In this document: one piece after another, positions 1 to 36,554 of the stretch | Position numbering within the stretch: the stretch's first letter is position 1 | Layout of the letters: each line of letters starts with the position of its first letter | DNA from: a virus | DNA: 36,554 bases | Direction: 5' to 3' (one strand) | Virus record (IMG/VR): IMGVR_UViG_3300009194_000027 | Span: 1 to 36,554 of that record | Position numbers and translations under genes: made by a program | Notes under the pieces: model-generated | What the model was told of the DNA's origin: nothing | The model's database searches: none | What the model saw: the letters and a program-made list of their open reading frames with translations, nothing else

Positions 1-36
1 ATCGCTGTAGCTGGCCCAGCTCGCAAACGGGTCAGC
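1..36. repeat. 36-bp direct terminal repeat, left copy
   Basis: Bases 1-36 are identical to bases 36519-36554. The repeat lies inside the fibre A coding sequence (segment DPFASWASYSD), and the reading frame is preserved when the ends are joined. This indicates a circular contig, or a contig closed on a sequence shared by two loci. Confidence 0.95.
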
Positions 37-705
37 GTTAGGGTCTGAGTGAGTGGTGGGATTGGAGGTATTGGTATGCTGACCCGAATGAATCGGGTAG
101 AACAATCGGTTCCATTCTGAGCCATGCGACAGGTCAATATCGTAGCCATACCACAGTGCGTCAGCCCCCTGGACGGTAGGGTCGTCTACTGCGCCGCGCA
201 GCAAACGGACCCGATAGTCGAATCCATCGATGGTCACCACCGCGTCTTGCAAGCGGGCGGTACCGGAGGGATTGCTGCCGTTGGTATCGTCCCCGTACAC
301 GGCGCCCGCCTGGTAAATGTGCTCCCAGGAGAGACTGTGACGGAAGGGCTTTTTCGGTACCAGTATCACACTCCCATTGCTGGCAAACTTCAGCCAGTCG
401 CTGGTGCTGTTTTGACTGGTGCCAGCACTGAGTCCAATCGCGGACGCTAGCGCGTCACCGCTGATGAAATCCGTGCTGGCGACTTCACCGTAGAAACCCC
501 AGGTGGTATCGCCCCCCACCAACGTCTTGGGACCGGGTCCCACCGGCGGTACATGCGCTTGTTGACCCACTATTTCATATCCACCCGGGGTACTCCCGTC
601 ATGAAGACGAACCGCTTTCTTTTCTAAGTCGATTGACAGTTCACCGATGGGAAGCGTCAGTCCATTGTTCTCACTCGTGTTACCTCTAAGAAATCTAGTG
701 CGCAT
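1..705 (-). CDS. Tail fibre / receptor-binding protein A, N-terminal 235 residues (continues at 36518-36333)
   Basis: This is a probable phage adhesin. It starts at ATG 703-705 with a TAGGAG ribosome site and stays open to base 1, where it is cut by the window edge. Base 1 joins in frame to base 36518, and the remaining 61 codons end at 36333, giving about 296 residues. The N-terminus (MRTRFLRGNT, then ENNGLTLP, GEL, IDLEK) is of the kind seen at the start of many phage fibre and tropism-determinant proteins. It is clearly paralogous to the protein at 1603-2364: both share PPVGPGP, a YGEV motif, WLKFA, KKPxRH and a C-terminal GWRP(A/C)L. The DUF4376-type chaperone lies immediately upstream. 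The receptor-binding role is inferred from these similarities; the receptor is unknown. Confidence 0.72.
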   Translation of the reverse strand, partial: MRTRFLRGNTSENNGLTLPIGELSIDLEKKAVRLHDGSTPGGYEIVGQQAHVPPVGPGPKTLVGGDTTWGFYGEVASTDFISGDALASAIGLSAGTSQNSTSDWLKFASNGSVILVPKKPFRHSLSWEHIYQAGAVYGDDTNGSNPSGTARLQDAVVTIDGFDYRVRLLRGAVDDPTVQGADALWYGYDIDLSHGSEWNRLFYPIHSGQHTNTSNPTTHSDPNADPFASWASYSD

Positions 706-726
706 TTCTTACACTCCTACATAGGA

Positions 727-747
727 GGCCCGCCCAGTGGGCGGGCC
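727..747. terminator. Strong hairpin between fibre chaperone and fibre A
   Basis: A perfect 9-bp GC-rich stem (GGCCCGCCC / GGGCGGGCC) with an AGT loop follows the stop of the minus-strand gene at 764 and precedes the ribosome site of fibre A. On the minus strand it is preceded by CGTCATA, a flank shared with other hairpins in this window. There is no T-tract on the minus-strand 3' side, so it may be a partial terminator, an RNA-end stabiliser or a processing site. Confidence 0.55.
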
Positions 748-763
748 TGTATGACGTTACCGG

Positions 764-1492
764 TTAGGCGCGCAGGGCGGCCAGTTCGGTTTCGAAGTTG
801 GCGGCCACGTCGAATTCTTCCAGATCGGCTTCGGTGGCTGCGGTGATCAGGTCATCCACCGCCTTCTCAGCACTGAAACATTCCTGCACATGGTCAGACG
901 CTGCCTGTGCAATCGGGGCAATCTCGGTGAGGGTCACCAGCGCCCAACCGGTCGGGCCTTTCCAATTGACTTCGGTCTGGAAACCTTCCTTCAGAGTCTG
1001 GTGTACGGTGGTAAGCTGACCCTGAGCGGCGCGTGAGGTCTCTACCGGGGTACCATCGGCGAGAGAGGTACCACCGACTTCTTCCTCGTAACGACGCTCG
1101 GCCAGACGCTGGCGCAGCTCGTCACGGCGCTTCTCGACACGGGCTTCAGCCACCGCAACATCGGCCGCGATGGTGGCGAGGTAAGGCTCGGTGGTCTCAG
1201 CGGACACCGCACCGTACTGCACGTACTCGGCGACCTCAGACAGGTACTGCACGGCGACAGCGTTGGTGTTGACCTCATCCAGACGGGCCTGTTGCTCAGC
1301 GGAGAGTTCCACCGGACGGAAGCTCAGGCCATCGTGGTGCCACCACTTGTTGACAAACTCGCGCCAGTACTGCTCGGAGTCATCGAACTTGACACGCAGG
1401 GTACCGCGGTCATAGAAACGGGCTTCGAGGCGCTTGGGTTCAAACTGCTGGGTGTCGTCGTTGTAACCGACGAACAGATCATGATCTGCCAT
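764..1492 (-). CDS. Tail fibre assembly chaperone-like protein (DUF4376-type C-terminus)
   Basis: This 242-residue protein probably helps fold or assemble a neighbouring tail fibre. Its C-terminal ~95 residues (from about GTPVETSRAAQGQL through VNWKGPTGWALVTLTEI to the AASDHVQ helix) have the pattern of DUF4376, a domain common in small proteins encoded beside phage fibres. The N-terminal half is a separate domain that I do not recognise, with a charged helical stretch at residues 85-140. It starts at ATG 1492 with an AAAGGAG site 8 nt upstream. It sits between two paralogous fibre genes, which fits a shared chaperone. DUF4376 assignment is by pattern only. Confidence 0.65.
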   Translation of the reverse strand: MADHDLFVGYNDDTQQFEPKRLEARFYDRGTLRVKFDDSEQYWREFVNKWWHHDGLSFRPVELSAEQQARLDEVNTNAVAVQYLSEVAEYVQYGAVSAETTEPYLATIAADVAVAEARVEKRRDELRQRLAERRYEEEVGGTSLADGTPVETSRAAQGQLTTVHQTLKEGFQTEVNWKGPTGWALVTLTEIAPIAQAASDHVQECFSAEKAVDDLITAATEADLEEFDVAANFETELAALRA

Positions 1493-1602
1493 GGGATAAA
1501 ACTCCTTTGGGTTAAACGGTGTGTGTTACACCATATCATATCGTTTTTAGAAGAGAAAACCCGGACGAATGTCCTCGTCGACAGGCTCCTCGACAACATT
1601 CA

Positions 1603-2364
1603 TTAAACCAACCTAAGGCAGGGCCGCCAACCATAAACCGAAATCGTAACCGACGAAGTATACGTGCCGAAGTACGTCAAGGACGAAAGCCCTCGGTTGA
1701 CACGCCGTGAGGCGTCAGATGCATAGGTCTCCTGCGTCCATGAGGAGCGTCCGTTACCTGTCCCCACGCTGATATCCCCATTGGTGTAGGACGCCCAGCG
1801 GGTACCGGTGGGGTCGTCGACGTGGACGCGGTAGAGCAGGTCGTTCCACTCACCCCCGGCACTGGAGGTGGGGTCCGCGTCTCCACCGGTGAGGAGCGTC
1901 ACACGCAGGTTATCTGACCCAACCTGTACCGTGGGGGCACTCACGTCGTCATACACTGCGTTCACCGCGTTGATGTCGTCCCACGTTACGGTATGACGAA
2001 TGGGTTTCTTCGCCACAAACAGGATTTGTCCCTGGTGGGCGAACTTCAACCAAGTAGACTCGGCGTCATGTTGCAACGTCCCCGCGGACATCCCTACAGC
2101 ACTTGAAAGACCGCTATACGTGATCAGTTCTTCACCGGTGACCTCGCCGTACCAACCCAGTTGGTCGTCTCCAGCGAGGAGTGTGGTGGGACCAGGACCC
2201 ACCGGGGGAGTATAAGCCCGAGTCCCCACCACTTCAAACCCGCCAGGTACACCGTCGGCATGTAACCGTAAGGCCATCTTTTCTAAGTCAATGGCCAGCT
2301 CCCCTGCGGGAAGCGTGAGGCCATTGTTCTCTTGAGTATTCCCTCTCAGGAAACGTGTTCTCAT
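1603..2364 (-). CDS. Tail fibre / receptor-binding protein B
   Basis: This 253-residue protein is a paralog of the fibre A gene that crosses the window ends. The first 35 residues are nearly the same (MRTRFLRGNTQENNG, LTLP, GELAIDLEK), followed by the shared PGGFEVVG, PPVGPGP, WLKFA and KKPIRH blocks, a variable middle, and a GWRPCL ending. The GWRP ending resembles lectin-like phage adhesin folds. It starts at ATG 2364 with a GAGGAG site, 17 bp after the upstream gene. The central regions (about residues 135-200) differ strongly in length and sequence between A and B, as expected for host-range-determining parts. Adhesin function is inferred. Confidence 0.72.
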   Translation of the reverse strand: MRTRFLRGNTQENNGLTLPAGELAIDLEKMALRLHADGVPGGFEVVGTRAYTPPVGPGPTTLLAGDDQLGWYGEVTGEELITYSGLSSAVGMSAGTLQHDAESTWLKFAHQGQILFVAKKPIRHTVTWDDINAVNAVYDDVSAPTVQVGSDNLRVTLLTGGDADPTSSAGGEWNDLLYRVHVDDPTGTRWASYTNGDISVGTGNGRSSWTQETYASDASRRVNRGLSSLTYFGTYTSSVTISVYGWRPCLRLV

Positions 2365-2381
2365 GATAAGGTCTCCTCAGA

Positions 2382-2924
2382 TTAAGGGGCGGTTTCTAAC
2401 TGACGGAACGCGTCAGCGTCTTCTTCCATCAGACGATAGGACCCATCCTCCAAGAGACGTTCATGGCCCGTCACGTTGGACAGAGTAATGTCCACTTCTG
2501 TTTCCCCATACCAAACGTAAGAACCCGGCTTGGCTTTCAGGGTGTAGAAGATCTTATCGCCCCGACGAAACAACTCCCGCTGACTCCAGTCCACGTCCCG
2601 GCTATTAAGATTAAACCCTAACCGATTGTTGATGGTTTCAGCAATCAACCTAGGCGTCACACGTAGGTTTTTATTCAGGGTCAAGGTGATAGAACCCATG
2701 GAGATCGCGAGATCCAGACGGCGATAATAGAAGGGGACCTTCACGCCTCGATCAAACAGCTCCATTTCGATATAGGTCCGACCTGGTTCAGCGGCCGTTG
2801 GTACAAAGATCGGCTCTTCAAATGCCACGGTGTGATCTTGCACACCAAAACGAGGATAGACTGTATTGATCAAATCGACCAATGCATCACGTCCCCGCTT
2901 ATGGTAATTATAAATCGTTGACAT
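2382..2924 (-). CDS. Unknown protein, probable virion/baseplate component
   Basis: I do not recognise this 180-residue protein. It has no membrane segment or signal peptide, and is a mixed alpha/beta soluble protein (MSTIYNYHKRGRDALVDLIN at the start, beta-rich centre with YIEMELFDRG and SITLTLNKNL). It begins at ATG 2924 with an AAGGAG site. It is the first gene after the terminator at 3017-3034 and is followed at 17 bp by fibre B, so it probably heads the fibre operon. A fibre-attachment or baseplate role is suggested only by this position. Confidence 0.6.
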   Translation of the reverse strand: MSTIYNYHKRGRDALVDLINTVYPRFGVQDHTVAFEEPIFVPTAAEPGRTYIEMELFDRGVKVPFYYRRLDLAISMGSITLTLNKNLRVTPRLIAETINNRLGFNLNSRDVDWSQRELFRRGDKIFYTLKAKPGSYVWYGETEVDITLSNVTGHERLLEDGSYRLMEEDADAFRQLETAP

Positions 2925-3016
2925 AACGACTCCTTAATGTATCAAACTCCCCCGGTGACTCCCAACAAAACAGAATATTGGGCTAACTCATAAGATTACC
3001 AGTTGACGGCAATAAA

Positions 3017-3034
3017 GGGGTCCGTTTGGACCCC
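3017..3034 (-). terminator. Intrinsic terminator after lysis block
   Basis: Read on the minus strand, a 7-bp stem GGGGTCC / GGACCCC with an AAAC loop is followed by TTTATT. It lies 10 bp past the stop of the minus-strand gene at 3044. This is the most classical rho-independent terminator in the window. Confidence 0.75.
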
Positions 3035-3043
3035 GGCGTATGC

Positions 3044-3442
3044 TCATAGTCCCAAAAGTGCTTTAGCGACCCCCAACAGCCCGCTAAAAAAGTTCTGTAG
3101 CACTTGAATGCCGGGTCCTGGAGCTTCCCCCATTTCCCGTGTCATCTCATCGAATGCCAATAGAATACCGATAACCCCAATGACACCTGCTGCTGCCAGC
3201 ATGACCGTGCGGTAAGAATCCCGACTGCGAATCGGGTTGAGTTCTCGGGCAAGAATGCGCTCCCGAACATTATCGTCTTTTAACCGATAAATTCTGGTTA
3301 AAAGAGCCCGACCGGTGGTCTGTGCAGTAACCGTGACGCCATCGGGTAGAAACGCATTGGCTATCACGAGGATGGTATTCGAGTAAGGACTTTCTTTTAG
3401 TGGGCTTTCCCCCAACTCAATGAGGGCTTGCTCGACGTTCAT
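3044..3442 (-). CDS. Small membrane protein of the lysis block (holin candidate)
   Basis: This 132-residue protein has a soluble N-terminal part of about 75 residues, one clear membrane segment (residues ~78-97, rich in A, V, G, I) and a second hydrophobic or amphipathic C-terminal stretch ending in KALLGL. Its start overlaps the stop of the o-spanin-like gene by 4 bp (ATGA type), and it ends the unit just before a terminator. The position next to spanins and the two hydrophobic segments make a holin or antiholin plausible, but holins have no diagnostic motif and the long soluble N-terminus is atypical. No endolysin is visible nearby. Confidence 0.6.
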   Translation of the reverse strand: MNVEQALIELGESPLKESPYSNTILVIANAFLPDGVTVTAQTTGRALLTRIYRLKDDNVRERILARELNPIRSRDSYRTVMLAAAGVIGVIGILLAFDEMTREMGEAPGPGIQVLQNFFSGLLGVAKALLGL

Positions 3443-3864
3443 TCACGGCCCTCCTCCTTTTCTCGGTAAGGTCGGTACCACTCCCGCAGATATGATAGTT
3501 GACGATTACAGTTCTCTAACCCTTGTGTTTGTTCAACCCAAGCGTCGGACATGAGAACAAAACGCGCTTCCCATTCCCCGCTCACTTGGGGATAATATTC
3601 CAACGCGTTGATCAACACTTCCTCGTCTGGGGGTGGTGCCACATAACATGAAGTAAGAAGTGAGTTAGGGGGTACAATCGGAGTTGGTACCTCCTGCACG
3701 ACAGTACGCGTCGTGCATCCCCCGAGCCAAACGCCTAATGCGGCTATGGTCATCAACAGCAGGGGGAGTCTCGGTGGGCGCCACTGTGGGTCCAGGACGT
3801 CGCTCAGGAGGCGTTTCAGTCTCAGTAGGGGGGTTGGTTTGGGTAGTGGTGTTAGAATCGTCAT
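3439..3864 (-). CDS. Rz1-like outer-membrane lipoprotein (o-spanin candidate)
   Basis: This 141-residue protein has a hydrophobic stretch ending in a lipobox (LGVWLGGC, Cys at about residue 50) and then a proline-rich segment (VPTPIVPPNSLLTSCYVAPPP) of the kind found in Rz1 proteins. The gene overlaps the end of the upstream i-spanin-like gene by 200 bp in another frame, the nested arrangement typical of Rz/Rz1. The product would be lipid-anchored in the outer membrane and bridge to the inner-membrane partner during lysis. The N-terminal ~35 residues before the signal sequence are unusually long, so translation may start further in. It is longer than typical Rz1, with a helical C-terminal part (residues 85-141). 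Confidence 0.72.
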   Translation of the reverse strand: MTILTPLPKPTPLLRLKRLLSDVLDPQWRPPRLPLLLMTIAALGVWLGGCTTRTVVQEVPTPIVPPNSLLTSCYVAPPPDEEVLINALEYYPQVSGEWEARFVLMSDAWVEQTQGLENCNRQLSYLREWYRPYREKEEGRE

Positions 3865-4219
3865 GGTGGCTCTCTGTTGGTTCTCGACGTGGTGGGAGTA
3901 CCTCTCCTGGCTTTAATATCAGGTATTCACTCATTAGCGCGGCGCGCTGCTGCTGTTGTTCCCGCTGGCGCTTTACCAACGTATCACTAAACGAGGTCAG
4001 TACCTGACGATCATGCTCTTGTTGCTCCTTTACCGTCTTGGTTATCGTCACAGCCTGCTCAATCGCCTCTTCGGAAACCTTGAGCTGTTGCTCTGTGTCA
4101 CTTAACTCCTGACGGTACCAGAGAAGCACCACCACTAAAAATCCAAATGCCCCCAAGACCATCCACTCATACCACGCCAACATGGGCGTTTTCAATTTAG
4201 AGAAAACCATTTGTAGCAT
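3665..4219 (-). CDS. Rz-like inner-membrane spanin (i-spanin candidate)
   Basis: This 184-residue protein has one N-terminal membrane segment (residues ~19-37), a coiled-coil-like stretch (residues ~38-100, rich in E, Q and K), then a Pro/Thr-rich linker and a short C-terminal helix ending with a Cys pair region (AYCRAGGTNSDC). An N-in membrane anchor with a periplasmic coiled coil, with the lipoprotein gene embedded out of frame in its 3' part, is the standard two-component spanin layout. The gene follows the RuvC-like gene by 17 bp. The start at 4219 has a weak ribosome site; a second ATG lies at codon 4. Confidence 0.72.
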   Translation of the reverse strand: MLQMVFSKLKTPMLAWYEWMVLGAFGFLVVVLLWYRQELSDTEQQLKVSEEAIEQAVTITKTVKEQQEHDRQVLTSFSDTLVKRQREQQQQRAALMSEYLILKPGEVLPPRREPTESHHDDSNTTTQTNPPTETETPPERRPGPTVAPTETPPAVDDHSRIRRLARGMHDAYCRAGGTNSDCTP

Positions 4220-4236
4220 GGGGTCGCACTCATTCG

Positions 4237-4800
4237 TTAGAGAATCGCCTGGTAATAATGGAGAGCGACCGCCACGGCATCGATCGAATGCTCATCGAGT
4301 ACGTGGATATCGACTCCCCACACCAAGTCCTGACGTCCAAGTAGGGCTTGTTTGACGTCTTCTTTATCGGTACCGCGACGTAACACCACCCCCGCTGCCC
4401 GCTTGACTGTCGGTGGGTCAACTAAGTTCAACGGCATGTGGCTGTCATACACCATGACTGCCTGACGGATCATGTTAATACACTCCGTCAGGGCAGCAAA
4501 GGATTGAGCGAACCTCCCTTGGAAAGGAGATTCGGCGATGACTGCATGGGGTTTGAGGATATGGCACCATTGTATCAGCTCGTCATGGTGTTGCTGAAGT
4601 CGTGCCATTCGACTTCCATGGAGTTCTTCAATGGCATGATATCCCACGGTGTTATTCGTCGCCTTCAAGGTAAAGGCTGTGTCAACGGTGAGCGACGCGG
4701 ATTGGAGGTCCCATGTCAAACACGAGACCCCAAGCGTTGACGTACCTGGGTCAATGCCCAGTACCGTGAACGGTCGCCCTCCCGGAGGTAGGGTCAGCAT
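4237..4800 (-). CDS. RuvC-like Holliday junction resolvase
   Basis: This 187-residue protein probably cuts four-way or branched DNA during phage recombination and packaging. It carries the RuvC/RNase H-fold acidic signature: GIDPGTSTLG (Asp17), AVIAESPF (Glu90) and LDEHSIDAVAVAL (His171, Asp174), in the order and spacing of the family. Its length is close to that of bacterial RuvC (about 170). It starts at ATG 4800, directly after the TAA of the upstream structural gene and with almost no ribosome site, so it may be translated by coupling. Finding it between structural and lysis genes is unusual. The fold assignment is strong; the exact substrate is inferred. Confidence 0.85.
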   Translation of the reverse strand: MLTLPPGGRPFTVLGIDPGTSTLGVSCLTWDLQSASLTVDTAFTLKATNNTVGYHAIEELHGSRMARLQQHHDELIQWCHILKPHAVIAESPFQGRFAQSFAALTECINMIRQAVMVYDSHMPLNLVDPPTVKRAAGVVLRRGTDKEDVKQALLGRQDLVWGVDIHVLDEHSIDAVAVALHYYQAIL

Positions 4801-4802
4801 GG

Positions 4803-5690
4803 TTACAGGAAGGTGGCGTTACTGACGTCGTCTTCACCCAACATCGGCTCCACACCCCCGACATCCAGGGTAAACGTTGCTCCGTTGGACGCGTACCCAA
4901 GTGCATGGTAAGTGGAGATATGCACATTCACCTGACACGCCAGCACCTCGTTGTAAGTGAACGTGGCCGACCCGCCACTGTTGCCCGTGACTTCTTTATC
5001 GACACCCGAACACAGGGCAATCTCTGAGATCACCGGTGAACGACTGGACCCTGTGCGGACCTTGTGGGCATGGAGGATTTCGGCGATGTCGTCGGGGCCT
5101 AACTGAACCGTGAGGATTGCACTGGCTGATTCGGAACTGGAAGAGCCCAACACCACACCGGTATTGGAAATATTAGGGCGATCCGGGTTCAGGTTATCGG
5201 TAGTGGGCGTGAATGGGGTGGTGGTGGCAATCCCGTCGACGACTTCTACCCGCTGAAGCTGGGCTACGACATCCTGCATGGGAATACGACGTAGGTAATA
5301 TGCGTAGTAGTTCACACCGTCGTGGGTTTCTTGAACCCGCAACGCGTATCGATCCCTAATATGGGCAGGAAGATCATTGGTCACTTCACGCAGCACAAAA
5401 GGGATCTGTCCATAAAGGCCAGCATCCGATGCTCGGTGAGGGACTGGAACGGTCTCGTCACTGCCGTCATCGGCCTTAATGGTTTTGTGTCCTAGATTAC
5501 CGATGGCCAGATACCGCATGGAGGGCATCTGAGTCACGGGGGGTTCGATACCTGACTGAACATCAAAGCGTTCGTTAAGTGTGGTATTGGGAATGAGTTC
5601 AAACGGCAAACCTAACGTCTTGAGGGTTTGGAGATAGGTGCCATAAATCGTTCGGGTGATGCCAATGATTTCTTGATCCATCGAGGCCAT
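4803..5690 (-). CDS. Unknown protein, probable virion structural protein
   Basis: I do not recognise this 295-residue protein. The first half holds an aromatic-rich region with MRYLAIGNLGHK and several Tyr-rich segments (VNYYAYYLRR). The second half is beta-rich, with Ser/Thr/Gly-rich loops (GSSSSESASA) and little charge, a composition common in phage tail and baseplate proteins. It starts at ATG 5690 with an AGGAG site 11 nt upstream; a second ATG is at codon 4. It is separated by 64 bp from the end of the modification operon, so it may be read from it or from its own promoter. The structural role is inferred from composition and neighbours. Confidence 0.55.
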   Translation of the reverse strand: MASMDQEIIGITRTIYGTYLQTLKTLGLPFELIPNTTLNERFDVQSGIEPPVTQMPSMRYLAIGNLGHKTIKADDGSDETVPVPHRASDAGLYGQIPFVLREVTNDLPAHIRDRYALRVQETHDGVNYYAYYLRRIPMQDVVAQLQRVEVVDGIATTTPFTPTTDNLNPDRPNISNTGVVLGSSSSESASAILTVQLGPDDIAEILHAHKVRTGSSRSPVISEIALCSGVDKEVTGNSGGSATFTYNEVLACQVNVHISTYHALGYASNGATFTLDVGGVEPMLGEDDVSNATFL

Positions 5691-5754
5691 GAGTGATCAA
5701 ACTCCTTATGATGGGTATGTTTTACAGAAGATAAAAGACGTTAGTAATCTACAT

Positions 5755-6210
5755 TTACTGGCATACAATTCCACGGGGTGTTGCTAACAACACGTCGCTT
5801 AGGTACTGACCTGGACGAAGTTCGATTTGGTGCGCACCTGCAGTTGGGATCTTACAGTCGCGAAGAAGGGAGTCCCAGTTCTCGCCCATATAGCGAAGAA
5901 ATCGAATATCAGACCCCCGGTCAATAAAACGGTCGATGTATTCTTCGAAGCAATCGACCGAGGGATAGACCAGGTAATAGGACCACTGGTAGACCTCTAA
6001 CACGTGGCGGAGGTGACGACTCGATGACACCATAACGGAGTGTTGTTGTTGTAAATGAGACTCTATCGCCTTACCGTAGTTGAAGGGAAAGTCCTCGGCG
6101 TGCAGGTAACCGCTTATGTCTAGGTCCCAGACGCTGGTTCCCGGAACCGCCTGTTTTTGAAAAAAGGACTTCCCCACGCCGGGGAAGCCACTGACAATAC
6201 GCCGTACCAT
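5755..6210 (-). CDS. P-loop nucleotide kinase-like protein
   Basis: This 151-residue protein begins with a Walker A motif (GFPGVGKS, residues 8-15) right after the N-terminal beta strand, as in small phage nucleoside/nucleotide kinase-like P-loop proteins. It also has a hydrophobic strand ending SVMVSSSRH and a VYPSVDCFEEYIDRFIDRG segment of the kind seen in these proteins. I start it at ATG 6210, one base after the stop of the radical SAM gene, because the P-loop then sits in its normal N-terminal place; in-frame upstream ATGs at 6243 and 6282 would add residues without a better ribosome site. It closes the seven-gene operon. Its substrate is unknown: a nucleotide, or possibly the modified protein. 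Confidence 0.7.
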   Translation of the reverse strand: MVRRIVSGFPGVGKSFFQKQAVPGTSVWDLDISGYLHAEDFPFNYGKAIESHLQQQHSVMVSSSRHLRHVLEVYQWSYYLVYPSVDCFEEYIDRFIDRGSDIRFLRYMGENWDSLLRDCKIPTAGAHQIELRPGQYLSDVLLATPRGIVCQ

Positions 6211-6211
6211 C

Positions 6212-7300
6212 TCAACTATCCCGTGCGATGACGTTATCTTCATTAACGTAGGGGGTGGGGATGAGTTGTCCGGTGAGTCCATTCGCTTCGATGATTTTGG
6301 GGGCCAGCGTTTTCATCTTCCGACAGTGTTGTTCCACCAACCCTAACCGTTTGTGGTCCCGAATGGTTTTCCGACACCCATTGCAGATACCGAACAAAGG
6401 ACACCCAAAACAGCTCTCTTTCATTGCGGTCAGTTCGGGGTCAGACTGTAAGGGAAAAAACTGCTCGCCCTTCATTTCAGCATCGAAGTCGATACGGTGA
6501 CTGTCGTCGTCTGCCAGTGCCGGACAACTGTAGTATCGCCCTGACGGCTGCAGGGTACGGATTCCCTGATCACACGTCCGTGACAGAGGACACACGGTCA
6601 ACTCATCCCGCAGTTTTCGCATCATCTGCCGTGTGTTATGTTCCCATTGTGCCAGTCCTCGTTCCCACAACTCTACGTAATGGGCGTACATGTCGGCGAG
6701 TAAATAAAGGTGGCCCTCGTTGCCCATGGTGATGGATTTGTATTGAACGACAGGTCCCGATGCCATGGCGTAGTTGACTTTACTGTCAACGCCCATCTCC
6801 TTGGCTAGTTCCACCGTCTGGACCACCGTATCAGCGTTATGTTCATCGATGACCGCGATAAAGCCTGGACGATATCCACACACTTCAAGTAACAAGTCGG
6901 AAACCTTCCAGAACTCACCAGCGGTAAAAGGTGTTAAATCCCCCTTCAGTCGTTTTCCGCCGAATTGGAAACTGGTCATCACAAAGAATCGTGGATGTTG
7001 AAACACCGCACGCCAGCGTTCGGGATTTTTATAGAAGGGCCACAAGTTGCTGGTGATTGATACCGTTGCCGGTAAATCGTTATCGTCGAGGAACGCCAAT
7101 AGCTCGGTATAATACGCTGGTGGCATCATCAGTGGATCACCACCGTTGACAATGATGGTCCTAGTTTCCGGATAACGCAGCAGAAACCGTTTGACCTCTT
7201 CAAGCGGTAGTTCATCCCCGGCGTCGTCACTTATCGAGGTACTCGAACAAAACGTGCATTTAAAATTACACCGCTCTGTGGGTTTTATTACCAGATCCAT
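6212..7300 (-). CDS. Radical SAM enzyme with SPASM-type C-terminus (rSAM 1)
   Basis: This 362-residue protein is a radical S-adenosylmethionine enzyme. Cys11, Cys15 and Cys18 form the CxxxCxxC motif (CNFKCTFC) for the 4Fe-4S cluster that cleaves SAM, and NGGDP is the glycine-rich SAM-binding motif. The C-terminal third has many Cys in a SPASM/twitch-like arrangement (CPLSRTC, YYSCPAL, then CFGCPLFGICNGC and a final HC), which would hold auxiliary clusters. SPASM enzymes commonly modify ribosomally made peptides or proteins. It starts at ATG 7300 with a GAGG site, 6 bp after the upstream gene. A second rSAM gene, a hydroxylase and a Cys/His-repeat fibre share the operon, so I infer that it modifies the fibre. 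Confidence 0.88.
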   Translation of the reverse strand: MDLVIKPTERCNFKCTFCSSTSISDDAGDELPLEEVKRFLLRYPETRTIIVNGGDPLMMPPAYYTELLAFLDDNDLPATVSITSNLWPFYKNPERWRAVFQHPRFFVMTSFQFGGKRLKGDLTPFTAGEFWKVSDLLLEVCGYRPGFIAVIDEHNADTVVQTVELAKEMGVDSKVNYAMASGPVVQYKSITMGNEGHLYLLADMYAHYVELWERGLAQWEHNTRQMMRKLRDELTVCPLSRTCDQGIRTLQPSGRYYSCPALADDDSHRIDFDAEMKGEQFFPLQSDPELTAMKESCFGCPLFGICNGCRKTIRDHKRLGLVEQHCRKMKTLAPKIIEANGLTGQLIPTPYVNEDNVIARDS

Positions 7301-7306
7301 GTGACC

Positions 7307-8389
7307 TCACGTTCTATTAACCACCCAAGCTGGGCGAATGACTGGTTGTGCATTGCGTTTGCACTGTTGCACCCAAAATAAAAGGTTCATGGTGAATGTC
7401 CGCATTTCTCGGCCTGGTACCAACAACGTGAACCGATCGACCTGACGAAACCCATTCAGGTACCCGCTCAAAAGCTCAGTATCGTCCTGGATCTCCAGTA
7501 AGGTGACGGGTAATAGCAGTTCCTGGAGGTTGGCCTCAGGATCTATGATGGGGGCGAATGTCTTCTGTAGACGTCGCTGATCATGAATGTACTGAGCCTT
7601 GAATTCCGCCAGAAAATCGGGATCGCTCAACTGATCGTACAGCTCAGGACCGACACCACTCAGGTGGAGACCGTCAATCTCACGCAGGGGGTCTTTACCC
7701 GGCCCGGGTTTGGTGGGAGCACCACCCAAGATGGTTTCAAGATGTGCTGAGTAATACAGAAACCGCAGCCGATTATCCAGGGAGGTCACGATGTTGGTTA
7801 ACACACGACGTAAACGTTCGCGCACTTCCCCAGCCACATCAGCCATGTCGGTATCGCCCGAAAGGAACCCGATCAGCTGGTATTCCAACGGGAGATTATC
7901 CTTGTGGGCGGCCACGAATTCCACGACGTCGGAGCGAACCGGGACATCTACATGATAGTGACGTTTAAGGCGGTTTTCGAGGTAGCTCGCACGTTGCCAG
8001 TCAAATTCGGGTTCGGAAAAGCTCCGGTTTATATTGAAGATGAAGTACAGTTCTTGAAGTTGGGCATAAGTTACCTCAGGAAACACGTGTTTCATCCAAA
8101 ACACAAAGAGTCCGACCAGCACATCGTCGTCACAGTAAATAACCACCTTCTGATCAGTCTGTGCTAACTGCGGGAGTAACTTGGGAAACTCTTCGGCAAT
8201 AAACGCTTCGCCGTCCTGAGTATGGCGCCACGTCTTGGGAAGATCAGTGATTCCCAGCTCTTTCGCCAGGATATCGGTTGACGACCCCAGATATTCGTCG
8301 GCTGCCTCCTTCCCTACCACAATCCGGTCGTGCTCGCCGTTAAGATTGTCGATATGATCAAGATAAATGCGGTTAAACAGCTGAAACAT
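7307..8389 (-). CDS. Unknown 360-aa protein of the modification operon
   Basis: I do not recognise this protein. It is soluble, with no signal peptide or membrane segment. Visible features are a hydrophobic strand with acidic residues (VVIYCDDDVLVGLFVFW, about residues 85-100), a long helical middle with many Arg and Leu, and a C-terminal part ending in a Trp/Arg-rich stretch. I start it at ATG 8389, preceded by AAGGAACTCG, rather than at an upstream in-frame ATG; it overlaps the end of the preceding gene by 17 bp, suggesting coupled translation. Its place between the fibre and rSAM 1 makes it a candidate accessory, scaffold or recognition protein of the modification system. No function can be read from the sequence. 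Confidence 0.7.
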   Translation of the reverse strand: MFQLFNRIYLDHIDNLNGEHDRIVVGKEAADEYLGSSTDILAKELGITDLPKTWRHTQDGEAFIAEEFPKLLPQLAQTDQKVVIYCDDDVLVGLFVFWMKHVFPEVTYAQLQELYFIFNINRSFSEPEFDWQRASYLENRLKRHYHVDVPVRSDVVEFVAAHKDNLPLEYQLIGFLSGDTDMADVAGEVRERLRRVLTNIVTSLDNRLRFLYYSAHLETILGGAPTKPGPGKDPLREIDGLHLSGVGPELYDQLSDPDFLAEFKAQYIHDQRRLQKTFAPIIDPEANLQELLLPVTLLEIQDDTELLSGYLNGFRQVDRFTLLVPGREMRTFTMNLLFWVQQCKRNAQPVIRPAWVVNRT

Positions 8390-9104
8390 TATCGAGTTCC
8401 TTTTGTAATGCGGCAATGTCTGCATGGATGAGCTCACCAGATTCCACCATGGACTCCGGGTCCTCGTTATAAACATGACTTATGACACAAACGGGATTAT
8501 CCGAATTAACCCAGTAGTTTTCTAACGTGGAGCCTTTGAACACCGGTTTATCGAAGAAGTGCGGATAGTAGCTCAACCGGGTAGGGTCGGGTTCCAACAT
8601 CACCAAGGCGAGGTCGTCATAGGCCAACAACTTAACAAAGTTGATACCCCGCAAATCGGTGGTGGGGTTCTGAGGAAACATCGTTGCATCGACACCGGCC
8701 TCACGGGCACTCGCGTAGAGTCCCAATGACTCGACCAGACTCAACCATTGAGTGATAGTCTCACGCATATCGGAATCGACAATGATGTCGTGGTAATCAA
8801 GACCTGACGCTGGCTGGAGTCCCTTGATCTGCATGAGCAGTTCCAAAACAGAGATTTCCAACTGACGGAAGTCGTGCAGCATGGGAGATTGCATATACGC
8901 GCGAATCAATGCGTAAGCCCCCTCCACGGTATCGAAATGAAACTCTATGGTAACGCCGAGATTGGTCAGGTACGTCAGGAGGGCTTGGGGGGATAACGAC
9001 GATTCGTCCACATTAATGACCACCTCGTCCTTAAAGCCGTTCATGATAATGGACTTAAGGGTAGCGCTGGGGATCGGGGCGGTCGTGGTGATCGGTTCTG
9101 ACAT
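8373..9104 (-). CDS. Unknown 243-aa protein of the modification operon
   Basis: I do not recognise this protein. The N-terminal ~60 residues contain a beta-alpha-beta-like pattern (DEVVINVDESSLSPQALLTYL, then VTIEFHFDT), which could be a small recognition domain. The middle is helical and the C-terminal region is aspartate and tyrosine rich (RLSYYPHFFDKP). It starts at ATG 9104 with an AGGAGT site 9 nt upstream, 20 bp after the fibre gene, and overlaps the next gene by 17 bp. Being directly downstream of the putative substrate, it could bind or guide the fibre during modification, but this is inference from position only. Confidence 0.7.
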   Translation of the reverse strand: MSEPITTTAPIPSATLKSIIMNGFKDEVVINVDESSLSPQALLTYLTNLGVTIEFHFDTVEGAYALIRAYMQSPMLHDFRQLEISVLELLMQIKGLQPASGLDYHDIIVDSDMRETITQWLSLVESLGLYASAREAGVDATMFPQNPTTDLRGINFVKLLAYDDLALVMLEPDPTRLSYYPHFFDKPVFKGSTLENYWVNSDNPVCVISHVYNEDPESMVESGELIHADIAALQKELDNVSAV

Positions 9105-9124
9105 GAATGCGGTACTCCTAACGA

Positions 9125-10072
9125 TTAGGGATTCAGACGTTGCTCGATGCCATCAACGCGGTCACTGAGCGATCGGTGGTGGCGATGCAGTTCCTTCAGG
9201 GCGGCAGCTAAAAGTACCGTTACCTTGGCATAGTTGACCGTTAAATAGCCGTCCCGGTGTTCTTCGACCACATCCGGCATGATGTGGGCCAGATCCTGGG
9301 CGATAAACGCATGCTCGCGACGGGGTTTAAACCGCTCTCCCGAAGGATCTATCTGGCGCGCAGTGGTATTCCATTCGTGAGTGACTGTCCGGAGTTCCTC
9401 CAGCTTTGCTAATGCTTGAGGGATGTCTTCGAAGTTCATCTTCAGTCGCTCATCAGAATCGGTGCCGTCGCCGGTCCCTGGGCTATCCCCATGACAAGAA
9501 TCATGACAGGAACTGTGGCAGCTGGTGTGACAAAAGGTCTTACTGATACTGACTGTTTGGTTACGGATCTTACTGACCTCGCCACATACCGCCTTCACCC
9601 AACGGATCGTCGCTGGCCAACTGATATCGCCTTTACCTGCATTTGGATCTTCCGCAGAGGGGTCGGGAACAGACCGCTTATACCCACTGTTTAGATGTCC
9701 GATACCTGAGGTATTGGCAAACACGATGTAGTAGGTGGGTCCCACCCGTGAACCACCGTCACTACTTCTAGGGTTATTGTATTGATAGCGCATGTAAATA
9801 CTAACGCGGCGGATGACCGTGTAAGCGGCGGCGTGTGCAAGTATCTCATTACGTACCTGGGCTGAGCGGATGTCCCCACCAAAGCTTGCTGCACTGGGAC
9901 TGGAGTAAACACCACTGGTTGACCCACCGAACAGACTACTGTAAGTTGAGTTAGCCAGTCCATTGTAGTTGGGAGGCCAATTGTTGGTCCCCCAATTTAT
10001 ACCGCCATTAAGGTAGTTCCTAATGTAGGTATTGTGCATATTGACGATATCTTGGGGACGAATGTCTGCCAT
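9125..10072 (-). CDS. Tail fibre protein with Cys-His-x-Ser array and S74 intramolecular chaperone
   Basis: This 315-residue protein has three parts. Residues 1-165 are a Gly/Ser/Asn/Tyr-rich fibre-like region with aromatic strands. Residues 181-196 are CHTSCHSSCHDSCHGD, four Cys-His units spaced by four residues, followed by a short Gly/Asp linker. From residue 206 (SDERLK) to the end is a Peptidase_S74-type intramolecular chaperone: SDxxLK start, EHAFIAQDLAHIMP, a YLTVNYAKVTVLLAAALKEL helix and a C-terminal coiled coil. S74 domains trimerise fibres and cut themselves off at their N-terminal end, which would leave the Cys-His array at the distal tip of the mature trimer. It starts at ATG 10072 (GGAGT site) between rSAM 2 and the unknown genes. 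Likely substrate of the operon's enzymes (inference). Confidence 0.85.
   Translation of the reverse strand: MADIRPQDIVNMHNTYIRNYLNGGINWGTNNWPPNYNGLANSTYSSLFGGSTSGVYSSPSAASFGGDIRSAQVRNEILAHAAAYTVIRRVSIYMRYQYNNPRSSDGGSRVGPTYYIVFANTSGIGHLNSGYKRSVPDPSAEDPNAGKGDISWPATIRWVKAVCGEVSKIRNQTVSISKTFCHTSCHSSCHDSCHGDSPGTGDGTDSDERLKMNFEDIPQALAKLEELRTVTHEWNTTARQIDPSGERFKPRREHAFIAQDLAHIMPDVVEEHRDGYLTVNYAKVTVLLAAALKELHRHHRSLSDRVDGIEQRLNP
9485..9532 (-). repeat. Four-unit Cys-His-x-Ser coding array
   Basis: Sixteen codons encode CHTS-CHSS-CHDS-CHGD. The units use different synonymous codons (TGT/TGC, CAC/CAT, AGC/TCC/TCT), so the periodicity is kept at the protein level rather than reflecting a recent DNA duplication. 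The array sits about 10 residues before the S74 domain. Confidence 0.9.
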
Positions 10073-10083
10073 GATTTACTCCA

Positions 10084-11130
10084 TCAGGATAGGTTTAAAA
10101 TAGGAATATGACGCGTGTGGTCGTATTGTTCGTCACGAACATACCGCAGGAGATGTTTGAGACCGCCACACCGATCGCCCTGCCAAGGAAGCTGATGGCA
10201 GTCGCCTCCACACAGGTGAAACACATCGCATTGCAAACATTGGGGATGAAAATCCAACTCGTCGGCGATTTCTTCCAAACGTCCATCGCTGGTAAGGAAC
10301 TGATCGACGCCATCGTTGAGATGAGCGAAGTTATTTGATCCTGCAGTATTAGGACAACCTGCTAGGGAACCATCAGCGTTCATGGTCACTAGGTTCTGTT
10401 CACAGTTACGGCAGTTGGTATCCGTTTTTACGGTCTGCGTTTGAAGCTTTTTACGGATTAGGTCTAGGGTGACGATACTGAACGACCATTCCGTTTTACG
10501 TTCTTGATAACGTCTGTACACTTCAACGAACCACTGGTCTTGGACCTCATTATCCGGAAATATTTCCGGATTACGTTCGGCATTGCCGTCTAAGGTTAAC
10601 CGTTCCAATCGAATGCGTTCTGGACCGAGACGGTGCATTTCATCAAGAAACGCATCAATATCCATATCGACCAAGGCTTTGTTCACACTCACGAATAAAC
10701 AGCATTCCAAACCGGAACGTTTAAGCAGCGCGAGGTTGTATTCCCATAACCGCTTCTGAGTTGCAGTTTCGAATCGGGTATCGACGTCCCAGCTGGTACC
10801 GACTGACCCTAGACGTTTGAGAAAGTTTAACTTTCGTTCGTCGAGCTTTATTACGAGGTTGGTGGTGATACTAATCCCAATATTGGGTCGTCCACTGTAG
10901 GTATCGACAAAACGTTCCAAATCTTCCATCGGTGCCAAGAACGGTTCTCCACCATGTAAGATCAACCGGTAGTGTTCATCGGGACCGTAGTGATCCATAA
11001 AGTCATCAATCCATCGACTCGCCGCATCGACATCCCATCGCACCTTACTGCCATTACGACCGCTCGTAAAACAGTGGTCACAATGTAGATTGCAGGTATC
11101 TGACGTCTTTACATATATCGCTTTTGACAT
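10084..11130 (-). CDS. Radical SAM enzyme with SPASM-type C-terminus (rSAM 2)
   Basis: This 348-residue protein has the radical SAM motif CNLHCDHC (Cys13, Cys17, Cys20), a canonical HGGEP SAM-binding motif and a SPASM-like C-terminal Cys set (NCRNCEQNL, LAGCPNTAG, then CLQCDVFHLCGGDCHQL and RCGGLKHLLRYV). This is the arrangement of peptide-modifying enzymes such as sactionine or cyclophane synthases and anaerobic sulfatase-maturase relatives. It starts at ATG 11130, 9 bp after the hydroxylase gene, and its stop is 11 bp before the fibre start, so enzyme and proposed substrate are neighbours. It is clearly distinct from rSAM 1, suggesting two separate modifications or a paired system. The bond it makes cannot be read from sequence. 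Confidence 0.9.
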   Translation of the reverse strand: MSKAIYVKTSDTCNLHCDHCFTSGRNGSKVRWDVDAASRWIDDFMDHYGPDEHYRLILHGGEPFLAPMEDLERFVDTYSGRPNIGISITTNLVIKLDERKLNFLKRLGSVGTSWDVDTRFETATQKRLWEYNLALLKRSGLECCLFVSVNKALVDMDIDAFLDEMHRLGPERIRLERLTLDGNAERNPEIFPDNEVQDQWFVEVYRRYQERKTEWSFSIVTLDLIRKKLQTQTVKTDTNCRNCEQNLVTMNADGSLAGCPNTAGSNNFAHLNDGVDQFLTSDGRLEEIADELDFHPQCLQCDVFHLCGGDCHQLPWQGDRCGGLKHLLRYVRDEQYDHTRHIPILNLS

Positions 11131-11139
11131 GAAAGTCTC

Positions 11140-11805
11140 TCAGCTGATGGTGTAGCCTTCCCGAAACCAGCTGACCAACACAAATTTATCAGTGGTGTGT
11201 GTGGCTAATGAAGAATGGAGGGTCAAGCTGTCGGGCGTGGTCATCGGATAAGAAAAGAAGAGTAACGTACCGAGGCGTGGGGTTATACTGAGTCCCAGAC
11301 GATCAAAGACGGTTGCTCCTTCTCCATCGGTATCGTTAAGGTACAGAACGACTGTGGCGATCCGTTGGCCACCCGTGGTCCCGTGGCGCTCGACTAGCGT
11401 GTTCTCTGCAAAGAAGTCACAGTGTGGTTTAAACTCTTCGCCGGGTCGGTAATGTAAGAAATTCGGATTTTCGGTCTTAACCGTGGGCCACAGCGTTAAA
11501 CGCTCGATCCGTTGCGAGAGTTCCTGCAATAGAGGATCGTCCTCGACGGAAAGAAAACAGCCTCTGGAGGTTCGTCGTGGCGAAGGTCGTTCTACCCCAT
11601 CGTCCCCAATTGTTACCGACGGGACTGCCTGGTCGCGATACCGTTCGATAAGGTACTCACATTCTTCCTTGGTGGCGAATCCATCAATCAGTGCAATATG
11701 GGGGTCTTCCATCAATAAGCGCAGTTGGCAAGAGACGGTATGTTTCACCATATCCAGTCCAGTTTGGCTGATTATAGGTGTGTTCCGGGGTGGTTGGTTG
11801 CTCAT
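11140..11805 (-). CDS. 2-oxoglutarate/Fe(II) oxygenase, prolyl 4-hydroxylase-like
   Basis: This 221-residue protein should hydroxylate a side chain using O2, Fe(II) and 2-oxoglutarate. It shows the prolyl-4-hydroxylase core: YRPGEEFKPHCDFF with His128 and Asp130 as iron ligands, GGQRIATVVLYLND, GEGATVF, and the distal iron ligand His197 in LTLHSS followed by Lys207 in DKFVLVSWFRE for the 2-oxoglutarate carboxylate. The length suits a single-domain enzyme. It is the first gene of the seven-gene operon, 9 bp before rSAM 2, with a TATAGGGAGA promoter-like motif about 56 bp upstream. The ribosome site is weak. I infer a protein substrate, possibly the fibre, though phage 2OG enzymes can also act on nucleic acids. 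Confidence 0.88.
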   Translation of the reverse strand: MSNQPPRNTPIISQTGLDMVKHTVSCQLRLLMEDPHIALIDGFATKEECEYLIERYRDQAVPSVTIGDDGVERPSPRRTSRGCFLSVEDDPLLQELSQRIERLTLWPTVKTENPNFLHYRPGEEFKPHCDFFAENTLVERHGTTGGQRIATVVLYLNDTDGEGATVFDRLGLSITPRLGTLLFFSYPMTTPDSLTLHSSLATHTTDKFVLVSWFREGYTIS

Positions 11806-11860
11806 TTGTAAACACTCATAGGTCGTGAATTTACCTACATCATTGCTCTGTTTTGTGAAA

Positions 11861-11873
11861 TCTCCCTATAATG
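11861..11873 (-). promoter_or_regulatory. TATAGGGAGA promoter-like motif ahead of the modification operon
   Basis: On the minus strand, TATAGGGAGA begins directly after the terminator stem, about 56 bp before the hydroxylase start. The last 10 bases match the initiation part of T7-type promoters, and similar TATAGG motifs lie upstream of the genes at 20756 and 27849. No polymerase gene is visible to explain it, so the call is tentative. Confidence 0.35.
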
Positions 11874-11896
11874 GCAGGTCGTTTCCGACCTGCCAT
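11871..11896 (-). terminator. Terminator hairpin after the 11914-13035 fibre gene
   Basis: An 11-bp perfect stem (ATGGCAGGTCG / CGACCTGCCAT) with a 4-base loop lies 17 bp past the stop of the minus-strand fibre gene. On the minus strand it is followed by TATAGGGAGA, so a terminator and a promoter-like motif abut. It lacks a T-tract. Confidence 0.65.
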
Positions 11897-11913
11897 TTCG
11901 ATTAGACTCACAT

Positions 11914-13035
11914 TTACACCCACTGGGCCGGGAATACATGGCGCCATGCCCCGCCAGCGTAGATATAAACATTCTGGCCAGAGGTTTTAATTGCGCCCTC
12001 AGATGCCACGTTCAGACGAGGGTACCGATAATCGAACCAGTTACTTTCAGAGGCCCGCCAGATGGCACTATGGACGTTCGCCGGAGTCATGTAGGTTGTG
12101 TCGTTGTAGTTGCCACCCGGAACACCCGCCTGTTCGGCCGTGTAGGTCGACGCCGGCGCGTAGTTCGCAACCTTCCCAAGACCGACCTGTGACTTGGTCA
12201 CGTTATGGGGATTACTCTTATTGGCTTTGTGGGCATAAAACTCTCGACCCAGATGGTAGTCAATCCCCTCCACCAGTCCAGCAACACTCACGAAACGGTT
12301 AGTAGCTGAACCACCCCGAATCTCAGTCAACGTCGCGGTAGGGTAATTATCGACAAGTCCCAGCCCCACCTGGGCTTTGGTAACACGATGGGGGTTGGTG
12401 TAGTCGGCTTTATGGTCTTTAAAACGGGAATCTAGGTCTTGGATGAGCGCAAGGTTATCTTCGTAGAGCTGCTGAAAATACCGGCGCATTTCGTCAAAAG
12501 CTGACTGATCACCGACCATCACCGCTTGAGTAATTCGTTCCAGTTGGACCACGAGGTACTCAAAACCATAAAGTTCCCACAACGCATGGAGGTGTCCCCC
12601 AGGTGGATATACACTCGGTTTACCGATGATGTTTGCCCACTCAACTGGCCGTGTATCATCCGCCAGGGTTTGGATCACCTGCTCCAGGGCATTGATTGAT
12701 TGCGCATAGTCCCCACCCACACACTGATAATCAACATAGACTTCAGTGCTAACATTGGGGTTCGTGACAACAACCGCACCACAAACTTCAAGTCCTGACC
12801 GCGTGGTCGCTTCCTCGTAGAGGTACGTTGAGATGTAGTCGGTATGGGGGGTTAACTTCGTCCCACTGGCATCTCTAACAACCAGACCTTCGGTATAAAA
12901 GCTACCCTGATCGAGCACGAATACCCGCATCCCGTCTCGAGCATTATCCACCAAAGAGTGAGGCTCTGAGATAATCAGGTTATCGGGACTGGTCCCCGTG
13001 AGGTCCAGTGGGTATTTTTTCAGTATAGGTGTCAT
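11914..13035 (-). CDS. Tail fibre protein with NPHxVTKxQVGLG repeats (short form)
   Basis: This 373-residue fibre protein has an N-terminal baseplate-attachment-like domain (residues 1-165), a short helical stretch (residues 165-210) and two phage tail-fibre repeats, NPHRVTKAQVGLGLVDNY (residues 214-231) and NPHNVTKSQVGLGKVANY (275-292). These match the Phage_fiber_2 type seen in long tail fibres. The C-terminus ends in an aromatic beta segment (GAWRHVFPAQW). The N-terminal domain resembles that of the next gene (LVV.D..GTK..., YQ.VGG, a PV.WA.I segment and PP..H), so the two are paralogs that probably bind the same site. It starts at ATG 13035 with a GGAGG site. Confidence 0.85.
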   Translation of the reverse strand: MTPILKKYPLDLTGTSPDNLIISEPHSLVDNARDGMRVFVLDQGSFYTEGLVVRDASGTKLTPHTDYISTYLYEEATTRSGLEVCGAVVVTNPNVSTEVYVDYQCVGGDYAQSINALEQVIQTLADDTRPVEWANIIGKPSVYPPGGHLHALWELYGFEYLVVQLERITQAVMVGDQSAFDEMRRYFQQLYEDNLALIQDLDSRFKDHKADYTNPHRVTKAQVGLGLVDNYPTATLTEIRGGSATNRFVSVAGLVEGIDYHLGREFYAHKANKSNPHNVTKSQVGLGKVANYAPASTYTAEQAGVPGGNYNDTTYMTPANVHSAIWRASESNWFDYRYPRLNVASEGAIKTSGQNVYIYAGGAWRHVFPAQWV

Positions 13036-13048
13036 TTATCCTCCCTTA

Positions 13049-13075
13049 GTGTGAGGGATTAACACTCCCTCACAC
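13049..13075 (-). terminator. Hairpin between the two repeat-fibre genes
   Basis: A perfect 10-bp stem (GTGTGAGGGA / TCCCTCACAC) with a 7-base loop lies between the 620-aa and 373-aa fibre genes. It has no T-tract and may act as a partial terminator to set the ratio of the two fibres. Confidence 0.5.
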
Positions 13076-13085
13076 CTGATTATGG

Positions 13086-14948
13086 TCAAGTCAGTTGAGC
13101 CGTGGCGTTGTCAAACTCCGCAGCCATGTCGGCCATCATGGTATCAATATCGGCAAACTTCTGCTCATATAAGAGAGGAAGCGTAACCGGTGTGGTTGGG
13201 TCGGACAACACATCCTGCAGGACAGGGAGAGAGGGCTCGTCAATCCATGTTTCATCGGTGTCCACGTAATCTACGGGAATGATGTTTAGATGTTCCAGTT
13301 GTCCTGAAGACTTCACCCACACACTCTGGGTGCCATCGGCGCCCAGTGTCGTTACCAGTTCTAAGTCAGAGGTGACGCCATTTAACACCTTGGCGGTGAC
13401 TGCGTCTCCTGGTTCACTGAGGGTCAAATGAATAAGTGCTATTTCACCATTAGTGACATGACCACTTATCATGAACGCCACCATACCCGACGGTAGGGGC
13501 GTACCATCCCCAGCGGTCATAGTGGGTCGCCGAATAAGTCGTAAATATTTACCGGCATTTCCACCATTGATCGGGAACGAGAAAACCCGGAGGGCCGTCT
13601 CCAACACTTCCCGCTTGTATTCAAGGGGAGTGCGGCCCTCGAACAGCTTAGTGTCGGCTGCCTGACCGGCGAGAATGGCATCTGTCAGCTGGGGCTGGTC
13701 TAGTCCAAACGCCAAAGAACTATTCTGAGCCGTACCACCAAGCGGGAGGTATCCGGTCAATAAAGTATTGATCTCGGTTTCTGTAAGCGCTCCCAAATCA
13801 TCCGCAGTCAGATTATGTGGGTTATTGTAGTCATTGATGTGTGCCGTGAGAGGCTGTACTGCCCGTACGTCGATAGACGCTGCGGTGGTGTAGGGTGACA
13901 TAAAAGCGGTGTCAATCACCCCTGCCTCGGCGTCTGCCAAGGTGGCCATCCCATAGTTGGGGACGTTACCCAACCCGACTTGTTCTTTTGTCACCCCTGT
14001 TGGGTTTTCTTCCGTACCTGAAAAGAAAGGCGCGATGCTGTCTTGATAGAATTGATCGATCGCATAGCCGACACCTAACGGGGTGATATATTGATCCCCT
14101 GCCACCATGGCTCGCGCCGTGGTTTCATCAGCGATGGTGTAGTTCTCTACATTACCCAGGCCCACTTGGAACTTGGTCACGTAATGTGGGTTGTCGACAT
14201 CACTAAGATGATCTGCGTATCCTGCCCCTACGCCATTGGTGATTTGAAGTTCGACTGCTCGTGGTGACATGAATAGGTCATCACGTACACCGGCGATGGC
14301 GTCGACATCACTGGCCATCCCATAGTTGGGGACGTTACCCAACCCGACTTGCGTTTTGGTGACTTGGTGGGGGTTACTTCGACTGGAGATATGGTCGAGG
14401 TTTGTACCTTCGTCTGTCAGTGAAATCGCATCAGCAACGCGACCTACCTCATCTACGACTTCCTGGAAACCAATCAACGTAGAAGCTTCTTGATCGTGTT
14501 CGACCGGCGGAAAAGCCGCCGGTAAGACATCGATCTCGGCCCACGTCCGGACCAACGGATTGACGGATTTATTCGACAGTTCCTCGAGGATCGCTTGATC
14601 ATCGAATCCCCACTGACCCCCAACCGTTTGGTAAGTCAGTGACACAACACCTGTAATGGAGCGTTTCAAAAACCGAATAGACCCCGCAAGTGCCTTTCCG
14701 GTTTCCGTCATTGCTTCAACGAAATGATGCCCAACAACATAATCTATGCCTTCGACATATTTAGTGCCGGTGGCGTCATCTTTTACAACCAGGGATTTAG
14801 TAAAAAATGGGGCAGCCTTGGGGATGATAAAATAATAATCATCACGACCCGGCGTTTGTAGTACTTGGAGTTCATCGACAATGCGACACCCCGGGTTATT
14901 GCCGTAAGGGTCAAATGGATAAAGTCCAGTGGTGGAGACAGTGGCCAT
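13086..14948 (-). CDS. Long tail fibre protein with NPHxVTKxQVGLG repeats
   Basis: This 620-residue fibre carries an N-terminal attachment domain (residues 1-165) related to that of the downstream fibre, three clear repeats (NPHQVTKTQVGLGNVPNY at 192-209, NPHYVTKFQVGLGNVENY at 253-270, NPTGVTKEQVGLGNVPNY at 315-332) and a degenerate fourth (NPHNLTADDLGAL at 376). Each repeat is followed by an Asp/Ala-rich segment with MSP or ITP near its end, so the full repeat is about 62 residues. The C-terminal 200 residues form a separate beta-rich domain. It starts at ATG 14948 with AGGAG and is divergent from the gene at 15043. Confidence 0.88.
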   Translation of the reverse strand: MATVSTTGLYPFDPYGNNPGCRIVDELQVLQTPGRDDYYFIIPKAAPFFTKSLVVKDDATGTKYVEGIDYVVGHHFVEAMTETGKALAGSIRFLKRSITGVVSLTYQTVGGQWGFDDQAILEELSNKSVNPLVRTWAEIDVLPAAFPPVEHDQEASTLIGFQEVVDEVGRVADAISLTDEGTNLDHISSRSNPHQVTKTQVGLGNVPNYGMASDVDAIAGVRDDLFMSPRAVELQITNGVGAGYADHLSDVDNPHYVTKFQVGLGNVENYTIADETTARAMVAGDQYITPLGVGYAIDQFYQDSIAPFFSGTEENPTGVTKEQVGLGNVPNYGMATLADAEAGVIDTAFMSPYTTAASIDVRAVQPLTAHINDYNNPHNLTADDLGALTETEINTLLTGYLPLGGTAQNSSLAFGLDQPQLTDAILAGQAADTKLFEGRTPLEYKREVLETALRVFSFPINGGNAGKYLRLIRRPTMTAGDGTPLPSGMVAFMISGHVTNGEIALIHLTLSEPGDAVTAKVLNGVTSDLELVTTLGADGTQSVWVKSSGQLEHLNIIPVDYVDTDETWIDEPSLPVLQDVLSDPTTPVTLPLLYEQKFADIDTMMADMAAEFDNATAQLT

Positions 14949-15042
14949 GAGAGAGATCTCCTAAAGGTGAACAACCGGGAATTCCGGCTACATCATGTGA
15001 ATCATCATAACATTGTCGAGACTTACAAAACGAGGGTTATAC

Positions 15043-16290
15043 ATGTACATACTCGAAACGGCTTATGTTAAACGCGGTGCCCGCAACAGACTGTGGGTTG
15101 AAGAAGACATTGCTGACGTCCCAATTCAGGAAGTGGCGGCTAATTACCATCATGTATGGTTATTTCTTACCTATCCCTCACAGATCGAGCCATTAGGTTT
15201 GTTACTGGAAGATATCATCAACTACCTCAATGGGGTGGAGGCGGACGTCACCACACAGGAATGGTTGACCTCTCTTGGCAATGAGACCTTACCATTCCGT
15301 TACGATGCACCGTCGTTTGAGGTCAACTACGTCAAATACACTAACGTCTGGCATGCTGGTTATAAAATTGAACCCATTACCCGGATCGGTACATTATCAC
15401 AAACGGGGAGTAAATGGGATAAAGAAGACCTTCTGATTTGGCGTGATGATGTCAATCCGGAAACATTGGCACGTAATGCCATGTTCACCGTTAATGGACT
15501 ATTCCACCCTGCAGAGTATGGCCCGGACGGCGTCCATGTTCATATGGGAAACCGGACTCTCCGGCAGTCTAACGATAACCAGATCGGCCTTTATTCTTTT
15601 GCTAATGTCGGAAACCTGAGTTATATTCCGATTACCGATGAAATGGTGACGGCACAACGCGACGGTGCGTCTTTACATACTGGAGTATACGTAACACTCC
15701 CGGAGACAACCGACATGAACGGAAAAATGTTCTTGGTTGTACTGGGCGGTTATCTCCAGGTACTAGGGAAAACATATACCAGAGTGGGTGAACGAACGTA
15801 TCGAATCGAGCTAGCCAACCTCATGATGGTAGAGCGGTTCTATGATAGCTGGAAAGATCTCGATTTGGCAGATACATTAGGATTCACCCAATATGATTTC
15901 AATGACACCCTCTTTGAGGTCGGTGAAATCCTAGAAGACGAAACCGTACGTAAATTCCTGACAATGCCGCAGAGTTTCTTTGTGGCGGTGGGAACGGATT
16001 CGTTCTTTCAAGAATTGATTCCGGTGGAACACTCAGGGCTCCCTGGACGGTATTACGACTACGAGACCACTCGCTATCCATTAATGGGTGCGTATGGTCG
16101 TATGCTTGAATACCATCCGATTGAAGAAGATGGTATCACGGTGATGTGTACGACGGAGAATAAACGTCATAATTATGATTTCTTCCGGCGTCCCTGGACA
16201 AAAAGTGAGGGAATCGACGCAGGACGCTATCCATACCGCCCGTACGAGCACACACAGGCGTTTTATCGTCTGATGGGGAGTCAGAGGTAA
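15043..16290 (+). CDS. Unknown protein, probable virion structural protein
   Basis: I do not recognise this 415-residue protein. It is soluble and Tyr/Trp/aromatic rich, with a mixed beta pattern, e.g. WLFLTYPSQIEPLG, MFLVVLGGYLQVLG and a C-terminal Arg/Tyr-rich tail (RRPWTKSEG). The composition and its place between fibre genes and the spike module suggest a tail or baseplate role. I choose ATG 15043 (MYILETAYV) because a CGAGG site lies about 7 nt upstream; a TTG-initiated extension from 15013 is possible but less likely. It is transcribed away from the long fibre and ends at a bidirectional hairpin. Confidence 0.6.
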   Translation: MYILETAYVKRGARNRLWVEEDIADVPIQEVAANYHHVWLFLTYPSQIEPLGLLLEDIINYLNGVEADVTTQEWLTSLGNETLPFRYDAPSFEVNYVKYTNVWHAGYKIEPITRIGTLSQTGSKWDKEDLLIWRDDVNPETLARNAMFTVNGLFHPAEYGPDGVHVHMGNRTLRQSNDNQIGLYSFANVGNLSYIPITDEMVTAQRDGASLHTGVYVTLPETTDMNGKMFLVVLGGYLQVLGKTYTRVGERTYRIELANLMMVERFYDSWKDLDLADTLGFTQYDFNDTLFEVGEILEDETVRKFLTMPQSFFVAVGTDSFFQELIPVEHSGLPGRYYDYETTRYPLMGAYGRMLEYHPIEEDGITVMCTTENKRHNYDFFRRPWTKSEGIDAGRYPYRPYEHTQAFYRLMGSQR

Positions 16291-16300
16291 CGACATAAAT

Positions 16301-16320
16301 GGGAGGGCGTGAGCCCTCCC
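16301..16320. terminator. Bidirectional terminator hairpin
   Basis: An 8-bp stem (GGGAGGGC / GCCCTCCC) with a GTGA tetraloop, extended by AT/AT, lies between converging genes. On the plus strand it is preceded by CGACATAA and on the minus strand by GGACATA, the flank shared by several hairpins here. Confidence 0.7.
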
Positions 16321-16331
16321 ATATGTCCGTC

Positions 16332-16493
16332 TCACCCCAACCACCATTGAGCAATGTAAAAGGCACCTACAAGAACGGTAACGATGGCGGGAACCGTAAA
16401 CGCCATCAGGGCCCACTTTTCGACACGGCGGACGCGACGTCGATGCTCCCATTCCTGGTTGATTTTCTCGTTTCGACTAAGAGCCACAATCAC
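16332..16493 (-). CDS. Small 53-aa membrane protein
   Basis: A short reading frame of 53 codons starts at GTG 16493, overlapping the TGA of the dUTPase gene (GTGA), with GGGAGG just upstream; a second GTG at 16487 has better spacing (8 nt) and would give 51 residues. The N-terminal half is strongly basic (HRRRVRRVEK) and the C-terminal half is one hydrophobic segment of about 22 residues ending QWWLG. This gives a cytoplasmic basic tail and a single membrane span by the positive-inside rule. It fills the gap between dUTPase and the terminator at 16301. No function can be assigned. Confidence 0.6.
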   Translation of the reverse strand: MIVALSRNEKINQEWEHRRRVRRVEKWALMAFTVPAIVTVLVGAFYIAQWWLG

Positions 16494-17095
16494 ACCCTCC
16501 CGGTACTGCCAAAGCCACCGAGCCCGCGCTCGGTTTCTTCGGAGAACGCCTCCACAAATTGGAAGTTTAGAGCAAACCGTTCCACCACCAAGTATTGTGC
16601 GATCCGCTCACCTGGTTCAATGGTAATGCATTTCGCCACATACTCTTCAAACAAGGCAGGGGGTTGGTGACGGTTCCACAGCGAGACCTTGATCTCATTC
16701 TGGTAATCGGAGTCGATAATGCCGGTCAGGTTACCCAGGACCAGTCCCTTGTTGCCCAGTCCACTGCGGGGGAACATCATCCCTACAAAACGGGGGTCTT
16801 TGAGGTAAATCGCCAGACCCGTGGACACCAGTGCCTGTTCACCGGGTTTGATCTCCAAAGGCTTCGCCCCGACGTAACGCAGGTCAATGCCCGCACTCCC
16901 TGCAGTGGCGACGGCGTTATAGTAGCCCTGTTTGATCGTGTCGGCTAAGGTGTCATCCAACTCATTGAAGACCTCTTCTTTGAACATGGCCTCCACCGGA
17001 AGGCCCATCGGTGCATTGATCGCGGTCGTGTTGTACGCAACACCCCCCGCGATGATCTCGTGGGCGTCTTCCATGGTGAATGTTTCTTGAGACAT
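16490..17095 (-). CDS. dut: dUTPase (dUTP diphosphatase)
   Basis: This 201-residue enzyme hydrolyses dUTP to dUMP, keeping uracil out of phage DNA. All five motifs of trimeric dUTPases are visible: AGSAGIDLR (motif 1, about residue 66), PRSGLGNKGLVLGNL (2), GIIDSDYQNEI (3), RIAQYLV (4) and the C-terminal RGLGGFGSTG (5). The ~65-residue N-terminal extension before motif 1 is longer than in usual ~150-residue dUTPases. It starts at ATG 17095 with AAGGAG and lies 12 bp downstream of the SbcC-like gene, with which it probably shares a transcript. Confidence 0.93.
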   Translation of the reverse strand: MSQETFTMEDAHEIIAGGVAYNTTAINAPMGLPVEAMFKEEVFNELDDTLADTIKQGYYNAVATAGSAGIDLRYVGAKPLEIKPGEQALVSTGLAIYLKDPRFVGMMFPRSGLGNKGLVLGNLTGIIDSDYQNEIKVSLWNRHQPPALFEEYVAKCITIEPGERIAQYLVVERFALNFQFVEAFSEETERGLGGFGSTGRV

Positions 17096-17107
17096 TACGG
17101 TGACTCC

Positions 17108-20100
17108 TTAGCTAATTTCGACATGTTCGTTGTACCGTTGTGGGACGGTAATGTTGCTGGGGTCGATCACGCAGACATCTGCCTGATTGAATGCCCCATG
17201 GGTGGCGCTGAAATGGCTGATGAAAAACAGCTGTCGAATCTGATTCATCTCCAACATCTGGTTGATGAAAGGGATTAAGTTCAATCGATGCTGTTCATCA
17301 AAGGTGCTACCAAACTCATCGAGATACAGCGGCATCTCTTCGAGTTTTAAGAACTTCATGACCAGAAGCTTGAAGGCAAAGTTGATGATATCTCGCTGGG
17401 ACGCCGACCCCCGACTGATGTCTTCCGGCATGACAGCGCCATTATTGACATCCAGAGGGAACTTATAGTTCAGTTCATCCTTTTCCACCTGGGAGGGCAA
17501 TACCTCCATCGGGTAGGTCCAGATTTCGGCGATGACAGCATTGATCATCTTCACCACACCCTGCATGAAGCCCATCAAATACCGACCAATCAGCCCATCG
17601 GTAGGGGATAAGGACTTGACCAAGATGTGATAGTCGGTCTGCGCTTGTTTGCTCTGTTCGTGTTGGAGTTCCAGATCCTTCAATACCCCTTCACGTAACT
17701 CAATGCGCGACAGTTGCTCCTGTGTCTGCGCCAGCTGCATCTGGGTTTGTTGGGTTTCTTCTCCGATGGCTTTCTGGAACAAAGCGTCCCGTTGCGTTTC
17801 GGTGTCGCCCAAGAAGCCCTCAATGTCCGTCGCCACTCGGGAGAGATCTTCACGCAGAGTCATCACCTGTTCTTGAAAAGAACGCATTTCCTGATGGCGT
17901 CGATGGAGGCCCCGTACCTCATTGGTGAGCGAGTCTATCTGATCCTCCAGTTCTTTACGACGGGCGTCCTGTTGGGTCATCGCGTGGCGGTCAATGGCCT
18001 CAACATACCGCAGACGATGCTTAAGGACATCGCGTTCCTGACAAAGGTCCTGACGCTCCAGCGTGAGCTGCATGGCATCAAACCAGGCAATCGCCGCATT
18101 CGCGTGACGGCGCGGTTGGCGTGTCATTACTTGGGATTCAATGCACACATCCCAGACGGGCTGGAACATTGGACTATCATTAACCAGCCGACGGAACTGG
18201 CGAACATACCCCAGATAGTCGTCATAAGCTTCTAAATACTCCCGATCCTCCTTGAGCTGTTTGTCAACGACGTCAATACGGTTTTGGGTTTCCGTTTTCC
18301 GCATCTCCAACTGGGTGATTTCTTTCGGGTCCACCCCCGGCTGGAAGTGATGCTGGCAGTTAGGACATTGAATGGTCTCACAACCTTTCATGCGCGATAG
18401 TCGAGAAAGGAGGGAGGTGAGTTCAGCGTCCAGTTTCTGACGTTGTGCTTGGAACGCCTCTACCCGGTCTTTTACTTCAATACCCTTCGCTGAACTGTAA
18501 TACCCTTCAGCGTTCTCCGGAAAGGTCTGCAGTAACGTTTGCCAATCATTAAACACCGATTGCAACAACTCGTGAGGGTTGCGATCTGCAGGGAGTTCCA
18601 CCAAAGGAAACATTCCGTGATAGCCCGCAATTCGTTTACCCAGTTGTTCCTGTTTTTGCTCAAAGGACTGAACAGTACCACGGAGGGTGGCAATCTCTTC
18701 TTCTGATAACACCACATCACGAGAAGGGGCTTGTTGAATTAACTGCTGGTGATCCTCCTGGAGCTTCTCGAGTACGGCCTGCTGGCGCTGGTACTGTGTC
18801 GACACCGTCTCAATCGCCTCAGAAAGCCCTGTGAGCGTTCCTACCCCCCACTCCGGGGGTAAGGTGATCTGTTGGGAAAGAAGACGCTGTGCCTGCCTTG
18901 TGAGACGTTGTAGCCGCTGTTGGAAGTCATGACTCGATGAAAACGGCGCAGTGACGTTTGGCTGACGCAGGGTGAACAGGGAATCCAGCTTATCAGTAAG
19001 GACGCCGACCCGTTTACGCAGCTGGGCGACCTCGCTGTCATCAGGGAGGTCTTGGTTCTCTCGCGCCATCCGTTTATTAATGTGTTTGATCACCCCCTGC
19101 TGGTCACGATGGAGAGAACGCGACTTGTTGTATACGTCAAAAGCGTACTTTAGATCCACCGGGGATAGTTTGGTTAACCACTCACGACGTTTGGCGGTGG
19201 TCATATCGGTGAATTTGGTAATACCGATCAAGAGCTCATGGATTTCACGGGTCAATCCGAAGTGTTCTTCTACTAATTCTTTTTGTACCGCCATGGTGCC
19301 TTTGTTATTGAGTACCTCACCATCTATTTCAAACGTATGGTGCCCGGTACCGCTGTTGTACTCCGAGTACAGTTTGTACCGCCGCCCACGATGGGTCAAG
19401 ACAATAGACTTACTCCCACCTTTAGCAAACTGACGATGGTTGGTGGGTAACGGAGTAAGTTCCTCTAAGATGCTGCTGTTATGCGTTACGACAAAGTTAT
19501 CTGTCACATAAAGACTATCAGGATGATCGATGGAAATACATTGTGCTTCCTCGATACCGTCTGGCTCAATGGACTTAATTCTAAGTTTTAGGATCTGGTT
19601 ATACTGACCGTTATCATTGGCTCGCTCTTTTTTCTTAGGAAGGGTGAACAACTCCGATGGTTTCTTATAGCGAATATTGACGTTGTACGCCAGTCGTCCC
19701 GGAACACGTTCGCCTTTACTATTGGTAAACTTTGTCCGTTTCTGACTGATCTTTGCAAGTCCCCCTAGGGAGCGAACCAGATACGCGACGTGCTCTGCCA
19801 AGGTGTGACTAACCGTACAGTAGCTCGACGTTGACCCTTTACCGATATAGCCGTCGGTATCCATGAGGCCCTGGAGGAGTTCTAAACGCTGGCGCCGTGA
19901 TGCCAGTAGATAATCTTTAGGAATCGATTTATCCCAAGACCGTTTATACCCTAACCCATATTCCCGCAGGGCGACCATGTGGTGATTCACACGGATGTTG
20001 TTGTGACCTCTAAGTTCAGTGTCTTCGTTGGTAACAATACTGTACGTTAAACACTTATCTGGTACTACATTCCGCACCTTCAATTCAAGTCCCTTCCTGA

Positions 20101-20674
20101 GTCGTTTTGAGACTTTCTCGAAGATGAACTCTTCCGGGTTGGTTATCACAATCGATCCGTCAATACAGCCATCTCCTAGGATAACCCCCATGACGTACGG
20201 ATCAACCGGAAGCTCCTTATCTTCCCCGCCCTCTGCATCGATGAGGTCCACCCACAGGAGGTGGCCTCTAGCAGTGCTAAGTTTGTGGATGATGTCTTCC
20301 GTGGTGATCACTCTGGGAACAATGGGGTAGACACTCCCTCCATGGTAAACCGACCACAGATGATCTCCAGTTGCTCGAGCAGTGCGTCCGTCAGCAAACG
20401 TGATCTTGTAGATTTGCTTCTTGCCTTGGGGAAATACACCGTTCACTTTCGTTGTCGTACCGTCTTTGGCAATCACCTCGGTTCCGATTTTCATTTCCCC
20501 CATGGGTTTCCACCCACCGGGGACTTTAACCCAACTATCCAAAGGCTGGGCTTTACCTGCACCATTTGAGCCGATAATCAGCTGCATATGGCTCTTCGGA
20601 TAGATCGCTATCCGTTGGATGTTGGAGAGCAATAACCGTTTATATTTCTCCAACACAAATTCTTCGATGACCAT
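17108..20674 (-). CDS. SbcC/Rad50/gp46-like recombination ATPase precursor interrupted by an intein
   Basis: This is the ATPase subunit of a DNA end-processing nuclease complex. The Walker A motif GSNGAGK is split by an intein (19478-20551); joining the exteins restores GSNGAGKSSILEEL. Then come long coiled-coil arms with a CPNC zinc-hook-like motif (residues 770-773 of the precursor), and a C-terminal lobe with the ABC signature SRGSASQRD, Walker B LYLDEFGSTFDE and H-loop ISHF. The mature protein would be about 830 residues. The start is uncertain: I use ATG 20674, about 11 nt after AAAAGGA; ATG 20686 and GTG 20710 are in frame. The usual nuclease partner (SbcD/gp47) is not in the window. 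Confidence 0.88.
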   Translation of the reverse strand: MVIEEFVLEKYKRLLLSNIQRIAIYPKSHMQLIIGSNGAGKAQPLDSWVKVPGGWKPMGEMKIGTEVIAKDGTTTKVNGVFPQGKKQIYKITFADGRTARATGDHLWSVYHGGSVYPIVPRVITTEDIIHKLSTARGHLLWVDLIDAEGGEDKELPVDPYVMGVILGDGCIDGSIVITNPEEFIFEKVSKRLRKGLELKVRNVVPDKCLTYSIVTNEDTELRGHNNIRVNHHMVALREYGLGYKRSWDKSIPKDYLLASRRQRLELLQGLMDTDGYIGKGSTSSYCTVSHTLAEHVAYLVRSLGGLAKISQKRTKFTNSKGERVPGRLAYNVNIRYKKPSELFTLPKKKERANDNGQYNQILKLRIKSIEPDGIEEAQCISIDHPDSLYVTDNFVVTHNSSILEELTPLPTNHRQFAKGGSKSIVLTHRGRRYKLYSEYNSGTGHHTFEIDGEVLNNKGTMAVQKELVEEHFGLTREIHELLIGITKFTDMTTAKRREWLTKLSPVDLKYAFDVYNKSRSLHRDQQGVIKHINKRMARENQDLPDDSEVAQLRKRVGVLTDKLDSLFTLRQPNVTAPFSSSHDFQQRLQRLTRQAQRLLSQQITLPPEWGVGTLTGLSEAIETVSTQYQRQQAVLEKLQEDHQQLIQQAPSRDVVLSEEEIATLRGTVQSFEQKQEQLGKRIAGYHGMFPLVELPADRNPHELLQSVFNDWQTLLQTFPENAEGYYSSAKGIEVKDRVEAFQAQRQKLDAELTSLLSRLSRMKGCETIQCPNCQHHFQPGVDPKEITQLEMRKTETQNRIDVVDKQLKEDREYLEAYDDYLGYVRQFRRLVNDSPMFQPVWDVCIESQVMTRQPRRHANAAIAWFDAMQLTLERQDLCQERDVLKHRLRYVEAIDRHAMTQQDARRKELEDQIDSLTNEVRGLHRRHQEMRSFQEQVMTLREDLSRVATDIEGFLGDTETQRDALFQKAIGEETQQTQMQLAQTQEQLSRIELREGVLKDLELQHEQSKQAQTDYHILVKSLSPTDGLIGRYLMGFMQGVVKMINAVIAEIWTYPMEVLPSQVEKDELNYKFPLDVNNGAVMPEDISRGSASQRDIINFAFKLLVMKFLKLEEMPLYLDEFGSTFDEQHRLNLIPFINQMLEMNQIRQLFFISHFSATHGAFNQADVCVIDPSNITVPQRYNEHVEIS
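19478..20551 (-). mobile_element. Intein with LAGLIDADG homing endonuclease in the SbcC-like Walker A motif
   Basis: This 358-residue in-frame insertion begins AQPLDSWVKVPGGW and ends FVVTHN, followed by extein Ser. It has the splicing blocks: N-terminal block, block B ATGDHLW, and the C-terminal VVTHN with the final His-Asn. Two LAGLIDADG-type motifs, YVMGVILGDG and LLQGLMDTDG, about 106 residues apart, show an embedded homing endonuclease that is probably intact. The first residue is Ala rather than Cys or Ser, so splicing must use the route known for Ala1 inteins, with direct attack by the +1 Ser. Insertion between Lys and Ser of the P-loop places it in the most conserved DNA of the gene, typical for inteins. 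Confidence 0.93.
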
Positions 20675-20706
20675 GGTCGTCGACATCCTTTTATCAAAGG
20701 TATCTA

Positions 20707-20720
20707 TCACTATAGGAAGA
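20707..20720 (+). promoter_or_regulatory. T7-like promoter motif ahead of the spike genes
   Basis: TCACTATAGGAAGA lies 36 bp upstream of the spike start and matches 13 of 14 bases of the core and initiation part of T7-type promoters (TCACTATAGGGAGA); the upstream recognition part does not match. It points to the plus-strand spike/PAAR unit. Confidence 0.4.
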
Positions 20721-20755
20721 ACCTACACAGTGAACTTTGACACGGAGGATTACAC

Positions 20756-21646
20756 ATGCAAGTCTCTCAACTTGACCGTTACAGCATCGGGATTGCGGCG
20801 GAAAACAAACCGCTTACTAGCCGTCACCTCAACATCACCCCTGTCGAGGTTCTCTCAGCACTGGATGGCGAAATTAACTTTGCCCCTCAGGACAACACGG
20901 TCAGTGGGGTAGATGCCGACGGCAACCGCTACGAAGTCAAAACTACCCAGGACATGACACTGACGGCGGAATGGCTACCTCTTTCTAGTAACCGCGTCAC
21001 TCCACCCGACATCCGCCGTGGAGAACTGGTGGAGATCTATCGCGTCGCCGATAGTGATCAGTTCTTTTGGCGCTGTATGGGTCTTCGAGATGACCTACGG
21101 CGACTCGAGACTGCCATCTTTGCATTTAACGGATCTCCCGATGAAGGAAGCAAAGGCATTGATTCCGCGACGTGTTACTTTATGGAAGTCTCTACACACA
21201 AAAAGACCATCACTGTGAGTACCTCTCAATCAAATGGGGAACCTTTTGGTTATACAGCTCAGATCAATGCAGGGGAAGGACAGGTGGTATTAGAAGACAC
21301 TATTGGTAATTCCCTCTTTCTCGACTCCGGACGTGTCTTCTGGGAGTTGATCAATGCTGACCAGACCCATCTTCAACTCGACCGCACGAACATCTACGGA
21401 AAAGCGGACAACAACATTGAGTTTCGTGCCGGTAATGACGTGTATTGGGAAGCGGGTAACAACATGTCCATTGAGGTGGGGAACAACTACCGGATGAATG
21501 CCGGAAATAACAGCAGTATCAAAGCGGGTAGTACAGCGTCCATGGAAGGGGGGTCCTCCGCGACACTGAAGTCCGGGGGATCTACATTCACATTGACGCC
21601 AGGCGGTACGACACTGAAAACACCCAGTTTCTCGGGAGGTGCGTAA
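20756..21646 (+). CDS. Baseplate central spike protein (gp5 C-terminal-like beta-helix)
   Basis: This 296-residue protein probably forms the trimeric membrane-piercing spike under the tail tube. Residues 1-120 look like an OB-fold/adaptor region (VEIYRVADSDQFFWRC). Residues ~200-285 contain short repeats of about eight residues with recurring Gly-Asn (RAGNDVYW, EAGNNMSI, EVGNNYRM, NAGNNSSI, KAGSTASM, EGGSSATL), the pattern of T4 gp5-type or VgrG-type triple-stranded beta-helices. No lysozyme domain is present, unlike T4 gp5. It starts at ATG 20756 with a GGAGG site, and its stop shares a base with the ATG of the PAAR gene. Confidence 0.85.
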   Translation: MQVSQLDRYSIGIAAENKPLTSRHLNITPVEVLSALDGEINFAPQDNTVSGVDADGNRYEVKTTQDMTLTAEWLPLSSNRVTPPDIRRGELVEIYRVADSDQFFWRCMGLRDDLRRLETAIFAFNGSPDEGSKGIDSATCYFMEVSTHKKTITVSTSQSNGEPFGYTAQINAGEGQVVLEDTIGNSLFLDSGRVFWELINADQTHLQLDRTNIYGKADNNIEFRAGNDVYWEAGNNMSIEVGNNYRMNAGNNSSIKAGSTASMEGGSSATLKSGGSTFTLTPGGTTLKTPSFSGGA

Positions 21647-21912
21647 TGGGCAGAGGTGTTGCTTTGGTTGGAAAGGACACCGCGGGCGGTGTCCATCTGG
21701 GGGGAGGTCAATCCACTTTCGAGATCGAGGGGTCGTTAGTGGTGGTCAAAGGCGACCGGGTGGCGTCCCATGGCGACTCACCCCACTCGTCGGCGGTGAT
21801 GGTAGAGGGATCGTCGTGGTTTACCTGGAATGGTATCCCTGTGGTATTTGAAGGCCATAAAGCCAGTTGTGGGCACACCAGTACTGGCAGTGGGTGGTTT
21901 TCTATTGATTGA
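21646..21912 (+). CDS. PAAR-repeat spike tip protein
   Basis: This 88-residue protein has the length and features of PAAR proteins, which form a sharp metal-binding cone on the end of the central spike. These include a short hydrophobic start (GRGVALVGKDTAGG), a beta hairpin with VVVKGDRVASHGDSPHS, an FEGHKASCGH segment providing His/Cys zinc ligands, and a TGSGWF end. It is translationally coupled to the spike gene (TAATG overlap), and a bidirectional terminator follows. The spike plus PAAR pair strongly supports a contractile tail. Confidence 0.9.
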   Translation: MGRGVALVGKDTAGGVHLGGGQSTFEIEGSLVVVKGDRVASHGDSPHSSAVMVEGSSWFTWNGIPVVFEGHKASCGHTSTGSGWFSID

Positions 21913-21921
21913 CGCATAACA

Positions 21922-21941
21922 GGGCTCCCCGAAGGGAGCCC
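21922..21941. terminator. Bidirectional terminator hairpin
   Basis: An 8-bp stem (GGGCTCCC / GGGAGCCC) with a CGAA tetraloop lies between converging genes. It is flanked by CGCATAACA on the plus strand and CGTCATAATC on the minus strand. Confidence 0.75.
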
Positions 21942-21959
21942 GATTATGACGTTACTGCG

Positions 21960-24002
21960 TTACGCCGGAACCATGGAGGTGGAATCAGAAGACTTAGCTT
22001 CCTCCGCCTTACCATTCACGGTCTTACCTGACTCGGTGCCCACTTGCTTAGCCAATTCATCGATGTTGTGTTCCAGCACCGCCAGATAGGCGTTGATGGT
22101 ACTGATCACATAACCGTTGAAATGTCCGGCGGGCTGAGTCAGGATCCGAGACATGTTATTGATTCCACTAACCAGAGGGTTAGCGAATCGCGGCAACTGA
22201 TAGAAGGTTTTTGCTACAGTGTCCGCAGCTTCATCCATGTGTTTCTTGGCGTTCTTGTATGCCTCTTTGTTCTCCACCCCTTTGTCGGTCAGTTTAAGGA
22301 CCGCTTCAATGCGCTTGCCGATTTCGGTCATCTCACGAATACTGGGCACACGGTACGTTTCCTTGCCAGCTTTGGACGACCCTTGCAGCTTTTCAAAACC
22401 GACATTGAAAACCTTATTGAACTCCAACATCGTGGTGGCGGCCTGACCTCTTTCGTCAGTCACCTTGGCTGGGATCTTTTGTACGATATACTGCACCATA
22501 GCGTAATCGCCGGGTAACCGATGACTGCGCATTACACCCTGGACGCGAGCATATTTCGGAGGAAGTTCATTCGATTGCGCTTGGGTTTGATTGGGGAGTT
22601 TCTGAAGATGACGTTTGATGACTTGCGGAAAATCATCCATTGCCTTAATAAGCCCGACATTAATATCATTCATGGCTTCCTTAGACCCGCCCATTAAACC
22701 TCGGAATGAACGTTCCATGTCGGTGAAGATTTTCGCCGTGTCAGCAGCAATTCCGGTCGCAATGCGCGGGTAGTCATTGTAGACGTATTCTGCTACATCT
22801 TCAATGGCCGCCACACCACGCGGGTCATTACCCATGAACTGAGTGCCGATGTTCAGTTTAGCCGAACCTGAAATCTCGGTCTGGACGCTGGCATCACCTT
22901 TCAGGTCTTCCAGACGTGCACCCAGCTTCGCTACCCGCTTCTTGGCACGAGCGGCACCACCTGAGACTTTGGTCCACAGGTCGTAAAGCATTTCGAAGAG
23001 TTTGGCGATAGCGCGCTTGGTCGCTTCCACCACGGTCTTCATCTTCCCGGAGAGCGACTCCATGGAGATGTAGGTAGCGGTATGGCGCGAAGAGATTTGA
23101 CCAAAGGCTTCCATGGCCGGAATCACTTCTTCTTCCTGGAACATCGGGTCCAGGTTCTCCAGACCGATACGGATGGCATCAGCGGTCTCGCCGGACACGC
23201 CGTCGTTTACGTCCATCCCACGGGACAGGATATCGTAGTAGCGTTCCAGGGACTCAGACACGCGTTCAAAGTGGTCGATGTCACTTTCGATTTTGGCGAC
23301 GGCCTGGAGATCGTCTTCCATATCATCGACGGCTTCGACGTCATCTTCGGCGGGAGTTTCCGGCGTTTCATCGCCTTCTACCTGCGCGTCTTCCTCTTCC
23401 ACGGGGGCCTCGGGCGCTTCCACGGGGGCCGGAGCGTCTTCCTGTTCGACGGCTTCATGGTGGTCTTCGGAGGAGACCTCATCGGTCTGCGCTCCCTTGG
23501 GGTCCGCCTTGACGTTATCGTCTGCTTCCGGAGTGTCTTGGTCGTCACCGGTTTCCGGGGTCTTCAGTTCGGCTTCGACGGGCTTCTCGACATCGGCCTC
23601 ATGCTGGGAGTCAGGATCGACTTCTTTGCTATCATCGTGCTTGGGCTTTTCGTCATCTTCACCATCGATGTCGTCTTTTTTCTCTTCTTCGGAAGATTCG
23701 GTCGAAACCGCTTCCTCAGAGGCAGCAGCGTCATCGGAGGCATCTTCGTTGGACACCTTACCGTCATTGTCAGGAACGTGGACTTCCTGATGGCCTTGGT
23801 CGATATCCTTACCTTTCTCATCGCCGTCGGAGGCGGCGTCGATCTTGGCAGTAGCCGGCTTGTCGGTATCGACGTCGCCGCTGTCTTCGTTGGTGGCGGT
23901 GGAGAAATCCTCTTTCGGGGTTTCGCCTTCTTGAATCTTCACAGGTGCTTCCTTGTTCTCTTCCAGGGAAGCGTTAAGCCAATTACGGATATTGGTAGAC
24001 AT
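21960..24002 (-). CDS. Large protein with highly acidic N-terminus, probable internal virion or prohead protein
   Basis: This 680-residue protein has two very different parts. Residues ~12-240 are low complexity, dominated by Glu, Asp, Ala, Pro and Thr. Residues ~245-665 form a helical domain with basic helices (GKMKTVVEATKRAIAKLFEM, RAKKRVAKLGARLEDL). Between them are possible prohead-protease sites of the Ala/Ser-x-Glu type: AME (296-298) and SME (313-315). An acidic propeptide removed from a helical internal protein is a known layout in jumbo phages such as the phiKZ group; here it is inferred. It starts at ATG 24002 with AGGAGA and is last in a six-gene minus-strand unit. The long open frames opposite it are shadows of its biased codons. 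Confidence 0.7.
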   Translation of the reverse strand: MSTNIRNWLNASLEENKEAPVKIQEGETPKEDFSTATNEDSGDVDTDKPATAKIDAASDGDEKGKDIDQGHQEVHVPDNDGKVSNEDASDDAAASEEAVSTESSEEEKKDDIDGEDDEKPKHDDSKEVDPDSQHEADVEKPVEAELKTPETGDDQDTPEADDNVKADPKGAQTDEVSSEDHHEAVEQEDAPAPVEAPEAPVEEEDAQVEGDETPETPAEDDVEAVDDMEDDLQAVAKIESDIDHFERVSESLERYYDILSRGMDVNDGVSGETADAIRIGLENLDPMFQEEEVIPAMEAFGQISSRHTATYISMESLSGKMKTVVEATKRAIAKLFEMLYDLWTKVSGGAARAKKRVAKLGARLEDLKGDASVQTEISGSAKLNIGTQFMGNDPRGVAAIEDVAEYVYNDYPRIATGIAADTAKIFTDMERSFRGLMGGSKEAMNDINVGLIKAMDDFPQVIKRHLQKLPNQTQAQSNELPPKYARVQGVMRSHRLPGDYAMVQYIVQKIPAKVTDERGQAATTMLEFNKVFNVGFEKLQGSSKAGKETYRVPSIREMTEIGKRIEAVLKLTDKGVENKEAYKNAKKHMDEAADTVAKTFYQLPRFANPLVSGINNMSRILTQPAGHFNGYVISTINAYLAVLEHNIDELAKQVGTESGKTVNGKAEEAKSSDSTSMVPA

Positions 24003-24044
24003 ATCAGTCTCCTAGGAGATTACACCCGGCCGGGATGTAGTGGG

Positions 24045-24662
24045 TTAGCTTGGGATCAGACCATTGTCTTTCAGGATGGTCTCTGCAATGGCTAACCGTT
24101 GCTCCAGCGATGTAATTTTCTGCTGGGCTTCGAGTAGCCTTGCATAGTCGGTGGTCCGGTTTTCAATGGCCGCTTCACGGGCCGCTTCAAGCGTCTCATG
24201 CTCTTCTGGACTCACCGTGCCCTGCATTGGTGCTACGCTGAGGTGGACGGTGGCTTCCTGACCGATCACGTCCGATACGACGGTAGCAACCTGATCACGC
24301 ACAAAGGTCAGGTCTATATAATCAGGCAGTGGGCCTAAAGAAGCACTTAACACCACATGGTGATAGTTGCGATGGGAGAGATCGGGGAAAGACGCAATGT
24401 AACTGCTCGGGACATAGATGGGTGCCGTTGTCTCCGAGGTGAGCGTGACGATCGCTTCTTGGTTCTTCCGGTCTCGCTCATAATCCGTTCGATCTAACCC
24501 GGATGCGGCGTAATAGGTTTCATAGACATCTGTCCCTAAGTTCTCCACATCCACAAAATAACGGATCGCCGAGCAGGTATAGGTAACGCCAGGGGTTGTA
24601 CTCCACGGCGCCTTTAACGCGTAGACACCCCGAGTCCCAATCGGTGGAATAGGTGAAGTCAT
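24045..24662 (-). CDS. Unknown protein with C-terminal coiled coil, probable virion protein
   Basis: I do not recognise this 205-residue protein. The first ~145 residues are beta-rich with many Tyr and Thr, and contain a segment (VLSASLGPLPDYIDLTFVRDQV). The last ~55 residues, from EEHETLEAAREAA to LAIAETILKDNG, form a strong coiled-coil heptad pattern, suggesting oligomerisation. It starts at ATG 24662 with AAAGG about 6 nt upstream, 9 bp after the previous stop, in a run of probable structural genes. Tail or fibre-associated function is inferred from context only. Confidence 0.65.
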   Translation of the reverse strand: MTSPIPPIGTRGVYALKAPWSTTPGVTYTCSAIRYFVDVENLGTDVYETYYAASGLDRTDYERDRKNQEAIVTLTSETTAPIYVPSSYIASFPDLSHRNYHHVVLSASLGPLPDYIDLTFVRDQVATVVSDVIGQEATVHLSVAPMQGTVSPEEHETLEAAREAAIENRTTDYARLLEAQQKITSLEQRLAIAETILKDNGLIPS

Positions 24663-24671
24663 ACCATGCCT

Positions 24672-25049
24672 TTACGTTGTTTGTGAATTAACTGGATGTA
24701 AATTGAATGACTCATCCGCATAATAAAATTTATTCTGGAGAGAAGAGTATGTTAATGTCATCGGCCGGAAGAAGGCGTCCTCACCCATGTAAACACGGGT
24801 AGTATAACCACCGCTCCCGTCTGTTTCATACAGGGTGTTATCACGTAGATCAATGAAGCGCAACATCCCAGCAGTCTGAGCTGCAGTAATATCCGCGTCA
24901 TCCTCAACCACAACCGTCGAAGCGAAGGGTAACGCTGTCATGAAGGACGAAGGAATGTCGGTCTTTTCGATAATGACCACTCCCGGTTGCTTTATTGCGT
25001 TCCAGCGTCCCGATACCTCCCCTAACAAGGTATTTACCTCGGTAAGCAT
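24672..25049 (-). CDS. Small fibre/baseplate-type protein 1 of a related trio
   Basis: This 125-residue protein is unrecognised by family, but its C-terminal half (RFIDLRDNTLYETDGSGGY..., LTYSSLQNKFYYADESFNLHPV) matches the ends of the two upstream proteins in pattern: a short strand with a Tyr/Trp-Asp element, then a strand, then FYY with a Asp/Asn turn and a final Leu-x-x-hydrophobic. The N-terminal ~25 residues are helical. Its ATG shares a base with the TGA of the preceding gene (TGATG) with GGAGGT upstream, so translation is coupled. Confidence 0.65.
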   Translation of the reverse strand: MLTEVNTLLGEVSGRWNAIKQPGVVIIEKTDIPSSFMTALPFASTVVVEDDADITAAQTAGMLRFIDLRDNTLYETDGSGGYTTRVYMGEDAFFRPMTLTYSSLQNKFYYADESFNLHPVNSQTT

Positions 25050-25450
25050 CAGATACCTCCACGTATTTGTTCTAGTTGTCCATTAGTGCTGTAATAGAAT
25101 GCTTTCCAGGTGTAGGGTGAAATATAGAGTCTTTTCATAACAAATACCGAATCGCGCAATGTCGAATTACCGGTCCATGTGGTTCCATCCCAAACAACCT
25201 GTTGGTCAGTACGGGTGTCATAGTACACGCCGTTGGGGAGTTGTTCGATTGCGGAGCGGGTTTGAATTTCGTCATTGTCGGTTACCACTATCGGATATTC
25301 CGTAACAATGGGAGCGACATCAAAACGATACTCGCCGTCAGGGTTGTTTACATATAGCGCATGTCCTTTCTTTCCAGTCACCGATGTTAGGTGAGTTACC
25401 AACAAAGACAAATACCTATTTACGGCATCGCGTAAGTTAGTTATCGACAC
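25049..25450 (-). CDS. Small fibre/baseplate-type protein 2 of a related trio
   Basis: This 133-residue protein begins with an amphipathic helix (TNLRDAVNRYLSLLVTHL) and has a beta-rich rest. Its ending (RLYISPYTWKAFYYSTNGQ, then LEQIRG) resembles those of its two neighbours, and PNGVYYDTRTDQQVVWDGTTW is a typical strand-turn-strand display motif. It uses a GTG start at 25450, 4 bp after the stop of the preceding gene, with only a weak ribosome site. Function is unknown; small virion decoration, fibre or adaptor protein is the best guess. Confidence 0.65.
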   Translation of the reverse strand: MSITNLRDAVNRYLSLLVTHLTSVTGKKGHALYVNNPDGEYRFDVAPIVTEYPIVVTDNDEIQTRSAIEQLPNGVYYDTRTDQQVVWDGTTWTGNSTLRDSVFVMKRLYISPYTWKAFYYSTNGQLEQIRGGI

Positions 25451-25454
25451 GTCA

Positions 25455-26534
25455 TTAACCCCGCTGTAGTTTTATAGTTTGTTCATCGTCGGTGATGTAA
25501 AAGAACGTTCGTGTAACTGGATTGTAATGAAGACTCCCCGACACAAGGATGTTATTTTCCAGGAGGGTAGTTAACCCCGTTCCTTTTAACACCCACTCCC
25601 CATTCTCATAGGCGTGCCAGTCGTAAGTACGTATATCCACAATAGGAAGACGATCGCCGGCACGTTGCAATACATCCCACGTACTGCTAGGCTGTGATTG
25701 GCAGGTATAACCATAACGCTGGGGTCCACGAAAAACCGTTAACTCAGGATCAGATGAAAGGTCGATTGTAGTCGTTGCTGGAGCGTAGTAAGTTGTTTCG
25801 TTTATTTGTGATGTCTCAACAGTGACGACATCTCCCTCACGGGTGATCTTTAATAAAATCCCGTTAGGCCAGTTTCCCCACCCGTATGCTGCACTATTTT
25901 GGTTTCCAGGAAACGCTCCCGTTGCTACTGATCCGTCGGGCCAAATGAGACCATCGTAGACATCTTCCACTATGTAGGGGTTTACCGAACGGTCTTTGAT
26001 AATCTGCATCGGTGCCTGACCCATCAATGACCGCATCACATCCAACGTGTGGCTGCGTCCTTGACTGTCCTTTGCGTGGGCGATAACAAGACCAATATAA
26101 TCGTCATCATTATTGGACGACTTAATGCGAGCTTCCAGTGTATACTTGTCATAACGTTCGTTTGAAATAAACCCCACCATACTTGCGGATTTTATTGTGC
26201 ATACCACACGGTCTTCGACAGCATCATACGACCATGTATCGAGTTCAGCGGGATAAGCTTCGTCATGATAGGGGTCGCCGGTTGTGTTGTATGTGGTATT
26301 TGACGTACGTGCGAAACGCATCCAGGAATCAAAGACATCAGAAAAAGACTCCTTCTGCTCTTTCTGAAAAGTCAATTCGGCATCACTTTCCACGATACCT
26401 ACCGGAACCACCACAGGCCGCCCAACCAGCTCCCCATTTCTGTATGTTACCAACTCACCCATGGCGTTAAACGGGGAGCGAAACGCTCCCCTCACTGCAT
26501 TAACATAATTTACCAGGCTGTCCTTTAATGCCAT
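25455..26534 (-). CDS. Fibre/baseplate-type protein 3 of a related trio (359 aa)
   Basis: This 359-residue protein starts with a short helix (KDSLVNYVNAVRGAF), then a region resembling a carbohydrate-binding or lectin/glucanase-like beta-sandwich. That region has WSYDAVEDRVVCTIKSASMV, a DDYIGLVIAHAKD segment and a GNWPNGILLKITREGD segment, a pattern seen in jelly-roll domains that start with an asymmetric 'weighing' of moieties. I hold this only weakly. The C-terminus (SLHYNPVTRTFFYITDDEQ, then TIKL) matches the ends of the two smaller downstream proteins. It starts at ATG 26534 with GGAGT, and its ATG lies within 2 bp of the upstream TGA. A surface-binding fibre is plausible. Confidence 0.65.
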   Translation of the reverse strand: MALKDSLVNYVNAVRGAFRSPFNAMGELVTYRNGELVGRPVVVPVGIVESDAELTFQKEQKESFSDVFDSWMRFARTSNTTYNTTGDPYHDEAYPAELDTWSYDAVEDRVVCTIKSASMVGFISNERYDKYTLEARIKSSNNDDDYIGLVIAHAKDSQGRSHTLDVMRSLMGQAPMQIIKDRSVNPYIVEDVYDGLIWPDGSVATGAFPGNQNSAAYGWGNWPNGILLKITREGDVVTVETSQINETTYYAPATTTIDLSSDPELTVFRGPQRYGYTCQSQPSSTWDVLQRAGDRLPIVDIRTYDWHAYENGEWVLKGTGLTTLLENNILVSGSLHYNPVTRTFFYITDDEQTIKLQRG

Positions 26535-26535
26535 G

Positions 26536-27849
26536 TCAGACTCCCATTAACTCTTCCAGGTAGGGCTTACCCACCATCAGGTAAGTGACATCATCATAAA
26601 GGGCGGTGATGTACTCAACCCCGTTACGGGTGAGGCGGGCCATACCCACCGGAACATCGGCCATGTCATGGAGATTCTCCGCCACCCGAGTCATCTCCCC
26701 CAACAGGGTAAAGAATTCCTGGGTGTAAACGCTCATGCGATTATAATCAGAAGAGTCGTTGGTCACCACCAGGTAATCAGGGAACTTCTCGTAGAAGCTT
26801 GTAATTCCATCACGGTTCTGAGGATTGCCTACTACACCAAAGGCCAGTGACTTATAGATCAGGTTGGATAACTCGTACTCTTCCTCAATCCAGGTCTCGG
26901 TGTATTTAGGCCCCTGGGTGGTTTGCTTAAGGATCGGTACAACGTCTTTCGGCTTTACCGTGGGACTATAGATGCCGGCTTGGAGTTCACGGTTGGGCAC
27001 GCCATAGTGGGTCCAGAACGGAGTAATGATAAACTCCGTGGTCAAAAACAAATCCGGCAGGATCTCAGTCCACTCCTCCCTCGTGTGGGTGGAGTTATCC
27101 AGAATGTATTCGATCAGGGTATTGCGGATCAAATCGGGGTTATTGCCAGCTTGACCATAGATCATCAACATCCAGTTCGTCGGAACCGGACTGACAACCC
27201 CTAACGGATCGGTGTAATCGTACTGACGTGCGATCAGCTGGGTGTACGGATACTCACCCCGGGCAGTTTGGACCTCATTGATCTTCTCGACCAAATCGTA
27301 CTCATCTAGGAGTGCTTTGACTTGGATTGGATCTTTAAAGAAGTCATCTAACGGCCAAATGGGCGGAACCACCTCGATATGATACCCGGTGTATTGGCGC
27401 TGGAAGCTTTCATCGGCGAGCCACACCATGACATCACTATCGGGCTCACTGACCACCGAGAAACGCACCCACTCGGGAAGGCGAATACCACCACTCTCTT
27501 TAATCTCTCCTGAGCTTACGTCACTAATTAGAGTGGAAAACTCGGCTTGAATGTTAGAGAGCATGACGCTCGGGTCAGCCACCAAGGTACCGCTCACCGC
27601 CCGATCCAGTAACCACTGACCCACCTGGAGGGTCGTGACTGCCAATGGATTGGGGGTGGGTACGTAGCCCGTGCTATCTTGACTACTAAATACAATTAGT
27701 GTAGTCTGTGGAGTTGCATCATTGGTATGAAAGGTTTTATCCTTAGCATAGGTGAGGCTGTCACTGGAAATCTCCCCGAAAGGAGCCACCTCATCTCTTG
27801 CATTATCAATCAGAGGAGAGAACGAGAAAAACCCTTTTAACTGGAACAT
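26536..27849 (-). CDS. Unknown protein, probable virion structural protein (437 aa)
   Basis: I do not recognise this 437-residue protein. It is soluble and mixed alpha/beta, rich in Tyr, Trp, Pro and acidic residues (WVRFSVVSEPDSDVMVWLAD, IEVVPPIWPLDDFF, TNWMLMIYGQAGNNPD). There is no signal peptide or obvious enzymatic motif. It is the first gene of the minus-strand unit 27849-21960, with an AAGGA site and a TATAGG motif about 36 bp upstream of its ATG. The composition and the downstream genes point to a tail or baseplate component. Confidence 0.6.
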   Translation of the reverse strand: MFQLKGFFSFSPLIDNARDEVAPFGEISSDSLTYAKDKTFHTNDATPQTTLIVFSSQDSTGYVPTPNPLAVTTLQVGQWLLDRAVSGTLVADPSVMLSNIQAEFSTLISDVSSGEIKESGGIRLPEWVRFSVVSEPDSDVMVWLADESFQRQYTGYHIEVVPPIWPLDDFFKDPIQVKALLDEYDLVEKINEVQTARGEYPYTQLIARQYDYTDPLGVVSPVPTNWMLMIYGQAGNNPDLIRNTLIEYILDNSTHTREEWTEILPDLFLTTEFIITPFWTHYGVPNRELQAGIYSPTVKPKDVVPILKQTTQGPKYTETWIEEEYELSNLIYKSLAFGVVGNPQNRDGITSFYEKFPDYLVVTNDSSDYNRMSVYTQEFFTLLGEMTRVAENLHDMADVPVGMARLTRNGVEYITALYDDVTYLMVGKPYLEELMGV

Positions 27850-27880
27850 TAAGCTGTCCTTTTGGTGATGGGTGGGTAAA

Positions 27881-27895
27881 CGTACCTATAAAATC
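27881..27895 (-). promoter_or_regulatory. TATAGG promoter-like motif in the divergent region 27850-28076
   Basis: The 227-bp divergent intergenic region should hold promoters for both directions. On the minus strand, GATTTTATAGGTACG lies about 36 bp before the ATG at 27849 and shares TATAGG with motifs ahead of 11805 and 20756. I see no convincing plus-strand promoter and no supported small gene in the rest of the region. Confidence 0.3.
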
Positions 27896-28076
27896 AACCA
27901 CCCGAGAGATGTGTGAGTAGAATCATAACGATAACGTCACACAGTAAGACGCCATCTAGTCAGTGAATTTATCTCATGTTTGCCCGCAGGGACCGACACC
28001 TACTGGACGCAACCGACGTGACGGCATTGGGTAGGTAGCTTTTCCGAGGGTGTCACTCAGCAGCGTCGAGGCACCG

Positions 28077-28430
28077 ATGGTTAACTTTTTTAAGCTGTTA
28101 CTTTTATTCTGGCCCTTTTTCAAAAGCGTTATCTTTAAAGACCGTCCCGTCAAGGAAGTGATTCGCGCTAATAAACAATTCACCTACTTGTTTGTTATCG
28201 CCATGTTCTTGGCACTAACCTTGTATATGGCGGTTGAAACACTGGCGTTGACGCGACAACAGCTGTTACAAGAGCGACGTGAGCAAACACAACTCCGCCG
28301 TAAACTGACAGCAACGGAACAACAGATCACCCAACTCACCCTTGACCTTCGAGGGGTTGATGAAGCTTGCCGTCCCACACGCTATGATAAACGCCATCTA
28401 TTGAACCTGATTGAGGAGGGGGGTCTGTGA
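28077..28430 (+). CDS. Second i-spanin-like membrane protein
   Basis: This 117-residue protein has two hydrophobic stretches (residues ~3-20, FFKLLLLFWPFF, and ~36-57, FTYLFVIAMFLALTLYMAV), then a coiled-coil-like tail rich in Gln, Arg and Leu (RQQLLQERREQTQLRRKL) and a short end with one Cys. A membrane anchor plus periplasmic coiled coil resembles an i-spanin. The following gene, overlapping by 4 bp, encodes a lipoprotein. I start it at ATG 28077, preceded by GAGG; a GTG at 28050 is in frame. The extra N-terminal hydrophobic stretch is atypical for Rz, so it could also be another membrane protein such as a holin accessory. Confidence 0.65.
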   Translation: MVNFFKLLLLFWPFFKSVIFKDRPVKEVIRANKQFTYLFVIAMFLALTLYMAVETLALTRQQLLQERREQTQLRRKLTATEQQITQLTLDLRGVDEACRPTRYDKRHLLNLIEEGGL

Positions 28431-28843
28431 ACACCGTATTACACCTGGGTGTATTAGCCACCCTTTTATTTCTTTCTAGCTGCGTGGTTTGGGTAACCCC
28501 TCCGGATTCGCCCGCAGCTGCCCCACAGGGGGATATCTCGATACAGATGACCACCAGCCGCTGGGAAGGGACAGGAAGCACTGAGAAGCCTCCAGAGCCC
28601 ACAACGGTGGTGGTCGAAAAATCTCCTACTGTATCGCCACCCCCTTGTCCGCCATTCCATTTACCCACCCCCAAACCGGTTCCTTCAATGGAAGACCTCC
28701 GCAATCCCGAGATTGACACCCAGGATGCGGTCGAGCGGGTATTGGTCGGGCACATCCAGGACCTCCGACAGTATATTCGCGAGGAGCGTCAACAATTAAC
28801 GTCGCGGTATCAGCAATATCGGGACCAATGCGATACGTCCTAG
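28427..28843 (+). CDS. Second o-spanin-like lipoprotein
   Basis: This 138-residue protein begins with a short signal sequence ending in a lipobox (LLFLSSC, Cys at residue 19), followed by a Pro/Thr-rich linker (TPPDSPAAAP, later SPPPCPPFHLPTPKPVP) and a C-terminal helical region (residues ~90-135, EERQQLTSRYQQYRDQC). It starts at GTG 28427 in a GTGA overlap with the upstream stop, with a strong GAGGAGG site. Lipoprotein plus membrane coiled coil is the logic of a two-component spanin. With the pair at 3439-4219, the window has two such sets; one may act in another envelope step. Confidence 0.68.
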   Translation: MNTVLHLGVLATLLFLSSCVVWVTPPDSPAAAPQGDISIQMTTSRWEGTGSTEKPPEPTTVVVEKSPTVSPPPCPPFHLPTPKPVPSMEDLRNPEIDTQDAVERVLVGHIQDLRQYIREERQQLTSRYQQYRDQCDTS

Positions 28844-28902
28844 TTTCACCCAATCGTGCAATGGTGTAGCCAAGACGATGATCATTAATGAGGAACAACA
28901 CA

Positions 28903-30390
28903 GTGAGTGACACTACACCCACCGTAGATGGCATGGTTTTATACGTGGACGGGAGTTTCCGGCGTGGCCGTGCTGGTTGGGGGTTTCATGGGTATACCTA
29001 CCAAGACAAACCACTGACCCGCGGCATTGGTATAAAACAACTGCCCACGACCAAAGGGTATGCCCCCATGGCGTTGCCTGATACAGTCACCCCACTTGAA
29101 TATTTTGATGCTTTTGGTCCAGTGACTGAGTCTCCGACCAATAACACAGGCGAGCTTCAAGCGGCAATTGAAGCATTCCGTTTGGCCATTGAACTAGATG
29201 TCCCGCATTTGTATTTACTTCTCGACAGTGAGTATGTCAGGAAAGGTTTGACGCAATGGGTTAAGGGTTGGACTAAGCGTAACTGGATGACGTCTCAAGG
29301 TGAGCCTGTTGCCAATAAGTCGTACTGGTTAACACTGATCGATCTTGAAACAAAGTTCAAAGACGGCCGTAGTGTTGAACTCGTTTGGATCAAAGGTCAC
29401 AGTGGGGATGTGGGTAATGACCTGGCGGACTTTAATGCCCGCACAGGGTCTGGTAATGGCGGTGAGTCGTATTTGTCCCGTTCGCCAGTGGAAGGATACC
29501 ATAACCCCAAAACTGATGTGAACCCACTGTATCTGAAAACCAGAATGCTTTTCAATCTAGGTGGGAGTGATCACCGCACTGATGAGGGTTGCTACTACTA
29601 CCAGTACCAACTTGGGCGTCTTCAGTCCTACGGTCACAAACAACAGGACACTCAGAAAGATCGACACGATAAAACAGATCTCTTATTGGGTCGACGGATT
29701 GCTGATGCTACCTTCTGTGTGGTGAAAGTCCCGGAAGCTGATGAATACCTGGAATCCCTCATCGAGTACCACGCCCAAGCACACCAGCGTGATATCGTAG
29801 AGCTGGCCATTGCCCGACTGGATACCGCCTATAAACCCGCTGTTTATCAACGAATTCGGCAGGTAGGCGATAAAGCACTCATTCCCATTAAAAGTAATGG
29901 GTCACTTATTACCCCAAATGATGACCTAGTCACCAAGACTCTCGATCCGCCTCGGTTGGCCATGGAGGCGGTGAACACGTTTGCTAATATGGAACGTCAA
30001 CTCAATGGTCTGCTAGAAAATACCCTGGGCAAACATGTCGATGTAATTGATATTACCGACACCTTTTACGGGCGCGAGTTGAAAGGGAAAACCAAGGAAG
30101 TGGTTTCCCTTCACAAACACATCACCAACACCACCCCCACTCTTGATATCCCAACCGAGTTTAAAGGACAAACCGTAACACTAAAACTCGTGCTGGGAGT
30201 GGATATCCCCCAGCGCAATGCGCTGGCTAAGCTTGCCGGAGAGGATACCCGCGTTTCGGTGTTGGTGATGGCGGACGGCCCACTGGCGTACTCCTTTGCA
30301 ACGGTCTTTCAGACGGCCCAGGGGAGTGCCATCTACCAGTCGCCGTATACCCGTTTCGTGCTACCTAAGTCACACAGCGAACCCACCTAA
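28903..30390 (+). CDS. RNase H type 1 with long C-terminal extension
   Basis: The N-terminal ~185 residues are a ribonuclease HI domain that would cut RNA in RNA-DNA hybrids, for example replication primers. Catalytic residues appear in order: Asp16 (LYVDGSF), Glu84 (NNTGELQA), Asp108 (LLDSEYV), His166 (WIKGHSG) and Asp176 (GNDLAD). The remaining ~310 residues form a domain I do not recognise, with an MLFNLGGSDH start and a beta-rich ending. This is far longer than the ~155-residue bacterial enzyme. I start at GTG 28903 because GAGGAA lies 7-9 nt upstream; the in-frame ATG 28888 overlaps that site and lacks its own. Confidence 0.87.
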   Translation: MSDTTPTVDGMVLYVDGSFRRGRAGWGFHGYTYQDKPLTRGIGIKQLPTTKGYAPMALPDTVTPLEYFDAFGPVTESPTNNTGELQAAIEAFRLAIELDVPHLYLLLDSEYVRKGLTQWVKGWTKRNWMTSQGEPVANKSYWLTLIDLETKFKDGRSVELVWIKGHSGDVGNDLADFNARTGSGNGGESYLSRSPVEGYHNPKTDVNPLYLKTRMLFNLGGSDHRTDEGCYYYQYQLGRLQSYGHKQQDTQKDRHDKTDLLLGRRIADATFCVVKVPEADEYLESLIEYHAQAHQRDIVELAIARLDTAYKPAVYQRIRQVGDKALIPIKSNGSLITPNDDLVTKTLDPPRLAMEAVNTFANMERQLNGLLENTLGKHVDVIDITDTFYGRELKGKTKEVVSLHKHITNTTPTLDIPTEFKGQTVTLKLVLGVDIPQRNALAKLAGEDTRVSVLVMADGPLAYSFATVFQTAQGSAIYQSPYTRFVLPKSHSEPT

Positions 30391-30407
30391 GTGATAGGTC
30401 TTACAAC

Positions 30408-30824
30408 ATGCGTTTCCTCCACCATTACCAGTTCCCTTTCAATAATCCGTTCATGTTCTTATGGTTCCTGTTATGGTACCGAACACCTGACCAAAGCAAA
30501 CGCCTATGTGTATTAGCATCACTCTACGCCAGACTCATGGAGTGTGACTATCACGATGAAGAATGTCTCGATCGAGTGAACCGTCAACTTCAACTGAGTC
30601 GAGATACCTGTGCACTGAAGTTCCCCGCCGCCATTAGTCGGTGGATTTGGCGTAATATCCTCCCTCTCAGGAAAATACGCTTAGGGGAGAACGAGGAGCA
30701 CTATATTTCCAGACTGGTTAAGAAGACACCCTGTTGGTTGTGGTATGCCGATCAACAGACCCGCCATGAAGACATTCGACAATTGGTCGAACTCTGTAAA
30801 GGGCGTCAGCAGCAGATGGGGTAA
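30408..30824 (+). CDS. Unknown 138-aa protein
   Basis: I do not recognise this protein. It is basic, with a hydrophobic aromatic N-terminus (residues ~8-25, FPFNNPFMFLWFLLWY) that could be a membrane or peripheral anchor. The rest is helical, with several Cys, and ends in a Gln-rich tail. It follows the RNase H gene by 17 bp and precedes a strong bidirectional hairpin, so it closes the plus-strand unit 28077-30824. The ribosome site is weak. Confidence 0.6.
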   Translation: MRFLHHYQFPFNNPFMFLWFLLWYRTPDQSKRLCVLASLYARLMECDYHDEECLDRVNRQLQLSRDTCALKFPAAISRWIWRNILPLRKIRLGENEEHYISRLVKKTPCWLWYADQQTRHEDIRQLVELCKGRQQQMG

Positions 30825-30833
30825 CGGTAGAAC

Positions 30834-30857
30834 AGTCCCCTCCTTCGGGAGGGGACT
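30834..30857. terminator. Bidirectional terminator hairpin with TTCG loop
   Basis: A 10-bp perfect stem (AGTCCCCTCC / GGAGGGGACT) with a TTCG tetraloop lies between the plus-strand stop at 30824 and the minus-strand stop at 30866. On the minus strand it is preceded by CGACATA, the shared flank. Confidence 0.8.
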
Positions 30858-30865
30858 ATGTCGCA

Positions 30866-31705
30866 TTACAGGGCACGCAGTAGGACTTTTTCCATTTGTT
30901 TCATGGCGGTGGTGGTATCAATAATGCGGGTTTGCATTACTGAGAACCATTCCACCCAACGTGCTGCCAGTTCCAGCTCATCGGCGATCTTCACCATGAC
31001 CACTTTGCTCGGGGGTTCCTGGTTCTGTTTCACTGTGTCCAGCAACATCTCCGCGGTTTGCTGAAGGGCTTTCACCTGATGAGAAACATCCTTGGGGTTG
31101 GCCTGTCTCCAGCGTACCTGATTGATGTCATTGATCAGGGCCACGGCATTCAGGCATTCAGTGTTACTACCAAACAGTTCCCCAAATTCCGCTTCACTAG
31201 AGCGGTTGCCTTCCAAGAGCCACTTGCGTTCTTCATTGATCAGGCTATCCAGGAAACGCTGATCGTACGACACGGTCTTCTGCGTGTCACGGTGTTCTTT
31301 CAGCCCATCGGGATTTTCCATGTAATAGGCCAGGTTACGCAAGATCTTGGTCAAGACTTCTTTATTGAGTTTGACCATCACATCCAGGCGCTGCTTATGG
31401 ACGCCCTGGAGGTAGTCATGCAAATTCCCGGTGAACCCCACGGGCTTAGGTACCACCACTCCGTCGATGTCAGTGTACTGGACTTGGCGGAGTTTCATAC
31501 GCAGTGAGCTTACATTAATCACTTCGGGACGCGCGTAATCCCAGGTGGTGATAAAACGAAAAGCGTCTTTCAGAGAAGCAGTGAGTTTCGGCAGACGCTT
31601 GGTGAGCATACCTGCGAAATCTTCCGCGCTGTACGTTTCTTGAGATACCGCAACACAGGTGTCGATAAAGCGTTCGGTTTCGTGTCGTGTTTCATAACCT
31701 AACAT
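30866..31705 (-). CDS. Unknown helical protein (279 aa), possible internal virion protein
   Basis: I do not recognise this protein. It is almost entirely helical (AEDFAGMLTKRLPKLTASLKDAF, a middle LNKEVLTKILRNLAYYM, a C-terminal TTTAMKQMEKVLLRAL), with no membrane segment. The style is similar to the helical domain of the 680-residue protein at 21960-24002, but I cannot show homology by eye. It starts at ATG 31705 with GGAG 8 nt upstream, divergent from the UvsX-like gene, and stands as a single-gene minus-strand unit between two plus-strand blocks. Confidence 0.6.
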   Translation of the reverse strand: MLGYETRHETERFIDTCVAVSQETYSAEDFAGMLTKRLPKLTASLKDAFRFITTWDYARPEVINVSSLRMKLRQVQYTDIDGVVVPKPVGFTGNLHDYLQGVHKQRLDVMVKLNKEVLTKILRNLAYYMENPDGLKEHRDTQKTVSYDQRFLDSLINEERKWLLEGNRSSEAEFGELFGSNTECLNAVALINDINQVRWRQANPKDVSHQVKALQQTAEMLLDTVKQNQEPPSKVVMVKIADELELAARWVEWFSVMQTRIIDTTTAMKQMEKVLLRAL

Positions 31706-31830
31706 GGTAGAGTCTCCTTAGGGGCGTACACAACAATAGGTGATTCATAACCATTAGAGCAAAAACACCTAGCTGTCCAATCTAATGACCAGAAGTCTGT
31801 TACCTTCTCCACCGACAGGAATGTCTCTGC

Positions 31831-33279
31831 ATGTTTAATAAATCGTTTTCTCGTCCGCGCTTTCGTCCCGCGATCAACGTCGGTGCGCTGATGGATATTC
31901 CCACGGGTAAATTCGAGACCGGTAAGCACGGGGAATCCATTCTCAATGGCGGTCTCTCCAGCATGACGGGCATCTGTGCTCGCCCAAACAACTTCAAGAC
32001 GTGGTTAGCCGTGCATTTCCTGGCACAGCTGCGTCGTGTGTGTCGTGAGGCACACACCATCACCTACGACAGCGAAGGCACCATGTACCCCACCTCACGG
32101 TTTGGGGCCGTATCGGCTAATGATCCCTACCTGAGCACTATCGACTACGACAACGATGAGCAGTTCGCCTTCACTGATATGTCTCAGTACGTCGGGGACG
32201 TGTGGTTTGATCAATTCCGCAAGATCGTCAATGAGAAGGCCAAGAACGATAAAGATTGGTTGGCGACCACCCCCTTTCTGGATGGAAATGGCAAGCCCAA
32301 AGAGGCCCTCTACCCCACGGGCGGTTTGATTGATAGTTTCAGTAAATTTGTGGTGAGTGCGGTTGAGGAAATCTACAACAAGAATAAGATCGGTGAGAGT
32401 GGTGCCAACACCGATGCCATGACCAACGGCAAAGCCAAGAACCAGATGTTCAATCAGATGCCGTCTATTTGTGCCCGTACCGGAACCTATCTGATTCTGA
32501 CTGCACACTTGGGTGATATCATCAACATGGAGATGTTCCCCACCGACAAACGTAACCTGTCTTACATGAAGAAGGATACGGTGTTGAAAGGGGTTTCCAG
32601 TGGGTTTTATTCACTCCCCAATAACGTGTGGATGATCACCCACAACAAACCGCTCCAGAACAAAGATAAGATGCCTGAGTACCCTTGGGATAATTCTACC
32701 GCCATGCAGGGCGATACCGATCTGGTGCTCATCACCATGATGAACCTGCGGGGTAAGAACGGGATGTCGGGTCTTCCGATCTCCCTAGTGGTCTCCCAGA
32801 GTGAAGGCATCCTCCCAGCGCTCTCGGAGTTCCATTACTGTAAGGACAATGATCGCTTCGGGATTGGCGGTAACATGCAGAACTACTACATGGAACTGCT
32901 CCCGGACGTGACGCTTTCACGTACCAAGGTGCGTCAGAAACTCCATCAGGACGAGAAGCTACGGCGGGCTGTTCAGATCACTGCCGACATTCTGCAGATG
33001 CATCAGTTCCATCGTGGGTATCCCGAGAACCTCCTGTGTGCGCCTAAGGTACTGTATGAAGACCTTAAGGCCATGGGATACGATTGGGACGTCCTGTTAG
33101 GGAATACCCGTGGTTACTGGGTCTTTGAGAAGGAAGAGAAGGCCCACGACAAACAGTTCCTGTCCACGCTGGATCTTCTCAACATGCGTCTTGGAACCTA
33201 TGTCCCTTATTGGCTCTCCAAAGATGAGAAAGCCAAGATCAAACCCAACCCGAACTTGGGTAAGTCCGACGCGTCATGA
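31831..33279 (+). CDS. UvsX/RecA-like recombination ATPase
   Basis: This 482-residue protein has a RecA-fold layout. A P-loop lies after a GGLSSMTG strand: ARPNNFKT (residues 50-57), where Phe replaces the usual Gly before Lys-Thr, just as in the GPSKSFKS loop of T4 UvsX. A strand with TYDSEGTMYP resembles the DSE motif after the second strand in UvsX/RecA. GGLIDSFSKF is a Walker B-like segment, and YLILTAHLGD a further strand. It is longer than UvsX (about 390). It starts at ATG 31831 with AGGA, and its stop overlaps the next gene by 4 bp. A strand-exchange or related RecA-like motor role is inferred; other RecA-like ATPases such as a helicase are possible. Confidence 0.65.
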   Translation: MFNKSFSRPRFRPAINVGALMDIPTGKFETGKHGESILNGGLSSMTGICARPNNFKTWLAVHFLAQLRRVCREAHTITYDSEGTMYPTSRFGAVSANDPYLSTIDYDNDEQFAFTDMSQYVGDVWFDQFRKIVNEKAKNDKDWLATTPFLDGNGKPKEALYPTGGLIDSFSKFVVSAVEEIYNKNKIGESGANTDAMTNGKAKNQMFNQMPSICARTGTYLILTAHLGDIINMEMFPTDKRNLSYMKKDTVLKGVSSGFYSLPNNVWMITHNKPLQNKDKMPEYPWDNSTAMQGDTDLVLITMMNLRGKNGMSGLPISLVVSQSEGILPALSEFHYCKDNDRFGIGGNMQNYYMELLPDVTLSRTKVRQKLHQDEKLRRAVQITADILQMHQFHRGYPENLLCAPKVLYEDLKAMGYDWDVLLGNTRGYWVFEKEEKAHDKQFLSTLDLLNMRLGTYVPYWLSKDEKAKIKPNPNLGKSDAS

Positions 33280-33647
33280 CGGCTGTCTACACGTATCAAA
33301 TTTCCCAGTGGCGCCGATTGGCGTCGCTGGGTATACCACTGATCGACAGTACGGTGAAAACCGGGGATTATCGTCTGTGTCCCACCTGGCCCATGGTGTT
33401 AGGTGTTAAGAAGGGGCACTTGAGTGAGCGATCGTATACGGAGCAGTATCACGCCATTCTCAACCATTGGTGGTTCGCTGACCCCGATTACTTCGACCAA
33501 CTACTACGTTATCCCCATGTGGCTTTTGGGTGTTATTGCCCACCCGGGCATTTCTGTCACCGTTATTTACTTGTTGATTTTCTGACCCGCCACACTCATA
33601 CTACTTATCTGGGTGAATTACCGCAATGTTTATCAAACGATCCCTAG
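33276..33647 (+). CDS. DUF488-like protein
   Basis: This 123-residue protein has the pattern of small DUF488-type proteins found in bacteria and phages: an N-terminal YTYQISQWRRL strand-helix, a central Tyr/Lys-rich region with SERSYTEQYHAIL, and the diagnostic end FGCYCPPGHFCHRYLLVDFL, matching the CYExPGxFCHRxxV signature. The Cys and His-Arg suggest a nucleotide, thiol or metal-related active site, but the activity of the family is not established. Its ATG overlaps the stop of the UvsX-like gene (ATGA). Confidence 0.7.
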   Translation: MTAVYTYQISQWRRLASLGIPLIDSTVKTGDYRLCPTWPMVLGVKKGHLSERSYTEQYHAILNHWWFADPDYFDQLLRYPHVAFGCYCPPGHFCHRYLLVDFLTRHTHTTYLGELPQCLSNDP

Positions 33648-33655
33648 GAGTTTTT

Positions 33656-33982
33656 ATGTATCCCCACCTCACCCTGCGGGCCCAGGTGTTCTACCTGATC
33701 CGTCGTTACGATGTCGAATTAGCCGAAACCTTTGCACGCCGTTGTCCAGACGTGCGTGACGTCATGGAGTTGAATGCATTCTTTCACCGCATCTTCTCAC
33801 AGATAGAGAATTGCCCCATTCAGGCTCGTGCGTGTCTGGGTGATGACATGAGCATGGAAGATTGGTTACGTAACTTTGAACGTGACGGCCTCCCGGTGCT
33901 GTGTCGACTGCGTTTCCCTCCCCTGACCGCGAAAGAAGTGAGTCCGTTCTATGGCCAGTTCGCCGGACCTGCTATGGCATGA
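33656..33982 (+). CDS. Unknown 108-aa protein
   Basis: I do not recognise this protein. It is a helical soluble protein (AQVFYLIRRYDVELAETF, then DVMELNAFFHRIFSQI) with a Pro/Phe-rich C-terminus. I start it at ATG 33656 because AGGAG lies 6 nt upstream; an in-frame ATG at 33626 overlaps the previous gene and has no such site. It lies in a tightly spaced plus-strand run of small genes and overlaps the next gene by 32 bp. Confidence 0.65.
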   Translation: MYPHLTLRAQVFYLIRRYDVELAETFARRCPDVRDVMELNAFFHRIFSQIENCPIQARACLGDDMSMEDWLRNFERDGLPVLCRLRFPPLTAKEVSPFYGQFAGPAMA

Positions 33983-34328
33983 ACCCCGCCTGGCATTACT
34001 CCATGGATGGGAGGTTCCTGATGTGGCATTGATACGACGGGTGCTCAGTCACCCGTCAAATCTTCGTCTTGACCCTGAGGTGGTATTGCCAATACGGACC
34101 ATCGGTCACCGACACTGCATCACCCCATTTCTCAGAGAAAGCCATTGGGTGTATTCCAGCTTCATCCCTGGAGGCGACGAGGTGGATGATTTCCGTGCCA
34201 TGGCTCGGGACATTGTCACCTACGCGACTCATGTGATTCTGTTCTGGGACGGGAAAACCCAATGGTTACGTGACCCCCTGGAAGGAGACGATGGTATCAA
34301 GCGCCCCACCAAGGTGATTCGGGTCTAG
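33951..34328 (+). CDS. Unknown 125-aa protein (nucleotide-binding Rossmann-like candidate)
   Basis: I do not recognise this protein with confidence. It has a buried-strand pattern (VWVYSSFIPGGDEVDDFRAMARDIVTYATHVILFWDGKT) resembling small DprA/SMF or DUF2493-type nucleotide-binding folds: G-G-D-E, a helix, then a hydrophobic strand ending FWDGKT, where DG.S is typical of that group. That makes a nucleotide-processing role conceivable. It overlaps the upstream gene by 32 bp and has a weak ribosome site. The fold suggestion is tentative. Confidence 0.6.
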   Translation: MASSPDLLWHEPRLALLHGWEVPDVALIRRVLSHPSNLRLDPEVVLPIRTIGHRHCITPFLRESHWVYSSFIPGGDEVDDFRAMARDIVTYATHVILFWDGKTQWLRDPLEGDDGIKRPTKVIRV

Positions 34329-34362
34329 TCCCATCCTATAGACCCACCCACAGGAGCTGTCC

Positions 34363-35040
34363 ATGACACCTCGCGAAAAAGCCACGAATGAGCTTTTGTA
34401 TTTCATCGACCAATTCGCCCCCGGTTCCAATAACCGCGATATTTACGAGAAGCGGTTAAACAACCTCACCAATGCTGAGTTCGGGGAACTGATGGATCGT
34501 TTAGCATCTGGGGAAGAAGTGCTGGCGTTGTTTATCCCCAACTTAAGCGAACATCAACTTAACCTGAAACGCAATCTGAAAATTGCCAAGCAATTAGGGG
34601 TGGAGTTGTTTGAACACCTGTACTTGACCGACCCACAGACCGGGCAAGTGTATAAAACCCCGATCCGTCACCTGGTGGTGGATCTCCCTCTTCGCCGTCA
34701 GGTCCAGATGCTCTATAAGAAGATGAGTGTGCCTGAGCATAACCAGGCGGTCGATGAGCGCAGCGGTCAGGCCACTGGTCCCAGTAAAGGGGCCCGTATC
34801 TCGTATCCTGAACTCCAGGTCAATGCCGCCAAAGGCTTGGATAACATGGTCCTTGAATTGATCAAGTACCGTGGGGGTGATGAGAAAGCCTATAACGCCA
34901 TGAACCGCTCTATTCTCGAAACCGGGGATGCCTCCCTGGAAGAAATTAATGCCCGAGGTCCCACGACGGTCAAGGCCACTCAGACGTTGAGTGTGTTCTT
35001 GAAGTCCATGCACCTAGACCCCGGCAGTCTCGATAACTGA
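34363..35040 (+). CDS. Orphan protein resembling the C-terminal part of RNA polymerase beta subunit
   Basis: This 225-residue protein reads like a diverged version of the C-terminal clamp/switch segment of bacterial beta. A run of LYLTDPQTGQVYKTPI (residues 86-101) parallels LYDGRTGEPF.NPV, Y118-K...H126 parallels YKLxHxVDDK, RSGQATGPSKG parallels ARSTGPYS, and PELQ..AAKGL...ELIKYRGGD parallels QPL..., EML..KSDD; then comes Y..M..SI, and a FLKSM segment like the NVLLKEI end of beta. The N-terminal ~80 residues are helical and unrelated. It starts at ATG 34363 with CAGGAG. No other polymerase part is in the window. The resemblance is by eye only, and the function could have diverged. Confidence 0.6.
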   Translation: MTPREKATNELLYFIDQFAPGSNNRDIYEKRLNNLTNAEFGELMDRLASGEEVLALFIPNLSEHQLNLKRNLKIAKQLGVELFEHLYLTDPQTGQVYKTPIRHLVVDLPLRRQVQMLYKKMSVPEHNQAVDERSGQATGPSKGARISYPELQVNAAKGLDNMVLELIKYRGGDEKAYNAMNRSILETGDASLEEINARGPTTVKATQTLSVFLKSMHLDPGSLDN

Positions 35041-35047
35041 GGACACT

Positions 35048-35566
35048 ATGGCAGGTCTCCACGATAACGCTGCCCATGCGGCGCTCCAGGCCCTTGGGGA
35101 AGAACTTCTTTTGGTTCCCCGTGATACCCACACCAGTCTGTACCGTTGGCTGATAGAACTGAGGCTCTCTTTCCGGCTGTATTACCTAAGCGATACCCTC
35201 GCCCGTGACGTCATTTGGCCGCGTCTGCGCGGGGATGAGGATCTACTGGAAGTGATCCTTCGGGGGGCCGTTAGCTTTCGTTTACAGATGGAAGGTCACG
35301 AGCAGGGTAACCTCTACCGGGAATACTGCACGGGGTTGGGTAACGCCCTAGGGGAACTCACCCAACCCCGTGCAGGTCGTAATGGGGGCGTCACGGATAC
35401 CGCCTTTCAAGAGAAGATGACCAATGGGACTGCGTTGAAAGAGTTGTTATTGCAGGAGACCTGGCTAACATTCACCGTGACACTCGAGCGTCACCTGGCT
35501 CGCATTGTGCCTCAGGAAATGTTGACCCTTCCGGCCATGGCGTCACAGGAGAGTAAAACGCAATGA
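35048..35566 (+). CDS. Unknown helical 172-aa protein
   Basis: I do not recognise this protein. It is almost all alpha-helical (AHAALQALGEELLLV, SLYRWLIELRLSFRLYYL, LKELLLQETWLTFTVTLERHL), with no membrane segment, signal peptide or motif. It follows the beta-like gene by 7 bp with GAGGACACT upstream of its ATG and overlaps the next gene by 4 bp (ATGA). It is therefore probably co-expressed with both, and a partner role for either neighbour is possible. Confidence 0.65.
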   Translation: MAGLHDNAAHAALQALGEELLLVPRDTHTSLYRWLIELRLSFRLYYLSDTLARDVIWPRLRGDEDLLEVILRGAVSFRLQMEGHEQGNLYREYCTGLGNALGELTQPRAGRNGGVTDTAFQEKMTNGTALKELLLQETWLTFTVTLERHLARIVPQEMLTLPAMASQESKTQ

Positions 35567-36261
35567 AGACGATTCTGGTGGATCTAGACAGTCTGATGGA
35601 CACCCGACTTGGGGTGCTGGAGACCCTGGACCCTGAGCTGGCTAAAGCGGTTGCTCAACGTAGTGATTATTGGGATCGGGAACACACCGATTGGAGTGTG
35701 TTGACGAATGGTCAGCTCACCCATGACACGTTCCTTGAGAAATGGAAAGCCCGGGACAACGACACCCTAAGAGCCTCCATGGCAACAAACCTGATTCCGG
35801 TCATCGCCAAGATCCTTGCGGACTACAACCAAAACGTCCAAGACGGCATGGTGAAAGAGGATGTCACACTAGAAGTGAACGTCTGGCCTTACGCCCTGGA
35901 ACTAGAAGAGATGGAGGATTTAGAAGCCGCGCTTCAGTACCATCTGTATCAGTCTCTCCCGGTCACCTTTGTCTCACGTCCGATGGAAGAACTGACACCG
36001 AAGGTATTACATGACCACTATGCGGCGGTTATTATGTTTGACTTCCAGCCGTGGATTAAACACCACTGTTTCAATATCCCGAAACAGAAGTGTCCCGGGT
36101 TGAACATCATAGTCCCAAAGCTCTTTGAACGAGATCCCAGTCAATTATCTACCGAAGAAAAAGAAGAAGAAATCATGGGGTTTCGTATTTGGCTAATGGA
36201 GTACGTGGACATTGACTTCATTGATGTTAAATGGTTCTCATTGATCCGTCCTGACGCATAA
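35563..36261 (+). CDS. Unknown 232-aa protein, HAD-like N-terminal strand
   Basis: I do not recognise this protein with confidence. It opens with MKTILVDLDSLMDTRLGVL, a hydrophobic strand ending in an Asp-x-Asp-like motif similar to HAD-type or 5'-nucleotidase starts, but I cannot find the other HAD motifs clearly. The rest is mixed, with an acidic middle (ALELEEMEDLEAAL) and a Trp/Phe-rich end (MEYVDIDFIDVKWFSLIRP). It starts at ATG 35563 within the previous stop (GGAGAG upstream) and is the last gene before the convergent terminator at 36265. Confidence 0.62.
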   Translation: MKTILVDLDSLMDTRLGVLETLDPELAKAVAQRSDYWDREHTDWSVLTNGQLTHDTFLEKWKARDNDTLRASMATNLIPVIAKILADYNQNVQDGMVKEDVTLEVNVWPYALELEEMEDLEAALQYHLYQSLPVTFVSRPMEELTPKVLHDHYAAVIMFDFQPWIKHHCFNIPKQKCPGLNIIVPKLFERDPSQLSTEEKEEEIMGFRIWLMEYVDIDFIDVKWFSLIRPDA

Positions 36262-36264
36262 AAT

Positions 36265-36285
36265 CCCTCCCCGTGTTGGGGAGGG
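36265..36285. terminator. Bidirectional terminator hairpin
   Basis: An 8-bp stem (CCCTCCCC / GGGGAGGG) with a 5-base loop is flanked by AAAAT and TTTAT, giving short T runs on both sides. It separates the plus-strand gene ending at 36261 from fibre A ending at 36333. It is preceded by CGCATAAAA on the plus strand and CGACATAAA on the minus strand. Confidence 0.8.
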
Positions 36286-36332
36286 TTTATGTCGCTACAC
36301 TATTGGCGACGCCGACTCACTCTCGATTACCA

Positions 36333-36554
36333 TTAGGTAATCAACTCTAAAGCCGGCCGCCACCCGCCGTTGGTATACGTATACGTCGCAGCATCGCGAT
36401 AGAAGTCCGACACACCAAGGTTGCCACGAGCGACGCGATTGCCGGTATTATCCCCATTCGTTTCCTGACACCAGCTGTAGCTGCCGTTACCGTGAGTGTA
36501 CTCCACTAGCAGGTCGGCATCGCTGTAGCTGGCCCAGCTCGCAAACGGGTCAGC
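36333..36554 (-). CDS. Tail fibre / receptor-binding protein A, C-terminal part
   Basis: This reading frame enters from the window end and closes at TAA 36333. It encodes ADPFASWASYSD (duplicated at the window start) followed by 61 new residues with WCQETNGDNTGNR, GVSDFYRD and the ending GGWRPALELIT. It is the continuation of the fibre frame that reaches base 1: the last codon there (Asp, bases 1-3) is followed in frame by the Ala codon at 36516-36518. The end matches the GWRPCL end of paralog B, so the joined protein is full length with no frameshift. Confidence 0.72.
   Translation of the reverse strand, partial: ADPFASWASYSDADLLVEYTHGNGSYSWCQETNGDNTGNRVARGNLGVSDFYRDAATYTYTNGGWRPALELIT
36519..36554. 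repeat. 36-bp direct terminal repeat, right copy
   Basis: These bases are identical to bases 1-36. Removing one copy leaves a 36,518-bp closed sequence in which the fibre A frame is continuous. Confidence 0.95.

Follow-up and report, generated by a model that had tools for sequence, protein, structure and literature searches.

Does the presence of two radical SAM enzymes and an oxygenase packed around a tail-fibre-associated gene in a virus mean that a virion protein is enzymatically modified? This question is raised by a 36,554-nucleotide stretch of DNA (positions 1 to 36,554 of the IMG/VR record IMGVR_UViG_3300009194_000027, hereafter the window), in which a sequence-only reading had noted, at 5755-11805, seven closely spaced minus-strand genes encoding a P4H-like 2OG/Fe(II) oxygenase, two SPASM-type radical SAM (rSAM) proteins, an S74 fibre with a Cys-His-x-Ser array, two unknown proteins and a P-loop kinase-like protein. 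From these features it had inferred a RiPP-style system acting on the fibre tip to tune phage adsorption, by analogy with bacterial His-Xaa-Ser systems. We find that the operon is present as described. The interpretation placed on it is supported only in part: comparative evidence strongly supports the idea that the enzymes act on the array, but the nature of the substrate, the distribution of the system and its relationship to the His-Xaa-Ser system all required correction.

We first re-examined the gene content of the operon, and all seven open reading frames were recovered on the minus strand. In transcription order, the first encodes the 2OG oxygenase (11140-11805), which matches PF13640 with 48.8 bits against a threshold of 27 and possesses the HxD...H iron ligands, in the form HCD. 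It is followed by rSAM1 (10084-11130; phrog_1802), which matches PF04055 with 31.7 bits against 29.5 and exceeds the cut-off of 27 for the SPASM model TIGR04085 with 32.0 bits. Next is the array-containing protein (9125-10072), which carries a PF13884 peptidase S74 domain (44.8 bits against a gathering score of 22), and then two conserved proteins of unknown function, of 243 amino acids (8373-9104) and 389 amino acids (7307-8476). The operon continues with rSAM2 (6212-7300), which matches PF04055 with 45.8 bits but reaches only 20.2 bits against TIGR04085, below cut-off, although the SPASM-like C-terminal cysteine pattern is present in 59 of 60 rSAM2 relatives, and ends with a P-loop protein (5755-6282; GFPGVGKS, phrog_4182). 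The first three intergenic gaps are 9, 11 and 20 bp. The 389-amino-acid gene probably starts at an internal ATG at 8389, because its relatives align from that point, which gives a 17-bp overlap with the preceding gene, and a 6-bp gap then separates it from rSAM2. The P-loop frame as listed overlaps rSAM2 by 71 bp, whereas initiation at its Met25 (6210) would leave a gap of 1 bp. All seven genes have counterparts in the same order in a related locus, L004, but the P-loop protein does not belong to the more widely conserved set.

The putative substrate encoded at 9125-10072 comprises a folded body (residues 1-180), the array (residues 181-194; nucleotides 9491-9532; CHTSCHSSCHDSCH), a linker and a C-terminal S74 chaperone/protease domain (residues 206-315; nucleotides 9128-9457; PF13884 match 206-269). 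An AlphaFold2 model, computed as a monomer and not showing a fibre, predicts the body with pLDDT values mostly above 90 and the array as a disordered tail. In an alignment of 70 homologues with a mean column identity of 19%, the only invariant columns are C181, H182, C185, H186, C189 and H190, which places the array far beyond chance. Because this set was partly chosen by motif, we also considered the 26 evaluable loci fetched through rSAM1 alone: all 26 encode the array protein, 25 keep the array and one (L029) has a single H-to-N change. In loci L005 and L022, the array is expanded to many repeats. A scan for four-repeat arrays also returned many out-of-frame or low-complexity hits, which were set aside.

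We next asked whether the array and the enzymes occur together when the enzymes play no part in the search. A motif scan for CHxxCHxxCHxxRxRR gave 120 viral hits, of which 114, a minimum number of such loci, have the motif exactly at the C-terminus. In 111 of these, genes of the family lie nearby, and the other three are cut off by contig ends. As a control, in bacterial genomes 15 of 16 C-terminal hits lie in the cluster compared to 0 of 72 other hits (Fisher p = 5e-16), which rules out a chance origin of the motif. Among 50,697 named phage records, rSAM1, rSAM2 and the array protein occur in the same seven. The existence of relatives that keep the array but never the enzymes had been proposed beforehand as an observation that would count against the idea, and the outcome was the opposite, with array and enzymes found together in essentially every locus where both could be seen. 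These results also indicate that the system is not peculiar to this phage but is widespread in phages, and a chromosomal version occurs in some predatory bacteria, where it lies beside S74 pseudopilins.

The comparison further shows that the array is a C-terminal tail, normally ending in RxRR, and that the S74 domain is an addition specific to this window, as no other CHxS protein seen carries it; the description of the general substrate as an S74 fibre was therefore rejected. The window domain begins with S206 (SDERLK), which fits the SDxxxK catalytic motif described previously (PMC10769870). Predicted self-cleavage before S206 would leave ...CHGDSPGTGDGTD as the new C-terminus, resembling the natural end ...CHGDGPGNGGGV of the L004 protein. 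A different self-processing domain, Hint, is found behind the array in locus L208, indicating that such domains were added independently.

The genes surrounding the substrate are likewise conserved in order and adjacency, across diverse phages and on bacterial chromosomes. rSAM1 lies directly upstream of the substrate gene in 72 of 81 loci with room for it, mostly at a distance of -26 to +44 bp, and its relatives possess the CxxxCxxC motif in 105 of 105 cases and a full SPASM pattern in 104 of 105. rSAM2 is 57-60% identical to orthologues in the DT01 and FLC6 clusters, and CxxxCxxC is found in 57 of 60 of its relatives. The 243-amino-acid protein is encoded directly downstream of the substrate in 73 of 83 loci; its family was aligned from 57 sequences and its AlphaFold2 model has a pLDDT of 92. 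The 389-amino-acid protein belongs to a family of about 75 in the fetched loci and has no PDB or Pfam match. The oxygenase of the window has a homologue with 40% identity at the same place in L004, whereas 84 of 92 rSAM1 loci instead encode at this place a JmjC_2/cupin protein (PF08007), which matches the family of the ribosomal-oxygenase type enzymes YcfD, MINA53 and NO66 and keeps HxD...H in 78 of 78 cases. A JmjC_2 oxygenase is replaced at the same place by an unrelated 2OG oxygenase.

Several lines of evidence connect the array protein to the phage tail. Tail-fibre genes lie directly upstream of the cluster in nine of ten scanned loci, and the tenth matches the same fibre C-terminal family. 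In the window, the upstream gene (11914-13035, minus strand; phrog_2163/13857) encodes a tail-fibre-like protein ending in ...GGAWRHVFPAQWV, an ending shared by the fibres that precede this cluster in jumbo phages; it is a possible partner of the array protein. In addition, the virion-protein cluster of phage Atu_ph07 defined by mass spectrometry, 'CDS 170-215', begins at gp170, its CHxS protein, although this is only indirect evidence for its presence in the virion. Searches of solved structures with profiles of the substrate and the unknown proteins returned nothing convincing, and Foldseek and VIA-align comparisons of the AlphaFold2 models of the substrate and the 243-amino-acid protein gave no PDB match above noise (best Z 2.3 and 4.3), which need not mean that the folds are new. 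A search of BFVD found only relatives (a DT01-sized protein and Atu_ph07 gp170) and three ctijX18 proteins.

To place the system among known ones, we compared its components with curated families. The bacterial His-Xaa-Ser system (HxsA/B/C/D) also pairs a repeat of His and Ser residues near the end of a protein with radical SAM enzymes, but the resemblance is loose and membership was rejected: rSAM2 scores 24.7 bits against the 267.9 required for HxsC, neither the HxsB nor the HxsC model was among the 25 shown for rSAM1, no HxsA or other NCBIfam match was obtained for the window protein or for four relatives, and the array has a period of four with invariant Cys and lies in a phage tail context. 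The best curated matches of the rSAMs are SPASM peptide maturases, including the PapB ranthipeptide enzyme, DynA, CbpB and the YhhB/FxsB cyclophane enzymes, with which they share the radical SAM plus SPASM architecture. However, these scores are far below cut-off (55.0 of 340 for PapB with rSAM1; 44.5 of 450 for DynA with rSAM2), no curated maturase model reaches its threshold, and the putative substrate is a folded tail-associated protein of about 130-310 amino acids and not a short precursor. S74 fibre and spike proteins, such as the endosialidase CIMCD and the Bdellovibrio MAT fibres (PMC10769870), share the C-terminal S74 domain with the window protein, yet MAT fibres are not reported to be enzymatically modified. 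Clusters of rSAM genes have been noted in Campylobacter phages CP220/CPt10, the T4-like TARA_ERS488813_N000010, pelagimyophages, Aeromonas 332-Vera, Burkholderia FLC6 and S13, and Ralstonia RP12/RP31, in several cases in or next to structural or host-recognition genes, but as far as we could read none of these papers names a substrate, the CHxS motif or a virion-modifying role. Literature searches on CHxS arrays, phage RiPPs and rSAM enzymes with tail fibres, confined to open-access papers and thus weak evidence of absence, likewise gave no description of the system.

Taken together, we consider it probable that the operon makes and chemically matures a tail-fibre tip protein in a RiPP-like manner, its organization being that of a genetically encoded precursor with a conserved core beside its putative maturases. 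In this view, the rSAM enzymes (two here, up to six or seven in relatives) and the 2OG/Fe(II) oxygenase would modify the Cys/His residues of the exposed, disordered array, most plausibly by installing Cys- or His-centred carbon-sulfur or carbon-carbon links and hydroxylations, and the two unknown proteins would serve as substrate-binding or chaperone factors. The S74 domain would help the protein of this phage to trimerise and then cut itself off just behind the array, freeing the finished array as the C-terminal end that relatives possess by construction, and the finished tip would sit on the fibre encoded just upstream and take part in binding the host. Our analysis establishes the gene content, the co-occurrence, the synteny, the C-terminal position of the array and the invariance of its C and H residues, whereas the action of the enzymes on the array, the type of modification, trimerisation and S74 cleavage of this protein, its presence in the virion and its role in adsorption are inferred in the absence of mass spectrometry of any array peptide. 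Three proteins of the cluster have no known function, and a non-exhaustive search found no leader peptidase or recognisable RiPP recognition element.

Other explanations are possible but appear less likely. The array protein could be a RiPP precursor proper, whose modified tail is cut off to act as a free peptide in an antibacterial, signalling or superinfection exclusion role, with its position beside tail genes reflecting only late-gene timing. This would be in keeping with the several SPASM maturases, repeat core and unknown partners of the cluster and with the best curated matches of rSAM1, which are peptide maturases such as PapB, CbpB and YhhB. We regard it as unlikely, because no dedicated protease or exporter was seen among the annotated cluster genes (S74 here and Hint in L208 would remove a C-terminal part instead), the body is a conserved folded domain and not a short leader, and the S74 domain of this window, the fibre genes immediately upstream and the start of the Atu_ph07 virion cluster at this gene point to a structural role. 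Still less likely is that the array is an unmodified metal- or cluster-binding tip, comparable to the iron-binding His motifs of T4 gp37, and that the rSAM/2OG genes modify something else such as sugars, nucleotides or tRNA. Cys and His are typical metal ligands and only these residues are invariant, but this reading does not explain why the array protein lies directly between rSAM1 and the 243-amino-acid protein gene in most loci, why array and enzymes co-occur so strictly or why several SPASM-type enzymes are needed; metal binding after modification remains compatible with our preferred explanation. Finally, published phage papers treat many-rSAM clusters as unexplained or metabolic (PMC2853527, PMC5332604, PMC12390700), but that the rSAM genes are unrelated auxiliary metabolic genes that happen to sit near fibre genes is disfavoured by their conserved order and adjacency and by the bacterial-genome association, and we consider it very improbable.

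In its broadest form, a reading that we judge somewhat more likely than not, these observations may reflect a widespread, horizontally moving module in which phages and some predatory bacteria use dedicated radical SAM and 2OG enzymes to build a chemically modified, non-proteinogenic adhesive or metal-binding tip on the C-terminus of a tail-fibre protein, with self-cleaving S74 or Hint domains sometimes added to unmask it. This would be a previously undescribed way for a virus to finish the part that touches its host, and it predicts a mass shift on a known C-terminal peptide of a known protein in phages that are already in culture (pPa_SNUABM_DT01, FLC6, SURPRISE13, Atu_ph07 and Phosso). The system would also offer a very large natural set of substrate and enzyme variants for new peptide chemistry. 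If true, it would give a function to the unexplained many-rSAM clusters reported in jumbo, T4-like and pelagic phages, and it would mean that phages complete part of their host-contact apparatus with radical chemistry, a layer of adsorption biology that genome annotation of receptor-binding proteins does not see.

The 36,554-base virus record is a fragment, and its other genes, which encode internal head proteins, a baseplate assembly protein, a UvsX-like recombinase, an SbcC-like protein and virion structural proteins, fit a large, phiKZ-like myovirus. The sequence-only reading had described seven closely packed minus-strand genes between positions 5755 and 11805, and this observation held: the genes are present as described, with gaps or overlaps of at most 20 bp once conserved starts are used for two of them. 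All seven have counterparts in the same order in the viral contig L004, in which rSAM1 and rSAM2 are 71-72% identical to those of the window. The P-loop protein encoded at 5755-6282 (phrog_4182) is shared with L004 only.

We next asked which part of the array protein is conserved. The gene at 9125-10072 is homologous in its first 180 residues to smaller proteins in Burkholderia phage FLC6 and Pseudomonas phage pPa_SNUABM_DT01, which end in CHSSCHTSCHGSRGRR and CHTSCHTSCHSARGRR and have no S74 domain. We examined all 27 viral contigs retrieved through rSAM1 alone, of which 26 could be evaluated because contig L024 ends before the gene. Of these, 25 encode an intact array immediately downstream of rSAM1, whereas contig L029 (9040-9579) carries the natural variant CHTSCHSNCNCNRGRR, in which the third array His is Asn. 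In an alignment of 70 homologues the mean column identity is 19%, yet three Cys-His pairs are invariant. Part of that set was chosen by motif, but the tails retrieved through rSAM1 show the same, with C, H and RGRR in 20 of 20. In contigs L005 (9036-9740) and L022 (9034-9717), the arrays are expanded to many repeats with NVPV or NVV spacers and still end in RGRR. Additionally, a comparison with predicted structures in BFVD identified three larger phage proteins of Myoviridae sp. ctijX18 (A0A8S5USJ8, A0A8S5USV2 and A0A8S5USJ7) that share the predicted fold of the array protein's body.

To test the association between array and enzymes in a manner that does not use the enzymes, we scanned the DNA of viral contigs for CHxxCHxxCHxxRxRR without any stop codon in the pattern, which returned at least 120 stretches. 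In 114 of these 120, the motif lies in an ORF that ends exactly after RxRR. Cluster genes are present in the surrounding sequence for 111 of these 114, and in the other three the retrieved DNA stops within about 300 bases of the array gene. The same scan of bacterial and archaeal genomes gave 88 hits. Sixteen loci have the motif at the exact C-terminus and 15 of them lie in the cluster, the sixteenth being at a contig end. By contrast, none of the 72 other hits has any cluster gene (Fisher p = 5e-16). Among 50,697 named phage records, rSAM1, rSAM2 and the array protein are found in the same seven, namely FLC6, FLC8, SURPRISE13, pPa_SNUABM_DT01, Phosso and Atu_ph07 twice.

The common gene order of the cluster is JmjC_2/cupin oxygenase, rSAM1, array protein, unknown 243, unknown 389, further rSAM genes including rSAM2, and then often a PF13759-type 2OG oxygenase. 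rSAM1 is directly upstream of the array protein in 72 of 81 long-type loci with room, with gaps mostly between -26 and +44 bp, and unknown 243 is directly downstream in 73 of 83. rSAM1 keeps CxxxCxxC in 105 of 105 sequences and a full SPASM cysteine pattern in 104. We also found a second form of the cluster, in L033, L057, L066, L076, L100 and other loci, which has two tandem array proteins of about 127 aa directly behind a tail-fibre gene, followed by a different rSAM type. In L001 (2939-3847), and in similar ORFs in L028 and L075, a GIY-YIG nuclease-like gene lies between the fibre and the cluster, possibly a homing endonuclease that helps the module move.

The oxygenase position is informative with respect to the chemistry that may be involved. 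In 84 of 92 rSAM1 loci this place is taken by the cupin protein, which matches JmjC_2 and keeps HxD...H in 78 of 78, whereas the window and L004 have an unrelated P4H-like 2OG oxygenase there. We infer that replacement by a different enzyme of the same chemistry suggests that oxidation is part of the job. In addition, array proteins without the RxRR end (L004, L164, L208 and the window) come from loci without the JmjC_2 oxygenase, while the 84 JmjC_2 loci have RxRR. JmjC_2 might act on these arginines, although there are few independent cases and most loci were selected by a motif containing RxRR.

In this window only, an S74 domain follows the array. Its SDxxxK motif, which is described as catalytic in S74 proteins (PMC10769870), starts at S206, eleven residues behind the last Cys-His pair. 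Predicted cleavage at this site would leave ...CHGDSPGTGDGTD, close to the natural end of the L004 protein, ...CHGDGPGNGGGV. In L208 (1-1239) the array is followed by a Hint (autoprocessing) domain, and in L164 (1642-2865) it is followed by a Pro-Thr linker and a sequence that is Hint-like by eye. Self-processing domains have thus been added behind the array more than once, which fits a need for the array to end up at the free C-terminus.

To explore where the array protein works, we turned to the genes directly upstream of the oxygenase-rSAM1 pair. These encode large proteins, and nine of ten scanned match tail-fibre families, with the tenth matching the same C-terminal family, phrog_22593. 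In the tandem form, the fibre gene often ends 0 to 13 bp before the array gene. The upstream fibres share one of two endings, either GGAWRQVWPxxW in jumbo phages, including the window's own neighbour (11914-13035, minus strand), or an IALxxxxxGxVEVKV-like sequence. For Atu_ph07, virion proteins identified by mass spectrometry were reported to fall mainly in clusters including 'CDS 170-215' (PMC6102473). In the genome record gp170 is the CHxS protein, and the numbering agrees for the baseplate wedge and portal genes. This correspondence in numbering provides indirect evidence and suggests that gp170 was detected.

The cluster also extends beyond phages. In Bacteriovoracales it is chromosomal: on 382-kb and 219-kb contigs it is flanked by genes such as ribosomal protein S20, acyl-CoA dehydrogenase or pyruvate kinase, as identified by eye. 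The array and rSAM cluster of these Bacteriovoracales/Bdellovibrionaceae chromosomes (loci L323 and L324 on contig C7 of genome G001, L325 and L326 on contig C14 of genome G002, and L327) lies next to a pseudopilin-like protein with a C-terminal Peptidase S74 domain (PF13884), whose N_methyl motif is above cut-off in one of two, and a small protein ending GRHWVxVK. The motif is found in 5 of 129 genomes of that order, so it is an accessory trait. These bacteria are predators whose relatives use phage-like S74 fibres to recognise prey (PMC10769870), and a similar use here is an inference.

Unusual numbers of rSAM genes have been remarked on in phages, in some cases within structural or host-recognition regions. 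Aeromonas phage 332-Vera carries eight rSAM genes inside the structural cluster (PMC12390700), pelagimyophages carry rSAM cassettes in the host-recognition cluster (PMC7029224), a T4-like TARA genome carries 12 (PMC5332604), and Campylobacter phages CP220 and CPt10 carry 11 and 12, which were read as metabolic (PMC2853527). None of these papers, as far as read and within an open-access literature, gives a substrate or the CHxS motif. We consider the combination of substrate, context and enzymes to be new in kind; if, however, one regards any SPASM enzyme with a linked substrate as a RiPP system, the present cluster would instead count as a further form of such a system.

Thus far, our analysis establishes the co-occurrence, order and C-terminal position of the array and its accompanying genes, whereas modification of the array, hydroxylation, self-cleavage and the placement of the protein on the fibre are inferred. 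AlphaFold2 gives a confident body and a disordered array, as expected of an accessible substrate. The nearest curated relatives of rSAM1 make thioether or cyclophane links, but no model reaches its cut-off, so the chemistry cannot be transferred. In the view that we consider most likely, the maturases would act on the array, the oxygenase would add hydroxyl groups, the self-cleaving domain (where present) would unmask the end, and the finished tip would be carried on the upstream fibre.

Follow-up and report, generated by a model that had tools for sequence, protein, structure and literature searches.

Short repeated cysteine motifs encoded beside a radical SAM (rSAM) enzyme are found in the SPASM-type RiPP systems (ranthipeptides/PapB, sactipeptides and cyclophanes), where the number of repeats is variable. 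Maturases of the PapB type form a thioether from Cys to Asp or Glu (PMC9413430). The His-Xaa-Ser system, in which HxsA occurs with HxsB and HxsC, combines His-any-Ser repeats with two rSAM enzymes. Among the proteins of phage fibre ends, the gp38-type distal adhesins of T-even phages are small, are encoded near the fibre genes and are supposed to be located at the tip. Other fibre-linked proteins, such as endosialidase and T5 pb1, carry an S74 domain at the C-terminus, with a Ser followed by a Lys five residues on, and the cut that T5 pb1 makes between Thr1263 and Ser1264 is proposed to expose the end that binds (PMC4690869). In T4 gp37, residues rich in metal ligands lie near the fibre end, and the iron sites of the tip are formed from HxH motifs (PMC11705849).

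The locus described here lies in an IMG/VR virus record of 36,554 bases (the window, meaning the whole stretch of DNA that was analysed), and has features in common with each of these systems. It encodes a CHxS repeat, which we refer to as the array, together with an adjacent rSAM enzyme (rSAM1) and a second one (rSAM2). Unlike the cores of SPASM RiPPs, the array sits C-terminally on a folded, fibre-linked phage protein and not on a small peptide, and rSAM1 falls well short of every named family in score. The unit differs from that of the His-Xaa-Ser system in being four residues long and including Cys; identity with HxsA was rejected, as no HxsA model was found among the matches of 60 array proteins at E values up to 1, and rSAM2 matches HxsC weakly (24.7 bits vs 267.9). 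In contrast to the S74 fibres, the exposed end would be the CHxS array, and the relatives of the window protein lack S74. The array also differs from the gp37 needle in the absence of HxH and in its linkage to radical SAM genes. No similarity in sequence to the gp38-type adhesins was seen.

The array protein and its gene neighborhood

The array, CHTSCHSSCHDSCHGD, is encoded in frame on the minus strand (TGT CAC ACC AGC TGC CAC AGT TCC TGT CAT GAT TCT TGT CAT GGG GAT) within a 315 aa protein, as the first-pass annotation had claimed, although its description as a Cys-His-x-Ser array fits three of the four units and fails for the last, which is CHGD. Each chain contributes four Cys and four His, or by arithmetic 12 and 12 in a hypothetical trimer. 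Two CH units spaced four apart arose in 22 of 200,000 shuffles of the window array protein, and outside the array CHxxCH is absent from every frame of the window. Codons differ between the units, and mixing of codons inside one array was also seen among 206 homologous genes (for Cys in 131, for His in 133, and for serines, AGY and TCN together, in 128), so the motif is held at the protein level, as had been proposed from the window sequence. An origin by chance or from a low-complexity DNA repeat is ruled out by the mixed codons and the negative shuffles. Sites for c-type haem (CXXCH) were also rejected, because CxxxCH recurs in the array at intervals of four residues, which is too dense for haem; a phage protein synthesised in the cytoplasm would not be expected to encounter the enzymes that attach haem.

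The first-pass annotation saw a single protein, which is in fact one member of a phage cassette of several genes. The order of transcription is phrog_13857 tail protein, phrog_2163 protein, 2OG oxygenase, rSAM1, array protein, phrog_20767 protein, a protein without a family match, and rSAM2 (Table 1). The phrog_20767 protein, of which a more distant version occurs in the class-B phages described below, is perhaps a docking or assembly factor. Elsewhere in the window, the P-loop (GSNGAGK...SS) of an SbcC-like ATPase (17108-20710, minus strand) is seemingly split by an intein-like insert, and a LAGLIDADG_3 match (1.5e-5) lies inside this insert. A PAAR-motif protein (21646-21912, plus strand; 1.7e-9) follows a putative central-spike gene (20756-21646).

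An AlphaFold monomer model built with 60 homologs was confident over the N-terminal domain and of low confidence over the array (pLDDT about 44–61), a value equally compatible with a flexible, a modified or a metal-bound repeat. Significant BFVD matches to the window model include the array protein of phage Atu_ph07 and other phage proteins. Three BFVD proteins of 504–660 aa from Myoviridae sp. ctijX18 (A0A8S5USJ8, A0A8S5USJ7 and A0A8S5USV2) also resemble it, with E values of 4e-5 to 3e-4. Fold searches of the PDB with both models gave no significant match, which does not make the fold new. The family of array proteins seems to correspond to phrog_35144 ('unknown function'); a search for a named NCBIfam or Pfam family covering the array found none.

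Table 1. Features of the array cassette in the window.
Feature	Position	Strand	Evidence or remark
Tail protein	13086..14948	-	phrog_13857, 2.1e-150
Virion/tail protein, directly upstream of the cassette	11914..13035	-	phrog_2163, 3.5e-109
2OG-Fe(II) oxygenase, P4H-like; slot held by an HxD...H cupin elsewhere	11140..11805	-	Pfam 2OG-FeII_Oxy_3, 1.5e-12
rSAM1, radical SAM/SPASM enzyme, proposed array maturase	10084..11130	-	Pfam, cysteine pattern, linkage
Array protein, 315 aa, with C-terminal S74 chaperone	9125..10072	-	phrog_35144 match, residues 8-192, 2.1e-7
N-terminal folded domain, residues 1-180	9533..10072	-	AlphaFold pLDDT (block means) mostly 86–98; fold common to other BFVD array proteins
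CHxS array, residues 181-196, CHTSCHSSCHDSCHGD	9485..9532	-	C-terminus conservation across 206 distinct proteins
Gly-rich linker SPGTGDGTD (197-205), predicted C-terminus after S74 self-cleavage	9458..9484	-	Ser206/Lys211; L008 end length
S74 intramolecular chaperone, residues 206-315	9128..9457	-	PF13884, 1.5e-11 (206-269); many tail-fibre PHROGs
phrog_20767 protein, conserved partner	8373..9104	-	downstream of rSAM1 in 77/80 loci
Protein between phrog_20767 and rSAM2	7307..8476	-	without family match
rSAM2, second radical SAM enzyme	6212..7300	-	Pfam, 9.6e-12; 71/80 loci

Relatives in isolated phages and viral contigs

A tblastn search of 50,697 phage records with rSAM1 matched seven records representing six genomes: Pseudomonas phage pPa_SNUABM_DT01, Sinorhizobium phage Phosso, Agrobacterium phage Atu_ph07 (two records) and Burkholderia phages SURPRISE13, FLC6 and FLC8. 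In all six, the gene behind rSAM1 ends with an array (ICHTSCHTSCHSARGRR, YCHTSCHASCHSSRSRR, FCHSSCHASCHNSRSRR and, three times, VCHSSCHTSCHGSRGRR); these genes are annotated as 'hypothetical protein', and S74 is absent from the array proteins of all six genomes. Open-access papers on the carrier phages mention the rSAM annotations and nothing more. The Pseudomonas phage DT01 entry (L002, 8989-18987) has one block with six radical SAM genes and two 2OG-Fe(II) oxygenases.

Viral contigs were searched with an rSAM alignment, from which the best 80 of 380 relatives were kept, and, as a reverse test, with the DNA motif of the array alone. The whole window protein gave no match as an IMG/VR query, and the class-B and marine class-A array proteins gave none by tblastn against isolate phages. 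A scan for runs of at least four units returned mostly unrelated frames, with one locus gained (L330) and possibly another (L379). The canonical motif was found in 257 Gb of prokaryote genomes at 11 stretches, all in MAGs or bins, and these were taken as phage contigs. The family comprises 206 distinct array proteins; a large number of bacterial viruses that have not been cultured, and a few giant isolates, carry the fibre-linked protein. L008 is the relative closest to the window, with an rSAM1 that is 71% identical and an array protein that is 48% identical over the N-terminal domain.

The array is kept in proteins that are 16–54% identical to the window protein. Cys and His are constant, as the first-pass annotation had expected of homologs, and the main run holds between 2 and 6 units. 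Across the 206 proteins, position 3 of the unit accepts 14 residue types, and position 4 is Ser in 578 units, Asn in 31, Ala in 17, Asp in three, Gln in two and Gly in none. Many of these proteins were retrieved with a pattern that itself contained Cys and His, so the invariance of the two residues can be read without bias from the rSAM-anchored set only (best 80 of 380), where the next-ORF arrays have 2, 3, 4 or 6 main-run units; homologs without Cys/His, which would have spoken against the first-pass reading, were sought in this set and none occurred. Two contigs (L009, 11036-11740; L026, 11034-11717) have extended arrays of 66–69 residues, with spacers such as NVPV or NVV between CHxS runs.

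In a second arrangement (class B), two paralogous array genes lie in tandem, each coding for about 127 residues, and no rSAM adjoins them. On one contig (L106), the tandem array genes lie directly behind a tail-fibre-like gene. Other examples are L136 (305-1065) and L118 (8037-8794), and the paired proteins possibly form a hetero-oligomeric tip.

Linkage between rSAM1 and the array

The CX3CX2C cysteines of rSAM1 (C13, C17 and C20) are invariant in six homologs, as are its SPASM cysteines (C243-x10-G254-x4-C259 and C298-x2-C301-x5-C307-x3-C311-gap-C321), which make up the complete pattern known from peptide maturases. The protein matches Pfam Radical_SAM (2.2e-7) and TIGR04085 (32 bits, cut-off 27). 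Among solved structures, the chains closest to it are 8vpo, those of anaerobic sulfatase-maturating enzymes and 5wgg. Assignment to a characterised maturase family (PapB, FxsB, YhhB, DynA or anSME) was rejected, the best being PapB at 55 bits against a cut-off of 340.

The rSAM-anchored set (best 80 of 380) was not selected by the array and so is a fair test of linkage. It contains 71 distinct rSAMs, three of which lie at a contig end, and for 66 of the 68 with room the next ORF downstream is an array; in the two remaining cases the array is about 1 kb further on. In the reverse direction, the motif-only search found rSAM1 at most 1.5 kb upstream of 105 canonical array ORFs, the genes mostly overlapping or separated by no more than 40 nt. 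In class B, where the genes are unlinked, rSAM1 is present elsewhere in 14 of 18 records and, where inspected, is inside a cupin-rSAM1-rSAM2 block; the four records without it are contigs of 18–85 kb that may be incomplete. Because the linkage persists even with the genes apart, the array is most likely the substrate of rSAM1, and the rSAM-substrate reading put forward in the first-pass annotation gains support from both classes. As is expected of a RiPP system, the gene for a protein with a repeated core is linked to that for a putative modifying enzyme. Variation in unit number with constant Cys and His fits the pattern expected if the chemistry is iterated. Neither a leader peptide nor a recognition element was found, and rSAM1 could act on a different cassette protein, with the array being something else.

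Other roles for such a ligand-rich repeat need to be weighed against this linkage. That the array Cys and His bind Fe, Zn or Cu, with the rSAM and oxygenase serving another protein, would agree with the invariance of both residues and has a precedent in the iron-binding tip of T4 gp37. The T4-like HxH needle suggested in the first-pass annotation has the wrong spacing, however, as HxH is absent and the array histidines are four apart (HxxxH), and metal binding explains neither the co-occurrence of array and rSAM1 when their genes are unlinked nor the near-constant Ser at position 4, so we regard it as unlikely. A combination of both, in which the products of the rSAM and oxygenase would become the metal ligands, as in metal-binding RiPPs, draws on the same linkage data and on the Cys/His composition; by this analogy it is conceivable, and we rate it as quite unlikely.

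The oxygenase partner

Modification of the array by hydroxylase-type chemistry, the other enzyme activity that had been suggested, is consistent with the cassette, since 79 of 80 loci have an Fe/2OG-type oxygenase, either a cupin or a P4H-like enzyme, ahead of rSAM1. In 78 of the 80, a cupin with a conserved HxD...H lies directly upstream, and the residues of this iron triad are conserved in at least 90% of 83 cupin partners. In the clade of the window, a P4H-like 2OG enzyme replaces the cupin.

The two enzyme types correlate with the sequence that follows the array. An RxRR motif directly after the array is present in 197 of the 206 distinct proteins. All 164 cupin entries have it, and it is missing from the 2OG entries, of which there are three (the window, and L008 and L103, which are one contig). 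As the 2OG entries form one clade, this is no more than a hint of the tail being read or modified by the oxygenase. The same distribution would suit an array that, with RxRR, is a mere recognition tag or docking peptide for enzymes that modify another part or another protein. Yet the array is kept in members without RxRR, and a varying number of units that each retain Cys and His exceeds the needs of a tag, making such a role very unlikely beside that of a substrate.

The C-terminal tip and self-processing domains

The array forms the C-terminus in all six isolate genomes and in nearly all contigs, and since the RxRR directly past it ends most of the proteins, this is its normal position. Among the ORFs checked, the window protein is the only array protein with S74, so this domain is the exception in the family and not the rule. 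The Pfam S74 match starts nine residues past the array, in agreement with the short distance noted earlier, and the Ser206/Lys211 dyad is intact, with a spacing equal to that of Ser1264/Lys1269 in T5 pb1. The predicted S74 cut before Ser206 would leave a protein ending 25 residues from the array start; L008, which lacks S74, ends naturally with CHSSCHYSCHSSCHGDGPGNGGGV and a stop codon, 24 residues from the array start. In L257, a Hint-type self-processing region follows right after the array (CHWA-CFIRGT; Hom_end_hint, 2e-15), and the gene adjoins an rSAM. That S74 and Hint, which are self-processing domains without relation to each other, both occur at this point suggests that the array must end up free, and together the natural end of L008 and the Hint domain of L257 favor the earlier view that the array is a future tip. 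There are apparently two Hint-type (intein-like) regions past the array of L257 (1-1239, minus strand). The C-terminal part of L109 looked Hint-like by eye and was left out of the count, as Pfam did not confirm it.

That the S74 of the window is an assembly artefact or a decayed fusion that never cleaves, as might be supposed of one such member on a metagenomic contig, is highly improbable given the open frame, the phrog_20767 gene in its usual place downstream, the similar G+C (0.54 vs 0.50), the intact Ser-Lys pair and the linker length shared with L008.

Gene context and the S74 domain suggest that the array protein belongs to a fibre and to the virion; the main text of the phiRP31 proteomics report gave no usable identity.

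Discussion

On the sequence evidence, it is probable that the array is the substrate of the rSAM/oxygenase enzyme set and becomes a RiPP-like modified fibre tip. The array would then serve as the core, where modification takes place, in a RiPP-like maturation system carried by the phage. The protein that bears it, encoded beside tail genes, would present the C-terminal CHxS repeat on its folded N-terminal domain, and the repeat would be modified by rSAM1 and the Fe/2OG-type oxygenase, probably with rSAM2. Radical C-H abstraction is the most likely chemistry, each unit being cross-linked through its Cys sulfur or His to a neighboring carbon. By analogy with known systems, a Cys thioether, a cyclophane-type His-to-Ser cross-link or some other change are candidates for the bond, and the product may be a rigid, chemically unusual tip. 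In the window phage, S74 would aid assembly of the chains, presumably as a trimer, and then release itself by a cut between Asp205 and Ser206, so that the array would become the end of the protein. Contact with the host surface is the most likely role of the finished tip, as suggested by the fibre context and by S74. The full proposal, that a widespread virus-encoded system builds a host-contact fibre tip by rSAM action on CHxS and that S74 or Hint uncovers it in some lineages, we consider evenly poised.

Repeats modified by rSAM enzymes are already known, and a viral fibre-linked protein as the substrate would be new; no description of the array system was found in open-access papers. For a family of SPASM enzymes that is as yet uncharacterised, the array proteins would offer a large natural set of repeat substrates in which unit number varies and the third position is free, and the purpose of these phage rSAMs becomes a testable question. 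If the proposal is true, phages alter their own attachment tip with enzyme chemistry so far known mainly from peptide natural products, and this would explain the clusters of radical SAM and 2OG genes in jumbo phage genomes that have had no assigned function.
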